Assembly (NCBI RefSeq): GCF_012027555.1
Contig: NZ_SNUQ01000002.1
Coordinates: 186,001-250,000 of the forward strand
Direction: 5' to 3'
Length of the DNA stretch: 64,000 nt
Source: Thermococcus sp. CX2
Lineage (GTDB): Archaea > Methanobacteriota_B > Thermococci > Thermococcales > Thermococcaceae
Below the pieces are notes generated by a model. It was not told where the DNA came from. It ran no database searches and was given only the letters and a program-made list of their open reading frames with translations. Every line of letters starts with the position of its first letter. Position 1 is the stretch's first letter. A program made the translations under genes and the position numbers. This document shows positions 1 to 64,000 of the stretch, piece by piece.

Positions 1-14
1 ATAATGGTGACTCG

Positions 15-1929
<1,915 letters not shown>

Positions 1930-1934
1930 AAAGT

Positions 1935-3431
1935 TCACTTCTTCAGGAAGTCGAACAGAGTCGCCTGCTTGCCCTTCTTCTTGGGCTTGTCTATCTTGTC
2001 AGATTTCTTCTCCTTCTCGAGGGGCTCTATCTCCTCCTCGGCCTTCTCAAGCTCCTCCTCGCTGAGCTCCTCGGCTTCTTCGGCCTCCCCTGGCTCCTCC
2101 GTTACCTCCCCTCCGGCTTCCTCCATGGTTTCCACGGCAGCTTTGACGTGTTCCTCCAGCTCGCTCCGCGCCTCCTTCAGCTTCTTGTGGATGTTGAGGC
2201 TCTTGCCCCATATTGTCCTGGCCAGTTCCTTGTCTCCGGTCAGGAACTCGACCTCCTTCTCGCTCAGCTCGAGGAAAACAGTGAAGTGCGCAGCCATCTC
2301 TGGGTTGCTCTGGAATATCGACTTGATGATCTCGAGCGTCTCCAGGGCCTCCATCCTGGCCATGTGCATCTCTTTCATGATTTTTTTCACTATCGAGTCC
2401 CTGAGCGAGCGTTCTTCCTTGCTCTCCGTGAGAAGCTTTATCGTCTTTGGGGGATAAATCCTGACGAAGCCCTTCTTCTTGACCCCAGCAACGGCGACTC
2501 CAGCCGTCATCATGTCTGTGGCGTACTTCCATAGCGAGTAGTTGCCCGTTCTCTGGGCCCTGCCAAGGTATATATCAGCTCTGCTGAGCGCTTCATAGGC
2601 CCTCGCGATATCTTCGGGCTTGTAGTAGACGTAGGGCAAGTTCTCGTCTATCCACTGGAGGAGCTCGTGGGGGTACATATCAACGCCCAGAACGGCCAGC
2701 TTGGCGCGTTTGGCGTTGTCGGTTGCGAACAGCTGGGCTAAAGCCTGGAAGACGCTCTTCTCCACGTCGCGATAAGCTAAGACCTCCTCGGCATCCTCGA
2801 TTCCACCAGAGACAACCGTCTGGAGGTCGTTTATTGCCGCCCTCAAGTCGCCGTTGGCGTGTTTGGCTATTTCCTGGAGGATTTCCTTTGGAACGGTTAC
2901 GCCCTCGGCCTTTAGAATCCTTATGAGGGCCTTCATTATGTCCCTCTGGGTCAGGCGCTTGTATTCAACGATTTGAGCCTTGTTCCTTATTTCCCTCGGA
3001 ACCTCCCAGTAGTGGTTGGCCGACATGACTATGGGGTTCCTGGCTTTATCGATGAGCTTGGCTATCTCCCTGGCCCCGCTCGGCTCTATGTTGTCGGCCT
3101 CGTCGAGGAATATCAGTTTCCTCCTCTTTCCGAGGATGTCCATCGTGTAGGCTGCCTGGACGTAGCGCTCTATCTTCTCGTAGGTCCTCTCGTCGCTCGC
3201 GTTGAGCTCGATGACCTCAAAGCCGTACTCTCTGGCCAAGGCGTAGATAGTGGTGGTCTTGCCCGTCCCCGGAGGCCCAGCGAGGATGAGAGCCTTCTTC
3301 TTCGGTGCATTACCGTGCAGCCAGGCCTCTATCCAAGCCCTTACCTGCTCCAAAGCCTTGTCCTGGTTCACTATCTCGCTCAGCCTTCTCGGACGGTACT
3401 TCTCAACCCAGGGAACGTCGAAGGACGGCAT
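1935..3431 (-). CDS. rfcL: replication factor C large subunit
   Basis: 498 residues, clamp-loader large subunit that with RfcS opens the PCNA ring onto primed DNA. It has Walker A G-P-P-G-T-G-K-T at residues 52-59, Walker B L-I-F-L-D-E-A-D, an N-A-S-D-E-R sensor region, a Glu/Lys-rich acidic tail (about 420-485) and a C-terminal PCNA-interacting motif [10 protein letters not shown]. There is no intein. It lies directly downstream of rfcS (6-base gap) on the same strand, so the two are surely co-transcribed. It converges on taw22, 5 bases away. Confidence 0.97.
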
Positions 3432-3437
3432 TGGGCA

Positions 3438-4418
3438 TCACTTACCCATCAGGGTGAACTGAGCGAGCAGAGCCTCGAGCTGTATCATCTCGTTCGCACC
3501 TTCGACGAGCCTGAAGTTGTACTCGCCTATCTTGTCCGCCAAAGCGACCTTCTTGTCCTCTGGGATCGTCAGATTAAAGACCTCCCTGTGCATCTGAATT
3601 AAAACGTCCTCGCCGCTGAGGCCCTGCTTGAGGAGTATCTCCCTCAGCTTTTCCCTCGCCTTAAGGAAGTTGCCCTCCAGAGCCAGGTTCATCATCTCAC
3701 GTACATCCTCTGGTCTCGCCCTGCTCGCAACGAGGAAGACGTTCTCGTCGGTTATCTTTCTGTCTAAAGCTGCTGCCGCCTGAAGGACGTTTATTGCCCT
3801 CCTGAGGTCGCCTTCAGCGACATAAAGGAGCGCCTGAAGGCCGTCCTCAGTGAGCTCAAGCCCCTCGTTCTCGGCTATGTACCTGATGCGCTTTGCTATG
3901 TCATCGTCGTTGAGCGGCCTGAAGCGGAATATGGCACACCTCGACTGTATTGGCTCGATTATCTTGCTGCTGTAATTACAGCTGAGTATGAACCTCACGT
4001 TGGTTGAGAACATCTCCATTGTTCTCCTAAGCGCCTGCTGGGCGTCCTGGGTTAAAGCGTCCGCCTCGTCGAGGAAGATTATCTTAAAGCTTGCACCGCC
4101 TATCGGCTTAGTTCTCGCGAACTCCTTCACCTTCTCGCGGATGACGTTGATGCCCCTTTCATCCGACGCGTTGAGCTCGAGGAAGTTGTGCCTCCAGTGC
4201 TCCCCGAAGAGTTCTCTAGCAAGACATAGTGCTGCGGTTGTTTTTCCAACGCCAGGAGGGCCAGCGAAGAGCAGATGCGGCATTGAGCCGGTTCTAACGT
4301 AGTGCTTTAAGCGCTTGACTATATGCCCCTGACCGACTATATCATCGAGCTTAACGGGCCTGTATTTCTCAACCCACGGCTTTTCGAGGATTTTAACTTC
4401 CTGAACTTCCTCTGGCAT
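3438..4418 (-). CDS. rfcS: replication factor C small subunit (intein-free)
   Basis: 326 residues, AAA+ clamp-loader small subunit. Walker A G-P-P-G-V-G-K-T at 53-60, D-E-A-D Walker B, the S-R-C arginine-finger motif and N-A-S-D-E-R are all present. The frame continues 76 codons upstream, but the ATG at 4418 is preceded by AAGGTGGT and starts M-P-E-E-V, as in the family. Several Thermococcales homologues carry inteins in this gene. Here the Walker A and D-E-A-D regions are uninterrupted. It is first gene of the rfcS-rfcL operon, with a TATA-like element inside the inverted repeat at 4435-4469. Confidence 0.97.
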
Positions 4419-4434
4419 GGTTACCACCTTACCT

Positions 4435-4469
4435 AAAGGCTTAATGGGCAACGAGGGTATTAAGCCTTT
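4435..4469. repeat. 11-bp inverted repeat over the rfcS promoter
   Basis: AAAGGCTTAAT (4435-4445) and ATTAAGCCTTT (4459-4469) are perfect inverted copies separated by 13 bases. The arm distal to rfcS reads GGCTTAATACC on the minus strand, a plausible TATA box about 25 bases before an rfcS transcript start. The dyad could therefore be an operator on the clamp-loader operon, a transcript hairpin, or two opposed TATA-like boxes. The sequence shows the symmetry; the role is inference. Confidence 0.5.
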
Positions 4470-4478
4470 TGCCATGAT

Positions 4479-4537
4479 TGCTTGAGCGTGCCAAGCACGA
4501 GGCTGATTTACCCCTCTGCTGGAGGAAGTCAACTTCC
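4479..4537. other. two further dyads in the rfcS-kbl intergenic region
   Basis: Two short perfect dyads are present: CGTGC-CAA-GCACG (4487-4499), overlapped by TGCTTG/CAAGCA (4479-4497), and GGAAGT-CA-ACTTCC (4524-4537). Canonical C/D or H/ACA boxes are not found around them. They may be operators or a small folded RNA. No function can be assigned. Confidence 0.3.
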
Positions 4538-4570
4538 CGCTGGGCCAATGTACTGAACTGGTTAGTGCAA

Positions 4571-4606
4571 AGCTTTTATACCTCAATGTCCAACTTCTAG
4601 CGGTGG
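4571..4606 (+). promoter_or_regulatory. kbl promoter and ribosome-binding site
   Basis: AGCTTTTATACC (4571-4582) is a good archaeal TATA box. About 25 bases later comes GGTGG (4602-4606), five bases before the ATG at 4612. This implies a very short leader and argues against the GTG at 4603, which lies inside the ribosome site. Confidence 0.6.
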
Positions 4607-4611
4607 TTCTC

Positions 4612-5799
4612 ATGGCGAAGCTCGACTGGATTAGGGAAGAACTCAAGGAGCTAAAGGAGAAGGGCCTTTATGTAACTATTAGAAAGCTCGAAAGCGCCCA
4701 GGGGCCCTGGGTTGTGGTTGACGGAAAGCGCGTTCTCAACATGTGTTCAAACAACTATCTCGGCTTGGCCGCCCATCCGAAGATTAAGGAGGCCGCTATA
4801 AGGGCCATCCTCGACTACGGTGTTGGTGCCGGAGCGGTTAGGACCATAGCCGGAACTATGGAGCTTCACGTGGAGCTCGAAGAGAAGCTGGCCAAGTTCA
4901 AGAAGAGAGAAGCCGCAATTCTCTTCCAGAGCGGCTACAACGCCAACCTGGGAGCTATAAGTGCGCTCCTCAAGAAGGGTGAGGATGGAGTATTCATCAG
5001 CGAGGAGCTCAACCACGCAAGCATAATCGACGGAATGCGCCTCAGCGGCGCTCCAAAGGTCATTTACAAGCACCTCGACATGGAAGACCTCAAGAGAAGG
5101 CTGGAGGAGAACAAGGACAAGAAAAAGAAAATCATCGTCAGTGACGGTGTCTTCTCTATGGACGGAGACCTTGCCCCGCTCCCGGAGATGGCCGAGCTGG
5201 CTGAGCAGTACGATGCTATACTCTACATCGACGACGCCCACGGTGAGGGTGTTCTCGGAGACAGCGGAAGGGGTATAGTGGACCACTTCAAGCTCCACGA
5301 CAGGGTTGACTTCGAGATGGGTACTCTCAGTAAAGCATTCGGTGTCATAGGTGGCTACGTTGCTGGTCCTGAGGAGGCCATCGAGTACCTACGCCAGAGG
5401 GCCAGGCCGTTCCTCTTCTCGAGCGCTCCGAACCCGCCTGACGTTGCCGCCGCAATAGCGGCCGTTGAGATACTCCAGAAGAGCGACGAACTTGTCAGAC
5501 AGCTCTGGGACAACACCCACTTCCTCCAGAACGGGTTGAGAGACCTCGGCTACGACCTCGGCAACACCAAGCACCCGATTACCCCGGTCATGCTCTACGA
5601 CGAGAAGCTCGCCCAGGAGTTCTCAAGGAGGCTCTACGAGGAGTACAACATCTTCGCGCAGGCCATCGTCTATCCGACCGTCCCGCTCGGAACCGCCAGA
5701 ATAAGGCTCGAGCCCTCAGCGGCGCACAGCAAGGAAGATCTCCAGTACGTCATCGACGCCTTCGAGGACCTCGGAAAGAAGACCGGGTTCCTGAAGTGA
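4612..5799 (+). CDS. kbl: 2-amino-3-ketobutyrate CoA ligase-like PLP enzyme
   Basis: 395 residues, alpha-oxoamine synthase subgroup of fold-type I PLP enzymes. Family role: cleavage of 2-amino-3-ketobutyrate with CoA to glycine and acetyl-CoA in threonine breakdown. The PLP lysine is K241 in T-L-S-K-A-F-G, with [10 protein letters not shown] upstream binding the cofactor. The N-terminus matches the Thermococcus annotated Kbl proteins closely. No threonine dehydrogenase gene is adjacent. Related alpha-oxoamine synthases (serine palmitoyltransferase, BioF types) share the fold, so exact acyl-CoA and amino acid specificity remains an inference. Confidence 0.88.
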
Positions 5800-5825
5800 G
5801 GGCTTTTCTCCCATTCTTTTCTCAA

Positions 5826-6037
5826 TTAAACACCACAACAACTAAAGCCACAGGTTAAAGTGCCCGTAATCACAAAAGCTATGCTCATGCCCACACCTCC
5901 AGACCAAAGCGCAATAGTACCTGCATATTCCTCTTTCTCAGGGAAGATAACCTCTCGGCTAACAGCCTAACGATAAACCACGGCATCCCGTGATGGCCCA
6001 GATTATCAGAAATGCCAATTATGAAGTAAACGTCCAT
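5826..6037 (-). pseudogene. frameshifted remnant of a membrane protein gene
   Basis: Immediately after the endA stop (TGA-ATG) a 50-codon frame opens on the minus strand: M-D-V-Y-F-I-I-G-I-S-D-N-L-G-H-H-G-M-P-W, continuing to a TGA at 5885-5887. A second frame below it reads R-E-V-I-F-P-E-K-E-E-Y-A-G-T-I-A-L-W-S-G, then a hydrophobic stretch ending in C-C-G-V and TAA at 5826. Joined by a single-base shift near 5955-5965 they give one continuous transporter-like C-terminus of about 75 residues. This looks like the tail of a lost membrane protein gene, perhaps an MFS-type carrier (weak). No intact N-terminal part exists here. Confidence 0.45.
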
Positions 6038-6568
6038 TCAGAACTTCACCCACTCAATCTTATAGTACACAACGTCGTTGTCCTCATCAACGACCGCCAT
6101 GACCATATTCTTCCTGACACCGTGGGCCACCCTGACGCGGGCGGTTATATCGTTTGGACTGAAGCGGAGGTTCTCCGGGACGACCCAGATGAGCCACTGG
6201 GAGTGCTCGTCCATTCCGCGCCTGTAAACCCTGAAGTGGGAGCCGAACTTAAGGGCCGACTTGACGATATAGCCCCTGTCGCGCAAGTCCTTGTAGACGA
6301 GGTATTTGATGTCGAACTGGTCGTCCTTCTTCCTTCCGAGCTCGAAGAGCTCGCTTAGCGAAAGCTCGCGCTCGCCGTCGAGAACCTTTATCTTGCCCCT
6401 CTCCATCAGGTAGGCCGCCTCGATGAGAGACAGGAAGAGCTTTCCATTGACTACCTCTCCAAAGTAGCGCTTGTTGTAGAACTGGTTTATCGCCTTCTCC
6501 CTCTCGCTGAAGACCCTGTCACCGCTGAGCTTGAACTCTATCGGCTCCTTCAATTCCTCCCACCCCAC
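6038..6568 (-). CDS. endA: tRNA-intron endonuclease EndA
   Basis: 176 residues, the size of homotetramer or homodimer-type archaeal splicing endonucleases. The enzyme cuts pre-tRNA and pre-rRNA at bulge-helix-bulge motifs. The catalytic triad is visible in the C-terminal domain: Y115 (F-R-V-Y-R-R-G), H122 (D-E-H-S-Q-W) and K153 (G-V-R-K-N-M-V). Its start overlaps the end of the rimI-like gene by 19 bases, so it is probably translated from the same message. Confidence 0.95.
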   Translation of the reverse strand: MGWEELKEPIEFKLSGDRVFSEREKAINQFYNKRYFGEVVNGKLFLSLIEAAYLMERGKIKVLDGERELSLSELFELGRKKDDQFDIKYLVYKDLRDRGYIVKSALKFGSHFRVYRRGMDEHSQWLIWVVPENLRFSPNDITARVRVAHGVRKNMVMAVVDEDNDVVYYKIEWVKF

Positions 6569-7053
6569 TCGTCGGCCGGCATGAGCATGTAGTAGGCATC
6601 CTCACCGTCGGCGTAGTAGCCTATTATCCTCTTAATCCTCCTGAAGCCGAAGCGCTCGTAGAGCTTTATCGCCTTTTCGTTGCTCACGCGGACTTCAAGC
6701 CCTATGTAGCGCGCGCCCTTCTTTATTAGCCTTTCTATCGCCTCGCTCAGAAGGGCGGAACCTATGCCGTTGCCCCTATACGCTGGGTCAACCGCTATGC
6801 TCATTATGTGGCCCTCCAAATCGGGCCTGAGATAGGCCATCACGTAACCTATAACCTTTCCGTGGTACTCCGCGACGAGAAAGGTGTCGGGGTTGTTCTC
6901 GAGGAATACTAAAAAGACACCCCTCGGGTACTGCTCACGGAAGGAGACCCGCTCTATCCTCACTATGTCGGGCATGTCGAAGAGCTTGGCGGGCCTTATG
7001 ACCACCATTGATAGGGGGATCCTACCGCCCAGCTCCATTGTGGAGACGCTCAT
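6550..7053 (-). CDS. rimI: RimI/Ard1-like N-terminal acetyltransferase
   Basis: 167 residues, GNAT fold. The acetyl-CoA loop motif R-G-N-G-I-G (after V-D-P-A-Y) and the family-typical S-I-A-V-D and N-x-x-A-I-x-L-Y-E-R-x-G-F segments are clear. Archaeal members acetylate protein N-termini. The first ATG at 7053 lacks a strong ribosome site and may be leaderless; the internal ATG at 7008 is an alternative start beginning with the GNAT fold. It is upstream of endA in a two-gene unit, with promoter around 7072-7083. Confidence 0.85.
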   Translation of the reverse strand: MSVSTMELGGRIPLSMVVIRPAKLFDMPDIVRIERVSFREQYPRGVFLVFLENNPDTFLVAEYHGKVIGYVMAYLRPDLEGHIMSIAVDPAYRGNGIGSALLSEAIERLIKKGARYIGLEVRVSNEKAIKLYERFGFRRIKRIIGYYADGEDAYYMLMPADEWGGRN

Positions 7054-7071
7054 GTTAGAATCTACGAGTCA

Positions 7072-7083
7072 AAGCTTTTAAGG
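7072..7083. promoter_or_regulatory. two-way TATA element between rimI and the C/D sRNA
   Basis: CTTTTAAGG is TATA-like on both strands. Read leftwards it sits about 20-25 bases before the rimI ATG; read rightwards it sits 30-40 bases before the C/D box RNA at 7113. Archaeal divergent promoters often have this form, but only position and sequence support it here. Confidence 0.45.
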
Positions 7084-7112
7084 CTTGAGGGAACTCTAAG
7101 CGGGTGGCCACC

Positions 7113-7176
7113 CCGGCGTGATGAGCACTCTCGAACCTGACCCAGGGATGATGACCGGATTCCTGGCTGATTGCCG
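7113..7176 (+). ncRNA. C/D box guide sRNA
   Basis: All four boxes are in order with ideal spacing: C box GTGATGA (7118-7124), a 12-base guide, D' box CTGA (7137-7140), C' box ATGATGA (7148-7154), a 12-base guide, D box CTGA (7167-7170). CGGC (7114-7117) and GCCG (7173-7176) close a terminal stem. Archaeal C/D sRNAs direct 2'-O-methylation five bases upstream of D or D' with Nop5, fibrillarin and L7Ae. Predicted targets contain GUUCG (methyl on the last G) for D' and CCAGG (methyl on the last G) for D. Their rRNA or tRNA location was not determined. Confidence 0.85.
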
Positions 7177-7209
7177 CCATTCTCCTCACTTCCACTATCC
7201 CGTTGAGTA

Positions 7210-7251
7210 AAACTTATAGCCCGGAAAAACCAACATACTCGACAGGTGGTG
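7210..7251 (+). promoter_or_regulatory. herA operon promoter and ribosome site
   Basis: AAACTTATAGC (7210-7220) is a TATA element. GGTGGTG (7245-7251) precedes the ATG at 7254 by two bases. Together they place the operon start here and reject an upstream in-frame start at 7203, which would precede the TATA box. Confidence 0.6.
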
Positions 7252-7253
7252 TT

Positions 7254-9014
7254 ATGCGGATTAAAGAAGAGGCCGTTGGAATAGTGACCGGTGAAGCGAC
7301 CGTCAGCTCATTCCAGTTTTATGCTCAGCCCGATGCCGATTTGAAGTTCGGAGACTTCGTCGTTGCCAAGCTCTGTAAAGAAGCGAAGGAAAGAAACTGC
7401 CGCTGGAGCGATGATGTTGAGTGGGTCATTGGAACGATAAGGGGACTGAAGAACATAAACTGGCTCCTCAGCGAAGGGAAGAGCACCTACCACTCCCTCC
7501 AGCTGGACATAAGGGAGTACGGTGAGAGCATAGGCGAGAACGAGGCTCTGATAGTGAACGTCCGCGTGCTTGGAAGGGTCATCATAAACGGTGAGCGGGC
7601 GGAGATAGTCCCCAACCGCGTGCCGATACCGAACGGCAACACCGTCTACAGGGCCAGCTCCGAGCTCCTTAAGGCAATCTACTACGGCGGCCCTGGGTTC
7701 ATCGAGGTCGGGAACCTTCTCCTGCGCGAGGACGTTCCCATATACCTCAACGCCGACGAGCTCGTCTCGAGGCACTTCGCGGTTTTAGCGGTTACTGGTG
7801 CGGGCAAATCAAACACTGTGGCGGTTCTCATAGGGGAGATAACCAACAGGCTCCGCGGAACGGTCGTGGTTCTTGACCCCCACGGCGACTACGTAAAGCT
7901 AAGGCTTCCTGAAACGGGCAGGAAATACGTCAAGCTAATAGAAGCCAAAATAATGCCCGAGGAGATGGACAGCGAGGAGCTGGCTGACCTAATCGAGATA
8001 GCGAGCAACGCGACAATACAGAGGGAGTTTTTAGCTAAAGCCTGGGAGACCGTCAAGCACGAAAACCCAACTCTCGGCGGAAGGGAGCTAATAGAGGCCC
8101 TTATGAGCACGATAACCGAGTGGATAATGAACCGCGCTGCTTATTTCTGGGACGAGGGGAAGGAGAGCTACATAACCGAGGAACTCAAGAGCGAGAGGAT
8201 CGAAACGCTAAGGGGCGTCGTTTACAGGATAAGGCGCTTCCTGAGAAACTACGGCTCTCTACTAACGAGTGAGGATTTGATAGCCCAGATAGAGCCAGGA
8301 AAGGCCAACGTGATTGACCTCGGCCCGCTGGACGAGGGCCAGATGAAGGTCGTAGTTGGTAAACTCCTCGAGAAGATATTCGAAGCAAGGGTCGACTACG
8401 AACAGGCCAGAAAGAACATCCTCCGCCTGAGAGAAGACCTGAAAGAGAACCCCAACTCAAAGACGGCGGAGGAAATTAAGAAGTTCGAGAGCACGATGAG
8501 GGCGATAGAGAACAAGAGCCCGGCTTTGGCTGAGCCCATACTCATCATAGTGGAGGAAGCGCATATCTTCGCGCCTCATGGTGAACACAACGACGCGGTG
8601 AGGATACTGAGCAGAATAGCGAGAGAGGGCAGGAAGTTCGGGGTGGGCCTTGGGATAGTAAGCCAGAGACCCAACAAGCTCAACGAGGATGTCCTCAGCC
8701 AGACCAACACAAAGATAATCCTCCGCATCGTCAATCCCAAGGATCAGGACTACGTCCTGAGGGCGAGCGAGCAGCTGAGTTCCGATTTGCTCGGAGATAT
8801 AGCTTCCCTCGGCAAGGGTGAGGCCGTTATAGTAGGCCAAGCCATAAGCCTCCCGGCGCTCGTCAAGATACACAACTTCAAGGCCCTCGGCGGTGACTAT
8901 GGTGGGGAAGACATAGGCGTCGTAAGCCGCTGGAAAGAAAGGGCAGAGCGTGAGAGGCTCGAGAGGGAGAAAGAAAAGCTGTACGAAGAAGAGGAGATTG
9001 AGATAGACTTCTGA
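7254..9014 (+). CDS. herA: HerA DNA helicase/translocase
   Basis: 586 residues, hexameric FtsK/HerA-class ATPase that works with NurA and Mre11-Rad50 to resect DNA ends to 3' single strands. An N-terminal HAS-barrel (about 1-140) is followed by Walker A V-T-G-A-G-K-S-N at 180-187, Walker B I-I-V-E-E-A-H near 434, and an S-Q-R-P-N-K sensor/arginine region. A charged C-terminal coil follows. It is first gene of herA-mre11-rad50-nurA. Confidence 0.97.
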
Positions 9015-9023
9015 GGGATGGGA

Positions 9024-10394
9024 ATGAAGTTCGCCCACATAGCGGACGCGCACCTGGGCTTTGAGCAGTACCGCCTTCCTTACAGGGCCGAGGAGTTCAC
9101 CAGCTCCTTCAGGGAGGCAATAGAAAAGGCCGTTGAAGAGAGGGTGGATTTCATACTCATCGCTGGCGATCTTTTCCACCAGAGCAGACCCAGTCCGGAG
9201 ACGATAAAGGAGGCCATAGAAATCCTGAACCTGCCAAGGGAAATGAGTATCCCAGTCTTCGCGATAGAGGGCAACCACGACAGAACCCAGAGGAGGATCT
9301 CCGCTTACCACCTTCTCGAAAGCCTTGGTCTGCTCCATCTCGTCGGCCTGCGCGAGGAGAAGGTCGAGAATGAATACCTAACCAGCGAGCGCCTTGGAAA
9401 TAAGTTCCTCGTCAAGGGCATCTTTGATAAAGGCCATCAGAGCATTGAAATCCACGGGATAAAGTACATGAGCGCGGCCTGGCTCGAAAGGAATAAGCTG
9501 AGCGACATATTCAAGCCAAAGGGAGATGCAATCCTCATGCTCCACCAGGGCATCAAAGAGCTCATCGAGAGGATGGTGGGTTTAATCCCGGAGAGCCAGC
9601 GCGACTACTTCGAGCTGAAGATGGAGGACTTACCGAAGGGCTACATCTACTACGCCCTCGGCCACATCCACAAGAACTTCGAAACGAATTATGACATTGG
9701 AAAGCTCGTTTATCCGGGCTCACTCCAGCGCTGGGACTTCGGCGACTACGAGATAAGATACCGCTGGGACGGAAGGGCATTCAGGGCAAAGGCCGGAAGC
9801 GAGAAGGGGTTCTACATCGTCGAGGACTTCGAGCCGAGGTTCATCCCCCTGGAGGTAAGGCCCTTTATAGACATCAAGATAGAGGCGGATGAGGAAACTG
9901 CCAAGAGGGAAATCAAGAGGCTGGGCGCCAAGATACCGGGCGAGGCCTTCGTGAGACTTGACCTAAAGTGGGAAAGACCCTTCGATGTCTCGGCGTTCCA
10001 CGAGCTCCTGAAGGTTCGCTACGTCTACATCAGGACGCGCTTCGAGAGGAAGCTCAGGGCTGGAAAGCCTGGAGAGCTCCCGAAGCCAGAGGAATACTTC
10101 CTTCCAGTGGAGCTTAAGGCGATAGAGCTAACTAGAGAGAAGAAGTTCGAAGCGGTTGATGCCGTTGTTGAGCTTTTCCTCGGTGAGGGCTGGGAGGAGA
10201 GGCCAAAGGAAAGGGCAGTTGAGAAGCCAAAAGATAGCAGGGAGGAAAAAGCCGAGGAAAGAACCGGGAAAGTTGATAGAAAGGTGGAAGAGGGACAAGA
10301 CGCACCGCCAAAGAAAGTCGAAAAGAAGGATAAACCCGTCAAAAAGCCAAAGAAAGGGGCCGACCTTCTCGTGTGGCTCGGTGGTGAAAAATGA
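9024..10394 (+). CDS. mre11: Mre11 double-strand break repair nuclease
   Basis: About 456 residues. Calcineurin-like Mn nuclease motifs are intact: D8 and H10 (I-A-D-A-H-L-G), D49 (A-G-D-L-F-H), N84/H85 (E-G-N-H-D-R) and a later G-H-I-H-K. The capping domain and a Lys/Glu-rich Rad50-binding tail follow. ATG codons at 9018 and 9024 are both possible; 9024 has the better distance from GAGGG and begins directly with the first strand. It ends four bases inside rad50. Confidence 0.97.
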
Positions 10395-13045
10395 AGGTTG
10401 AGAAGATTCTAATCAAGGACTTCCGCTCGCACAAGATTACAAAGGTGACCTTCACGAGCGGGATAAACCTCATCGTGGGCCAGAACGGCTCCGGAAAAAG
10501 CTCGCTACTCGATGCCCTGCTGGTGGGCCTCTACTGGCCCGCCAAGCCCAAGGACCTCAAGAAGGACGACCTCCTCCGGATAGGCGGAACTGGAACGGAG
10601 ATAACCGTCTTCTTCGAGAAGGACGGGGTTAGGTATCAGGTGCACCGCAACATCACCAGGGGCATAGCCTTCGTCAAGTACCACGACGGAAGCTCCTGGA
10701 AGCCCCTTGAGAGCGGTCAGAAGCAGGTCAGGGAATGGATGGAGAAGGCCATCCCCTACGATGTCTTCGTCAACGCTATTTACATTCGCCAGGGTGAGAT
10801 AGACGCCATCCTGGAGAGCGACGAGAGCCGTGATAAAGTTGTGAGGCAAGTGCTCGGCCTTGACAAGTACGAGAACGCATACAAAAACCTCCTCGAGGTC
10901 AGAAAGGAAATAGAAGGGCGGATAAGATCCATAGAGGGCTACCTCAAGAGCACCGAGAACATAGACGAGCTAATTAGAGGTATGGAGAAGGAGCTAGCCG
11001 AAACCCTTAATGCCATAAATGAGCTCTCGCCGGAGATTCCAAAGCTGAACAAAGAGCTCGAGAAGGTTGAAAAGAAACTTAAGGAGCTCGACGCCCTTGC
11101 AGAGGAAATCAACTCCTTCAGGCTGGAAGTCAGAAGAAAGGAAGGAAACGTAAAAGCCCTCGAAGCGAAGCTCCGGGAGCTGGAGAGAAGGATAAAGGAG
11201 AGCGAAGAGCGCGTTAAGGAACTCGAAGAGAAGGTCAAGGAACTCGAAGGGCTGAAGGAGAAGGCAGAGGAATACCTCAGACTTGTGGACTTCAGGAGGA
11301 GATACGCCGAGGAGAAAGCCAAGAGCGAGAAGCTGGCGGAGAGCTATAAGGCCCAGATTTCGGGCATAGACGAGCGCCTGAAAGAGCTTGGGGCTCTTAA
11401 GGAGAAGCTCAAAGAGCTCGAAGAGAAGAGGGGGAATCTCGAAGAGAAACTCAAGAGCCTTGAAAAGAGTGCCAAAGCCTATGAAGAGGTCAAAAGCCTA
11501 ACGACCAACCTTGAAAGGCTGAGAAAGAGGCTCAAGCTAAAGCCAGAGGAGATTGAAAAGCTCGCCGAAGAGATAGAGCGTGCCAGAGCGAGAAAGGAGG
11601 GGATAGCGAAGGAGCTCGAGGGGATAAGCTCGAGGAGAGGCGAGATAAAGAGCCAAGTCAAGGAGCGCAATAATGCCATTCTGGAGCTTAAAAGGGCCCG
11701 CGGAAAGTGCCCTGTCTGCGGGAGGGAATTAACAGAGGAGCACAGGAAGGAGCTTATGGAAAAATACACCCTCGAGCTTAGGGAGTTCTCGAAGGAGCTC
11801 AAGGCCCTCGACGAGGAGGAACGGAAGCTCAGGCGTGAGCTGGTCGAGATTGAGGGCATCCTCAAGAGGGAGCGCGAGCTCTTCTCCCAGAAAGAGCTCT
11901 TGGAGCAGATTAAGGAGCTTGAGGAGAGGATCAAAGAATACGACCTCGAAAAGCTTGAGAAAGGGGCGGAAGAATACGAGAAGCTGAAGAGCGAGCTGGA
12001 CAGAATTGAAGGCGAGCTCAAGGGGCTCAGGGAAGAGCTGGCAAAGGCAAGGGCCCTCGAAAAGAAGAGGGGGATCCTTGAAAAGAAGCTGGAGGAGGTA
12101 GAAGACAGACTCAGGAACCTCGAGGAAGAACTCGGGACACTTGGCTTTTCAAGCCTAGAGAAGCTCGACGGCAGGATCAAAGAGCTCGAGCCCGCCTACA
12201 GGAGATATTTCGAGCTGAAATCTGCCGCAAGTGAACTGACGAGGGAAAGGGAAAGGCTCGAGAGAAGTCTTAGGGAGCTTGAGATGACTAAGAAAACACT
12301 CGGGGAAGAGGCACAGGCATTGAAAGATGCCAAAAATAAACTCGAGGAGAAAGAAAAGCTCTACAGCGCCGAGGAGCATACCAGGCTAAGGGAAGACTTC
12401 ACAAAGCTGAGGGAAAGGCTCGCAGAAAAGAGGGCCCAGCTCGAAGCACTGGAGAACAAACGAAACGAGACCATGGAGAACCTGAAGAAGCTCAAGGAAG
12501 AGAAGAAAAGACGGGAGGAAAAGGCCAGGGAGCTAGAAAGGCTGAAGAAAGCTAAAGAGCGGGTGCAGAACCTCAGGGAGAAAGTGAGGCATTACAAGGC
12601 GATGCTGAAGGAGGACGCCCTGTCCAAGGTTGGAGAGCTGGCGAGTGAGATATTCGAGGAGCTGACAGAGGAGAAGTACTCGGGCGTAACGGTAAAGGCC
12701 GAGGAAAATAAGGTCAAGCTCGGTGTCATCTACGACGGAAAGGAATACGGCCTCGGTTTTCTCAGCGGCGGCGAAAGGATTGCCCTAGGCCTGGCCTTCC
12801 GCCTGGCGTTGTCTCTCTACCTCGCAGGAGAGATTTCCCTCCTTATTCTCGATGAACCTACCCCCTACCTCGACGACGAGAGACGCAGAAGGCTGGTCGA
12901 CATAATGCAGCGCTACCTGAGGAAGATTCCGCAGGTGATCGTGGTCTCGCACGACGAGGAGCTGAAAGATGCCGCCGACAGGGTGATACGGGTAAGCCTT
13001 GAGAACGGCGTTTCCGTGGCAAGGGAAGTAGAGCTGGGGGTGTGA
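10391..13045 (+). CDS. rad50: Rad50 SMC-like ATPase
   Basis: 884 residues. Walker A G-Q-N-G-S-G-K-S (30-37), long antiparallel coiled coils either side of a zinc hook C-P-V-C at 440-443, ABC signature L-S-G-G-E at 791-795 and Walker B L-I-L-D-E-P with D821/E822. It bridges and tethers DNA ends with Mre11. ATG overlaps the mre11 stop (ATGA), showing coupled translation. Confidence 0.98.
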
Positions 13046-13047
13046 GG

Positions 13048-14382
13048 ATGAGCTACAGGCTGATAGACAGGGCCAGCGTGGACAGGATCAAGGCGATGCT
13101 CCAGAGGGGCTACGCGGAGGCACAGAACAAGCTAAAAGATATAGAGTGGCGTGAGCTTCCCAAAGAGAAGGTCAGAAGTAGGGTTTACGCCGTTGATGGG
13201 AGCCAGGGAAAGCAAAGGCTCAGCGGGACTATATTCTACGCCGTCTCATCCTATGCCTTTGGCAATGGTCCTGCCTACAGGCTCGTTTATACCAACGCGA
13301 TGCTCTACAACCAGGGAATTTCAGATCAGATTATCCGCCTTCAGATGGAAACGCTTGAGAACAAGCTCGGCTATTTGGCAGGGGAGCTTGGGAAGGTTGA
13401 CTACATTATGATGGACGGAACGCTGACCGGCTCGCTCACGAGGCCGCCGGTTTATCCGGAGAGCGTCAAGGGAATAACGACGATAAGGAACGCCCTCGGC
13501 GAAGAAGGTCTGGAAAAGCTCGTGGAGCGCTTTTTGGGAATGCTCGACGAACATTACTCTATACTTATAGAGAGGTTGGGGAGTGGAGAAAAGGTAAACG
13601 GCGGAGTTATCCTGGCCGACGAAAAGCTCTCCGAGTTTGAGGAGTTCTACAAAGCGATGGAGGGCTATCCAGTCAGAGACTTCGCGGGAACTCTTCCCCG
13701 GAAGGTCAGCATCTCCAAGGGTACGTTAGAAGCTTATCTGGAGGGCAAGAAGAGCGCAGACGAGATTATGAGGGAACTCCTGAGCGAGTACGGTGAGGAG
13801 AAGGAGCTAACCCTCGAAGATGCCCGCAACGCCGTCCACGTCGTCCTAGGCTACCTCGAGTACCTCTACTCCCTCGAGAAGCTCCTTCAAAGGAACCTTG
13901 TTTACATCGCCAAGAGCTTCTACAACAGAAAGATAACCGGGAAGCTCGGCATAGATATCGTCGACGTTCCGTATCTTGATGCCTATCTACGGAAAAGGTT
14001 CGGGGAAGAGATTGCTGGCTACTACATAATAACCCAGGGAGGGAATCCAATAAGCCACCGCATGCCGAAGGTTCTGCAGAAGTACTTCCCAAAGGTGGAG
14101 AGCTATATCGAAAACGGCGTGGCAATGGCCTACATCAGAACCATGAAGGGCGGCGTTATATACCTCCTCCAGAGCAACCGCGAGATAAACGACGAGCTCC
14201 TGAGCAGAATCCTCTGGCACGAGAGCAACGGCTACTTCAGACCCCTCCAGAGGGCGCACGAGGGAGTGAAGATCGAGAAGAGGGCCTTCGAGGCTGAGCT
14301 TGCTGCCCTGCTGAACATAATCAAGAGGGAATCACCGGAGCTTAGGGTCTTTCTCAAATACGGAAGAAGTCCGCTGGAGTAA
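13048..14382 (+). CDS. nurA: NurA 5'-3' nuclease
   Basis: About 444 residues. The RNase H-like NurA fold is marked by Y-A-V-D-G-S-Q (D50), [11 protein letters not shown] and a late Y-L-D-A-Y segment. NurA forms a dimer docked on the HerA hexamer and degrades the 5' strand. GTG at 13042 and ATG at 13048 both follow GGGGGTG; 13048 is preferred. Last gene of the resection operon. Confidence 0.95.
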
Positions 14383-14398
14383 AAGCAGAAAAAAGGCG

Positions 14399-16348
14399 TC
14401 AGGAAACCGCCGCGCTGAACTCCGCGAGCAGCTCAGCGTAAGCCGGGTCCAGACCCTCCAGGTAGGCTTTTATTTTTCTACTCGTTCCCCACCTGTCCTG
14501 CCCGGCCAAGACGATGACGACCTGTCCCTCGACCCAGACGTCGGTCTTGATGAACATCCCGGCCTCGCCGTCGATTATCGCATTCTGCTCCTCCAAGCTT
14601 AGAGCCTGCTGCACGTAGGAACCAACGCCGTCGTAGGCCTCCGGGCCGCCGAGGATTACAACTATCGGGCTTTCTTTGTAGGCCTCGAACTCGTTGGCGG
14701 TGACGCGCTTCACAGAGAGGCCAAGGGTCTCAAGCTGGGAAGCGAGCAGGTCCCCTCTTATGTCCCAGTCTATATCGTTGGCGAGCACGACGACCTCAGG
14801 GGTCAGAAGCGGCTGGTAGTCCATCGTCCAGTTGATAAGCTCCTTGAGGACGGAGAATTCTGCATCTCCTCCAGCTTCAAGCTCGAGGGAAGTGTAGACG
14901 GCCCTGTATTCGCCCTCTCTCACCAGTATACCGCCGCTGTAATCCTCGGTGTAGGCAAGGAGCGCTGGCAGGTACTTCCTCACCGCGTGGAGGAGCCTTA
15001 TGCGCTCCAAGACCGGCCTCTCAAGAGTCAGATTGACGGACGAGTCCCCAAAGCCCAGGGAAATGCCGTCGTCCGAGAGGCTCATCCCGGTGAGGATTTC
15101 GGCTAGGGGCATAGAAGCCGCGAAGGAGAAGTTGAACGTCAGCCCGGTCAGGTTGGCCATGCTCTGTCCCATCTCGCGCATCCTCAAGCCGTTCTCATTG
15201 GCAAAGCGCATCACGCTCCTCTTCGCTACTCCGAACTGGAGGGATGGGAGGACGTACTGCCAGCCGGCGGCAGAATAGACGTTGGTCTCGAGCTTGCCTC
15301 CAGCGAACGGGCCGTCCCTCGAAAGGACGAGGAAATAGCCCGTACTGATGTAGGGAATTACAGCTGGAACATCAGTCAGGTTAAAGACCTTCCTGGCGCT
15401 CTCCGCTATGGGAAGAAGCTCAAGGCCAACCATCTTTGCAAGGCTCGGCTCTTCCCAGCTCTCGAGGCTTCCGATGTGCTGGGGGTTCGAGGCATCGAGG
15501 AGGCTTCCGTGGGTAACTATAAGGCCCGCGTGGTTGGCTTTGAGGTAGCCCTCGAGAGCAACCATCTCGTCAGCTGAGAGGCCCCACTCGGGAAGCCATA
15601 GGTTGGAGAGGATTATCACCTCGGGCTTGAACTCGCCGAGGGCTTCAATGAGCTCCCCGGGAGAGACGATCCGGATGTTGTAATCCTCAGAGAGCATCTC
15701 CCAGTGGTGCTCGCTCAGCATCCAAGGGCTTATTTTTGTCAGCGGCTCGGCTATGGCCTCGTAGTCGGAGAGGTTGTAGTGGTAGAACTCGCGGGAGCTG
15801 TTGAACTGCTCAATGAGCGAGGATAGAGAGCGCTCGAAAGCCATGGTCTCGACGGATGGATCAACGATGAGAATCTTTGGCCCGAAGGGATTGACTACGT
15901 AGTAGGCATAGACAGGGCTGACGGATACGTGGCCCTCAACGTCGGTGACCTCTATCTTGAACTCAATCTTAGTGCCCGGTGCGCCAGCCGGAAGGTTGAA
16001 CTTGCGGTAGAAGACATAGAAGTTCTGGCTCTCACCGTAGAAACGGTCTATTATGGACTGATAAATCGTCCAGTTCTCTCCGGCTGCTGCTGTCTTTACA
16101 TAGGCGGGTTTCCATCCACCCCCGTTGATCCTGTAGTATGCCGTGATGTTCTTGATGCCAAAGTCCTCGGCGATGTAGAAGTAGACGGTGTATGTCTCGG
16201 AGGGTTCTATGACGAAGCCCTCCGGAACGTTCCCCACGATTATCAAGGGAGGATGCGGGTGTGTGACTATTATTAGCGGTGATGCATACGGCAAAAACGA
16301 ACCAAGAAGCAGCACCAACACGAGAACTGCTAGGGATGTTCTAATCAT
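14399..16348 (-). CDS. large secreted surface protein, function unknown
   Basis: About 649 residues. A signal peptide (roughly 1-22) is followed by a beta-rich Ig-like region (to about 150), a middle domain with a glutamine-amidotransferase-like alternation (E-V-I-I-L-S-N-L-W-L-P-E-W, then L-I-V-T-H-G-S-L) and a C-terminal part with V-V-I-L-G-G-P-E-A-Y and V-I-V-L-A-G-Q-D-R. The last motif recalls archaeal surface-layer proteins (weak). The ATG at 16348 follows GGTGAG; a further ATG lies at 16360. It is divergent from an ABC importer lacking an adjacent binding protein, so a role in substrate capture is possible but unproven. Confidence 0.7.
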   Translation of the reverse strand: MIRTSLAVLVLVLLLGSFLPYASPLIIVTHPHPPLIIVGNVPEGFVIEPSETYTVYFYIAEDFGIKNITAYYRINGGGWKPAYVKTAAAGENWTIYQSIIDRFYGESQNFYVFYRKFNLPAGAPGTKIEFKIEVTDVEGHVSVSPVYAYYVVNPFGPKILIVDPSVETMAFERSLSSLIEQFNSSREFYHYNLSDYEAIAEPLTKISPWMLSEHHWEMLSEDYNIRIVSPGELIEALGEFKPEVIILSNLWLPEWGLSADEMVALEGYLKANHAGLIVTHGSLLDASNPQHIGSLESWEEPSLAKMVGLELLPIAESARKVFNLTDVPAVIPYISTGYFLVLSRDGPFAGGKLETNVYSAAGWQYVLPSLQFGVAKRSVMRFANENGLRMREMGQSMANLTGLTFNFSFAASMPLAEILTGMSLSDDGISLGFGDSSVNLTLERPVLERIRLLHAVRKYLPALLAYTEDYSGGILVREGEYRAVYTSLELEAGGDAEFSVLKELINWTMDYQPLLTPEVVVLANDIDWDIRGDLLASQLETLGLSVKRVTANEFEAYKESPIVVILGGPEAYDGVGSYVQQALSLEEQNAIIDGEAGMFIKTDVWVEGQVVIVLAGQDRWGTSRKIKAYLEGLDPAYAELLAEFSAAVS

Positions 16349-16382
16349 AGGTCTCACCATGATATAATTATCGCTTCCAATC

Positions 16383-16411
16383 TATTTATACCTAACCCGA
16401 AAGCTTTAAAC
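16383..16411. promoter_or_regulatory. divergent promoters of surface protein and ABC importer
   Basis: TATTTATA (16383-16390) read leftwards is a TATA box about 35 bases before the ATG at 16348. CTTTAAAC (16404-16411) read rightwards lies about 27 bases before the permease ATG at 16435, implying a leaderless transcript there. Confidence 0.55.
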
Positions 16412-16434
16412 GAGTGGACAAATAATCCAGGCTC

Positions 16435-17451
16435 ATGAGGAAGTGGCTTCCGGGGCTGATAGCCCTCTCCCTTATCGCCGGATTCCTCGGCATTTACATC
16501 GGATCAGTTAGCATCTCCCCCTCCGACGTCACGGAGAGCGTGGCCTATGGGATAAAATCAATCCTAGCGCGTTTTTTCCCCTCGATAGAGCTCGGGGAAA
16601 AGCCAAAGTACTTCATCATCATCTGGGAGCTCCGCCTCCCTCGCGTTCTCCTGGCTTACCTCGTAGGGATAGGTCTGGCATCCGCTGGAGTTGCCTCCCA
16701 GGCCCTCTTCAAGAACCCCCTGGCTGACCCATACATAATTGGAGTGAGCGCTGGAGCGGGCATAGGGGCGGCGCTTGCTGCCATATACGCGCCCACCCAT
16801 ATGGGCACATTCGCCCTCGCCTTCGCGCTTCTCTCTGTTTTTGTCGTTTACTCCGTTTCCCGCGTCAATGGTCACGTCCCCATTGATACCCTCCTCCTGG
16901 CAGGGATAGCCTACGGCTTCCTCGCCAGCGCTATCACGTGGTACCTCGTCATAAGCCAGGGAGAAAAGGCCCACGTCACCTGGATGTGGCTCATGGGGAC
17001 GTTCAACGGCACGGGCTGGAAGGATGTCGGGGAGATGTTCGTCGTCGCACTCTTCGGAGTCGGGTTTCTCATCCTGAAATGGCGCGAGCTGAACCTGCTC
17101 CTCTTCGGTGAGGAGAGTATAGCCCTAGGCCTCGACGTGAACCTCTATCGGAAGCTCTTTATTGGAGTAATAGCGCTCCTCACGGCCTTCGCTGTCTCAA
17201 CCGCGGGAATAATCGGATTCGTTGGTCTTGTCAGTCCGCACATAATGCGCCTCCTTCTCGGTCCGAACCACAAAGAGCTCACTCCCGCTTCAGCCCTCTT
17301 CGGTGGCGTTCTCCTTGTGGTGGCGGATTTGCTCGCTAGAACCGTTGCTAGGCCGACTGAATTGCCCGTCGGAATCATAACGGCCCTCATGGGCGCTCCC
17401 TTCTTCCTCTACCTCCTGACGAAGCACAAGAGGGGGGAGCTGTACTCATGA
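16435..17451 (+). CDS. FecCD/BtuC-type ABC importer permease
   Basis: 338 residues, nine to ten transmembrane helices. The family hallmarks R-L-P-R-V-L-L-A, G-x-x-L-A-x-A-G-x-x-x-Q, N-P-L-A-D-P-Y-I-I-G-V-S-A-G-A and G-L-V-S-P-H-I-M-R are present. Such permeases import iron-siderophore, haem, cobalamin or related ligands. It overlaps the ATPase gene by four bases. The ligand cannot be told from sequence. Confidence 0.92.
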   Translation: MRKWLPGLIALSLIAGFLGIYIGSVSISPSDVTESVAYGIKSILARFFPSIELGEKPKYFIIIWELRLPRVLLAYLVGIGLASAGVASQALFKNPLADPYIIGVSAGAGIGAALAAIYAPTHMGTFALAFALLSVFVVYSVSRVNGHVPIDTLLLAGIAYGFLASAITWYLVISQGEKAHVTWMWLMGTFNGTGWKDVGEMFVVALFGVGFLILKWRELNLLLFGEESIALGLDVNLYRKLFIGVIALLTAFAVSTAGIIGFVGLVSPHIMRLLLGPNHKELTPASALFGGVLLVVADLLARTVARPTELPVGIITALMGAPFFLYLLTKHKRGELYS

Positions 17452-18167
17452 TCCTTGAGGTTAAGCTCTCCTTCTCCTACAGCGGGAAGGAGGTCCTCAA
17501 GAACGTCGAGTTCACCACAGAGAAGGGTGAGCTTCTGGCGATAATCGGACCGAACGGCGCCGGAAAGAGCACACTTCTCAAGTCGATGGTGGGAATCTTG
17601 AGGCCAACAGGCTACGTGAAGCTCAACGGGACCGACCTGCTCTCGCTGAAGCCAAAGGAGAGGGCGAAGCTGATAACCTACGTCCCCCAGAGCTCCTACC
17701 CTGAGTTCGCCTTCACAATAGAGGAGTTCGTCGAGCTCGGAACCTACGCCACGCGCGGGGACATGAGGAGCGCCCTCAAGAGGGTGGGTCTCTGGGAGAA
17801 ACGGAAGGAGCAGATAACGAACTTAAGCGGCGGCGAGTACCAGCTGGCTCTGATAGCGAGGGCCCTCGCCCAGGGGAGCGAGGTTATTCTCCTTGACGAG
17901 CCGACTTCACACCTCGACATTAACCACGCGCTCAGGATAATGGAGCTCCTCCGTGAGCTGAGGGAGGAGAGGATAGTCATAACGGTTCTCCACGACTTAA
18001 ACCTGGCACTCCGCTACGCCGAAAGGCTCATACTTCTCCACGAGGGCAGGAAACGCTGGGACGGAGCGCCAGATGAGCTGAGTCCGGCCGTTATTGAGGA
18101 GGTCTATGGAATCAACGCAAAGATAGTTGAGGTTGACGGAGAGAGGCTCCTGCTCGCAAGCCTCTAG
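17448..18167 (+). CDS. FepC/BtuD-type ABC ATPase
   Basis: 239 residues. Walker [11 protein letters not shown]-loop region, signature L-S-G-G-E, Walker [12 protein letters not shown] and switch His V-L-H-D-L-N-L-A. It powers the FecCD permease encoded just upstream (ATGA overlap). No substrate-binding protein gene is in the unit. Confidence 0.93.
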
Positions 18168-18213
18168 CAAAGGTTTAAAACCTGCCGTGAGAATCAGTCT
18201 CAGGGGTGAGAGA

Positions 18214-18816
18214 ATGGAAACGAAGAAGACTGGAACTACCACCGTGGGAATAAAGGTCAAGGACGGTGTCGTCCTAGCGGCCGATACTCAGGCTTCCCTC
18301 GACCACATGGTTGAAACCCTCAATATCAGGAAGATAGTCCCAATCACCGATAGGATAGCCATCACAACCGCCGGAAGCGTTGGAGACGTGCAGGCTTTAG
18401 CGAGAATGCTCGAGGCGGAGGCTCGCTATTACCAGTTCACCTGGGGCAGGCCGATGAGCACCAAGGCCATGGCCAACCTGCTCAGCAACATACTGAACGA
18501 GAACAAGTGGTTCCCATATCTTGTCCAGATCGTCATCGGCGGCTACGTCAATGAGCCAGAGCTGGCGAACCTGGATCCACTCGGCGGCTTGATATTCGAC
18601 AACTACACCGCGACAGGCTCTGGCAGTCCATTCGCGATAGCCGTTCTTGAGGACGGTTATAAGGAAGACATGAGCATCGAAGAGGCCAAGGAACTCGCAG
18701 TGAGGGCCATCAGGACGGCAGGAAAGAGGGACGTCTACACCGGAAGCAAGAAGGTCCAGGTCGTCGTTATCACGAAGGACGGCATGGAGGAGGAGTTCGT
18801 CGAGTTCAAGGATTGA
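18214..18816 (+). CDS. psmB: 20S proteasome beta subunit
   Basis: 200 residues, Ntn-hydrolase. A short propeptide M-E-T-K-K-T-G precedes the processed nucleophile T8 (mature Thr1); mature D17 and K33 of the active site are both present. The T-T-T-V-G-I-K-V start and D-H-M-V-E-T-L-N segment resemble the second (beta2-type) Thermococcales subunit. The frame runs upstream into the ATPase gene, but GGGGTGA before the ATG at 18214 fixes the start. Confidence 0.96.
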
Positions 18817-18854
18817 ACCAAATCCCTTTTTAACTTCCTTCCCAAGTCAGTCTC

Positions 18855-19949
18855 ATGCAGGAGAGAACCCAAAGGTTAATCGCCCTGGCCCTCGTGCTGC
18901 TTCTCATTCCCGCCTTTTACGCGGCCGAGAAGGTTACAGTTACTCCCAACGTTGTTCTCGAGCAGGTAAGCGAGATTCTCACCCAGGTTCAGGAGATAAG
19001 GAACCTGACCTTCAAAGAAAAGCCCCAGATAATCGTAATCACGAAGAGTGAGGCCCTCGCGATGTGGAAGCCGTCCAAGACAGACGTGGAGAGGATGAGA
19101 GTAGAGGAGCTGACCTACAAGATGACCCTTCTCCTACAACCAGACTACCAGTACGTCAAGGAGGAAACCGAGCGCTCCACCAACTGGATAGCGGCAACGG
19201 TAGGGGATAAGATATACGTCATCCAGGAGAACTTCCTGTCGAACCTCGACGTGGCCGAAAGAACAATAGCCCACGAGTCAATTCACGTCCTCCAAAAGCA
19301 GTGGTTCGACGCGAAGTACGGTGCATACACGCTCGACGGAACACTCGCGATAAGGGCCCTCGTGGAGGGCGACGCCGACCTCGTAGCCGACATCTACTGC
19401 GAGCGGAGGGGCATTCCCATCTACAAGATACGCTCGCTAAGCGGCGACCCTCTCACAGACCTCAACATCTTCTCCTACGTCTTTGGAGACCGCTTCGTGA
19501 GGTACCTCTATGAGAAGGGCGGCTGGAAGCTGGTGAACGAGGCCTACAGGAATCCCCCAGTTTCAACCCAGCAGGTTATGCATCCCGAGCTATACCTCGA
19601 GAACGTGACACCCGTTAACGTGAGCCTGAGCGCCCCAGAAAACTCGCGCGTTCTCCGCGACGACAGGATGGGAGAGTTCTACGTTTACATCCTCCTGAGG
19701 AGCCACGGCTATGACAACGAGACCGCGTGGAACATCTCGTCCGCGTGGCGCGGTGATAGACTGCTCCTGACCCAGAACGCGAGCGGCTACACTCTCCAGT
19801 GGGAGGTCGTTTTCTCAAACAACGCGAGTGCCATGGCTTTCGGGGAGGCGCTCGAGAAGATGGCCAAGTATAACACCTACGCGAACTACACGATAAGGAT
19901 AGACGGAAACTCGGTTCTTCTGATAGCGGAAAGGAGGGAAGGTCGTTGA
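18855..19949 (+). CDS. predicted secreted HExxH metalloprotease
   Basis: 364 residues. An N-terminal hydrophobic segment (about 8-24) acts as signal or anchor. H-E-S-I-H at 140-144 with E171 in V-E-G-D-A-D forms a gluzincin-like zinc site. Several N-x-S/T sequons suit an extracytoplasmic protein. It begins 38 bases after psmB and overlaps thrC by four bases. Substrate unknown. The protease call is from motifs only. Confidence 0.72.
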   Translation: MQERTQRLIALALVLLLIPAFYAAEKVTVTPNVVLEQVSEILTQVQEIRNLTFKEKPQIIVITKSEALAMWKPSKTDVERMRVEELTYKMTLLLQPDYQYVKEETERSTNWIAATVGDKIYVIQENFLSNLDVAERTIAHESIHVLQKQWFDAKYGAYTLDGTLAIRALVEGDADLVADIYCERRGIPIYKIRSLSGDPLTDLNIFSYVFGDRFVRYLYEKGGWKLVNEAYRNPPVSTQQVMHPELYLENVTPVNVSLSAPENSRVLRDDRMGEFYVYILLRSHGYDNETAWNISSAWRGDRLLLTQNASGYTLQWEVVFSNNASAMAFGEALEKMAKYNTYANYTIRIDGNSVLLIAERREGR

Positions 19950-21091
19950 AGCTCAGGTGTACAATCTGCGGCAGGGAGTACGATAAGCCCGTGCAGAGGT
20001 GTGAGTGCGGCGAGCCGGTAGAGTTTGAGCTCTTTCATGGGGAACCCTACATAGGAAAGACCGTGTGGGAGCGCTTTTACGACTTCTGGCCGGTCGAACC
20101 GGATCCCGAGCTGAGCCTCGGCGAAGGGGATACGCCCCTTGTAAAGTCAAAGCTCGGGAAAGAGCTGGGGATTAGGTTATACCTCAAGAACGAGACCGTC
20201 AATCCGACCTGGAGCTTCAAGGACAGGGGGACGTTTTTGGCCATAAGCCACGCTGTCAGGGAAGGTTATAAGGCTGTTGGAACCGTCTCAACCGGGAACA
20301 TGGCCGCGAGCGTTGCTGCCTATGCTGCCAGGGCCGGCTTGAAGGCCAAAATCCTCGTCTCAGAGAAGGCCAGCAAGGAGAAGCTGAAGGCCGTTTCTGT
20401 TTACGGAGCTGACGTGATAAGGGTAAAAGGCGACTACGGGAGGCTCTACTTCGAGAGCCTGAAGCTCGGAGAGAGGCTCGGCGTCTATTTCATGAACTCG
20501 GACAACCCCTTCAGGGTGGAGGGCTACAAGGGAATAAGCTTCGAGATAGCTGAAGAGATCACGCCCGACTACGTTCTCATACCCACTTCTTCCGGCGGCC
20601 TTTTCAGGGGAGTTGCCAAAGGCTTCACCGAGCTCTTCGCGAGCGGGCTGATAGATAGAATCCCCACACTCGTTGCCGTTCAGGCTGAAGGCTGCTCGCC
20701 GATATGCAGGGCCTTCGAGGAGGGGAAGGAAAGGATCGAGCGCTTTGAAAGTCCAAAAACGATAGCCCACGCCATAGAGAACCCCCACCCACCGAGCGGG
20801 AACGCTGTCTTGAAGCTCCTCCGTGAAATGGGCGGCCTTTGCGTTACGGTGAGCGACGAGGAAATCATGAAAGCCCAAGCAGAGCTTGCAAGAGAAGGCC
20901 TCTTCGTCCAGCCCGCGAGTGCCACTGGGATAGCCGCGCTGAGGAAACTCAGGGAAAGCAGAAGAATCGAGGAAGGGGCAAAAGTGGTCTCAATACTTAG
21001 CGGGGCGGGGCTTAAGACCCTCGGCCAGCTTGACATCCGGGACGTTAGAGAGTGCCCGCTCGAAAAGCTCGACGAGTGTCTCAAAACCTAG
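19946..21091 (+). CDS. thrC: threonine synthase
   Basis: 381 residues, fold-type II PLP enzyme converting O-phosphohomoserine to threonine. An N-terminal zinc-ribbon-like segment (C-T-I-C, then C-E-C) precedes S-F-K-D-R-G-T with PLP lysine K92, S-T-G-N-M-A-A-S and the P-T-S-S-G-G-L cofactor phosphate loop. Related enzymes include serine/threonine dehydratase and cysteate synthase; length and the ribbon favour ThrC. Confidence 0.88.
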   Translation: MKLRCTICGREYDKPVQRCECGEPVEFELFHGEPYIGKTVWERFYDFWPVEPDPELSLGEGDTPLVKSKLGKELGIRLYLKNETVNPTWSFKDRGTFLAISHAVREGYKAVGTVSTGNMAASVAAYAARAGLKAKILVSEKASKEKLKAVSVYGADVIRVKGDYGRLYFESLKLGERLGVYFMNSDNPFRVEGYKGISFEIAEEITPDYVLIPTSSGGLFRGVAKGFTELFASGLIDRIPTLVAVQAEGCSPICRAFEEGKERIERFESPKTIAHAIENPHPPSGNAVLKLLREMGGLCVTVSDEEIMKAQAELAREGLFVQPASATGIAALRKLRESRRIEEGAKVVSILSGAGLKTLGQLDIRDVRECPLEKLDECLKT

Positions 21092-21283
21092 ACATGAACC
21101 ATTTCCTCCAGTTCTCCCTGCTTCCCCCGACGGAGTCTCCGATATTCCCCGGGTCTTCGCCTAAGAGGAAGCGGTAGAGGGCGTGAACGCTCGCCGTCCA
21201 CTTAGCGCCCTCGCCGAGAACCTTAACGACGCACTCTTGACCACGTGGAGGGTGGTGTGAGTTCTAACCTCAACTGGCTTCAT
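21081..21283 (-). pseudogene. alaX: truncated, frameshifted alaX (Ala-tRNA editing protein)
   Basis: From the ATG at 21283, five bases after GGGTG, the minus strand reads M-K-P-V-E-V-R-T-H-T-T-L-H-V-V-K-S-A, the start of archaeal AlaX-S editing proteins. At about 21231-21235 the frame breaks; inserting one G after GCG restores V-V-K-V-L-G-E-G-A-K-W-T-A-S-V, again AlaX-like. After that the similarity ends and an unrelated reading (R-F-L-L-G-E-D-P-G-N-I-G-D-S) runs to a TGA overlapping thrC by 11 bases. Family length is about 150-160 residues, so this is a decayed and truncated copy. AlaX trans-edits Ser- or Gly-mischarged tRNA(Ala). Confidence 0.65.
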
Positions 21284-21433
21284 AAGGCACCCTAACAGGT
21301 TGGAATGTATGTTTATTAAAGCTGCAGGTAAACTGAAACGGGGATTATCCAGCGGAGCTTGAAAGTTTTTCAGTGCACTAACGCCCCGCTCGAATAATAA
21401 CCGCAAGGAGCTTGCATCATTAAACAAAAACTG
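21284..21433. other. gene-free stretch between alaX remnant and the cDPGS-like gene
   Basis: A-T-rich spacer. It holds a TATA-like TTTAATAA (near 21313-21320, minus strand) that could once have served alaX. I see no coding frame, RNA boxes or repeats in it. Confidence 0.4.
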
Positions 21434-21487
21434 TTATAAATGCCAAAAACAAGACATTAGTGCCAAATTAAAAACTTTTGAGGTGGT
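21434..21487 (+). promoter_or_regulatory. promoter and ribosome site of the cDPGS-like gene
   Basis: TTATAAA (21434-21440) is a strong TATA box, giving a start near 21462. GAGGTGGT (21480-21487) is a near-perfect ribosome site four bases before the ATG at 21492. Together they suggest high expression. Confidence 0.65.
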
Positions 21488-21491
21488 CAAC

Positions 21492-22838
21492 ATGGCCGAA
21501 AAGAAAAGAAAGAGGGTACTCATTCTCGGTGCCGCCGGAAGGGACTTCCACAACTTCAACGTCTTCTTCAGGGACAACCCCGAGTACGAGGTCGTTGCCT
21601 TCACCGCAACCCAGATTCCCGACATAGAGGGCAGACTCTACCCACCCGAGCTTGCCGGCGAGCTCTACCCGAACGGAATACCGATATGGAGTGAGGACGA
21701 CCTTGAGAAGATAATCAAGGAGCACAACATTGATATCGTTGTCTTCGCCTACTCAGACGTCTCCCACGAGCACGTTATGCACCTCGCCTCTCGCGCTCAC
21801 TCCGCTGGCGCTGACTTCTGGCTCCTCGGTCCAAAGAGCACCATGCTCAAGTCCAGCAAGCCGGTTATAGCGGTTACCGCCGTCAGAACTGGCTGTGGAA
21901 AGAGCCAGACCTCGAGAAAGGTTGCTCAGCTCCTCCAGGAGATGGGCTACAAGGTCGTCGCCATAAGACACCCGATGCCCTACGGCGACCTTAGGAAGCA
22001 GATCGTCCAGCGCTTCGCCAGCTACGAGGACCTCGACAAGCACGAGTGCACCATCGAGGAGAGGGAAGAGTACGAGCCCTACATCGACAGGGGCATGATC
22101 GTTTACGCCGGAGTTGACTATGAGAAGATCCTCCGCGAGGCCGAGAAGGAGGCCGACATAATCCTCTGGGACGGCGGAAACAACGACTTCCCGTTCTACG
22201 AGCCGGACCTCTGGATAGTCGTTACCGACCCGCACAGGCCTGGCCACGAGCTCAAGTACCACCCAGGTGAGACCAACTTCAGGGCTGCTGATGTCATAAT
22301 CATCAACAAGATAGACACCGCCAACAGGGATGACATCCAGAAGGTCAGGGAGAGCATCGAGAAGGTTAACCCGAACGCCATCGTCATCGACGGCGCCTCA
22401 CCGCTCTACGTCGACAAGCCCGAGCTCATCAAGGGCAAGCGCGTTCTCGTCGTCGAGGACGGTCCGACCCTCACCCACGGCGGCATGAAGTACGGTGCCG
22501 GTTACATCGCCGCCAAGAAGTACGGAGCTAAGGAAATAATCGACCCGAGGCCCTACGCCGTCGGCTCAATCATCGAGACCTACAAGAAATACCCGCACCT
22601 CGACGTCATCCTCCCGGCCATGGGCTACGGCAAGAAGCAGATCAAGGAGCTCGAGGAGACCATCAACAGGGCCGATGCCGATGTGGTCGTCATAGGAACC
22701 CCGATCGACCTCAGGCGCGTCATGAAGCTCAACAAGCCGGCCGTCCGCGTCAGGTACGAGCTCGAGGAGATCGGCGAGCCGAAGCTCAAGGACATCCTCA
22801 AGGAGTTCGTCGAGAAGTGCGAGAAGCTCAAGAAGTGA
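21492..22838 (+). CDS. cyclic 2,3-diphosphoglycerate synthetase-like protein
   Basis: 448 residues. An N-terminal Rossmann-like region (L-G-A-A-G-R-D-F-H-N-F-N) is followed by a P-loop-like A-V-R-T-G-C-G-K-S-Q-T-S near residue 140 and a G-NTPase-like I-I-I-N-K-I-D. Homologues are annotated as cDPG synthetases or predicted GTPases (COG2403 group). Codon use is strongly biased to GC-ending codons, as expected of a highly expressed gene. The exact reaction in Thermococcales is not settled by sequence. Confidence 0.7.
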   Translation: MAEKKRKRVLILGAAGRDFHNFNVFFRDNPEYEVVAFTATQIPDIEGRLYPPELAGELYPNGIPIWSEDDLEKIIKEHNIDIVVFAYSDVSHEHVMHLASRAHSAGADFWLLGPKSTMLKSSKPVIAVTAVRTGCGKSQTSRKVAQLLQEMGYKVVAIRHPMPYGDLRKQIVQRFASYEDLDKHECTIEEREEYEPYIDRGMIVYAGVDYEKILREAEKEADIILWDGGNNDFPFYEPDLWIVVTDPHRPGHELKYHPGETNFRAADVIIINKIDTANRDDIQKVRESIEKVNPNAIVIDGASPLYVDKPELIKGKRVLVVEDGPTLTHGGMKYGAGYIAAKKYGAKEIIDPRPYAVGSIIETYKKYPHLDVILPAMGYGKKQIKELEETINRADADVVVIGTPIDLRRVMKLNKPAVRVRYELEEIGEPKLKDILKEFVEKCEKLKK

Positions 22839-22900
22839 GCTTCTCAATTCATTTCCGGAACTTTTTTATTTATTAAGGTCGTATAAGCTCCGGTGATGAT

Positions 22901-23155
22901 ATGGAGGAGATGATTTTCTTTGCAGGATTCTTCTGGATATTGGCTCTGATAGCACTGGCGGCTACGATATGGGTTATCTACGACGTCTTCGTCAACCAGA
23001 AGGCGATGCCTGACATCGAGAAGGTGGTCTGGGTTCTTGTGGCGCTGTTCCTCGGCTGGATCGGCGCGATAATCTATTACTTCGTCGTCAAAGCGAGCGG
23101 CAAGTACGAGAGGCCACCAGAAGAGGAAACGCCCGATGAGCTCAAGGTATATTAA
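22901..23155 (+). CDS. small two-helix membrane protein, PLD N-terminal-like
   Basis: 84 residues with two transmembrane helices (about 5-30 and 44-64). The pattern W-V-L-V-A-L-F-L-G-W-I-G-A-I-I-Y-Y-F-V matches the phospholipase D N-terminal membrane domain family found as small stand-alone proteins. GGTGA precedes the ATG by five bases and an A-T-rich TATA-like run lies at 22862-22876. Function unknown. Confidence 0.75.
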   Translation: MEEMIFFAGFFWILALIALAATIWVIYDVFVNQKAMPDIEKVVWVLVALFLGWIGAIIYYFVVKASGKYERPPEEETPDELKVY

Positions 23156-23166
23156 CCCAAAACCTT

Positions 23167-23257
23167 TTAGGCATGACGCCTAACTATCCCTGCCCGGGGA
23201 GCACCGCCGAAGGCGGAGTCAATGAACTTGGGCGGGTTATTACCCCCTTTATAAATT
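23167..23257. ncRNA. possible structured RNA or terminator in a convergent gap
   Basis: Two folded units lie between converging genes: TTAGGC-ATGAC-GCCTAA (23167-23183), and a two-tier hairpin with outer stem CCTGCCC (23189-23195) / GGGCGGG (23230-23236) and inner stem CCGCC-GAA-GGCGG (23204-23216), separated by asymmetric internal loops. Minus strand AATTTATAAA (23248-23257) resembles a TATA box, but its predicted start falls near the outer stem rather than clearly before it. No C/D or ACA box is visible. It could be a 3' UTR structure of the upstream gene or an independent RNA. Confidence 0.35.
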
Positions 23258-23321
23258 GTGAAAACGGTTCTTCTTAAGATTCATAAATGGTTGAAAAGCG
23301 GGAGTTCCCAGCCTGTATAAA

Positions 23322-23735
23322 TCACTCACCCAAGACCTGAACTATCACCCTTCTCCTCCTCGGCCTCACGTCCAGCTCGACGAAAAATATCTGCTGCCAT
23401 ATCCCCCGGACGAGCTTTCCATCAACCACAGGAAAGCACTCGCTCGCCCCGAGGAGCGTGGCCCTTATATGGGAGTGGGCGTTGTCGTCGATTCTGTCGT
23501 GAAGGTAGCCCTTGCCTTTGGGTATGAGCTCTCTCAGGGCCCTCTTGAAGTCCTCCAAGAGACCTGACTCGTGCTCTATCGTAACTATCGCCCCAGTAGC
23601 GCCGGGAACGAAGACGAGGACCTGGCCGTTCTTTATTCCCGACTCCTCGACAATTCTCTCGACCTCATGAGTTATGTCCACGAGGTCAATCTCGCCCTTC
23701 GTTGGGAAGTGAAGCTCCTTCGTGACGACCTTCAT
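23322..23735 (-). CDS. YjbQ family protein (UPF0047)
   Basis: 137 residues, short beta-rich YjbQ fold. H-E-S-G-L-L-E-D, Y-L-H-D-R-I-D-D-N-A-H-S-H and G-I-W-Q-Q-I-F-F-V-E-L-D are family hallmarks with putative metal-binding His residues. Some bacterial members show weak thiamin phosphate synthase activity; the true role is unknown. The ATG at 23735 directly follows GGTGGTGGT. It overlaps the VanZ-like gene by 50 bases and lies two genes downstream of ThiR. Confidence 0.88.
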   Translation of the reverse strand: MKVVTKELHFPTKGEIDLVDITHEVERIVEESGIKNGQVLVFVPGATGAIVTIEHESGLLEDFKRALRELIPKGKGYLHDRIDDNAHSHIRATLLGASECFPVVDGKLVRGIWQQIFFVELDVRPRRRRVIVQVLGE

Positions 23736-24015
23736 ACCACCACCCAAGGAGAACTCCAAAGCCAAATCCTATTAGATTTGCGGCCATGTCGTAGGGCGAG
23801 AAAGTCCTGCCCGGGACGAATAGCTGGAGAAACTCGAGAAGGAAAGGCAGGGGGAGGAGGTAAAGGAAAGCAGACCATCCGAGGAAACCCAAAATGACGA
23901 ACTCCAAGAAATGGACCACCTTATCACCGTGGGCAACGGGGGCAGAGGGTGTTCTAGGGGAGAGATTGAGAATGAAAAGCAGAAGGATATAAAGGACGAG
24001 TAGCTTCCGCCTCAA
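23686..24015 (-). CDS. VanZ-like membrane protein
   Basis: 109 residues with three to four hydrophobic helices. D-K-V-V-H-F-L-E-F-V-I-L-G-F, E-F-L-Q-L-F-V-P-G-R and D-M-A-A-N-L-I-G are the VanZ-like signature. Biological role in archaea is unknown. Its ATG overlaps the thiR stop by four bases, so it is probably co-transcribed. Confidence 0.75.
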   Translation of the reverse strand: MRRKLLVLYILLLFILNLSPRTPSAPVAHGDKVVHFLEFVILGFLGWSAFLYLLPLPFLLEFLQLFVPGRTFSPYDMAANLIGFGFGVLLGWWYEGRHEGASLPNEGRD

Positions 24016-24902
24016 AGGCCATTCACCAGCCTCTTGAGCTTCTCCACGACCTCGAAGGGATCCCTCCCAAAGAGATAAACCACAGGCTCAACTCCAAAGC
24101 CACCCTCGTCCACCACGGCATCGTGGGTTCCATCCCTGAATGCATCTGCGATTATCTTGACGGCCTCGTCTTCCCCCAGCCCCCCGGTCTTAACCCTCGC
24201 AACGTTGAAACCCGCCCTTTCCAGGGCTAATTCAATGTCACTACCATAACGTATGTTCAGGACGCTCCTGACCTCTGGCCGAACCTTTCCAAGTTCCACG
24301 AGTATGCCAGCGGTGAAGCTGCTCGCGCCGAACTCGGGTGGCAAAGCGAAGGCCTTCCCCTTAACTGCCGTGATTCTCCCCGGAATGGCCGCGACGTCCT
24401 CAGAGCCTCCAGGGTTTGGAAGGGAATACGCGAAGTTGCTCCTGACCTCTGGAATAAGCGAGGGGAAAGCCTCGTTTCTGAGAAGCTCGTTAAGGGCCAA
24501 GTTAAGTCTCTCCAGTATCTCACCCCTCGTGGGTTGAGCTGAAAACAGCGACCTGCAAGCTTTCTCACTTATCCCGGCGTATTCTGAATAAAACCTGCAC
24601 AGAAAACCGCTCTGGAAGAGTTCGAAGAGCCTGCGGGAGGTCAAAACTATGGCGTCCTCTTTAGTTCCACCGAAGAGGATTAGCTTCGACACTTCGGAGG
24701 CGAGCTTTTCGAGCTCATCGGCGACCTCCTTTGGGGGAACCTTGTATTTCCCTGCAAGATACTTGCTCACCATAGCCTGGGTTATGCCGAGATACCCAGC
24801 TATCTGGGCCTGCTTCATGCCACTCTTATAAAGGTTCTCAGCTATCTTGGCCCTGATGAAAGGCATGAGCTCCTCGGCAACGTAGAGGCTCGGCGTCCTC
24901 AT
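24012..24902 (-). CDS. thiR: ThiR-type thiamine regulator (HTH-ThiN)
   Basis: 296 residues. The N-terminal helix-turn-helix (about 14-55: K-Q-A-Q-I-A-G-Y-L-G-I-T-Q-A-M-V-S-K-Y) is joined to a C-terminal ThiN domain (about 125-290: I-P-G-R-I-T, R-Y-G-S-D-I-E, D-E-G-G-F-G-V-E-P). Stand-alone HTH-ThiN proteins are archaeal repressors of thiamine genes that sense thiamin phosphate. GGTGAT precedes the ATG. It heads a probable thiR-vanZ-yjbQ unit divergent from pyrB. Confidence 0.85.
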   Translation of the reverse strand: MRTPSLYVAEELMPFIRAKIAENLYKSGMKQAQIAGYLGITQAMVSKYLAGKYKVPPKEVADELEKLASEVSKLILFGGTKEDAIVLTSRRLFELFQSGFLCRFYSEYAGISEKACRSLFSAQPTRGEILERLNLALNELLRNEAFPSLIPEVRSNFAYSLPNPGGSEDVAAIPGRITAVKGKAFALPPEFGASSFTAGILVELGKVRPEVRSVLNIRYGSDIELALERAGFNVARVKTGGLGEDEAVKIIADAFRDGTHDAVVDEGGFGVEPVVYLFGRDPFEVVEKLKRLVNGL

Positions 24903-24945
24903 AGCATCACCCTAAAACCTAGTTATTGAAGATTCGAACTGGGGT

Positions 24946-25949
<1,004 letters not shown>

Positions 25950-26084
25950 ATGGCCTCGTTAACCAAGCATCCCCCTCAGAACATATGGAGTGGGGATGCG
26001 TTTGAGGGGGAGCCCGTAGTGGAGACCCCCGAACTTCCGCCAGCGCTTGCGAAGGCAAGGGCTGAAGTCCTGGGGGTGCTGTGA
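25950..26084 (+). CDS. 44-codon ORF exactly between pyrB and pyrI
   Basis: An ATG follows the pyrB TGA with no gap, runs 44 codons (M-A-S-L-T-K-H-P-P-Q-N-I-W-S-G) to a TGA, which is followed at once by the pyrI ATG. All three share one frame, and both junctions look alike: GGGGGTG, four bases, GAATGGCC. It is Pro/Glu/Ala-rich, lacks a membrane segment, and ends L-G-V-L like PyrB. It may be a real microprotein made by reinitiation or an inserted linker arising from local duplication. I do not recognise it. Confidence 0.45.
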   Translation: MASLTKHPPQNIWSGDAFEGEPVVETPELPPALAKARAEVLGVL

Positions 26085-26540
26085 ATGGCCGAGCTCAAGG
26101 TTACCGCGATTAAGGAAGGAACCGTTATAGACCATATTCCGGCCGGAAAGGGCCTCAAGGTCATCGAGATACTCCGCCTAAACATGCCTAACGGGGGAGT
26201 TTTGCTCCTTGCCTCAAACGTCCACAGCAAAAAACTCGGCAAGAAGGACATCGTCAAGGTTGAAGGCCGCTTCCTGAGCGAGGAGGAGGTCAACAAGATA
26301 GCTCTGATAGCCCCAACGGCCACCGTAAACATAGTGAGGGACTACAAGGTGGCTGAGAAGTTCAAGGTCGAAATTCCTGAGGAGATAAGCGGAATCCTCC
26401 GCTGCGCCAATCCCAACTGCGTCAGCAACCACGAATACGTTACTTCGAAGTTCTACGTCGTCTCAAGGGAACCTCTGAAAGTGCGCTGCCACTACTGCGA
26501 GAGGACGATGGAGGAAAGTGAGATTCTGAGCAACCTCTGA
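26085..26540 (+). CDS. pyrI: aspartate carbamoyltransferase regulatory chain
   Basis: 151 residues. An N-terminal allosteric nucleotide-binding domain is followed by a C-terminal zinc domain with C-A-N-P-N-C and C-H-Y-C. Forms the dodecameric ATCase with PyrB. Start at the ATG abutting the preceding TGA. Confidence 0.96.
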   Translation: MAELKVTAIKEGTVIDHIPAGKGLKVIEILRLNMPNGGVLLLASNVHSKKLGKKDIVKVEGRFLSEEEVNKIALIAPTATVNIVRDYKVAEKFKVEIPEEISGILRCANPNCVSNHEYVTSKFYVVSREPLKVRCHYCERTMEESEILSNL

Positions 26541-26587
26541 GAAATGCTTATAATCTCTGCCCCCTTTATTTTTTAATTGTGAGTGGT

Positions 26588-28150
26588 ATGAAAAGAGCCA
26601 TCGCTGCGTTAGTAATTGCGTTCATTCTCATCGTGAGCATAGCCGGATTCGTTTACAGGGGGAGCCCATCAAAGACAGGCCCCATCGGAATCCGGATCAC
26701 AAAAAACGAGGAGGACGTTAGGATATACGCAATGATCGAAAACGAAAACGCCGCCTTTGAGATGGCTCTTTTTAATATCGAGATTGGTGATGCAAAGATA
26801 AACAAGACCAACGTTCCGATGCTGGCTTACATCGGAGCGCCCGGGAGGGTTGTGTTCAAGATTAAAGGCTGGGCAATCAACTGGAACGGCGTTGAATTCG
26901 ACGTCAGTGGAAAAGTAACCGTAAGCACAGAGGCCGGAAAGACCTACCTGATAACGCTGGAGCCCGTCCACGAGCCGGGCATCTTTGTTATGAGGCTCGA
27001 CGAAAAGTTCAGCGGCGTCATCGGCTGGGACGTACCGACCACCATATTTCTCGATGATTCCACAGCCGTAGGGGATATCCTCGCGCGGGCAGGCTTTCCC
27101 ACCGAGCTCACGGTCAACAAAGAGCTGAGGGAGAAGTACTTTAACTTATGGAAGGAAACCGGGAACCTGAGCTACCTCCAGGCATACAGAGATTTAAGCT
27201 ACCACATCAAAACACTCGGCCTGATGGCCAAGCTTGGCAGCCTCCATGGGCCCGCAGTCAGGACTCTAGTCCTAGGCCTCAGGGCCACAGATTATTACTA
27301 CGCCCACTGGAGCGAGCCGGGAAGGAAAGACATGACCATTGTCTTCTTCAATGACTCCCCGTATTACGGGGCACTCAAAGTCCCTGACGGCCCGATGTGG
27401 AGCAGGCTGCCGTTCATCTACTACACCGCGAGGGGCTTCAACTTATACCCGGTCTCGGCACTCCACTGGGCCCAGATATACTACGAGAGAGGCGATTACG
27501 ATGCCATGCTCGAAATCCTGGACGAGCTTCTTCCGTTCGCCACCCACGGCACCTACAACGACACTGAATACGCGGTCTTCCACATCTATTTCCACTTCCA
27601 GAACGCGAGCGTCCCGTGGGTTTCAGGCTACGCCCAGGGCATGGCAGCAGGGCTTTACGCACTGGCATACAACCTCACTGAAAACGAAACTTATCTCGAA
27701 ACCGCGAGGCTCTTCCTGAACTCATTCGACCTCCCGCTCGGTCAGAACGGCTTCGTTGTCCAGACGAAATACGGCCCCTGGTACCTGGAGTACAACTACT
27801 ACCCCAGTGAACTCGTTCTGAACGGCCACATAATAGCTCTCCAGGGGCTGTACCACTACTGGAAAGTCACAGGCGACGAGAGGGCTTACGACCTCTTCTG
27901 GAAGGGCGCGATGAGCGTCAAAAAAGCCCTGCCCGATTTTGACACCGGGGACTGGAGCAGGTACGCGAGCATCTACGACTCCTCGAGCGAGTTCTACCAC
28001 AGGCTACACATAAAGCTCCTCGTCTGGCTCTACGTGAAAACAGGTGCCGAGATCTTCCTGGAGTATGCGGAGAAGTGGAACGAATACCTAAAAGAAAGAG
28101 GGCTAAAGCCAGAGAACATCCCCCGGCTACTCAAGGATATGGGGAAGTGA
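26588..28150 (+). CDS. membrane-anchored D-glucuronyl C5-epimerase-like protein
   Basis: About 520 residues. An N-terminal transmembrane anchor (about 3-23) is followed by a beta-rich region and an alpha/alpha-barrel. The C-terminal part (N-G-H-I-I-A-L-Q-G-L-Y, D-T-G-D-W-S-R-Y, Y-H-R-L-H-I-K-L-L) matches the C-terminal domain of heparosan glucuronyl C5-epimerases. It may modify a uronic-acid-containing surface glycan or N-glycan; activity is inference. ATG at 26588 follows GAGTGGT. The 3' end overlaps the converging ECF gene by 24 bases. Confidence 0.78.
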   Translation: MKRAIAALVIAFILIVSIAGFVYRGSPSKTGPIGIRITKNEEDVRIYAMIENENAAFEMALFNIEIGDAKINKTNVPMLAYIGAPGRVVFKIKGWAINWNGVEFDVSGKVTVSTEAGKTYLITLEPVHEPGIFVMRLDEKFSGVIGWDVPTTIFLDDSTAVGDILARAGFPTELTVNKELREKYFNLWKETGNLSYLQAYRDLSYHIKTLGLMAKLGSLHGPAVRTLVLGLRATDYYYAHWSEPGRKDMTIVFFNDSPYYGALKVPDGPMWSRLPFIYYTARGFNLYPVSALHWAQIYYERGDYDAMLEILDELLPFATHGTYNDTEYAVFHIYFHFQNASVPWVSGYAQGMAAGLYALAYNLTENETYLETARLFLNSFDLPLGQNGFVVQTKYGPWYLEYNYYPSELVLNGHIIALQGLYHYWKVTGDERAYDLFWKGAMSVKKALPDFDTGDWSRYASIYDSSSEFYHRLHIKLLVWLYVKTGAEIFLEYAEKWNEYLKERGLKPENIPRLLKDMGK

Positions 28151-28720
28151 CCTCAACACGGGCAGCGTTGCCGCCAGGCCCACGAAGACGTCTATGGCGC
28201 TCTGTACGGCGTTCGGCAGGCCGATAGCAACCCAGAAGGGCACGTGGGTCCACTCCTCGACGGTCTGAACCACGAGCTCCCTGGGGACGCCGAGCCATAT
28301 CGGGAGGGCGTAGTAGTAGTTGAGCGCGAGCATGAGGGGTATCCTGATGGCTATTCCAGCGAGAAAGCCAAGGATGGCAAAGAGGATGACCTTCTCCGTG
28401 GAGGCATTCTCAAAGTCGAAGCGCGTTATTCTCCTGGAGATTTCAAGGCCTATGAGAACGGCCAAAGTCGCGGTGGCCTTCATGCTGGCTCCGAGCCAGC
28501 TTGAGGGGGAGACTATGCTCAGCCCAACGAAGAGCAGGAAAACCGCAACGAGACCGCCCATGAACCCCGTGAGGAAGTAGGCCATCACTACTGGAACCGC
28601 GACGAGGTCTATCTTCATGCCCCACATGGTGGGCATCTCTATTGGCATGACCTCAAGCATCAGCGAAAGACCGAGCATCATTCCGATTACCGCTATTTCC
28701 CTTGGCGTAAGCTTCCTCAT
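28127..28720 (-). CDS. ECF transporter substrate-binding (S) component
   Basis: 197 residues, about six transmembrane helices. The pattern of short loops, M-K-I-D-L-V-A-V-P-V-V-M-A-Y and P-S-S-W-L-G-A-S-M-K-A-T-A fits ECF S components, which capture a vitamin and dock with the shared EcfAAT module. Riboflavin-type is possible; thiamine or others are not excluded. The frame runs upstream, but GGTGGGG before the ATG at 28720 fixes the start. A dyad operator and TATA box lie immediately upstream. Confidence 0.75.
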   Translation of the reverse strand: MRKLTPREIAVIGMMLGLSLMLEVMPIEMPTMWGMKIDLVAVPVVMAYFLTGFMGGLVAVFLLFVGLSIVSPSSWLGASMKATATLAVLIGLEISRRITRFDFENASTEKVILFAILGFLAGIAIRIPLMLALNYYYALPIWLGVPRELVVQTVEEWTHVPFWVAIGLPNAVQSAIDVFVGLAATLPVLRSLPHILE

Positions 28721-28738
28721 GTTCCCCACCGCAGGGAG

Positions 28739-28781
28739 ATTTGTTCCAAGATTTATAAATATTTGTTCCATATATGGAACA
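28739..28781 (-). promoter_or_regulatory. operator and promoter of the ECF S gene
   Basis: TGTTCCATATATGGAACA (28764-28781) is a perfect 18-bp palindrome. ATTTGTTCC occurs at 28761-28769 and again at 28739-28747, spaced 22 bases, about two helical turns. The TATA box ATTTATAAAT (28751-28760) lies between them. This layout is what one expects for cooperative binding of a vitamin-responsive regulator; the regulator is unknown. Confidence 0.7.
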
Positions 28782-28809
28782 TACGTGGGCATCTTAAGGT
28801 GCAAGTTTT

Positions 28810-29118
28810 ATGAAGAATCTTCCACACTTTTCTCCGGTGGTGCAGGTGATTACCACAAGACCATGCACAAGCATGAAAGCAGTAACGATAGTTCCAGAAA
28901 AGAAGTACCGCATTGACCTCAGAGAACTATGCGAATGCCTCAAAAAGAGAGAATACAGAGTAAAAAAGGTCACCCCATTCCTTGCCATCGTGAGCAGGGA
29001 GTTTGAGGTGAGCATCTTTCCCAGCGGCAGAATCATAGTCCGGGACACTTCCGACGAGAAAGAAGCCTTAAAAATAGCCAGGGAAATCTACGAATGCATA
29101 GAGGACCCAGGTGGTTGA
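28810..29118 (+). CDS. small protein with TBP-like half-repeat
   Basis: 102 residues from the first ATG; an internal ATG at 28873 would give 81. The C-terminal half (V-S-I-F-P-S-G-R-I-I-V, then E-A-L-K-I-A-R-E-I-Y) resembles one half of a TATA-binding-protein fold. AAGGTG lies about nine bases before 28810. It precedes the next gene without a gap, so the four genes 28810-31060 form one operon. Function unknown. Confidence 0.55.
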   Translation: MKNLPHFSPVVQVITTRPCTSMKAVTIVPEKKYRIDLRELCECLKKREYRVKKVTPFLAIVSREFEVSIFPSGRIIVRDTSDEKEALKIAREIYECIEDPGG

Positions 29119-29919
29119 ATGAGAAGTGTCCCAGAAATAGAGGCGCTCGTGAAAAAAATCAGAAGGGAAAACGGCTTTCCAGATACTCCGTTCAGGATAG
29201 ACGAGGTCCGCTATGACCCGGAGGGCGACAAGCTCTTCATAATAGCCCATGACAGGACAGATAAAAGTGTTGTGATCGGTAACAGCTTCGTCATAGGAAA
29301 GCTCAGGAACGCACTCGGCGTCAAGCAGGTGACAGTCTACTCGAACCTCGACCTCGAGATAAAGCGGAGGAAGCTGAGGAAAAACGCTGAGCTCGTGAGG
29401 GGAACGGTTCTTGAGTTTCTGCTCCCAATAATAGATGCCGAAATGAAATTCCCACCGAGGAAATGGCCGGAAGTTAAAGGGAACGTAAAAACACTCGTCT
29501 TCCTGAGCTTCAACGCAAAAGCCCTGATTGGCTTTGCGAGGAGGCTGAACCTCGAATACGATACAGTTGGAATACGCTACGCGTTCCCCAAGCTCGAATA
29601 CGAGGCCATCGAAGGAGAGCCAAGGGAAATTTTGTTCCCCAACGAGGAAAGGCTCCTGGGTCTTGCCAAGGATAGGGACGCAAAACTTGTCCTTGCAGAC
29701 TTCCCCTTTGAAGTAAAATTCAAAGATGGAGTTGCGCTCTTGAATCCATTCAGATTCCTCCACATAGGGTTTTTCGAGCTGAAATATCTGTTCGGCTTTG
29801 AGAAACCGGTGATCTACGATAAGAAAGCCCTTGTAGAGTTCATTATCGGCCTGACCTACGAAGGCCTGATGGAATCGACGGACGGTGCAAACCTGATATG
29901 GAGGATGTGGAAGAGATGA
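29119..29919 (+). CDS. conserved hypothetical protein
   Basis: 266 residues, no signal peptide or membrane segment. Charged, mixed alpha/beta composition. A basic stretch lies near residues 78-90 (E-I-K-R-R-K-L-R-K-N). I do not recognise its family. It overlaps the next gene by four bases (ATGA) and follows the TBP-like gene directly, so its role is probably linked to that operon. Confidence 0.6.
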   Translation: MRSVPEIEALVKKIRRENGFPDTPFRIDEVRYDPEGDKLFIIAHDRTDKSVVIGNSFVIGKLRNALGVKQVTVYSNLDLEIKRRKLRKNAELVRGTVLEFLLPIIDAEMKFPPRKWPEVKGNVKTLVFLSFNAKALIGFARRLNLEYDTVGIRYAFPKLEYEAIEGEPREILFPNEERLLGLAKDRDAKLVLADFPFEVKFKDGVALLNPFRFLHIGFFELKYLFGFEKPVIYDKKALVEFIIGLTYEGLMESTDGANLIWRMWKR

Positions 29920-30488
29920 TAGTAGGTGTCGTCGGTAAGATAGCGGCGGGAAAGACAACCATTGCAAAGTTCTTCGAGGAGAAGGGCTTCTGCCGCGTGA
30001 GCTGCAGCGAGCCGCTGATCGACCTCCTCACCCACAACGTCAAGGACTACTCGTGGATTCCGGAGCTGCCTGAGAAAGGGGAACCCACGAGGGAGAGGCT
30101 CATAGAGTTCGGGAAGTACCTGAAGGACAGGTACGGCGGGGACGTGCTCATAAGGCTCGCCATTGACAAGAAGAGGCACTGCAGGAACATCGTCATTGAC
30201 GGAGTCCGCTCCAAGGAGGAGATAGAGGCCATAAAACGTGCCGGCGGCGTCGTGATCTACGTTGACGCCGACCCAGAGACACGCTTCAAGCGCCTCATGG
30301 ACAGAAAAGCAGGGAAAGACAGGGGCATTAAACGTTTCGAAGACTTTAAGAGGATGGACGACGCCGAGGAAGAGCTTTACCATACCTCAAAGCTGAAAGA
30401 CATGGCAGACTATGTGATAGTTAACGATGGAACCCTAGAGGAGCTCCGTCGAAGGGTTGAGGAGATAATAAGGAAGGTGGTCGAATGA
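29916..30488 (+). CDS. P-loop nucleotide kinase, dephospho-CoA-kinase-like
   Basis: 190 residues. Walker A G-K-I-A-A-G-K-T-T is at the very N-terminus; I-V-I-D-G-V-R-S-K-E-E and V-D-A-D-P-E-T-R-F-K-R are the acceptor and lid regions of NMP/dephospho-CoA kinase folds. ATG at 29916 overlaps the upstream stop; an earlier in-frame ATG at 29898 is less likely. Substrate unknown. Confidence 0.75.
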   Translation: MIVGVVGKIAAGKTTIAKFFEEKGFCRVSCSEPLIDLLTHNVKDYSWIPELPEKGEPTRERLIEFGKYLKDRYGGDVLIRLAIDKKRHCRNIVIDGVRSKEEIEAIKRAGGVVIYVDADPETRFKRLMDRKAGKDRGIKRFEDFKRMDDAEEELYHTSKLKDMADYVIVNDGTLEELRRRVEEIIRKVVE

Positions 30489-31060
30489 AGCTCCTTATCA
30501 TAGCTCCGTGCCTTTTAAGCCCCTTCTATGTCTATCGTGGGCCGAAGGAGAAGGAGTTCAAGACCGCTGAAGGTTTGAGAGAACTCCTCGCCGAGCTCGG
30601 CGATGAATGGCAAGTTCTGGCCTATCCATGCCCCGAATACGAGCTGATAGGCTGGCCAAGGCCACCCATGAGCAGGGAAGTTTACATGCACCTCGGAATG
30701 GTGGAGAAGGCCAAGACAATAGCCGACTTCATAGGTCGGGTCCTGACAGAGGAGAAGCCTGAGAAAGTCGTCTTTCTCGGGGTGAAGGGCTCACCCACCT
30801 GCGGTGTCTTCCACACCACTAAGAGCAACCCAGACGATTTCGACTTTAAGGCAATGCAGGAGTTCTTCTACCTGTCCAAAGGGGAGAGACTCGAGCGCTC
30901 TAAGGAGGTAATGGAGAAGGCGGGATTTAAGCTCGTCCCCGGGGAGGGGATACTCTTCGAGGTGCTGAAGGCGAGGTTTCCGGAGGCGGTTTACCTGGAG
31001 TTCGACAAAGATGACATTGAGAGAAGCGTGGAAAGGGTAAAAGAAGCCCTCAGGAACTAA
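30485..31060 (+). CDS. DUF523/TudS-like three-cysteine protein
   Basis: 191 residues. Cysteines C9 (I-I-A-P-C-L), C49 (Y-P-C-P-E followed by G-W-P-R-P-P-M) and C106 (G-S-P-T-C-G) are arranged as in DUF523/TudS proteins, whose three cysteines hold a [4Fe-4S] cluster and which can desulfurate 2-thiouracil. Related proteins are labelled predicted secreted, but I see no clear signal peptide. ATGA overlap with the kinase gene. Inference: a nucleotide or RNA thiolation salvage role. Confidence 0.6.
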
Positions 31061-32406
31061 GCCCTCGCTATTGCGTCTTTTACCAACCTCTTAGCTTTCT
31101 CCATCAATGCCCCGGCCTTTTCTTCCGTATGGGCCTCGAGGGTTATGCGCATTATCGGCTCGGTTCCGCTCGGGCGGAAGAGTATCCACCAGTCACCGTT
31201 CTCAATCCTGACGCCGTCAATGCCGATGAGCCGCTCATAGTCGAAGCTGTTGAGAGCCTCGCGCGCTATTATCTCCATGGCCTTCGCTTTCTTCTCGTTG
31301 GGGCAGGGTATCTTTGCCCTGAGCGTCACGTAGCGTGGGACTTCCTTAGTGAGCTCGCTTATCGGGCCGAGCCTGTCAATCATCTCCAGAACGAGTGCCC
31401 CGGCGAAGATTCCGTCCGGCGTCAGGTTCCACTGGGGAATGATCCAGGTTCCGCTCGGCTCGCCACCGAAGATTCCGCCGTGCTTTGCCAGCTCGTCTGC
31501 CACCGCAACATCCCCAACGCGCGTCCTCAAGACCTCACCGCCGAGGGGCTTGATGTAGTCGTCCAGGGCAAAGCCGGCATCGACCGTCGTTACTATTTTC
31601 CCCTTTCCGAACTTTCTGAGCATGTAGCCGCTTATCAAGGAAAGCATCACCTCGTACTCGACGAACTTCCCGTTCTCATCGACGACGCCTATTCTATCCG
31701 CATCACCGTCGTGGGCGATTCCAACGTCGGCCTTCATGGCCCTAACGGTCTTGGCAAGGGCAGAGAGGCTCTTCGCGTTCGGCTCAAGCTCTCGCACAAA
31801 GAAGCCGCTGGGGTGGGAGTTGAGGCTGATAACTTTGTTCCCAAGCTCGCGCTGGAGGTAAGGGCTAAGAATAGAACCCGCACCGTTTCCAGAATCGATT
31901 ACAACGGTGTAGCTTCCCTCAAGCTCAACCATCTCAAGGGCCGCTTTGATGTATTCCTCCTTCGGGTCGGCCTTTCTGAGCGTTCCAATCTCGTTCCAAG
32001 GAGCCTCTTTGAAGTTCCCGGAGTCAATTATAGTTTCAAGCTCCGCCTCCATCTCCGGTGTGTAGGCCATCCCGTTGGCCTGCCACACCTTTATGCCGTT
32101 GTATTCGGGCGGGTTGTGTGAGGCGGTAATGGTAACCCCTGCATCGGCAGAGTAGAGCTTTATTGCAAAGCCAGTCAGAGGTGTCGGAGCGAGTCCTATG
32201 TCGATGACGTCAATACCAGCGCTCAAAAGGCCGCTTATGAGGGCCCGCTTAAGCATCTCTCCGCTCGTCCTCGTGTCCATGCCAACTACAACCGTTCCCT
32301 CGCCAAGGTAAGTACCAAGGGCCTTCCCGACCTTCAGCGCCAAATCTGGCGTCAGCTTTTCGTTCACTACCTCTCTGATACCACTGGTTCCGAAGTACTT
32401 CCCCAT
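31057..32406 (-). CDS. phosphoglucosamine/phosphomanno mutase family
   Basis: 449 residues, alpha-D-phosphohexomutase. Catalytic phosphoserine S96 in T-A-S-H-N-P-P, metal loop D-G-D-A-D-R, sugar-binding G-G-E-P-S-G and phosphate-binding R-P-S-G-T-E-P are intact. Substrate may be glucosamine-6-P or mannose/glucose-6-P. ATG codons at 32412 and 32406; GGGGG is better spaced for 32406. Convergent overlap of four bases with the upstream operon. Confidence 0.9.
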
Positions 32407-32489
32407 CTCCATGCCCCCTGCAAGTAACTGAACCTACTCCATGAGATATAATTTTTTCCATGATGGAAAGACCAAAGATGAAAAAGAGG

Positions 32490-32880
32490 TCAGTCCCTCT
32501 CAACCAAACGGTATATCTTCACAGAGACAAAGTACTCTGCGTTCGGGTTTAGGCCCGTTGTAGTCGATTCTGACCTGGAATGAGTTGGAAGAGCCGTAGA
32601 TGAAGTCGTCGCCCTCGTATTCCGTAATGACATCACCCGTATTGGGGTCGAGTATCTGTATCTTCTCAACCACCCCATCGCTCTCGGCCACGATTCTGTA
32701 TTTCCCTGCCTGGAGTACATCTGAAGTGTAGTACACAGGTCCCGTAACGGTCGCATTGTTGCTGACGATAAGTTCTTGGTCGTAGTGGGAGAGCACGTAG
32801 TAGTAAATGCCAAAGGCCCCTGCTATGCCAAGGAACAGCAGAACGAAAAACCCGATGACGAGCTTTTTGATAAACCCCAT
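32490..32880 (-). pseudogene. small membrane protein with a C-terminal frameshift
   Basis: ATG at 32880 follows AGGAGGTGAG, a perfect ribosome site. One transmembrane helix (about 5-28) precedes a beta-rich extracytoplasmic domain. At CCC 32554-32556 (GGG on the coding strand) the frame diverges: the zero frame ends soon with a Cys-containing tail of 16 residues, whereas dropping one G gives Y-N-G-L-N-P-N-A-E-Y-F-V-S-V-K-I-Y-R-L-V, a natural last strand ending at 32490. So the gene carries a one-base insertion, a sequencing error, or a slippage site. Confidence 0.6.
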
Positions 32881-32893
32881 CTTTCTCACCTCC

Positions 32894-33133
32894 TTACCCT
32901 TCTGTCGAGTTGCCGAAGGAGTCGTAGCACTCCTTTGCGGCCAGATATTTTGCATAGGCCTCCTCAAGCTCCTCCTGGGTGGAGTTGACCTGCTGGAGGC
33001 CCAGTTTGGAATACTCCTCCTCTGTAAGGTAGGGAAGCTCGCTCGGAAATCCCTCTGGAACCCAAGCAGACCCCAGGAAAACGCTCACGGTGAGCAGCAC
33101 GAAGACCAAAAACGGGGCAAGCTCACCAACCAT
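32894..33133 (-). CDS. small membrane protein with acidic helix
   Basis: 79 residues. A transmembrane segment (about 4-24) is followed by a Glu/Tyr-rich helix (L-T-E-E-E-Y-S-K-L-G, then T-Q-E-E-L-E-E-A-Y-A-K-Y). It lies 3 bases after the preceding small membrane gene and 13 before the frameshifted one. Unrecognised. Confidence 0.55.
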   Translation of the reverse strand: MVGELAPFLVFVLLTVSVFLGSAWVPEGFPSELPYLTEEEYSKLGLQQVNSTQEELEEAYAKYLAAKECYDSFGNSTEG

Positions 33134-33136
33134 CGT

Positions 33137-33364
33137 TCAGCGTCCCTCCGAAGAATCAGCACTCTTCTTGTCCATGATTAGCTCCCAGACCCATCGTGCC
33201 CCAAAGATCAGGAGGAGCAGAAGGCCAAAGGCCATTAACGTGCCGATGAGCAGGCCGAATACATGCAAACTCGCGGAATAGCCCCCATCCTCTAGAGCTG
33301 TCACTAAGGGGGCCTGCAGAAGGACAGGACTGGATAACACTGCTTTTCTCATTTCTATCGCCAT
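33137..33364 (-). CDS. small membrane protein, first of three
   Basis: 75 residues. One long hydrophobic helix (about 35-62) with a short polar C-terminus rich in Lys, Ser and Glu. First ATG at 33364; ATG at 33352 is an alternative. Same strand and spacing as the two genes downstream, so probably one transcript. Unrecognised. Confidence 0.5.
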   Translation of the reverse strand: MAIEMRKAVLSSPVLLQAPLVTALEDGGYSASLHVFGLLIGTLMAFGLLLLLIFGARWVWELIMDKKSADSSEGR

Positions 33365-33473
33365 TGAATCAAAACCATCTCGCAGAAAAGAAAAGGGGAC
33401 AGGTTTTGTTTTTACACTCTACACATTACTGGATAATATACCTTTCGGAGAAAAATATTCGGAACTGTGGCGG

Positions 33474-34259
33474 TCAGAGGCTCCTTTCCCGAAGTTCTTT
33501 CGCCAGCCTAACGAGTCTCTCGGCCCTTTCGGGGTCTATCTCGTTCTTGACTTTTCCGCATCTCTTTATCCACGTGCCCACTATGAAGCCATCTGCATAG
33601 TTCCAAAGCATGGGCAGGTTGTCGTAGCTCGTGCCCGAGCCGACTATGACCGGAACCGGGGAGATTTTTTTCGCGAGCCTCAGCCGCTCCATATCAACGG
33701 GACTTCCAGTTGCCCTTCCACTTATCACTACGGCATCGGCTAAGCCCCTCTCGACGGTGTCCCTTATGGAATCCTCGAAGTCCCCGAAGTGGACGGCGTG
33801 CTTGACGTGGACGTCTGCGAAGACCTTTATCCTGGCCGGGAGAAGCTTTCTGAGCCTGGCCAGCTCGTGGGCGATTCCCTCTATTACCCCTTGGTCGGTG
33901 TAGGCAACACCGCTCAGGACGTTCACCCTTATGAAGTCCGCCTTTACGGCGTAGGCTATGGAGTAAGCAGCTATCCCGTCGTTCCTGAGGACGTTTATGC
34001 CCACGGGGATGGAAACTTCATCCCTTACTGCCTTTGCCACGGCCGTGAAAGCGGCAACCGTAGTCTTATCGACGTACTTTGAAAAGGGCACGTCGCCGAA
34101 GTTTTCCACCATAATCGCGTCGAAGCCCGCTTCTTCCAGAGTTCTCGCATCAGAGAGAGCCCGCTCGATGACCGAATCAAGGTCACCGTCGTAAAGGTAC
34201 GCACCAGGGAGTGGCTTCAGGTGAACCATGCCGATGAGAACCTTCCTTCCGAAGTCCAT
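33474..34259 (-). CDS. BtpA/SgcQ family TIM-barrel protein
   Basis: 261 residues. G-M-V-H-L-K-P-L-P-G, E-N-F-G-D-V-P-F, P-V-G-I-N-V-L-R-N-D and G-S-G-T-S-Y-D-N-L are the family landmarks. BtpA was named from cyanobacterial photosystem I assembly, while SgcQ relatives look like sugar-metabolism enzymes; the archaeal function is unknown. Single gene with its own promoter region. Confidence 0.88.
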   Translation of the reverse strand: MDFGRKVLIGMVHLKPLPGAYLYDGDLDSVIERALSDARTLEEAGFDAIMVENFGDVPFSKYVDKTTVAAFTAVAKAVRDEVSIPVGINVLRNDGIAAYSIAYAVKADFIRVNVLSGVAYTDQGVIEGIAHELARLRKLLPARIKVFADVHVKHAVHFGDFEDSIRDTVERGLADAVVISGRATGSPVDMERLRLAKKISPVPVIVGSGTSYDNLPMLWNYADGFIVGTWIKRCGKVKNEIDPERAERLVRLAKELRERSL

Positions 34260-34374
34260 GATACCACCAGAGAGGATTTGTCCGCGAGATATTAAACCTT
34301 ACCCACAGAACCTAGAGGTTCACGGGTCAGCAGTTCCGATCATCTTTCCCCTAACTTTTACACTATAGCAAAAC

Positions 34375-34385
34375 TTTATATAAAT
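34375..34385 (+). promoter_or_regulatory. strong TATA box of the MoxR/DUF58 cluster
   Basis: TTTATATAAAT lies about 28 bases before the ATG at 34408, which has no ribosome site. The transcript is therefore probably leaderless and starts the whole cluster to about 41686. Confidence 0.6.
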
Positions 34386-34407
34386 CAACGGAGAAAGACA
34401 AAACATC

Positions 34408-37400
34408 ATGGTGGGACGAAAGTACGTTACGTTCTTCATCCTCATCCTCCTCTCCATCCTGATAGTCTCCTCCGTGCTGGGCCCAGTTCTAATAAAAGCT
34501 CCTCCCCAAACAAAGAGCCTCGAGAGGTTCCTCCTTCCGTGGGAACCCGCCAGGAACGAGACAAACGAAACGGGTCCGCCGATCGAGGTTCCCGAGAACG
34601 GGCAGTTTATGCTTCTTGTAACCGGCGCTTCCCATGCCCACTACCTCCGTGCTAACGTTTACACGGACTACATCAACGGGAGCTGGGTCACGAAGAACGC
34701 CTCTGTTCTCCCGGCAAACACGGTTGCCCCGCCCATGCCCGAAGTCCCGCACCACGCCGAGATGGACACCATCGGTGTCATCTCCTTCGCCCCCCTAAGC
34801 GGCAACCTCTACACCTCGCTCTACACGACGATGGTTAACGCGAGCGGCGTTGAGGCCCTCCCCGAATACAACCTCTTCAGGACGGCAGTTAACGTGAGCA
34901 CATACTCCTTTTCGGCCGTGAGCTACACCTTTCAGCCCTACCTCCTTCACAACCTGAGTGCAGGCAACCTCACCGACTACCTGAGCGCCCCCAACGATAC
35001 CCGGCTCGTCTCCCTCGCTAGGGCCATAACGAGGAACGCGACCGATGACTACGAGAAGGCCCAGCTCATCGCCGAATTCCTCAGGAAGCACTACACCTAC
35101 TTAGAGAACCCCGAGAGGCCGAACGGTACGGACCCTCTCACGTGGTTCCTCTTCGAGTCTAAGGAAGGCACCTCCAAGGACTTTGCCTCAGCGTTCGTCA
35201 TCTTGGCAAGGCTGAACGGCATTCCAGCGAGGCTCGTGGAGGGCTTCTACATCAGGGCCGTTCCTGGAACGCAGATCGTTAGCAATAAAGACCGCTGGTT
35301 CTGGGCGGAGCTGTACTTCGACAAAGCTGGCTGGCTGACCTTCGATCCCCTTAGGAAAGACCCGAACCTCTTCAGGCCCTTCGAGCTTGAGGTATCTCCA
35401 AAGAGCCTTGAGCTCCAGCCCGGTGAGGAGATAAAGCTGAACATAACCCTGATGAACGTCGTGAATAACTCAAAGGTGTATCTCTACGCGTATGTTCCAG
35501 AGAAGCCTACCCTGATGTTTCCCCTGAATCCAGGAACCTCGGAGATAACGCTGAGGACACTCCAGAGCCCAGGCAGCTACGGAATAGTCCTGAAGGCCAT
35601 GGTAGAGCACCACGGAAAGGTCATGAAGGAAGACGCCGTCGTGATTGTCAACGTCAGCGGAGGTGTCAAGCTCAGAGCGGAGCCCGCTTACCTCGTAATT
35701 AAAAGAGGAAGTCTCGGGACGGTGCGGATATACACCGAAGACAACGTCACTGAACTTATACTCCTTCCTATGGATTCCCCCCTCCCCTCAGTTCTCCTCC
35801 CTGACCGCAAAGGGACATTTAACCTGCTCTTTTATGCACCATCTGAGCCCGGGTGGCACTTCTTGGGCGTTAGAACTGCCGGAGAAAACCCTTCCTTTTT
35901 ATACATCCCCGTGAAAGTAATCGATTGGGCAAAGGTGACTCTCTTTGACTGGCCCCAGAACGCGACCGCTGGGGACACGATTACCATCAGTGGCACTGTC
36001 GCTGATTCCACTGGCGTTGTCTGGGATGAGGGAACGATATACACCACACTGGACTACGGGAACCGCTCCATTCTGCTCGGTTTTGAGAATTTCACGAGAA
36101 AGCTCTTGCAGGTGAACTTCACCCTGCCGAGATATCTGGCCCCGGGTGTCTACAACATCACGTTCCACTACCTTCCAAGCTGGGGTGCCCCATACGTCCC
36201 CAGAGAGACCTGGATAGAGATTGCAGTGAAGGCTCTCGCCGAGTTCGATGTTCCCAAGCAGGTGGTTTCCCTTCAGGGGAACGTGACCATCAAGGGGCAC
36301 CTCGTGGGCGGGGATGGAAAGGCGATAGCCAACGCGAGCATCGAGTATTCCCTCGACGGAAACTATATGGGGACAGTCAACACCTCTGAAAACGGCGAGT
36401 TTTCCCTCCGCGTACTCCTGACCCAACTCGGAAGCCACAACTTAAGCCTGTACTATCCAGGAGACGCGAGCTATTCCCCAGCGGAGGTAAGTGTTGAGAT
36501 AGCCATCGTCGAGATGGAGCTTCCTGAGAAGGTTGAAGCTGAGCTCGGGAAGCCCGTTAAAATTACGGGAAGGATAATCGGACTTGAAAAAGGCCAGATA
36601 TCCGCCCGCATCTATCCAGGAAAACTCTACAAAGTGCCGGTCAGCAACGGGAGCTTCACGCTTACCCTCGAGCCTTTCAACTTCATCGGCGAGAGGAGCA
36701 TGGACTTCTATCACGGCGACAACCTCCTCGCTAGGACAACCGTCGTCATCGTCTCACCCATCAAGATAGAGCTCCTCACGAACAGAAGTGAGGGTGAAGA
36801 AACGGCAGTAATCAAGTTTAAAGCTCTGGACGCCCTAAACGGCCCCGTTCCAAATGTCTTTCTCACAGTCGAGATAGAGGACGAAATTAGACAGGTGATG
36901 ACGAACGCCTCAGGGATAGCGACACTGGAAGTGCCGGTGCCCGACGATGAGAAGAACGTGACCGTTAGGGTGTTCTTCAGAGGCTCCTCCTACTACCTTC
37001 CGGCCGAGGAAACCTTTCATGTTCTGATCGTGAAGAAGAGGGAGATACCCTGGCTCTACTTGGGCATTGCACTGCTTCTCGCCGTGGTGATAGCTAGATA
37101 CGGGCTGGTAAGGAAAAAGGCCCCAAAAGTCGAAAGGGAGCCAGTACTGAAGATAATCTTCAACAACGGAATCCCGCTTTTCAAAGAGGGCGAGGTAATG
37201 GAGATAAGCGTCGAGTGCGAGAACGAACCGGAGCTTTACGTGGACGGGAAGCCCGTCGAGAAAGGGAAGGACTTCAGACTGAAGCTTCCTCTTGGCGAAC
37301 ACACCATCGAGGCCCGCTGCGGGGGGCTGGTGGAGAGAGCAACCGCGAGAATAGTGAAGAGCTACAACGACGCCGTCGTGGAGCACTACGAGAGGTGCTT

Positions 37401-37620
37401 CCTGCCGTGGGTCAAGGAAATCGGAGTGGACGTCGACGAGCTGACGCCGAGGGAGATAGAGGCTGTGCTAACGGACATGATGTATCCATGGGAGCCCCTC
37501 GATGTGCTCACCGAAATCTTCGAGAAAGCCAAGTACAGCCACCGCGAGGTCTCAAGGGAGGAGTTCATACGGTTCTACCGCGCCCTGTTAACCGTCATTG
37601 GAGGTGGTTGTGTTGTTTAA
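34408..37620 (+). CDS. giant transglutaminase-like surface protein with lost active site
   Basis: 1070 residues. An N-terminal hydrophobic anchor (8-30), a transglutaminase-like core (about 220-320), several Ig-like or carboxypeptidase-regulatory-like beta domains (about 330-870), a transmembrane helix (about 883-902) and a cytosolic C-terminal region with E-L-T-P-R-E-I-E-A and K-A-K-Y-S-H-R-E, as in DUF4129. In the core the catalytic Cys is S256 (G-T-S-K-D-F-A) and the His is W297 (R-W-F-W-A-E); only D313 remains. Spacing is normal, so it is probably a binding or structural module rather than an enzyme. First gene of a MoxR/DUF58 cluster. Confidence 0.85.
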   Translation: MVGRKYVTFFILILLSILIVSSVLGPVLIKAPPQTKSLERFLLPWEPARNETNETGPPIEVPENGQFMLLVTGASHAHYLRANVYTDYINGSWVTKNASVLPANTVAPPMPEVPHHAEMDTIGVISFAPLSGNLYTSLYTTMVNASGVEALPEYNLFRTAVNVSTYSFSAVSYTFQPYLLHNLSAGNLTDYLSAPNDTRLVSLARAITRNATDDYEKAQLIAEFLRKHYTYLENPERPNGTDPLTWFLFESKEGTSKDFASAFVILARLNGIPARLVEGFYIRAVPGTQIVSNKDRWFWAELYFDKAGWLTFDPLRKDPNLFRPFELEVSPKSLELQPGEEIKLNITLMNVVNNSKVYLYAYVPEKPTLMFPLNPGTSEITLRTLQSPGSYGIVLKAMVEHHGKVMKEDAVVIVNVSGGVKLRAEPAYLVIKRGSLGTVRIYTEDNVTELILLPMDSPLPSVLLPDRKGTFNLLFYAPSEPGWHFLGVRTAGENPSFLYIPVKVIDWAKVTLFDWPQNATAGDTITISGTVADSTGVVWDEGTIYTTLDYGNRSILLGFENFTRKLLQVNFTLPRYLAPGVYNITFHYLPSWGAPYVPRETWIEIAVKALAEFDVPKQVVSLQGNVTIKGHLVGGDGKAIANASIEYSLDGNYMGTVNTSENGEFSLRVLLTQLGSHNLSLYYPGDASYSPAEVSVEIAIVEMELPEKVEAELGKPVKITGRIIGLEKGQISARIYPGKLYKVPVSNGSFTLTLEPFNFIGERSMDFYHGDNLLARTTVVIVSPIKIELLTNRSEGEETAVIKFKALDALNGPVPNVFLTVEIEDEIRQVMTNASGIATLEVPVPDDEKNVTVRVFFRGSSYYLPAEETFHVLIVKKREIPWLYLGIALLLAVVIARYGLVRKKAPKVEREPVLKIIFNNGIPLFKEGEVMEISVECENEPELYVDGKPVEKGKDFRLKLPLGEHTIEARCGGLVERATARIVKSYNDAVVEHYERCFLPWVKEIGVDVDELTPREIEAVLTDMMYPWEPLDVLTEIFEKAKYSHREVSREEFIRFYRALLTVIGGGCVV

Positions 37621-38605
37621 GCCGAACTGGGGAAGGCTTGCTCTTTACATCGGCTCGGTTACGCTGATATATGCCATGGCCGCCCAGATTGAGTGGCTGG
37701 CGGCATTGGTAACTCCGGCCCTGGTTCTCGCTCCCTTTATGTTCGCAGCGGACATCCTCGAATACTCAGGAAGGAAAGTCGAGTCTCCCCTAATGCGCAT
37801 CGCCGGGGCAGCCGCAGCCCTCACCGTTCTTCCGGCGGAGGTATTCCCCTGGAGAACCCAGATGGCAATGGTAGTTCTCGGCGCCGGAACTGCCCTAGTG
37901 GCCCCTTCATTAAAGAGAAACTCCCGGCTCGTCAGGGGAACGGGTGTCTTCATCCTTCTCTACGGCCTATCGGGGGTCAATGTCCTCCAGCCCGTGAGGA
38001 GCGTCTTCCTCTACGCCGGTGCGTTTCTCCTTGCAGGCTACGCCGTAGCAGAGCTCGGCCATAGGGGACACCTCTGGGCCGAAATGGTGGAGCGCAATCT
38101 CATTGGAATCGGCATCCTCGGGGGAATCCTCGGCCTCTACACCAGCGTCAGGGGAGAACTAAGCACCAGCTATCCAGGACTGGTCTTCTACGGCGAGTGG
38201 ATCGCGCTTGTTCTCGGCGTTGTCGTGGCGGGCTCGATGGTCTACTCCTTCGTCTCGAAGAGTGACCCCGAGAAGTACCTTCTATCCCAGTGGAGGCGCC
38301 ATGAGGCCAAAACCGTCGAGAGGTTCGGGCCAGAGATGGCGAAGGCGAGGAAAGCCGTCGAGGACTTCGTGGTGAGAGGTAAGAAGGGCCCGCTCGTGAC
38401 GTTCATAGCCTACTACGGTGCCCAGCTCTTCGGGGACAGGGGCAAAGTGGAGGAGCTCGTCTCGAGGATAGCCGACTACGAGGAGAAGAAAACATCCCCC
38501 CTCACCCCCCTCTGGATAAGGAAAGCCTACGAGAGGAGAGAGCTTGAAAACAGGCTCAAAATCGTTGAGGAAGTTTTTGATGAGCTCAAGAGGATGATGG
38601 GGTGA
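37613..38605 (+). CDS. membrane protein of the MoxR/DUF58 cluster
   Basis: About 331 residues. Seven to eight hydrophobic helices fill residues 5-210, followed by a basic cytosolic helical tail. GGAGGTGG (37600-37607) is followed by GTG at 37610 and TTG at 37613, both possible starts; no ATG is available. It overlaps the end of the transglutaminase-like gene by eight bases. Family not recognised. Confidence 0.65.
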   Translation: MFKPNWGRLALYIGSVTLIYAMAAQIEWLAALVTPALVLAPFMFAADILEYSGRKVESPLMRIAGAAAALTVLPAEVFPWRTQMAMVVLGAGTALVAPSLKRNSRLVRGTGVFILLYGLSGVNVLQPVRSVFLYAGAFLLAGYAVAELGHRGHLWAEMVERNLIGIGILGGILGLYTSVRGELSTSYPGLVFYGEWIALVLGVVVAGSMVYSFVSKSDPEKYLLSQWRRHEAKTVERFGPEMAKARKAVEDFVVRGKKGPLVTFIAYYGAQLFGDRGKVEELVSRIADYEEKKTSPLTPLWIRKAYERRELENRLKIVEEVFDELKRMMG

Positions 38606-38611
38606 TCTATG

Positions 38612-39583
38612 ATGGAGATTAAAGATGCCTTTGAGATCTCAAAAGAAATTGTTGAGAAAATAGGGAGCGTTTACCTCGGCAATGAGGTGGTCATTAGAAA
38701 GACTTTAGCGGCTGCGCTGGTGAACGGCAACGTGCTCTTTGAGGATTATCCAGGTCTTGGAAAGACCCTCTTGGCCAAAGCCTTCGGGAAAGTTCTCGGC
38801 CTGAAGTACACGCGCGTTCAGTTCACTCCAGACCTTCTGCCAGCCGACATTCTGGGAACGAAAGTCTGGCGTCAGAATAAGGGCACCTTCGAGCTCATAA
38901 AAGGCCCGATATTCACGCACGTTCTCCTCGCAGACGAGATCAACCGCGCACCACCGAAGACCCAGAGCGCTCTCCTCGAGGCAATGGAGGAGAAGCAGGT
39001 AACTATAGAAGGCGAGACCTTCCCGCTGGAGCTGCCCTTCTTCGTGATTGCCACCCAGAATCCAATAGAGTTCGAGGGAACCTATCCACTCCCAGAGGCC
39101 CAGCTCGACAGGTTCCTCCTCAGACTTCGCGTGGGTTACCCGAAGAGCCTGAACGATGAGATCGCCATTCTGGAAGCGCGCCTGAGCTGGGCCAAAGACG
39201 ACCCTACGGTGGAAATGGAGCCTTTGATCGATAGAGAAACCTTCCTCAAGATGCAGGAGATCGTAGAACGGGACATCTTCATTAGCAGGGACCTGCTGAA
39301 GTACATAGCCCAGCTCGTGAGGAACGTCCGCTCCGACGAGCGCGTGGAGGCTGGACCGAGTCCAAGGGGTGGAATCGCACTCATGAAGGTTGCTAAGGCG
39401 AACGCACTCCTAAACAATAGGGACTACGTGCTTCCAGATGACATCAAGATCTTCGCGGTTGATGCCCTCGCCCACAGGATTATGATCAAGCCTGAATACG
39501 CATTCGAGGGCGCTACTGGGGAAGAGATAGTCAAGGAAGCCCTCGAAAAGACGCCAGTGCCCAAAGAGAGCGGACGTGAGTGA
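38612..39583 (+). CDS. MoxR family AAA+ ATPase
   Basis: 323 residues. Walker A G-L-G-K-T, Walker B L-L-A-D-E-I-N-R-A, the MoxR signature A-T-Q-N-P-I-E and G-T-Y-P-L-P-E-A-Q-L-D-R-F are present. MoxR ATPases act as chaperones with VWA or DUF58 partners, here the next gene. ATG codons at 38609 and 38612 both follow GGGGTGA; 38612 is better spaced. Confidence 0.93.
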   Translation: MEIKDAFEISKEIVEKIGSVYLGNEVVIRKTLAAALVNGNVLFEDYPGLGKTLLAKAFGKVLGLKYTRVQFTPDLLPADILGTKVWRQNKGTFELIKGPIFTHVLLADEINRAPPKTQSALLEAMEEKQVTIEGETFPLELPFFVIATQNPIEFEGTYPLPEAQLDRFLLRLRVGYPKSLNDEIAILEARLSWAKDDPTVEMEPLIDRETFLKMQEIVERDIFISRDLLKYIAQLVRNVRSDERVEAGPSPRGGIALMKVAKANALLNNRDYVLPDDIKIFAVDALAHRIMIKPEYAFEGATGEEIVKEALEKTPVPKESGRE

Positions 39584-39584
39584 T

Positions 39585-40838
39585 ATGCGGAAGAACCTGC
39601 TGGGCTACCTCCTCTGGGCAATCCTCATGGGAACACTCTTCCTCGCCCCAGGGATGGTTAGCTTAGCTGTGATTCCGCTCACAGTTTTGGCCATTGCAAT
39701 GCTCATAGACCCCCCGAGCGGCGTCTCGGTCAGGAGGAGAATCTCGAAGCGGGAGGTAAGAACTGGAGAAGAGGTCGAGATAAGCGTCGAGGTGATGGTC
39801 GAGAGAGGGGTGGGCATAGTAGTCGTCAGGGACCCGCTCCCCAAAAACGTCGCCTTGACCGATGGGAGCAACGTGGGAGTCTTCTTCAAGGGGCTCAAGC
39901 CGCTGAAGGTGAGCTACTCCTACAGGATAAAGCCCATACTGAGGGGCTTCTACAACCTCCCAAAGAGTGAGGTAACGACGAGGAACCCCCTCGGGGTGCG
40001 CTACCTATGGGGCGTTTACGGTGAGGAGCTTCGCCTTAGGGCCGTTCCAAAGGTCCTCGGGAACATACCCATATCTGAAACAAGGCGGAGCGTCAAGATA
40101 AGCGTCCCGGAGACGAGCTTCTCCATCAGGGGGCCGATTTCGACGGACTTCAAGGAGATAAGAAAATACCAAACGGGGGATCCGATGAAGCTGATAAACT
40201 GGAAGGCCACCGCGAGGACTAATCAGGTGCTCGTGAACGAGTTCGAAAGGGAGGGCAAGAAGGCGATACTCTTCATCGTGGACGCGAGCGACTTAATGAA
40301 GGTTGGCACGGAGAGCGAGAGCCCCTACGAGCACGCCATGAGCCTCGTCGCGTCCATGGCGTACCGCTTCCTCAAGAAAGACTACCACGTCGGCCTCTAC
40401 CTCCTGGGAGCGCGGAAGTTCCTACCACCAGCAACGGGGCCGAAACAGCTTCACAAAATTGTGAAAACAATGATGGACTTCGAGAGGGTTCACACTGGGG
40501 AGGAGAACTTCTGCGATGCCGTGGAGAGGCTCAAGAGGATACTCCTCCAGTACACACCGCTGGTGATCCACGTCTCCAACATCCTGGAGAACAACAAGGC
40601 CGGCGTTAAGAAGGGGGCTGTGATGCTGAGGAACCTCCACAAGGGCCGGATTCGACCTGTGATAATCGATGTCTCCGTCTACCCAATCCTTGACCCCCAG
40701 ACGGGAGTTCTGCTCGAGATGGAGAAGAGGGCGATAGTAAGGGAGCTAGAGGGTATCGGAGCCTACGTGGTGAGGTGGCTGCCCGGTGAAGAGGACGTGA
40801 GCGTGATTCTGAGCAAACTGCTGGGTGAGATAAGATGA
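39585..40838 (+). CDS. DUF58 domain protein
   Basis: 417 residues. Two N-terminal transmembrane helices (about 5-45), a beta domain (T-R-N-P-L-G-V-R-Y) and the DUF58 motif I-R-K-Y-Q-T-G-D-P-M-K-L-I-N-W-K-A-T-A-R, followed by a VWA-like part with I-V-D-A-S-D-L-M. DUF58 proteins pair with MoxR ATPases. GTGAGTGAT precedes the ATG at 39585, inside the moxR tail. Confidence 0.9.
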   Translation: MRKNLLGYLLWAILMGTLFLAPGMVSLAVIPLTVLAIAMLIDPPSGVSVRRRISKREVRTGEEVEISVEVMVERGVGIVVVRDPLPKNVALTDGSNVGVFFKGLKPLKVSYSYRIKPILRGFYNLPKSEVTTRNPLGVRYLWGVYGEELRLRAVPKVLGNIPISETRRSVKISVPETSFSIRGPISTDFKEIRKYQTGDPMKLINWKATARTNQVLVNEFEREGKKAILFIVDASDLMKVGTESESPYEHAMSLVASMAYRFLKKDYHVGLYLLGARKFLPPATGPKQLHKIVKTMMDFERVHTGEENFCDAVERLKRILLQYTPLVIHVSNILENNKAGVKKGAVMLRNLHKGRIRPVIIDVSVYPILDPQTGVLLEMEKRAIVRELEGIGAYVVRWLPGEEDVSVILSKLLGEIR

Positions 40839-41686
40839 AACCCGGAACCATCTTTATCCTCCTCAAGCTGATCATAGCACTGCCCGTGATAGTCCTTCTC
40901 GCGTTGGCCTACTCGAGCCTGTTTCCAGCCGGGAACTGGTACGTCGTCTTCGCCTCGATAATCTTAATACTCCTTGGAATGCTGCTCTCCACTGGCTCGG
41001 CTGGCAGGGTCATCTCGCTGGCGATGGTTCTCTACACAGTTCCCTACGCCATAGGCGCCTCCCAGTTCATCCCCATAGCGTTCCCAGAGACCTACAGGCA
41101 GGTCGGGGAGAGGATACTCACCAGCCCATACTTCTCAAACTTCGGGCTCTCCTCCCTGTTCCTCCTTATGGGGCTCAGCCTGATGACGGACTACGTAGAG
41201 GGCGCGGAGGAGTGGGAGAAAGTTTTGGCAGGACTGGGAAAAAAGAGGGTGGGTCTTAAAACCCTCGCCTACAGTCTCACCGTTCTTTCTATGGCCTTCA
41301 TCCTTTCTTGGGGACTCCTGAGCCTCGGAGAAAGACTCCCGCTCAGGATGGGGGGAATCGTCCTGCCGGTAATCCTGTTTGCCGTTGGAATGGCAGTTGC
41401 CTACGGCTCCATCGTAAGCGGAAAGTACAAGAAAATCGTGCTCGCCGTGGAGGTCAAGCCCCAAGGCGGGGGAGAGGTGATAGTTCAGACGAGGGAAGGG
41501 GAGAAGAGGTTCCCCATAAGCCCATCGGCCGCTTTCGAGTGGGAAATGGTAAGGTTTGAGACCGAGCTGATGGAGAGACCACTCGGTGTTTTTCTGAAGA
41601 GGGAAGAGAGAAGGAAGCGTCTGGCTCCGCTGATAGAGAACGTCGATGGAGAGACCCTCTTCCTCCTCTACCGCGAGGAAGGTTAA
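40835..41686 (+). CDS. membrane protein, last gene of the MoxR cluster
   Basis: 283 residues with six to seven predicted transmembrane helices in the first 190 residues and a charged C-terminal domain (V-I-V-Q-T-R-E-G-E-K-R-F). ATG overlaps the DUF58 gene stop by four bases. Unrecognised beyond membrane nature; position suggests part of the same envelope complex. Confidence 0.62.
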   Translation: MKPGTIFILLKLIIALPVIVLLALAYSSLFPAGNWYVVFASIILILLGMLLSTGSAGRVISLAMVLYTVPYAIGASQFIPIAFPETYRQVGERILTSPYFSNFGLSSLFLLMGLSLMTDYVEGAEEWEKVLAGLGKKRVGLKTLAYSLTVLSMAFILSWGLLSLGERLPLRMGGIVLPVILFAVGMAVAYGSIVSGKYKKIVLAVEVKPQGGGEVIVQTREGEKRFPISPSAAFEWEMVRFETELMERPLGVFLKREERRKRLAPLIENVDGETLFLLYREEG

Positions 41687-41721
41687 TATAATCAAACGCG
41701 GAGATGCTAACGGTGAGAGTC

Positions 41722-42285
41722 ATGAGTGAGAAGCTTCCCAAGGACTTAACAGAGCATCTGCATCCCAACGAGGAAGTTCTCTACGCAGTTAAAAAGAAGC
41801 TCGGCATCGAAAAGCCAAAGTGGCTCGTTGTGACGACCCACAGGATAATCTACTTCGACGAAAAGATACTCGGGAGGTACGAGATGAAAGCCATCCCCTA
41901 CGAGAAGCTCGAGGAGGTCTACGTCAAGATAGGAAAGATGTATGCCGAGTTCGTCATAAAGGATGAGAGCGGTGACGTCATAAAACTGGACAAGATGGAC
42001 AAAGAGAAGAGCAAGAAAGCAGTAGAGGCTATAAGGGACGCCCTCAATGCGATAGCCGTTGAGCCCGTCAGCATAGAGAAGAAGAAGCACCTGATGAGCA
42101 AGGAGTTGTGGATACACAAACCAAAGGAGACCGTGAGCAGATCCCTCAGGATAGCCACCCAGGGCACGGCAGCAAAAGAGGATCCGCTGGAGAAGCTCAA
42201 GAAGTTAAAGGAGCTTTACGATATGGGCGTCATAACACAGGAGGAATACGAGGAGAAAAGGAGAAAGCTCTTGGAACAGATTTAG
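41722..42285 (+). CDS. PH-like domain plus SHOCT protein
   Basis: 187 residues. The N-terminal half (about 15-120: L-V-V-T-T-H-R-I-I-Y-F, I-P-Y-E-K-L-E-E-V) resembles a bacterial PH domain. The end (D-P-L-E-K-L-K-K-L-K-E-L-Y-D-M-G-V-I-T) is a SHOCT motif. GGTGA lies five bases before the ATG at 41722. It follows the MoxR cluster by 35 bases and may be a membrane-associated adaptor. Confidence 0.72.
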   Translation: MSEKLPKDLTEHLHPNEEVLYAVKKKLGIEKPKWLVVTTHRIIYFDEKILGRYEMKAIPYEKLEEVYVKIGKMYAEFVIKDESGDVIKLDKMDKEKSKKAVEAIRDALNAIAVEPVSIEKKKHLMSKELWIHKPKETVSRSLRIATQGTAAKEDPLEKLKKLKELYDMGVITQEEYEEKRRKLLEQI

Positions 42286-42335
42286 GGGCCGATCCCAACA
42301 CTTCCTTTTATTAATGCATAACAGTGGAAGAAAAA

Positions 42336-44495
42336 TCAAAATCGGCCCTTCCTCAAAATCAAGAATGCCAGGGTAAGCCCAACCGCGAGAATCCCCGCAT
42401 AAGAAATCCAACTTGAAGATTCGCATGGTGGTTCGGGGGACGTTGAAATAGGTGTTTCCGTGGGAGTGCTCACTGGCGGCTCCGAATTGAGGAGGGTCGT
42501 CAGGCCAGCTTTTCCGTAGAGGGTAACGTTAAGGGGCTCGAGTTCGCCCCATGGAAGACCGCGGTAGAGCTCGACTGAAAAGACCGTGCCGTTTGGAAGT
42601 GGGACAACGGTGAAGTAATAGCCCGTGCTCGATTTGATGAGATACCTCGGTTCCGCCAACTCCGGAAGGTCTCCATCGAGCCAGAGCCCGCCCGTCAGGT
42701 TGCTCCCGTTCACCACCACCAGCGCAGGAATCTCGTTTCCGGAGTAATAGCGGAGCTTAACCCTATTGCTATCCTTTCCGTCCACCTCAACGTAAACGGG
42801 AACCCAAGCATCGCTGGTCTTCAGCCTCGGGACTTCTACAAGTATCTGACTCCAGTTCCATGAGATTATCTTAGCCTTCTCGCCGCCAATGAAGACGGCT
42901 CCGCTCTTCCCAAAACCGGCGCCAGCTATGAGAATCTTCTGGCCGGGCTGGGCTATGTAGGGCGTAACCGAGCCGATGAGGGGTTCGTCCTGATCGCCCT
43001 CAACGTGGAACACGTAGAAGGAGTTCCTCGGGAGAGTTAAGAGGGCCTTTCCGCTATTCACGACCATATCGACCCCGTAGAGTGCGTCGCGATAGGTCCC
43101 GTCGCTCCAGTTAAGGGAGAGCGTAAGGTTCTTCTCTGGCCCCTTGTTCAAGACCACGAGGAGCCTGTGGGAGCCGAAGGCTCTCTCAAAGGCCCAGACG
43201 TTGTAGTCGGCGTAGATGGTTCTAAAATCGCCGAAGGCTAAAGCGTCGTTGGTCTTTCTAAGGGCGGCGAGGGTTCTTATTATCCGGGCCGCCTCCGTGG
43301 TGTTGTTGAAGACCATCATGGGCCTGTTGTAGGGGTCGCCCTTTCCGTCCCTGCTAACCAGATAGCTCTCGTCACCGTAGTAGATGACCGGAATGCCGGG
43401 AAGGGTCATCGTCAGTGCGAGGGCCATGTGGTAGCGATCCAAACGATAGTTCTCGTTGAGGAACCTCACGAGGTCATGGCTGTCGAGGAAGTTGACAGCT
43501 TTGTTCGGATAGACAAAAAGGGAGTAGTAGTCCTCCAGCTCATTAGCGAGGTTCTTCATGCTCCCGCCGTAGGCGAAGGTTCTCACGACATCATTCCTTA
43601 TCGGGATGCTGAGCAGCGGAGTCACGTTGGAGTACTGGTAGAAGTAGTACATATCGTCGGTTTTCTGGGGGCTGAGGGAGTAGTATTCGCCGTAGATGAA
43701 GAGCGGCTCCTCCGAGCTCGAATACAGGTCAAGGTAAAAGTCCTCCAACCAGCCCAGCTCCATGTGCTTGACGGCGTCTATTCTGAAGCCGCAGGCGCCG
43801 GCTTCAACGAAGAGCCTTGCACCCTCCTTCAGGTAGGAATCGACCCAGGGGTTGAGCTGATTGAAGTCAGCCAAGCCGAACAGATTGGCGTACTTGAGCT
43901 GAAAGCCAAACCACTCATTTATGTCGCCGTTGTGGCGGTAGATGAGCTCCCTGCTCCCGGTGTAAGGATTCACTGTTGCGTTCTTGCCGTCATAATAGTA
44001 GTTCGTCACGAAGGTGCCGTTGTCGTAGAGGGAGCCAAATTCACCGTCCGTTGCGGGATTCGAGTGGTTGGGGACATAGTCAACGACGATGCAGATTCCC
44101 CTCTTTCTGGCCTCTTCCACGAGGCGCTTAAAGGTCTCCCAGGTCCCGAAGTGCTCTTCTATGCGCTTGTAATCGCGCGTCCAGTAGCCGTGGTAGGGGG
44201 CGCTGCCAGAGGCCATCCTGTTGATGTTGTCGTTCACCGGCGAGAGCCATATCATGGAGACGCCGAGGCTCTGGATGTAGTCGAGCTTCTCGATGAGGCC
44301 CTCCAGGTCACCGCCCCAGTAGAGGCGGTAGTTCGTGTGTGTTGGGTCGTAGAAAGGCCCGTTGTTGCTCTGGTTTCCATCGTAAAAGCGGTCGACCATG
44401 ACCTGATAAATGACGCCTCGTTCTGGAACCTGATATGCCGCAACCGAGGATGAGAAGAGCAGGATAACGAAGACCAGCGCAATAGCTTGCTTCAT
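42336..44495 (-). CDS. secreted cyclodextrin glucanotransferase (GH13)
   Basis: 719 residues. Signal peptide (about 1-20), GH13 barrel with D-Y-V-P-N-H-S, G-F-R-I-D-A-V-K-H (nucleophile Asp), general-acid region Y-G-E-Y-Y and F-L-D-S-H-D, then an IPT/TIG-like domain, a starch-binding-like domain, a Pro/Thr/Ser linker and a C-terminal transmembrane anchor with K-G-R-F. It strongly resembles the Thermococcus cyclodextrin glucanotransferase that starts starch uptake as cyclodextrins. ATG codons at 44498 and 44495; 44495 is better spaced from GGTGAT. TGM operator overlaps the start. Confidence 0.88.
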   Translation of the reverse strand: MKQAIALVFVILLFSSSVAAYQVPERGVIYQVMVDRFYDGNQSNNGPFYDPTHTNYRLYWGGDLEGLIEKLDYIQSLGVSMIWLSPVNDNINRMASGSAPYHGYWTRDYKRIEEHFGTWETFKRLVEEARKRGICIVVDYVPNHSNPATDGEFGSLYDNGTFVTNYYYDGKNATVNPYTGSRELIYRHNGDINEWFGFQLKYANLFGLADFNQLNPWVDSYLKEGARLFVEAGACGFRIDAVKHMELGWLEDFYLDLYSSSEEPLFIYGEYYSLSPQKTDDMYYFYQYSNVTPLLSIPIRNDVVRTFAYGGSMKNLANELEDYYSLFVYPNKAVNFLDSHDLVRFLNENYRLDRYHMALALTMTLPGIPVIYYGDESYLVSRDGKGDPYNRPMMVFNNTTEAARIIRTLAALRKTNDALAFGDFRTIYADYNVWAFERAFGSHRLLVVLNKGPEKNLTLSLNWSDGTYRDALYGVDMVVNSGKALLTLPRNSFYVFHVEGDQDEPLIGSVTPYIAQPGQKILIAGAGFGKSGAVFIGGEKAKIISWNWSQILVEVPRLKTSDAWVPVYVEVDGKDSNRVKLRYYSGNEIPALVVVNGSNLTGGLWLDGDLPELAEPRYLIKSSTGYYFTVVPLPNGTVFSVELYRGLPWGELEPLNVTLYGKAGLTTLLNSEPPVSTPTETPISTSPEPPCESSSWISYAGILAVGLTLAFLILRKGRF

Positions 44496-44497
44496 CA

Positions 44498-44514
44498 TAT
44501 CACCAGAAGTGATA
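44498..44514 (-). promoter_or_regulatory. TGM operator (TATCAC-N5-GTGATA)
   Basis: TATCAC-CAGAA-GTGATA is a perfect match to the Thermococcales glycolytic motif bound by Tgr (TrmBL1). It lies downstream of the likely TATA box (CTTTTTAAG, near 44531-44541) and at the ribosome site, the position at which Tgr represses. So the glucanotransferase should be induced by maltodextrin. Confidence 0.85.
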
Positions 44515-44537
44515 AGAAGAGAGGCACTTAAAAAGGT

Positions 44538-45200
44538 TCACATCCCCGCTACGTCCCGGAAGCGCAATGAGGCGTTTGAACCCAGGATATCACTACTGGC
44601 CGACTTGACAACCCTGAGCCAATACTTGTCCTCTTCCACATCCCAGCGGAGGACGGTACTCGACACCTCCTCGAGAAGGCTCAAAAGCTCTGGAACGTAC
44701 TCCTCCATCACATCCCTGTTCATGAAGTACAGGGCAATACGGCTCTTTTTTCCTACGAACGTTGAGACATTGCGGATAAGCCTGATAGCCTCCTTTCTTT
44801 CAAGGGTCAGGAAAAGCTTGTACAGACCCAAGACTGGATTGCATACGACATCCCCTGAGATGACTCCCTCATACACCTTACCGTAATACTTGAAATCCAA
44901 GGAGTACTTGTCCACCTCAACCCTTCCCCGTATATTTCCAATCTGCCTGGTTCCACCGATTTTTATTATGGGAAACTCAAGAACGGCCTCCGTTGAGAGG
45001 CCCGTAAGCTCCAACCTGGCGACATATTCACTCAACGTGTCGGAAATATCATCTATGAGAATAGGAACGCCCTTTTTCGTATAATATCTGCAGGCCATGT
45101 ACAGAAGGAGCTCAGGAGAGGAGACAGAGCTGTATTCGACGAGCACAGTCTCACCAGCTTTTAGCTTGGAGAAGATTGTATCGATTCCATATCCCCCCAT
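44538..45200 (-). CDS. DUF257 family protein
   Basis: 220 residues. The sequence G-E-T-V-L-V-E-Y-S-S near the N-terminus, I-L-I-D-D-I-S-D-T-L and E-F-P-I-I-K-I-G-G match the Thermococcales DUF257 family, a RecA-like fold without a clear Walker A. Function unknown. Promoter GCTTTTATACC read leftwards lies about 45234-45244. Confidence 0.78.
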   Translation of the reverse strand: MGGYGIDTIFSKLKAGETVLVEYSSVSSPELLLYMACRYYTKKGVPILIDDISDTLSEYVARLELTGLSTEAVLEFPIIKIGGTRQIGNIRGRVEVDKYSLDFKYYGKVYEGVISGDVVCNPVLGLYKLFLTLERKEAIRLIRNVSTFVGKKSRIALYFMNRDVMEEYVPELLSLLEEVSSTVLRWDVEEDKYWLRVVKSASSDILGSNASLRFRDVAGM

Positions 45201-45264
45201 GACCTACCACCTTAGTATGACATTCGACATCGAGGTATAAAAGCTTACCGTGATATGAGAATTT

Positions 45265-46560
45265 TTACACTATTTTACCAATTCCCAGAATTCTCGGGGA
45301 GTAGAACGAGCCAACTCTCTCAAATTCCTTTCCGACGGCCACCACCGAGTTGAACAGCTCGAAGACGTTGCCCACGAGCATGTTGTCCTTGAAGGGCCTG
45401 ACCTCGCCATCCTTTACCACGTAACCCAGCTCAACCGTGAGGGAAAAATCGCCGCTTATCGGGTTCGCCGTGTGCTCGCCAAAGACCTTCTTGACGACAA
45501 CTCCCTCGAAGTCGTCGAGGCTCTCCTCTCCAGGTTCAACCACGACGTTGCTCGTCCCGACGTGGGGCACCGTCCTGAAGTCCCTCACCGCGTTGCCCGT
45601 GCTCTCAATTCCCAGAAGTCTGGCATACGTCTCGTCCAGCAGGAAGCCCTTCAACGTGCCCCTCTCCACGAGGACGGTTTTCTTTCCAGGGTTTCCCTCA
45701 CCGTCAAAGGGGTAGCTACCGACACCCCCATCGACGGTCGCGTCATCGATTAGGGTCAATTCTTCACTTGAAACTTTCTCCCCAAGCTTGGTAAAGCGGG
45801 AGCGGCCGTAGTAGACGTTGTCGCCAAAGAGGTTCTCCAGGAAAATCCCCACAATGGCTCTAAAAGCCTGGGGTTCAAGGAGAAGTTCACCCTTGTAGGG
45901 AAGTAGCTTTTCCGCCATATAATTCAGGTGCGCCTCCTCGACTGCCTTCTCAACCGCCACTTCAAGCTCCTCAAAGGGCTGGAGAGACCTGTAGGACTGG
46001 TAGTAGGAGCCGCTTCCAGTTTTTGTCCCCTTCTTCACGGCGTAGGTGCTCACGCTCATTCCCGTGCTCCTGTCCTCGAGAAAAATCCCGTTTGAGTTCG
46101 CTATCCCGTAGAAGTTCACACCAAACGCGAGGCTGCCGGAGAGCGTGTACTCCTCCCGTCCAGCCTTGAGCTCGGCCATCTTCTCCGCAAAATCCCTCGC
46201 AATCGCATGGGCATCCTCGAAAGGAATATCATCTATACGTTTGTCGTAGAGACCCTTAACCTTGGCGGGAGATTTCTCCGATGGGAACCCCCTAAAGGGA
46301 ACTTCACTGACTTTGGCCAGCTTTATCGTCCTCTTCACGAACTCCTCCAGCGTCTCTTTATCGTGGTTGAGGCCCGTTATGTAGGAAAAGCCGAGCTTCC
46401 CTCTGTAGCCAACCCTGAGACCTATTCCAGAGTGGAACTTCCTCTGGGAACGCTCCAGCCTCTCGTTCTCTATCCGGAAGGAGCCACCCCTGCCCTTCTC
46501 CCAGTAGAGCTCCCACTCGACGTTTTCCCTCTCAAGGATTCTGATGAGGCTCTCAATCAC
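45265..46560 (-). CDS. pmbA: TldD/PmbA family protein, PmbA type
   Basis: 431 residues. F-H-S-G-I-G-L-R-V-G-Y-R-G-K-L-G-F-S-Y near residue 45 and G-E-G-N-P-G-K-K-T, G-T-L-K-G-F-L-L-D belong to the family. It lacks the HExxxH of TldD, so it is the non-catalytic partner. ATG overlaps the tldD stop by four bases. The heterodimer is a metalloprotease that degrades short peptides or matures modified peptides. Confidence 0.88.
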   Translation of the reverse strand: MIESLIRILERENVEWELYWEKGRGGSFRIENERLERSQRKFHSGIGLRVGYRGKLGFSYITGLNHDKETLEEFVKRTIKLAKVSEVPFRGFPSEKSPAKVKGLYDKRIDDIPFEDAHAIARDFAEKMAELKAGREEYTLSGSLAFGVNFYGIANSNGIFLEDRSTGMSVSTYAVKKGTKTGSGSYYQSYRSLQPFEELEVAVEKAVEEAHLNYMAEKLLPYKGELLLEPQAFRAIVGIFLENLFGDNVYYGRSRFTKLGEKVSSEELTLIDDATVDGGVGSYPFDGEGNPGKKTVLVERGTLKGFLLDETYARLLGIESTGNAVRDFRTVPHVGTSNVVVEPGEESLDDFEGVVVKKVFGEHTANPISGDFSLTVELGYVVKDGEVRPFKDNMLVGNVFELFNSVVAVGKEFERVGSFYSPRILGIGKIV

Positions 46561-47918
46561 AGCAATCCCCCCACTACGGCTCTTGTGAGGACGTGAGGCC
46601 CGCCATCATCGACGGGAACCCACTGGCCCTTTCCGCAGTACCCTGGGAACTCGATGGCGAGGTCTTTTCCGATGGCCCTGATGCTCCTCAGCACATCGAG
46701 GATTTTGCCTGACAGCGCAACGTCCCTCACCTGCTCCTTTATCTCGCCGTTCTCGATGATGTAGCCCTCCTTCGCCCCGAAGGTGAATGTGCCGTTGGCC
46801 GTGTCAACCTCTCCGCCCTTGTCGCCTATCATGTAAAGGCCCCTTTTAACCTCCGCGAGCATCTCCTCAAAAGACCAGTCTCCAGGCTCGACGTAGGTGT
46901 TGCCCATCCTCACGAGGGGCTGGTAGTTGTAACTTTGAGCTCTTCCGTGGCCGTTCGGCTTCAAATTCAGAAGCGCAGCTGTCTCCCTGTCGGTTAGGTA
47001 ATTGATCAGAACGCCGTCTTTTATTATCTCAACGCGCCTCGCCTTTATTCCCTCGTCGTCATAGATGTAGGAGCCGAACTTGCCCGGCAGAGTGGGGTCA
47101 TCTACAACTGTCAGTTCTTCAACGGCTATCCTCTCGCCGAGCTTTCCAGCGAGTATGCTCTCACCCGTCTTCACTGAATCGGCCTCGGCGGCATGACCGA
47201 GGGCCTCGTGGATGAAAACCCCAGTGAGCTCGGGGTCCATTATCACGTCGAACCCGCCCGAGGGAGGGGACTTCGCCTCGAGCAGTGAGATGGCCTTCTC
47301 GCGGACGAATGCCGTCCAGTGGGTTAAATCAATTCCCTCCATGAGCTCCCAGCCAGCAGTTCCCCCAAAGCTCTTCCAGTAGGTCTGCATGTCGCCGCCA
47401 CCTTTGGCGGTGACTGAAAAGCTCAGCCTTATTCTCGGAACGACCGTCTCTATCTCGCTCCCGAGCGAGTTGAAGTAGAGCTGCTCCTTAACCCCATCGC
47501 CGTAGGAGACGCTCCTGTTGGAGATGGAATCGCCCCTGAGGAGTGAATCAACCTCCTTAACGAGGGCGAGCTTGTCCTCTATGTCCATGTCAAGGAACGA
47601 GCGCTTCATTGGAAGCTCGGCCCTATCCTTTGTCGGATCATCGAGGTAAATCCTGGAGTCACCTTTGGAGAGCTTGGCTATCTTCATTGCCGTCTCGATG
47701 GCCTTTTCAGCCCTCTCCATGTCGTTGGCCGAGGAGAAGCCCCACGCACCGTTGAATGCTCTCACACCTATCCCAATCTCTGTGTTAACAGAAAGCTCCT
47801 CAAGCTGACCGTTCTGCATGGTTAAGTGGGAGGCGCTCACCTTGGTTATCCTAATTTCATAATATGATATACGGTAACGTCTCGCCAGTTCCTCCGCTAC
47901 TCTCACCAGCCTCTCCAT
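46557..47918 (-). CDS. tldD: TldD metalloprotease
   Basis: 453 residues. The zinc motif H-E-A-L-G-H-A-A-E-A-D (HExxxH) is intact, with Y-I-Y-D-D-E-G and G-A-K-E-G-Y-I-I-E further on. The frame is open far upstream, but GGTGAG before the ATG at 47918 and the promoter at 47948 fix the start. Operon tldD-pmbA. Confidence 0.92.
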   Translation of the reverse strand: MERLVRVAEELARRYRISYYEIRITKVSASHLTMQNGQLEELSVNTEIGIGVRAFNGAWGFSSANDMERAEKAIETAMKIAKLSKGDSRIYLDDPTKDRAELPMKRSFLDMDIEDKLALVKEVDSLLRGDSISNRSVSYGDGVKEQLYFNSLGSEIETVVPRIRLSFSVTAKGGGDMQTYWKSFGGTAGWELMEGIDLTHWTAFVREKAISLLEAKSPPSGGFDVIMDPELTGVFIHEALGHAAEADSVKTGESILAGKLGERIAVEELTVVDDPTLPGKFGSYIYDDEGIKARRVEIIKDGVLINYLTDRETAALLNLKPNGHGRAQSYNYQPLVRMGNTYVEPGDWSFEEMLAEVKRGLYMIGDKGGEVDTANGTFTFGAKEGYIIENGEIKEQVRDVALSGKILDVLRSIRAIGKDLAIEFPGYCGKGQWVPVDDGGPHVLTRAVVGGLL

Positions 47919-47947
47919 GTTCTCACCGCAGGACATAAAAGGGTTGC

Positions 47948-47956
47948 CTTTATATC
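47948..47956. promoter_or_regulatory. tldD TATA box, possibly shared
   Basis: CTTTATATC reads GATATAAAG on the minus strand and lies about 34 bases before the tldD ATG. On the plus strand the same element could drive the winged-helix gene beginning 44-50 bases away. Confidence 0.5.
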
Positions 47957-47999
47957 CCTTCCCATAGACGGATGAACCACAACGGTTTAAGTGTTGGGT

Positions 48000-48512
48000 A
48001 TGGAGCGTCGTAATGAAATCCTCCACTACATCGAGAACAGGCCCGGCGTAACCTTCAGGGAGCTGGCGAGGGAGCTGGGGATTGGCATAGGCGACCTTCA
48101 ATACCACCTCCACAGGCTGGAGAAGGAAGGCAAGGTGTTTTCAAGGAAGATAGGCAAGAAGCGCTATATATTCCCCAAAGGGTTCGAGAAGGAGTACGAG
48201 AAGCTAATCATAGCCATCTCAACGGAAACGCGAAGGAAAATCCTGCTGCTCCTCATGGAGGGACCGAAGGGGCAGAGCGAGATAGCGAAGAGGCTGAAGC
48301 TCAGCCAGCCGACGGTGAGCTACCACATGGGCGAGCTGGTAAAGCTTGGAATAGTGAGCGCTCGAAAAGAGGGAAAAAACGTGACATACACGCTCTCATA
48401 CGACCCATCCGTGATGGCGAGGGTGATAAGAGACTACCGCCCGAGCCTGTGGGAGAAGCTCGCCGACAACCTGATAGACCTGCTCACGAGCGTGGGTGAT
48501 AAAAATGATTGA
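48000..48512 (+). CDS. double winged-helix transcription regulator
   Basis: 170 residues with two wHTH units: about 1-60 (F-R-E-L-A-R-E-L-G-I-G-I-G-D-L-Q-Y-H-L) and 72-135 (Q-S-E-I-A-K-R-L-K-L-S-Q-P-T-V-S-Y-H). Resembles ArsR-like regulators. GTG at 47991 in frame is an alternative start. Divergent from tldD and overlapping the next gene by eight bases. Targets unknown; the neighbouring permease and Usp genes are candidates. Confidence 0.78.
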   Translation: MERRNEILHYIENRPGVTFRELARELGIGIGDLQYHLHRLEKEGKVFSRKIGKKRYIFPKGFEKEYEKLIIAISTETRRKILLLLMEGPKGQSEIAKRLKLSQPTVSYHMGELVKLGIVSARKEGKNVTYTLSYDPSVMARVIRDYRPSLWEKLADNLIDLLTSVGDKND

Positions 48513-48759
48513 GATGGCCCTTGCCGTTATCGGGATAGCCCTTGCCCTTGCACTGGCGGGAGTGTCGCTCATAGCCTACAAAAAGAGCCATTTGCACGCT
48601 GCTCTATACCTTATAATCGCCTTCCTCCTGCTGGCGATGAAGAAGACCCTTGAAACCCTTCACTTAGCCGCCTGGGTGGAGAGGGACGTGAGCGTGATAG
48701 TGGGGATACTGGAGGTGGCGGTGCTCTTCCTCTTCGTGCTGGCCCTCTGGAGGCGCTAG
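48505..48759 (+). CDS. small membrane protein with three helices
   Basis: 84 residues, three hydrophobic segments (about 2-22, 32-48, 62-82). ATG at 48505 lies six bases after GGGTGATA and within the end of the regulator gene, implying coupled translation. Possible membrane sensor partner of the regulator. Family not recognised. Confidence 0.65.
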   Translation: MIEMALAVIGIALALALAGVSLIAYKKSHLHAALYLIIAFLLLAMKKTLETLHLAAWVERDVSVIVGILEVAVLFLFVLALWRR

Positions 48760-49205
48760 CGGACTATCATGACGGGGGGATTTATAGAGCCAGTCACCTC
48801 CTCCAAAAGGCTTCCTATCCTCGTTTTTCCGCTCCTTCCATAGGCGCCCATGACCACAAGGCTGTACTTCCCGCTGTTGGCCTCCTCCAGTATCTTGCTC
48901 TTAGCTTCGCCCTCGACTATTCTTATGGAGCAGTTAACGCCCTCCTGCTGGCAGAGCTCGAGGAGATTGGTCATTATGTCCCTTATGCTCCTCTTCATCT
49001 CCCCCCAGATTTCCTCCTCGAACTTCTGAACGTTCCTCAAGTCCTGGCTTATCATACCCATGTTGAAGGCGAGGGCCCTGGCCTCTCTCCTGTCGAGGAC
49101 GGAGAAGAGCGTAACCTTGCCCTTTTTCTTTTTGGCTATCGCTATGGCGTGGAGCGCCGCTTTTTGGCTCCACTTCGAGCCGTCGACGAGCACGAGGATC
49201 TTCAT
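48756..49205 (-). CDS. universal stress protein (UspA family)
   Basis: 149 residues. I-L-V-L-V-D-G-S at the start and V-V-M-G-A-Y-G-R-S-G-K-T-R-I-G-S-L-L-E-E-V carry the ATP-binding G-2x-G-9x-G-S/T motif. ATG at 49205 follows GGGGTGTGA. It lies four bases after the permease gene. Confidence 0.88.
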   Translation of the reverse strand: MKILVLVDGSKWSQKAALHAIAIAKKKKGKVTLFSVLDRREARALAFNMGMISQDLRNVQKFEEEIWGEMKRSIRDIMTNLLELCQQEGVNCSIRIVEGEAKSKILEEANSGKYSLVVMGAYGRSGKTRIGSLLEEVTGSINPPVMIVR

Positions 49206-49209
49206 TATC

Positions 49210-50487
49210 TCACACCCCAACGTACCTTATCCAGAGAATTCCCATACCCAAGGCGACCGTCGTGAACATTATGACGAGGCCTATCTTGAGGAAGTCCATG
49301 AAGGTTATCTCCACCCCCTCGCGGGAGGCTATTCCCAGGACGACTATGTTGGCAGATGCTCCAATGGCCGTTCCATTGCCGCCGAGGCAGGCTCCCAGGC
49401 TTAGGGCCCACCAGAGGGGGTAGACGTTCATTGAGGAGCCCATCGACTTTATAAGCGGTATCATTGCCGCCGTCAAGGGAATGTTGTCCACTACGGCGGA
49501 AGCTATGGCCGAAAACCACGTTATCATCACCAGCGCCTGGCCAGTGGTATGGACGTATCCCAAGAGCCACTTGGCGACGTCGTCTATGACGCCAGTCTCG
49601 ACGAGGGAGCCCACTATGATGAAGAGCCCCATGAAGAAGAATATCGCCGTCCACTCGATTTTTTCGAGTATCCCCGTCGGCTCTATCCTGCTCCACATGA
49701 GAAGAACCGAGGCCCCGGAGAGGGCAACCACCGCCGGCGGAATCTCCAGCCTGTCGTGGACGAAGAAGAGCAGGACAACGCCGATTATAATGATCAATGA
49801 CTTCCTGAAGAGGGAGTAGTCTTTAATTGCCTCGTCCTCCCTGAGCCTCTCAATCGTCAAGAGGATTCTCTCCCTTTTAGCTTTGCTAGTCTTCATGGTC
49901 CTCCTGTAGGCTAGATAGATTATTCCTAGGGCCGCGACTAGGTCAATGGCCGCTATGACGCCCATGTTGATGAGGAACTCTGTAAAGCTGAGCCCCGCTG
50001 CCGAGCCTATCATTATGTTGGGCGGGTCACCTATCAGGGTCGCCGTTCCGCCGATGTTCGATGCAAATATCTCCGCCAAGAGAAAAGGAACGGGATTAAC
50101 ATCCATGAGGCGGGTTATGTAGAGCAGCATCGGAGTTAAGAGGAGAACAGTCGTGACGTTATCAAGAACGGAGCTGACGAGGGCCGTAACAATCGAGAAC
50201 AGAATTAGAACCTTCATGGGGCTGCCCTTTGCGAACTTGGCCGTTTTTATCGCTATGTACTCGAAGAGGCCGCTCTCCTTGGCAGTGTTGACTATTATCA
50301 TCATGCCTACAAGAAGGAGGAGCGTTCCAAGGTCGAGGTACTCCGGCATCTTCTCCCATGGAACGATGCCAAGGAAGAGGACTACCGATGCTCCAAAGAG
50401 GGCCGCGACCGTTCTGTGAACCCTTTCACTGATTATGAGGGCGTAGGTAACGAGGAACACTGCAACCGCTATGACTACCTGCTCCAT
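49210..50487 (-). CDS. ArsB/NhaD-type anion or cation permease
   Basis: 425 residues, eleven to twelve helices. S-S-V-L-D-N-V-T-T-V-L-L and A-S-A-V-V-D-N-I-P-L-T-A form the inverted-repeat motifs of the ion transporter superfamily, with N-I-G-G-T-A-T-L-I-G-D-P-P-N typical of ArsB/NhaD. Substrate (arsenite, Na+/H+ or a dicarboxylate) is open. Between two Usp genes. ATG at 50487 follows GGTGG. Confidence 0.85.
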   Translation of the reverse strand: MEQVVIAVAVFLVTYALIISERVHRTVAALFGASVVLFLGIVPWEKMPEYLDLGTLLLLVGMMIIVNTAKESGLFEYIAIKTAKFAKGSPMKVLILFSIVTALVSSVLDNVTTVLLLTPMLLYITRLMDVNPVPFLLAEIFASNIGGTATLIGDPPNIMIGSAAGLSFTEFLINMGVIAAIDLVAALGIIYLAYRRTMKTSKAKRERILLTIERLREDEAIKDYSLFRKSLIIIIGVVLLFFVHDRLEIPPAVVALSGASVLLMWSRIEPTGILEKIEWTAIFFFMGLFIIVGSLVETGVIDDVAKWLLGYVHTTGQALVMITWFSAIASAVVDNIPLTAAMIPLIKSMGSSMNVYPLWWALSLGACLGGNGTAIGASANIVVLGIASREGVEITFMDFLKIGLVIMFTTVALGMGILWIRYVGV

Positions 50488-50496
50488 GGGCACCAC

Positions 50497-51042
50497 CTAA
50501 TAGACTATCGTCGGCTTAACCACGTGCTGGACTATCCTAAGGACGAGGGGACTCATGGGGGACATCTTGGTTATCTCCGAGCCGTAGCCCCTCGAAATCA
50601 CGAGGAGGTCAAAATTCTCGGCGAGCTTAATCACGTCGTCACTCTTGTTCCCAAAGAGGTGCCTTTTGGTAACCCTCAGGCCGATGTCCTCCAAGCTGGA
50701 CGCTATCTCGGAAAGGACCCTTTCTCCCAGCTCCCTCTCGGCGGCCTTCAGCCTCTCCGCCTCGTCCCTTCCGAGGGTCTGCTCTATCATTCTGAATGCC
50801 ATGCTCTCGGAGACGTAGACGAGCATAACAGAAGCTCCAGAGTAAGCCTCCAGCGTCTCGTAAAGCTCGGAAGGAATCTCGTGGGCGAAGCGGTCTATCG
50901 GAATCAAAATCGATTGTATCTCAGGAAGAACGAACTCTTCTGGGAGAAGAAGGAACTCCCGGTAGCGCTTCAGTATCTCGTCGTACCTATCACCGGCGAT
51001 GTTCCTGAACTTCCTCGTAACCAGTTTGTTGAAGACGCCCAT
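50497..51042 (-). CDS. Usp-domain protein upstream of the permease
   Basis: 181 residues. A basic N-terminal helical region (about 1-40) precedes a Usp-like fold (I-Q-S-I-L-I-P-I-D-R, D-L-L-V-I-S-R-G-Y-G-S). The classic G-x2-G-x9-G-S ATP loop is not clear, so it may be a non-ATP-binding Usp. It ends nine bases before the permease ATG, so they are co-transcribed. Two ATGs (51045, 51042) compete. Confidence 0.75.
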   Translation of the reverse strand: MGVFNKLVTRKFRNIAGDRYDEILKRYREFLLLPEEFVLPEIQSILIPIDRFAHEIPSELYETLEAYSGASVMLVYVSESMAFRMIEQTLGRDEAERLKAAERELGERVLSEIASSLEDIGLRVTKRHLFGNKSDDVIKLAENFDLLVISRGYGSEITKMSPMSPLVLRIVQHVVKPTIVY

Positions 51043-51161
51043 CATTATCCCCAGGGTTTCATCGGATAAAGAGGAAATTTAAGCTTTTTGCCCTCGAGTT
51101 TTAGAGAGTTGAACCACAAACGCTTTATTATGCCTTATCGAGCTAAAATCGGGGTGAGAAA

Positions 51162-53084
51162 ATGAGAAAGGCCTTAGTACCACTGCTGATACTCATGCTT
51201 CTTCTGCCTTTCGTTCCCCTCACAGCGGCCCAGTGCCCCAGCGAGGGACACACGGTAGTGCTCAAGGCGCCAGCGGTTTCAAAGACCGCAACCGGCGAGC
51301 TCGTCGGTGTCGCCACCGACTTCGTCATAACGGTGGCTCCCGGAAGTGGACACGTTTACGTCGAGACCTGGCCCTTAGCAGAGGTGGACATGCAGGCCAG
51401 CGCGAGGCTCGCGGCGCAGATAGCTGGAAAGGTTCTCGGCGTTGATATGAGCAAGTACGACGTTTTCATACAGATAAAGGCCGATTCTCCAATCATAGGC
51501 GGACCGTCAGCTGGCGGAACAATGACCGTCGGAATCATAGCGGCTCTTGAAGGATGGAAGGTTAATCCAAAGGTCATGATGACTGGAATGATAAATCCCG
51601 ACGGAACCATAGGGCCCGTCGGCGGAATCCTTGAGAAGGCCTCAGCGGCGCACGACGTCGGGGCGGAGATATTCCTCATCCCACAGGGACAGAGGATTCA
51701 GTACGTGCAGGAGACCCAGCGAAACGAGATAGGAGGAATAGTTGAAATAAACACCCAAACTAAGAAAGTGGACGTCGTCGAGTACGCGAAGGAGCGCTGG
51801 GGACTCCAAGTAATTGAGATAAAAGACATCTACGACGCCGTTTACTACTTCACGGGCCACAGGATACCGAGGCCCCAAGCACCTGCCTACGTCAAGATAG
51901 ACACATCGTTCCTCAGGGACGATGCCATGAAGGACTACGAGAACACAACCGCCTACTACCAGCAGACCCTCGAGAAGCTGAAGAAGAGCGACGTGAGCTA
52001 CGCAGCCTACACCACCCTTATGGAGGCCCTCAACGAGGCAGCCGGAATACTCAACCAGTCGAAGGAAGCCCTCGACGACGGCCGCTATTACACCGCCCTG
52101 AGCAAGGACTTCCAGGCCAGGATAATAATCCGCCACGTGGACTGGTATTTAGACGTGAACAGCCCCAATGATATTGAAAGAATTCTGAAAACGGTAGATT
52201 CCCAGATAAACAGCTCCGAGAGGATTGTGTCAAACCTCACGATTAGGGGCATCACCATGCTGCAGGCCGTGGCGGCGGCCGAGGAGAGGGTCGAGCAGGC
52301 CAAGAGCCTTCTCCAAGAGGCGTGGAAGTACTACTACAGCGACGACTACTGGAACGCCGTTGGGGATGCCGCCTTTGCGTATGAGAGGGCAAAGACAGCC
52401 GTGTTCTGGGCCCAGCTCGGGGAGAGGTTCGCGGGCAATGACGTCATAAGCAAGGACGTCGTTAAGACAACAGCGAGGGACTACATCGACAGCTCGAACC
52501 TCATAGTTACCTACATCGAATCTATGTATGGCGAGGTCATAGGAAACGACCTCACCCAGAGCATCCTCCAGGCGGAGCAGTACTACGAGGACGGAAAATA
52601 CTCGGCGGCTCTCTTCACGGCGATGGAAGCTCGCGTAAGGGCCGAGGTGTTCCTCGACACGCTCGGCATAGACAACCAGACGATACTCCTGGACAAGCTC
52701 CAGACCATGAAAGAGGACGCCAAAATCGCCATAGGCATCGCCCAGAGCCAGGGAATAACTCCAATACTCGCGATAGCCTACTACGAGTTCGCCGAGAGCT
52801 ATGAGGAGAACGGAAGTTCCGCGGACATCGAGACTGCGATGATATTCTACCAGTACGCGAGAGAAACTGCGCAGCTTTTCCTCACATCAATGCCAGCCCC
52901 GGTCAACGTGGGAGAAGACAACACGACTACGGACATCCCACAGATAGTCATCCCTACCGGGACGGAGACAAACACCCCAACGACCACACCGAGTGGAGCA
53001 TCAAAGAGCCTGAGCGACGGGTTAATAATAGCCCTCCTCGTGGGTACGTTCCTGATAGGTGCGGCCGTTGGCAAAAAGCTATGA
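51162..53084 (+). CDS. surface-anchored Lon-type (S16) serine protease
   Basis: 640 residues. Signal peptide (about 1-23), S16 protease domain (about 30-230) with catalytic S116 in G-G-P-S-A-G-G-T and K159 in G-G-I-L-E-K-A-S, 43 residues apart as in Lon. There is no AAA+ module. A helical region with repeat-like segments (about 250-600), a Thr/Pro-rich linker and a C-terminal transmembrane helix with K-K-L follow. So the protease faces outside and works without ATP. ATG follows GGGGTGAG. Confidence 0.9.
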   Translation: MRKALVPLLILMLLLPFVPLTAAQCPSEGHTVVLKAPAVSKTATGELVGVATDFVITVAPGSGHVYVETWPLAEVDMQASARLAAQIAGKVLGVDMSKYDVFIQIKADSPIIGGPSAGGTMTVGIIAALEGWKVNPKVMMTGMINPDGTIGPVGGILEKASAAHDVGAEIFLIPQGQRIQYVQETQRNEIGGIVEINTQTKKVDVVEYAKERWGLQVIEIKDIYDAVYYFTGHRIPRPQAPAYVKIDTSFLRDDAMKDYENTTAYYQQTLEKLKKSDVSYAAYTTLMEALNEAAGILNQSKEALDDGRYYTALSKDFQARIIIRHVDWYLDVNSPNDIERILKTVDSQINSSERIVSNLTIRGITMLQAVAAAEERVEQAKSLLQEAWKYYYSDDYWNAVGDAAFAYERAKTAVFWAQLGERFAGNDVISKDVVKTTARDYIDSSNLIVTYIESMYGEVIGNDLTQSILQAEQYYEDGKYSAALFTAMEARVRAEVFLDTLGIDNQTILLDKLQTMKEDAKIAIGIAQSQGITPILAIAYYEFAESYEENGSSADIETAMIFYQYARETAQLFLTSMPAPVNVGEDNTTTDIPQIVIPTGTETNTPTTTPSGASKSLSDGLIIALLVGTFLIGAAVGKKL

Positions 53085-54356
53085 GTAGCCCGCGGGGAGC
53101 TTCTCCACTCCCCTTTTCTTCAAAAGCTCGACCTCCCATTCTGCCAAGCTCGGACAAACCGTACAGCCAAGTCTGTAAAAGCCCTCGTAATACAGCGGAT
53201 GCAGCTGAAGGCCCCTCATGAGTATGAAGAGCTGAACCATCATGCCGCTCCAGAACTTTATGGGCATTACTTCCAGGAACTCGCCGAGGAGCTCGTTTCT
53301 TCTCTCAACCACTGGCGGCTTCAGCCTTCTCCTTGCGCTCTCGCCGTCGCGGTCGCCGACAACTAAAAGAGGTCTTTCGAACTCGCTCGCCGCTTTATAG
53401 AGAGCCTCCACCTTCTTCCTTGTGCACCAGCGGTTGTTATGGGCCGGCATGCCGAACTCGTCGAGCGGCATTGGAACATCAACGCGGATCAGCTCAACGC
53501 CGAGCTTCCTGGCGGTCTTTTCCACATATTCGTCCGTCAGGGGCATTTCGTATTCCATGCGGATGTATATGGCCGTGACCTTTCCGAACGTTTCCTTCGC
53601 GAGGATTAGAACTGCGGTGGAGTCCTTGCCCCCACTCCACGGGACAATAATGTCGTAGTCCGCAAACTGCCGAAGAAACGCCTTTGAAGCCTGAGCAAAG
53701 GCCTCGATGTAGTCCCCGTTGAGCTCGATTAGGCTCTCGAGGGAGACGTCTTCACTGCAGGGGCACTTCCAGAGCACCTCCGTCGGAACACCGAGCCTCT
53801 TGCTCACCTCGGCGACTTTGTTGGGGCCGGAGAAGTAGACCTCCTGGTTCATGAGCTTCCTCAGGACGAGTGAGTTCTCGCCAAGCTCGACGTCGAGAAT
53901 ACCGCCCATCGCCTCCCTAAAGCCCTCGCCGATGGCCAGGTAGATGTCGTAATCCGGGTGAATCTCAACCCCAAAGGGGTTCTCGGGGTTGAGCTTGTAA
54001 CCACCGCTCCACTCGATTCCGAGCCTGAAGCGAGCCTTAATCTCTTCGAGGTGACCGTAAAGCTCATCGACGCGCATGTTCCTAACCCGTTTCGTCCTCA
54101 GAGTCCGGACGTAGAACGGTTTTCCCGACTCCCTCAGGATCGGAAGAACATCCTCCATCAAATCCTTCTCCTTCTCGCCGAAGAGGAGGATCGGGATGTA
54201 GGGATTCCTCAGGAGCTCCTCGAGGGTCCCCCCGACTTCTTCAACAGTTCTACCTCCCCCAAGGCTGGAAACCTCCAGAAAGCCAGCGTAGTTGCGCTCG
54301 TTTATGTACTGCAGTGCCTTCGCGTCCTTCCTTGCCCTAGCAATAACTTGGAACAT
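53079..54356 (-). CDS. PAPS-reductase-like PP-loop protein
   Basis: 425 residues. An N-terminal region (about 1-165) of unknown fold precedes C-P-C near 193 and the PP-loop P-W-S-G-G-K-D-S-T near 238. N-R-W-C-T-R-K-K and the C-terminal G-C-T-V-C-P-S complete the pattern of PAPS reductase/adenylyl transferase-like proteins. Likely an ATP-dependent thiolation or sulfur enzyme; the real substrate is unknown. Its 3' end overlaps the protease gene by six bases. Confidence 0.78.
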   Translation of the reverse strand: MFQVIARARKDAKALQYINERNYAGFLEVSSLGGGRTVEEVGGTLEELLRNPYIPILLFGEKEKDLMEDVLPILRESGKPFYVRTLRTKRVRNMRVDELYGHLEEIKARFRLGIEWSGGYKLNPENPFGVEIHPDYDIYLAIGEGFREAMGGILDVELGENSLVLRKLMNQEVYFSGPNKVAEVSKRLGVPTEVLWKCPCSEDVSLESLIELNGDYIEAFAQASKAFLRQFADYDIIVPWSGGKDSTAVLILAKETFGKVTAIYIRMEYEMPLTDEYVEKTARKLGVELIRVDVPMPLDEFGMPAHNNRWCTRKKVEALYKAASEFERPLLVVGDRDGESARRRLKPPVVERRNELLGEFLEVMPIKFWSGMMVQLFILMRGLQLHPLYYEGFYRLGCTVCPSLAEWEVELLKKRGVEKLPAGYS

Positions 54357-54392
54357 GAAAAAGGGTTTAAAGGGAACCTTAAAACCTTTGCC

Positions 54393-54447
54393 GCCGATGA
54401 CGACAACTCCCTGGACTGAGCCGTGATGAGGACCGGCTAACCGAGGC
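54393..54447 (+). ncRNA. C/D box guide sRNA
   Basis: C box ATGACGA (54397-54403), 12-base guide, D' box CTGA (54416-54419), C' box GTGATGA (54423-54429), 11-base guide, D box CCGA (54441-54444, a variant of CTGA). GCC (54393-54395) pairs with GGC (54445-54447). TATA-like GTTTAAAG (54364-54371) lies about 25 bases upstream. D' guide would target UCCAG with methylation on the G; D guide UUAGC with methylation on the C. Confidence 0.72.
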
Positions 54448-55553
54448 TACGCTAAGGCCTTCAGGAACTCGACGTAGAGCTTCTTCACCCTCTTTACCGA
54501 CTCCAGGCTCACCCACTCATCGCTTGAGTGCCAGTTGCCCCCAATGGGACCATAGACGAGTGTCGGCCTGCGCAGGTAGGCACCGAAGTAATTGAAGTCC
54601 CCAACGCTTTTCCCGTAGGTTATCTTAGGCTCCGTACCGAAGAGCGAAGCATGAACTTGCCTGAAGAGGTTCACGAAGCGACCGTTCTCCCTCACGGTGT
54701 AGGGAAGCATCTCCGGGGTCGGTCTCGGGAACCTCTCCACCCTGAGCTCTGCCTTTACCCTAAGCTTCTCGGCGAGCCGTAGGAGCTGTCCCTTAACGTC
54801 CTCCCAGTCCTCACCAATGACGATGTGCCTGTCTATTATGGCCTTCGCGTAATCGGGAACGCTCAGGCCGTCGGCGTTGCCCTCGAAGTGCAGCGTGCAG
54901 TAGGAACCCTCGCCGAGCTTGCGGTGGTTCTTCATGCGTATCCTCGAGAGGTTCCCCACGAGTTTTCCAAGCTCCTCAACGGCGTTGATTCCAAGCTCGG
55001 GTCGGGCGGCGTGGGCCTTTCTTCCAAAGGCCTCAACCTGGATGACGAACCTGCCCCTCGCGCCTAGCATCAGCTTCTCGTTGGTGGGCTCGGCGATTAG
55101 AACGAGATCGACATCGCCGAGCTTGCCGCTCTCTATGAGTCTCCAAGTTCCCCTCGAGTAGCCCTCCTCGTCGGAGACGGCCGTGAAGATTACGTTAGGC
55201 CTCTCGCTTTTTGGGAGCTCGGCTATCTCAAGGAAAGCCGCCATAAGCGCAGCTAGACCAGCCTTCATGTCTGCACTGCCGAGGCCGTAGAAGCGGTCGC
55301 CTTCGAGCTCTCCCCACGGGTTCCTCGTCCAGTCCCTCGAGAGGTTCACTGTATCCATGTGTCCGTTCAGGACAACAGTGTAGCCCATTCCTGGAAGGTA
55401 AGCTATGACGTCATCGCCGAAGCCCTCAACTGGGAGGAGCTCAACTTCAAAGCCGTGCTCCTCGAGAAAAGACGCTATGAACCGTGAGATTTCGTTCTCT
55501 TCTCCAAAGGGAGAAGGTATCGAAACGAGACTGCGGAGGAGTTCGAGCTCCAT
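54447..55553 (-). CDS. M20 family peptidase/deacetylase
   Basis: 368 residues. Metal-binding landmarks V-L-N-G-H-M-D-T-V, G-L-G-S-A-D-M-K-A-G, catalytic V-S-D-E-E-G-Y and N-W-H-S-S-D-E near the end are intact, with a dimerisation domain between. Relatives include acetylornithine deacetylase, LysK and DapE; which applies is unclear. ATG at 55553 follows GGTGGTG. The longer upstream frame is antisense to tRNA-Ala and is not coding. Confidence 0.88.
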   Translation of the reverse strand: MELELLRSLVSIPSPFGEENEISRFIASFLEEHGFEVELLPVEGFGDDVIAYLPGMGYTVVLNGHMDTVNLSRDWTRNPWGELEGDRFYGLGSADMKAGLAALMAAFLEIAELPKSERPNVIFTAVSDEEGYSRGTWRLIESGKLGDVDLVLIAEPTNEKLMLGARGRFVIQVEAFGRKAHAARPELGINAVEELGKLVGNLSRIRMKNHRKLGEGSYCTLHFEGNADGLSVPDYAKAIIDRHIVIGEDWEDVKGQLLRLAEKLRVKAELRVERFPRPTPEMLPYTVRENGRFVNLFRQVHASLFGTEPKITYGKSVGDFNYFGAYLRRPTLVYGPIGGNWHSSDEWVSLESVKRVKKLYVEFLKALA

Positions 55554-55624
55554 GAACACCACCATATGAAGAACGGCAAAGGTGTTAAAGCGTTTTCCCA
55601 GCTGTGAGCCCTGCACACCAAAAA

Positions 55625-55633
55625 CTTTTAAAG
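55625..55633 (+). promoter_or_regulatory. tRNA-Ala promoter TATA box
   Basis: CTTTTAAAG lies about 33 bases before the tRNA 5' end, a normal distance for archaeal tRNA promoters. Confidence 0.5.
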
Positions 55634-55661
55634 TCCCGCAAGGTTCACTATAACCGGGTGT

Positions 55662-55739
55662 GGGCCGGTAGCTCAGCCTGGTACGAGCGCCGCCCTCGCA
55701 AGGCGGAGGCCGCGGGTTCAAATCCCGCCCGGTCCACCA
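55662..55739 (+). tRNA. tRNA-Ala (CGC)
   Basis: A full cloverleaf: acceptor GGGCCGG/CCGGTCC, D arm GCTC/GAGC, anticodon stem CCGCC/GGCGG with loop CTCGCAA (anticodon CGC), T arm GCGGG-TTCAAAT-CCCGC, discriminator A and encoded CCA. G-U at the third acceptor pair is the alanine identity element (third base pair). No intron. Confidence 0.97.
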
Positions 55740-55744
55740 CAAAT

Positions 55745-55990
55745 TTTGCTGGCGCAAAGTTTCATCAAAAGTTTCTGACTGTTCTAACGGGCAGATGTTA
55801 AAGTCGCATTCAATAAGATGGCAAAACTGTATCTTGCAGTGGATTGCCTTTTTGGTTGGAATCCTTCTCAAATAGGCACTCGACAAGTGAATACACATTA
55901 AAAATGCTCTCGTTACAGTCTCCGCTTTTCGCGAGCCTTTCCCAAAGACTCCGCGAAGTTTGATCAAGGTTCTACAAAGTTTGCCAGCTT
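55745..55990. repeat. probable dispersed intergenic element beside tRNA-Ala
   Basis: A roughly 245-base A/T-richer stretch without coding frame. It opens with GCTGGCGCAAAGTTT and closes with CAAAGTTTGCCAGC, giving GCTGGC/GCCAGC inverted ends, and AAGTTTCATCAA and AAGTTTGATCAA lie near each end. I recall similar sequences as dispersed intergenic repeats in Thermococcus genomes, but this was not checked. It separates the tRNA from the malic enzyme promoter. Confidence 0.45.
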
Positions 55991-56081
55991 GGAAGAGATT
56001 ATAATGAACACAAGAAAGGTAAAGGTAGGAGTATATCGAAGCCCTTTTAACTTTTACATGCCAAAGGACGTCGGTGAAAGC

Positions 56082-57377
56082 ATGAACCCCCTCGAATTCC
56101 ACAGGAACAACTTCCCAGGCAACGGGAAGATAGAGGTCATTCCAAAGGTCGAGCTCACGAAGGAAACCCTGAGCCTGGCTTACACACCGGGCGTTGCCGA
56201 GGTGTCACTCAGAATAGCCGAGAACCCAGATGAAGTCTATGAATACACCAACAGGGGAAACACCGTGGCTGTTGTGAGCGACGGCTCGCGCGTGCTCGGG
56301 CTCGGTGACGTTGGTCCGCTCGCGGGTCTGCCCGTGATGGAGGGCAAAGCGCTTCTCTTCAAGGTCTTTGGCGGCGTCGATGCCTTCCCAATAATGCTGG
56401 CCGAGAAGGACCCAGAGAGATTCGTCGAGGTTGTCAAAGCTATCTCGCCCTCTTTCGGAGGAATAAACCTTGAGGACATAGCCTCGCCCAAGTGCTTCTA
56501 CATCCTGGAGCGCCTGAGGGAGGAGCTGGATATACCCGTGTTCCACGACGACCAACAGGGGACGGCCTCCGTGGTTCTCGCCGGACTGATGAACGCCCTC
56601 AAGGTAGTGGGGAAGAAGCTGGAGGAAGTCACGATAGCGCTCTTCGGCGCCGGTGCAGCTGGCTTCGCCACACTGAGGATACTCACTTCCGCAGGGGTGA
56701 AGCCAGGGAACGTCAGGGTCGTCGAGCTGGTAGGTGAGAAGCCGAGGGTTCTGACCCCAGATTTACCGCTGGAAGAGCTGTTCCCCCACAGGGGCTGGCT
56801 CCTGGAGAAGACCAACGGCGAGGGCATCGAGGGCGGCCCAGAGGAGGCCCTCACCGGAGCAGACGTGCTTATATCGTTCACAAAGCCCGGACCAGGGGTC
56901 ATAAAGCCCGAGTGGATAGCCAGGATGGCCGACGACGCGATAGTATTCCCCCTGGCCAATCCAACGCCCGAGATACTCCCAGAAGAGGCGAAGCGGGCCG
57001 GCGCGAGAATAGTGGCAACCGGAAGGAGCGACTACCCAAACCAGATCAACAACCTCCTCGGATTCCCGGGCATATTCCGGGGTGCACTCGATGTCAGGGC
57101 GAAGACTATAACCGACGGAATGGTGATAGCCGCCTCGGAGGCAATGGCTTCCATTGTTGAAGAGCCCAGTGAGGAACTGATAATACCATCCCCCCTCAAC
57201 CCAGACGTCCACGCAAAGGTGGCGAGGGCCGTCGCGGAGGAGGCGATGAAAGAGGGCACCGCTCGGAAGAAGGTGAGCGGAGAGTGGGTCGAGGAGCACA
57301 CAAGGAAGCTCAGGGAATTCTACGAGGGCATGATAGTCCCGCTGAACTCGGAAAGAGAAAGGTGGGCTCAGCGGTAG
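56082..57377 (+). CDS. malic enzyme (malate to pyruvate)
   Basis: 431 residues. T-P-G-V-A-E-V-S with catalytic Tyr, [20 protein letters not shown] metal site and the Rossmann fold F-G-A-G-A-A-G-F-A are present. Oxidative decarboxylation of malate with NAD(P). ATG at 56082 follows GGTGA; TATA-like CTTTTAAC at 56045-56052. The upstream frame to 55989 is not supported. Confidence 0.93.
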
Positions 57378-57904
57378 AGAGAGTTGCCATGGGCGTCTAT
57401 AGCCACCAGCAGGGGAAAGTCCTCCACCTCAAGAACCCAGACGGCCTCCGGAACGCCGAACTCTTCGAGCCAAAGGACATCAACGACCCGTTTGATGCTT
57501 TTAGCGGCCAGGGCTCCAGCACCGCCCGTGAAGGCGAAGTAGACGGCCCTGCCCTTAAAGGGCTCGACGTCCATACCCCCCTTGCCTATTATTCCCCTCA
57601 CCCCAAGGCCCAGAATCCCGTCGAGATAAGCGTTCATTCTCGCGCTCGTCGTTGGGCCCGCTGAGATTATCTCGTATCCCTTCCCAGTCTTTTTGACGAC
57701 GGGGCCGCAGTGGTAGATGACGGCTCCTTCGAGGTCAAAGGGCAGCTCTCCCCTATCCGCGAGCTTCAAAATTCGTTTATGGGCAAGGTCACGAGCGGTG
57801 TAGATGATGCCGAAGAGGTAGACTACATCCCCAGCCCGAAGGTCCAAAACCTCTTCCTCGCTAAGGGGCGTTCTCAGCTTACTGCCAGACTCTAACGTTC
57901 CCAT
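57368..57904 (-). CDS. fumarate hydratase class I, beta subunit
   Basis: 178 residues. [18 protein letters not shown] and G-K-G-G-M are class I fumarase C-terminal motifs. Overlaps malic enzyme (convergent, 10 bases) and the alpha-subunit gene (26 bases). Confidence 0.93.
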
Positions 57905-58730
57905 CGGCGCTCACCTCAAGAAACGCCCTCCTGTTGGCCCAGCACTGGACGACAATGCCAGCCGGAAAGGAAGCAGGATGTCTGTGGGCATACTCGATTT
58001 TGACGTCCAAGGCTGTGGTCTTACCGCCCATCCCCATCGGGCCGATTCCAAGGGCGTTTATATCTTCCAAAAGTTCCTCCTCGAGCTTGGCTATTCTACC
58101 GTCGGGATGCCTCTCACCTACCGGCCTGAGAAGGGCTTTTTTGGCGAGGGTTAAGGCCGTCTCGGCGCTTCCCCCTATCCCGATTCCCAGCACAACCGGG
58201 GGACAGGGTTTGCCGCCGCAGGAGCTGACGTGCCGAAGGAGGAACTCCTTAAGATCCTCCAGGCCACGCGAAGGAGTCAACATAGCCAGAGCAGAGCAGT
58301 TCTCACTTCCACCGCCCTTGGGAAGAACGGCTATCCTTAGCGAGTCACCTTCAACCAGCTCCCAGTGGATCACCGGCACAAAGCGGCCAGTATTGTCGCC
58401 TGAGTTTTGGTTAGTGAGCAAATCAACGGCGTTCGGCCTCAACGGTATATCCTTCGTTGCCCTTCTAGTTGCCTCGATGATCCACGCCTCAACTTCGCCG
58501 AGAAAAGGGCTTCTTACCCCGGCTTCAATGAAAAAGGTCAGGGTCCCTGTGTCCTGACAGACGGGAATGCCCTCCTCCCTGCCAATTTCTATCGCCCTGA
58601 GGATGTTCTCGAGGTTGAACCGGGCTACTGGATTTTCCTCAAGCTCGTAGGCCCGCCTAATTGCCAGAACGGTGTCCTCTGGAATGCGCGTGACGGCAAG
58701 TCTGATGGCTTCTACAATGGCATCAATCAA
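57879..58730 (-). CDS. fumarate hydratase class I, alpha subunit
   Basis: 283 residues. Iron-sulfur ligands C58 (V-C-Q-D-T-G), E-N-C-S-A-L and S-S-C-G-G are intact. Forms the two-subunit oxygen-sensitive fumarase with the downstream product. Fumarate to malate feeds the adjacent malic enzyme. Confidence 0.94.
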
Positions 58731-58795
58731 TTACCAACCACCTGTAAAGAATACCACCATTAGTTTAAAAAGTTAACAGAGAAAAGGCAAAGAGC

Positions 58796-59710
58796 TTAGC
58801 CCTTCAGAATCTCAACTATCTGCTCCGCCACCTGGACGCCGGCCCTCATCTGGGCCTCGACCGTTGAAGCGCCTATGTGGGGCGTTAGGACGACGTTGTC
58901 GAGCTTAGTCAGCGGGTGGTCCTTCGGCAGGGGCTCCTCCTCGAAGACGTCGAGGCCAGCTCCAGCTATCCAGCCCTCCTGCAGGGCCTTGACAAGGGCT
59001 TCGGTGTCTATAACGGCTCCTCTGGCCGCGTTGATGAGGATGGCGGTTGGCTTCATGAGCTTTAAGCGCTCTTCGTTTATGAGATGGTAGGTGGCATCGA
59101 TGAGCGGGACGTGGAGGGTAACAACATCGCTCTCCTTGAGAAGCTCCTCCAGGCTGACGAACTTTCCTCCGACTTCTTTAGCCCTCTCCTCGTTCGGGTA
59201 TGGATCGTAGAGGAGGACGTTCATGCCGAGGGCCTTTGCTATCTTGGCCACGTTGTAGCCTATTCTGCCAAAGCCGACTACACCGATGGTCTTGCCCTCA
59301 AGCTCGATGCCCATGCTCTGCTTCTTCGCCCAGACTCCCTCGCGCATCTTTCTGTCGGCGAAGGCTATCTTCCTTGCGACCGCGAAAATTAGAGCTATCG
59401 TCAGCTCGGCGACGCTCCTGCTCGAGGCAGCCGGGCTGTTGACGACCTTTATGCCCCTCTCCTTGGCGGCCTCAAGGTCGATGTTGTCGAGGCCGACACC
59501 AGCCCTTCCGATGACCTTGAGCTTTGGAGCCGCCTCGATGACCTTCCTGGTCACTTTTGGCTTGCTCCTGACTATAATCGCCTCGACGTCCCCAACGAGC
59601 TCTATGAGCCTCTCCTCGTTGGGATACTCTTCATAAACTACCTCAAAACCGGCGTTCTTCAAAACCTCGATGGCTTTCTCGTGCAGCGGTGCCGCAACCA
59701 GTACCTTCAT
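58796..59710 (-). CDS. serA: D-3-phosphoglycerate dehydrogenase
   Basis: 304 residues, NAD-binding G-F-G-R-I-G motif, R-A-G-V-G-L-D-N, N-A-A-R-G and catalytic L-T-P-H-I-G-A-S. Single catalytic core without an ACT domain. First step of phosphorylated serine synthesis; other 2-hydroxyacid dehydrogenases share the fold. Confidence 0.88.
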   Translation of the reverse strand: MKVLVAAPLHEKAIEVLKNAGFEVVYEEYPNEERLIELVGDVEAIIVRSKPKVTRKVIEAAPKLKVIGRAGVGLDNIDLEAAKERGIKVVNSPAASSRSVAELTIALIFAVARKIAFADRKMREGVWAKKQSMGIELEGKTIGVVGFGRIGYNVAKIAKALGMNVLLYDPYPNEERAKEVGGKFVSLEELLKESDVVTLHVPLIDATYHLINEERLKLMKPTAILINAARGAVIDTEALVKALQEGWIAGAGLDVFEEEPLPKDHPLTKLDNVVLTPHIGASTVEAQMRAGVQVAEQIVEILKG

Positions 59711-59711
59711 C

Positions 59712-60359
59712 TCATCCCCTCCTTTTAATAGCCATCAGCATGACCTGATCTGAAGCGTCCTCAGCGCGGTCGGCTATGTCGCCGATTTTGGTCAGGATCT
59801 GATTCCATATTATCTTGGCATACGTCGTGATGGTCTCGCTCTCAAAAATTTTGCCTTTGACGTCGTACTCAACATCGTCGGCCTTCTCCTCGGCATCCTC
59901 AACAACCTTCGCAAGTTCTATGGCCCTGTCGACGTCAACGTTAAGGGCCTTCACAGCATCCACAAGAATGCTGTACGTTTCAAGCGCTGAATCAACGAGT
60001 TCCATAAGCTCATCTCCAATCTCGAGCGGAACCTTCGGCTTGGCCAGAATGAGGGTGTGAGCGGCGCTCTCGGCTGTATCAGCCACCTGGTCGATCAGCT
60101 CAGAAAGCCTGACATAGTCACCCCTGTTGGTGGGCAGAAAAGCTCCCTCGTAGAGCATTGTTTCTATGCTTCTCCTGAGCCTGTCTGCTTTACTCTCGAG
60201 CTGGTCTACCTCCCTCTCGAAGGCCTTCGCCCTTTCAAAATCCCCTGACAGATAAGCGGCTATGAGCTCTCTGAAGGCAACAAGGGACTCATTAACGACC
60301 TCAAGATGCGTCTCAATGGTCTCAAAAACATTGCTTTCCTTACCACCGAATATTGGCAT
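59712..60359 (-). CDS. DUF47/PhoU-like phosphate transport regulator
   Basis: 215 residues, all-helical PhoU-like protein with E-x-x-x-D metal-binding patterns (F-E-R-E-V-D-Q-L-E-S-K-A-D and D-Q-V-A-D-T-A-E-S-A). Usually next to a Pit transporter, but none is in this window. One base upstream of serA. Confidence 0.88.
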   Translation of the reverse strand: MPIFGGKESNVFETIETHLEVVNESLVAFRELIAAYLSGDFERAKAFEREVDQLESKADRLRRSIETMLYEGAFLPTNRGDYVRLSELIDQVADTAESAAHTLILAKPKVPLEIGDELMELVDSALETYSILVDAVKALNVDVDRAIELAKVVEDAEEKADDVEYDVKGKIFESETITTYAKIIWNQILTKIGDIADRAEDASDQVMLMAIKRRG

Positions 60360-60393
60360 TCTCTCTCCCCCAAGAGTACTTCACCCGAGAGGT

Positions 60394-61293
60394 TTATCTA
60401 CTTTGCCCTTCCTTGGCCTTGATAAGCGCCCAGAGAAGCTCGTTCCTCGGTGCCTCGAGACCCACTGTTTTAGCGTATTCCACTATTTTCCCGTGGATGT
60501 AGTCAACCTCTGTCTTCTTCCCGCGCCAGATGTCCTGAAGGGTCGAATTATAGTTCTCCCTCGTCTTTTCTATCGTGTCCCAGAGGAGTTCCAGAGGATG
60601 GACTTCAAACTCTATCCCGAGCTGCTGGGCCACCATGCAGCCCTCACGGGCGATGTCTATCGAGATACTCTCAAGGTACGGGTCGTCCTTCAAGAAGCCG
60701 TTCTTAACCTCTAGAACCGTTCCGAGGCCGTTTATGACTGAATTAACAATGACCTTGGCCCACTTCCACCCAACGACGTTCTCAGTTGTGTAAGTTTCCA
60801 GCCCCGCCTCGTTGAAAGTTTTCGCAATCTCATCTACGAATGGATGGCTTCCCGTGGGATACTTTCCGATGACTGTAACACCCTTACCTGTCCATTTCAA
60901 AACGCCCCCCTCAACGAGCATCGCCCCGTTGGTGGTTATTCCCCCTAGAACATTTGGAGTGAACTTCAGTGCCAGTTCCTCGTTCCCCAGCCCGTTTTGA
61001 ATGCTGAGTATCCACGTTTCCGGACCGATGCATCTTTTAGCGCACTCCAAGGCGGTCTTGGTTGAGTAGGACTTCGTGGCAAGTATGAGCAGATCAGGCG
61101 GCTCCTCAGGAGCGTAGATACTTGCCTTTGGATGAACAACGAATTCTTCTATCCCAACAATCCGGAGGCCGTTCTCGTTTACCGCTCTTACCTGATTCTC
61201 GCGGCCGATAAGCGTAACGTCGTTCCCTGCTCTTGACAAAAGCGCCCCAAAGAGCGAGCCTATCGAGCCCGCACCGAGCACGTAAATCTTCAT
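60394..61293 (-). CDS. panE: 2-dehydropantoate 2-reductase
   Basis: 299 residues, Rossmann G-A-G-S-I-G at the start, T-K-S-Y and I-Q-N-G-L-G-N-E, catalytic K in W-K-W-A-K-V-I-V-N. Reduces ketopantoate to pantoate for CoA. Confidence 0.92.
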
Positions 61294-61338
61294 CCCACCA
61301 CCGCAACCGTTTAAAGCCTTTTCCTTAAAGCCTTACCG

Positions 61339-62052
61339 ATGAAGATCGTTTTAGTGGAACCTGAGGGCCCAGCCAACATCGGCATGGTTGCAAGGGTGAT
61401 GAAGAACTTCGGCTTTACCGAGCTGGTTCTGGTTAATCCCAACATCACCGAGGAGAGCTACGCCTACGCGGTTCACGCGAGAGACGTTCTGGAGAGAGCC
61501 GAAATCGTGGAGACGTTCGAGGAAGCGTTGGGGCTCGTTGATTTGGCCATTGGGACGACGGCAAAGTCCGGAAGACGGTACATCCCCGAAAGGGCACCCC
61601 TCACGCCCTGGGAGCTGAGGGAAGCGCTCAAAGGCTATCCAGGCAGGGTTGGTATCTTCTTCGGGCGCGAGAGCATAGGGCTGAAAAACGAAGAGCTTGA
61701 AAGGATGGACTTAACCCTCACGATACCGACGAGCGAAGCTTATCCAACCATGAACCTCAGCCAAGCGGCCGCGGTTATCCTCTACGAGCTGAGCAAGACA
61801 AAGAGGGAAGCTGTTCATCCATCGCTGGAGCCAGCAACTCGGGAGGAGAAGGAAGTCCTTGTGGATACGTGGAAAAGGCTCCTCGATGTCCTGGACTATC
61901 CAAAAGATGAGGAGAGAAAAGAAGTTTTTGTCAAAGTTTTCAGGCGCTTTGTAGGCAGGGCCTTTCTTTATGGAAGAGAAGTTCACACGCTAATCGGGCC
62001 CCTAAGGAAAGCAATCTTAAGGCTGGAGGAGTGCAAAGATGCTGAGCGTTGA
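61339..62052 (+). CDS. trmJ: SPOUT RNA 2'-O-methyltransferase, TrmJ-type
   Basis: 237 residues. N-I-G-M-V-A-R-V-M-K-N-F-G (N-terminal SPOUT motif), F-F-G-R-E-S-I-G-L and I-P-T-S-E-A-Y-P-T-M-N-L-S-Q-A form the trefoil knot. TrmJ methylates position 32 of tRNAs. Overlaps ogt by 14 bases. Confidence 0.9.
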   Translation: MKIVLVEPEGPANIGMVARVMKNFGFTELVLVNPNITEESYAYAVHARDVLERAEIVETFEEALGLVDLAIGTTAKSGRRYIPERAPLTPWELREALKGYPGRVGIFFGRESIGLKNEELERMDLTLTIPTSEAYPTMNLSQAAAVILYELSKTKREAVHPSLEPATREEKEVLVDTWKRLLDVLDYPKDEERKEVFVKVFRRFVGRAFLYGREVHTLIGPLRKAILRLEECKDAER

Positions 62053-62578
62053 GCGCTTTACCGTCGCCGAGAGGGAGGTTTGGATAGGGGTTCTCTTTGG
62101 GGAGAGGATTCATGGAATAACCTTCTCCCTGGACGGAAGGGACTACCTCAAGGAGAGGATAGCCAGTCTGAGGTCTTTCCTCGAGAGGAGGGGCGTCGAA
62201 GTTGAGTTGGTCCCAAAAGAATCCGTTTACCCCAAGCTGGTTCACGATGTTCTGGTCGGGAGGAGAGACAACGACGAACTCCTCGGCGAGCTGAGCTTCC
62301 ACGGGGTAACTGATTTTGAGCGTCAGGTTTACGAATGGCTAACAAAAAGGGTTAAAAGAGGAAGCGTTGTAACATATGGGGAGCTGGCAAAGACCATTGG
62401 AACTTCACCGAGGGCCATCGGTGGGGCCATGAAGCGAAACCCCTACCCGATAGTCGTTCCCTGTCACCGGGTCATAGCTCAAAACGGACCTGGCAATTAC
62501 ACGCCCAAACCCGATTACAAAAGGTTCCTGCTGAAGCTGGAGGGGGTGAAAGAGTGGACAAACTCAAAGCGTATCTGA
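62039..62578 (+). CDS. ogt: methylated-DNA-protein cysteine methyltransferase
   Basis: 179 residues. P-C-H-R-V active-site Cys and G-E-L-A-K-T-I-G-T-S-P-R-A-I-G-G helix-turn-helix. Repairs O6-alkylguanine by suicide transfer. Ends 25 bases inside the next gene. Confidence 0.95.
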   Translation: MLSVERFTVAEREVWIGVLFGERIHGITFSLDGRDYLKERIASLRSFLERRGVEVELVPKESVYPKLVHDVLVGRRDNDELLGELSFHGVTDFERQVYEWLTKRVKRGSVVTYGELAKTIGTSPRAIGGAMKRNPYPIVVPCHRVIAQNGPGNYTPKPDYKRFLLKLEGVKEWTNSKRI

Positions 62579-63576
62579 TAGGATTCCTAATTGCTGTCAC
62601 AGCGATAGCGGGAGCTATAGTCTACGAATGGGGATTCCCGATGCTTATAAGGATAATCCTTACCCTCGGGTTCCTTGGCGTTACCCTGGCACTGCTCTTC
62701 TTCACCGCGCTGACGTTCTACGCCGAGAGCTGGAAGTACGGCTTTATCCTGGCGATATTCACGGCGATAAGTGCCTATGGAACATACCTCAGCGCCACGT
62801 GGCAGAACCTCAACATAGTCGCGGGGATAATAGTCTTCTTCGTTGCCATTCTGGCATTCGGAATCTGGTACATCAGCGAGCCGGATTTAGGCCTGGCCGA
62901 CCGCTTCCGCTCGGCTGAGAAGCTCGAAAGGATGGGCAAGTACAAGGCCGCCGCCAGAAAGTACGAGAAGGCCGGCAACTACCTGAAGGCCGCCGAGATG
63001 TACGAGAAGCTCGGCTGGATGGAGAGCGCCGCCTGGGCCTACGAGAAGGCCGAGAAGTACGAGAAGGCGGCCGAGATATACGAGGCCCTCTATGAGAAGG
63101 AGAAGGACACCTACTACCTCAAGGAAGCCCACGAGTACTGGAAGAAGGCAGGAAACATGGACAGGGCAGCTAAGGCCCTTGAGAAGTACGCCGAGGAGGA
63201 GCCCTGGTTCTGGGAGGACGTCGCTAAGCTCTACGAGGATCTCGGCAACGAGGAGAAGGCCAGGGAGGCATGGGAGAAGGCACTGGAGTACTACACCAAG
63301 GAAGCCGAGGAGGAGGGCGTCTTCTGGGAGGACGTCGGAAACATAGCAAGGAAGCTCGGAAGGGAGGAGCTAGCAAAGGAAGCCTACCAGAAGTTCCTCG
63401 AGTACTGCCTCAAGGAGGCCGAAGAAGACCCGATGTGGTGGAAGCACGTCGCCGAGGCCTACGAATACCTGGGCGAGAAGGAGAAGGCTGAAGAGGCAAA
63501 GAAGAAATACGAGGAGTACAGGGCAAAGATTATGAAGGCGAACGAGGAGACGTCGAAGTTCCCCGCGGAAAGGTGA
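62554..63576 (+). CDS. membrane-anchored TPR-like repeat protein
   Basis: 340 residues. GTG start after GGTGAAAGA. Four hydrophobic helices (about 5-110) then at least six helical repeats rich in Y-E-K, W and A-K-A, typical of TPR/SEL1-like scaffolds. Repeats such as A-R-K-Y-E-K-A-G-N-Y-L-K-A-A and A-W-A-Y-E-K-A-E-K-Y-E-K-A-A are visible. Likely a protein-binding scaffold. Confidence 0.8.
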   Translation: MDKLKAYLIGFLIAVTAIAGAIVYEWGFPMLIRIILTLGFLGVTLALLFFTALTFYAESWKYGFILAIFTAISAYGTYLSATWQNLNIVAGIIVFFVAILAFGIWYISEPDLGLADRFRSAEKLERMGKYKAAARKYEKAGNYLKAAEMYEKLGWMESAAWAYEKAEKYEKAAEIYEALYEKEKDTYYLKEAHEYWKKAGNMDRAAKALEKYAEEEPWFWEDVAKLYEDLGNEEKAREAWEKALEYYTKEAEEEGVFWEDVGNIARKLGREELAKEAYQKFLEYCLKEAEEDPMWWKHVAEAYEYLGEKEKAEEAKKKYEEYRAKIMKANEETSKFPAER

Positions 63577-63610
63577 TTCTCCACTCCTTCTTTTTCCGGG
63601 GGGTGAAAAA

Positions 63611-64000
63611 TTGTCAAGAGATAGACCACCAAAGGAGAGGCCAAAGCTTAATATCCTCAAGCTGTCAAAGATGCCCATAAGGCTCGTGATGGAGAAGAAC
63701 TTCCTCAGGCTCTCTCCCGATGATAAAATAGAGAAGCTCATAAAGAAGCTCGAGCATCAAACCTGCGCCGTCGTCACCGATGACGATGGAAAGCTCCTCG
63801 GATTCATTTCGATCGACGAGATAATCAACCTCATAATTCCCCCCTCCGATTACATTCTCGTGGGACTTGACGCGATCAAGGAGGCACACTTCGACTGGGA
63901 CAGACCCGTGAAAGACATAATGAACCCCAGACCGATAACCCTCAGTCCTAACGACAGCCTCGGCTATGCCCTCGAGATGATGCTCGAAACCGGTATCAAG
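63611..64000 (+). CDS. CBS domain protein (cut by window end)
   Basis: 130 codons are visible, from a TTG at 63611 preceded by GGTGA. An N-terminal Lys/Pro segment precedes a CBS domain (A-V-V-T-D-D-D-G-K-L-L-G-F-I-S), with a second beginning at V-K-D-I-M-N-P-R-P-I-T. ATG at 63671 is an alternative start. CBS pairs bind adenosyl ligands. Continues past the window. Confidence 0.75.
   Translation, partial: MSRDRPPKERPKLNILKLSKMPIRLVMEKNFLRLSPDDKIEKLIKKLEHQTCAVVTDDDGKLLGFISIDEIINLIIPPSDYILVGLDAIKEAHFDWDRPVKDIMNPRPITLSPNDSLGYALEMMLETGIK

Follow-up and report, generated by a model that had tools for sequence, protein, structure and literature searches.

The sR names of archaeal C/D box RNAs originate from Pyrococcus, and one of these RNAs, sR5, is described by the Rfam family RF01304, which has a curated gathering cut-off of 40 bits. 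Double guides whose rRNA sites lie within 100 nt of each other are common in archaea, making up 262 of 489 sRNAs, or about half (PMC4644070). The strict rule used in that work calls for nine Watson-Crick pairs and is relaxed for double guides. RiboMeth-seq data exist for P. furiosus (PMC7758197), and no paper naming the targets of Pyrococcus sR5 was found in the open-access literature.

We describe an sR5 gene on the plus strand at positions 7113 to 7176 of the window, by which we mean the whole 64-kb stretch of Thermococcus sp. CX2 DNA that was analysed. Judged by sequence and comparison, this locus almost certainly encodes sR5, an archaeal C/D box guide RNA, with both guides fitting neighbouring sites in 23S rRNA. 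sR5 is an already known, ordinary archaeal gene; what is added here is an annotated guide RNA with two predicted 23S methylation sites for Thermococcus, and, in the D' guide, a clear instance of guide and target changing in concert.

Anatomy of the sR5 gene

The full RF01304 model (1-53) matches window positions 7115-7171 with a score of 47.2 bits. The elements follow in the order GGCGTGATGA-GCACTCTCGAAC-CTGA-CCCAGGG-ATGATGA-CCGGATTCCTGG-CTGA-TTGCC: box C (GTGATGA, 7118-7124), which is intact in nearly all orthologues, a 12-nt D' guide (7125-7136), box D' (CTGA, 7137-7140), the D'-C' spacer or K-loop (CCCAGGG, 7141-7147), box C' (ATGATGA, 7148-7154), a 12-nt D guide (7155-7166) and box D (CTGA, 7167-7170), all on the plus strand. 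All four boxes agree exactly with the consensus (RUGAUGA for C and C', CUGA for D and D') and stand in the correct order. The 5' and 3' ends of the gene were placed from the terminal stem, in which CGGC at 7114-7117 pairs with GCCG at 7173-7176 to give four base pairs across a UU bulge. A strict scan for the C-D'-C'-D layout on both strands of the 64 kb returned this single site, and 100 first-order Markov windows yielded no strict layouts and 0.02 loose ones per window. The only other Rfam match in the window is a tRNA-Ala (CGC) gene at 55662-55736. The folding energy of sR5 showed no advantage over shuffled sequences (z = -0.67), as expected of a C/D RNA.

The original prediction, a C/D box sRNA with 12-base guides and perfect boxes running from 7113 to 7176 just upstream of a DNA repair operon, agrees with these observations and with the neighbouring genes, which Pfam identifies as HerA, Mre11 and Rad50. 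Its claim that the terminal stem closes stands for the CX2 copy and its nearest relatives, but not for most orthologues, which have 0-3 bp by the same count, so the stem is not a conserved trait.

The CX2 gene agrees with RF01304 in the boxes, in their lengths and order, and in the greater part of the D guide. It differs in the D'-C' spacer, which is 7 nt in CX2 and 3 nt in the Rfam model (3-8 nt among relatives; CCCAGGG could form 2 bp with a 3-nt loop), and in the D' guide, which departs from the model in step with the 23S rRNA of its own genus. The orthologue in T. kodakarensis (G024:C1:2002457-2002514) has a D' guide identical to that of CX2, lies between rimI and herA as in CX2, and has the same 23S targets; its D guide begins with GCGG, whereas that of CX2 begins with CCGG. 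G024 was assigned to T. kodakarensis by the agreement of its 23S coordinates with those in PMC9014305. Circularity of such RNAs has been linked to a terminal stem of at least three pairs, and Table 1 of the same paper, which lists circular RNAs, does not include the T. kodakarensis orthologue (PMC9014305).

The CX2 genome has a fibrillarin gene (PF01269, E = 1e-101), and we take the adjoining 429-aa ORF to be Nop5 on the basis of position and sequence, not of a family search. Going by what is known of the family, L7Ae would bind the C/D and C'/D' kink motifs, and Nop5 and fibrillarin would then assemble; each guide would pair with rRNA, and fibrillarin would methylate the ribose that lies opposite the fifth base before box D or D'.

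Predicted target sites in 23S rRNA

The target scan used the 23S and 16S genes of CX2 itself, located on the same contig a short way upstream of the window; the sense strand of the 23S gene was fixed by the sarcin-ricin sequence. In rRNA the D guide matches best at 23S 2399-2410 (UCAGGAAUCCGC), with 11 consecutive pairs at 2399-2409, 10 of them Watson-Crick, and the first base of box D could lengthen this duplex by a C-G pair with G2398. For the D' guide the best match is 23S 2366-2377 (UAUCGAGGGUGC), with 10 consecutive pairs at 2368-2377 that include one internal G-U; the two bases beside box D' are unpaired. These runs, with G-U pairs allowed, bear out the complementarity of nine or more bases to rRNA or tRNA that the original prediction implied. 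It had also given the target 5-mers as GUUCG and CCAGG; the rRNA reads UAUCG and UCAGG, and in both the G predicted to be methylated is unchanged.

The N-plus-five rule points to G2403 for the D guide and G2370 for the D' guide, with a Watson-Crick pair at both positions. A distance of 33 nt separates the two residues, both in domain V of 23S rRNA, and in an alignment to the E. coli 23S sequence they correspond to A2309 and G2276, respectively. By the usual helix numbering, we take A2309 to lie in H84, in the region of the bridge and the P-tRNA elbow, and G2276 to lie in H81, beside the P loop.

A scan of 16S rRNA gave no guide match as good as the 23S sites, and tRNA targets were rejected, the best pairings there being broken by mismatches or running on G-U pairs. 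An equally good single site is reached by 7% of shuffled D' guides and 5% of shuffled D guides, and none of 5000 trials placed both matches within 100 nt. Like the double guides reported earlier (PMC4644070), sR5 has two rRNA sites within 100 nt and is typical of archaea in this respect; its D' duplex falls within the rule of that study only by way of the double-guide relaxation. Together with the co-variation described below, the paired 23S sites argue for sR5 as a double guide for rRNA 2'-O-methylation. Judging from sequence, it most likely directs methylation at two nearby sites in its own 23S rRNA, and we infer both that the RNA is produced and that G2370 and G2403 are 2'-O-methylated.

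Conservation and co-variation of guides and targets

RF01304 is present in 76 of the 94 genomes of the host family (60 above the cut-off), and its conservation spans six genera. Across the family there is hardly any variation in the core of the D guide, GGATTCCT, or in the 23S target of this guide; in the five genera for which 23S rRNA was compared the D guide fits the same site, with one pair fewer in G077. The D' guide fits its site in most of these five genera, and guide and target vary together between them. Thermococcus combines the target UAUCGAGGGUGC with the D' guide GCACTCTCGAAC, genus g4 combines UAUCGGGGGCGC with GCGCTTCCGATC, and genus g5 combines UAUCAGGGGCGC with GTGCCCTTGATC. 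In genus g5 an A replaces the G at the predicted methylated base itself and the guide has U in place of C, so that a C-G pair becomes U-A. Matched guide-target pairs score 93.5, compared to a permuted mean of 88.0 (sd 2.0), and 72 of 20,000 permutations reach the matched sum, a count that ignores the kinship of the sequences. These compensatory changes, including the one at the predicted methylated nucleotide, point to selection on D' pairing.

The D' duplex of genus g3, which is of the Rfam type, contains one mismatch or bulge; g3 is probably Pyrococcus, to judge by how closely it fits the Rfam model.

Several individual copies depart from the common pattern. In G012 and G011 (L006 and L020) the D' guide has 13 nt (GCGCCATCCGATA/G), and full pairing with 23S rRNA needs one bulged A. 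In one genome of genus g2 (L091, G002:C1:538433-541489) the D' guide fails to fit the 23S site and the D guide still fits, possibly a change of D' target. Another copy between rimI and herA (L215, G063:C6:14573-16586) keeps box C', the D guide and box D, has lost box C and has a changed D' guide; it is a decaying or altered copy of sR5. Further occurrences of GGATTCCTGGCTGA in G014, G034, G044 and G070 are without C/D boxes.

Genomic setting and alternative readings

In CX2, sR5 lies between a gene for a rimI-like GNAT acetyltransferase on the minus strand (6550-7053), from which it is divergent, and herA on the plus strand (7254-9014), which is followed by mre11 and rad50. It shares the strand of herA, whose start codon follows about 80 nt further on, and many Thermococcus genomes likewise have sR5 in the rimI-herA gap. 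In genus g3 neither rimI nor herA adjoins sR5, except in G012, where rimI does. In G015 and G035 rimI and herA stand side by side and the gap between them contains no sR5, and several other genomes have no sR5 upstream of rimI. A functional tie of sR5 to DNA repair was rejected on this evidence: because sR5 is placed elsewhere in g3 and rimI and herA stay together without it, the link is only positional, and the place of the gene beside herA-mre11-rad50 should not be taken as a functional one. In at least two complete Thermococcus genomes sR5 is missing from the rimI-herA place and the same 23S target is kept; the methylations are therefore unlikely to be essential in the genus, and sR5 appears to be dispensable in Thermococcus.

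The same evidence bears on how the locus might otherwise be read. L7Ae-binding kink-turn leaders have been suggested in T. kodakarensis (PMC4247193), and the boxes could belong to such a regulatory element, bound by L7Ae in the 5' leader of herA, instead of to a free guide RNA. The shared strand, the distance of about 80 nt and the fact that a promoter of sR5's own could not be shown all suit such a leader. However, both guides fit 23S rRNA and co-vary with it, a TATA-like sequence for herA (AAACTTATA, read by eye) lies after sR5, orthologues exist with no herA downstream, and herA stays beside rimI in genomes without sR5; we regard the leader element as highly improbable. That the boxes are a chance pattern in intergenic DNA, giving rise to no RNA, is refuted by the comparative evidence: the Rfam match, the absence of any such layout in the Markov windows, conservation across six genera and co-variation with the target leave it a negligible probability.

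A narrower alternative accepts the guide RNA and supposes that the D guide alone is productive and that the D' guide pairs without directing methylation of G2370, or is drifting. The D' duplex is the weaker of the two, with its G-U pair, its two unpaired bases by box D' and mismatches in some genera, and the D guide is far more conserved than the D' guide. The compensatory changes in the D' guide, which extend to the predicted methylated nucleotide, imply selection on its pairing, and we consider a D guide acting alone distinctly unlikely. The geometry of the targets also invites a suggestion that goes beyond methylation. The D' guide is a near-copy of the 5' strand of H81 (GCACTCTCGAAC in the sRNA, ACACCCTCGAAA in the rRNA) and pairs with the 3' strand of that helix, and the D guide covers the H84 loop. 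It is conceivable, if rather doubtful, that the sRNP would serve as a folding chaperone as well, holding H81 open and setting the folding order of domain V besides methylating it; if it did, Thermococcus species with the same 23S sequence and no sR5 would be a natural experiment. The double guide for methylation remains the reading that we prefer.

Two sequence elements precede the gene. The motif CTTTTAAGG, at about 7073-7082, is conserved upstream of sR5, and we rejected it as the sR5 promoter since it persists in genomes without sR5; for the same reason it is probably the promoter of the divergent rimI. Directly before sR5, at 7102-7113, there is a perfect 12-base palindrome, GGGTGGCCACCC, of which the genome holds a single exact copy. 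Many Thermococcus genomes have comparable palindromes ahead of sR5, and none was seen in the gaps without sR5; the element may act as a hairpin in the leader or as a signal for processing.
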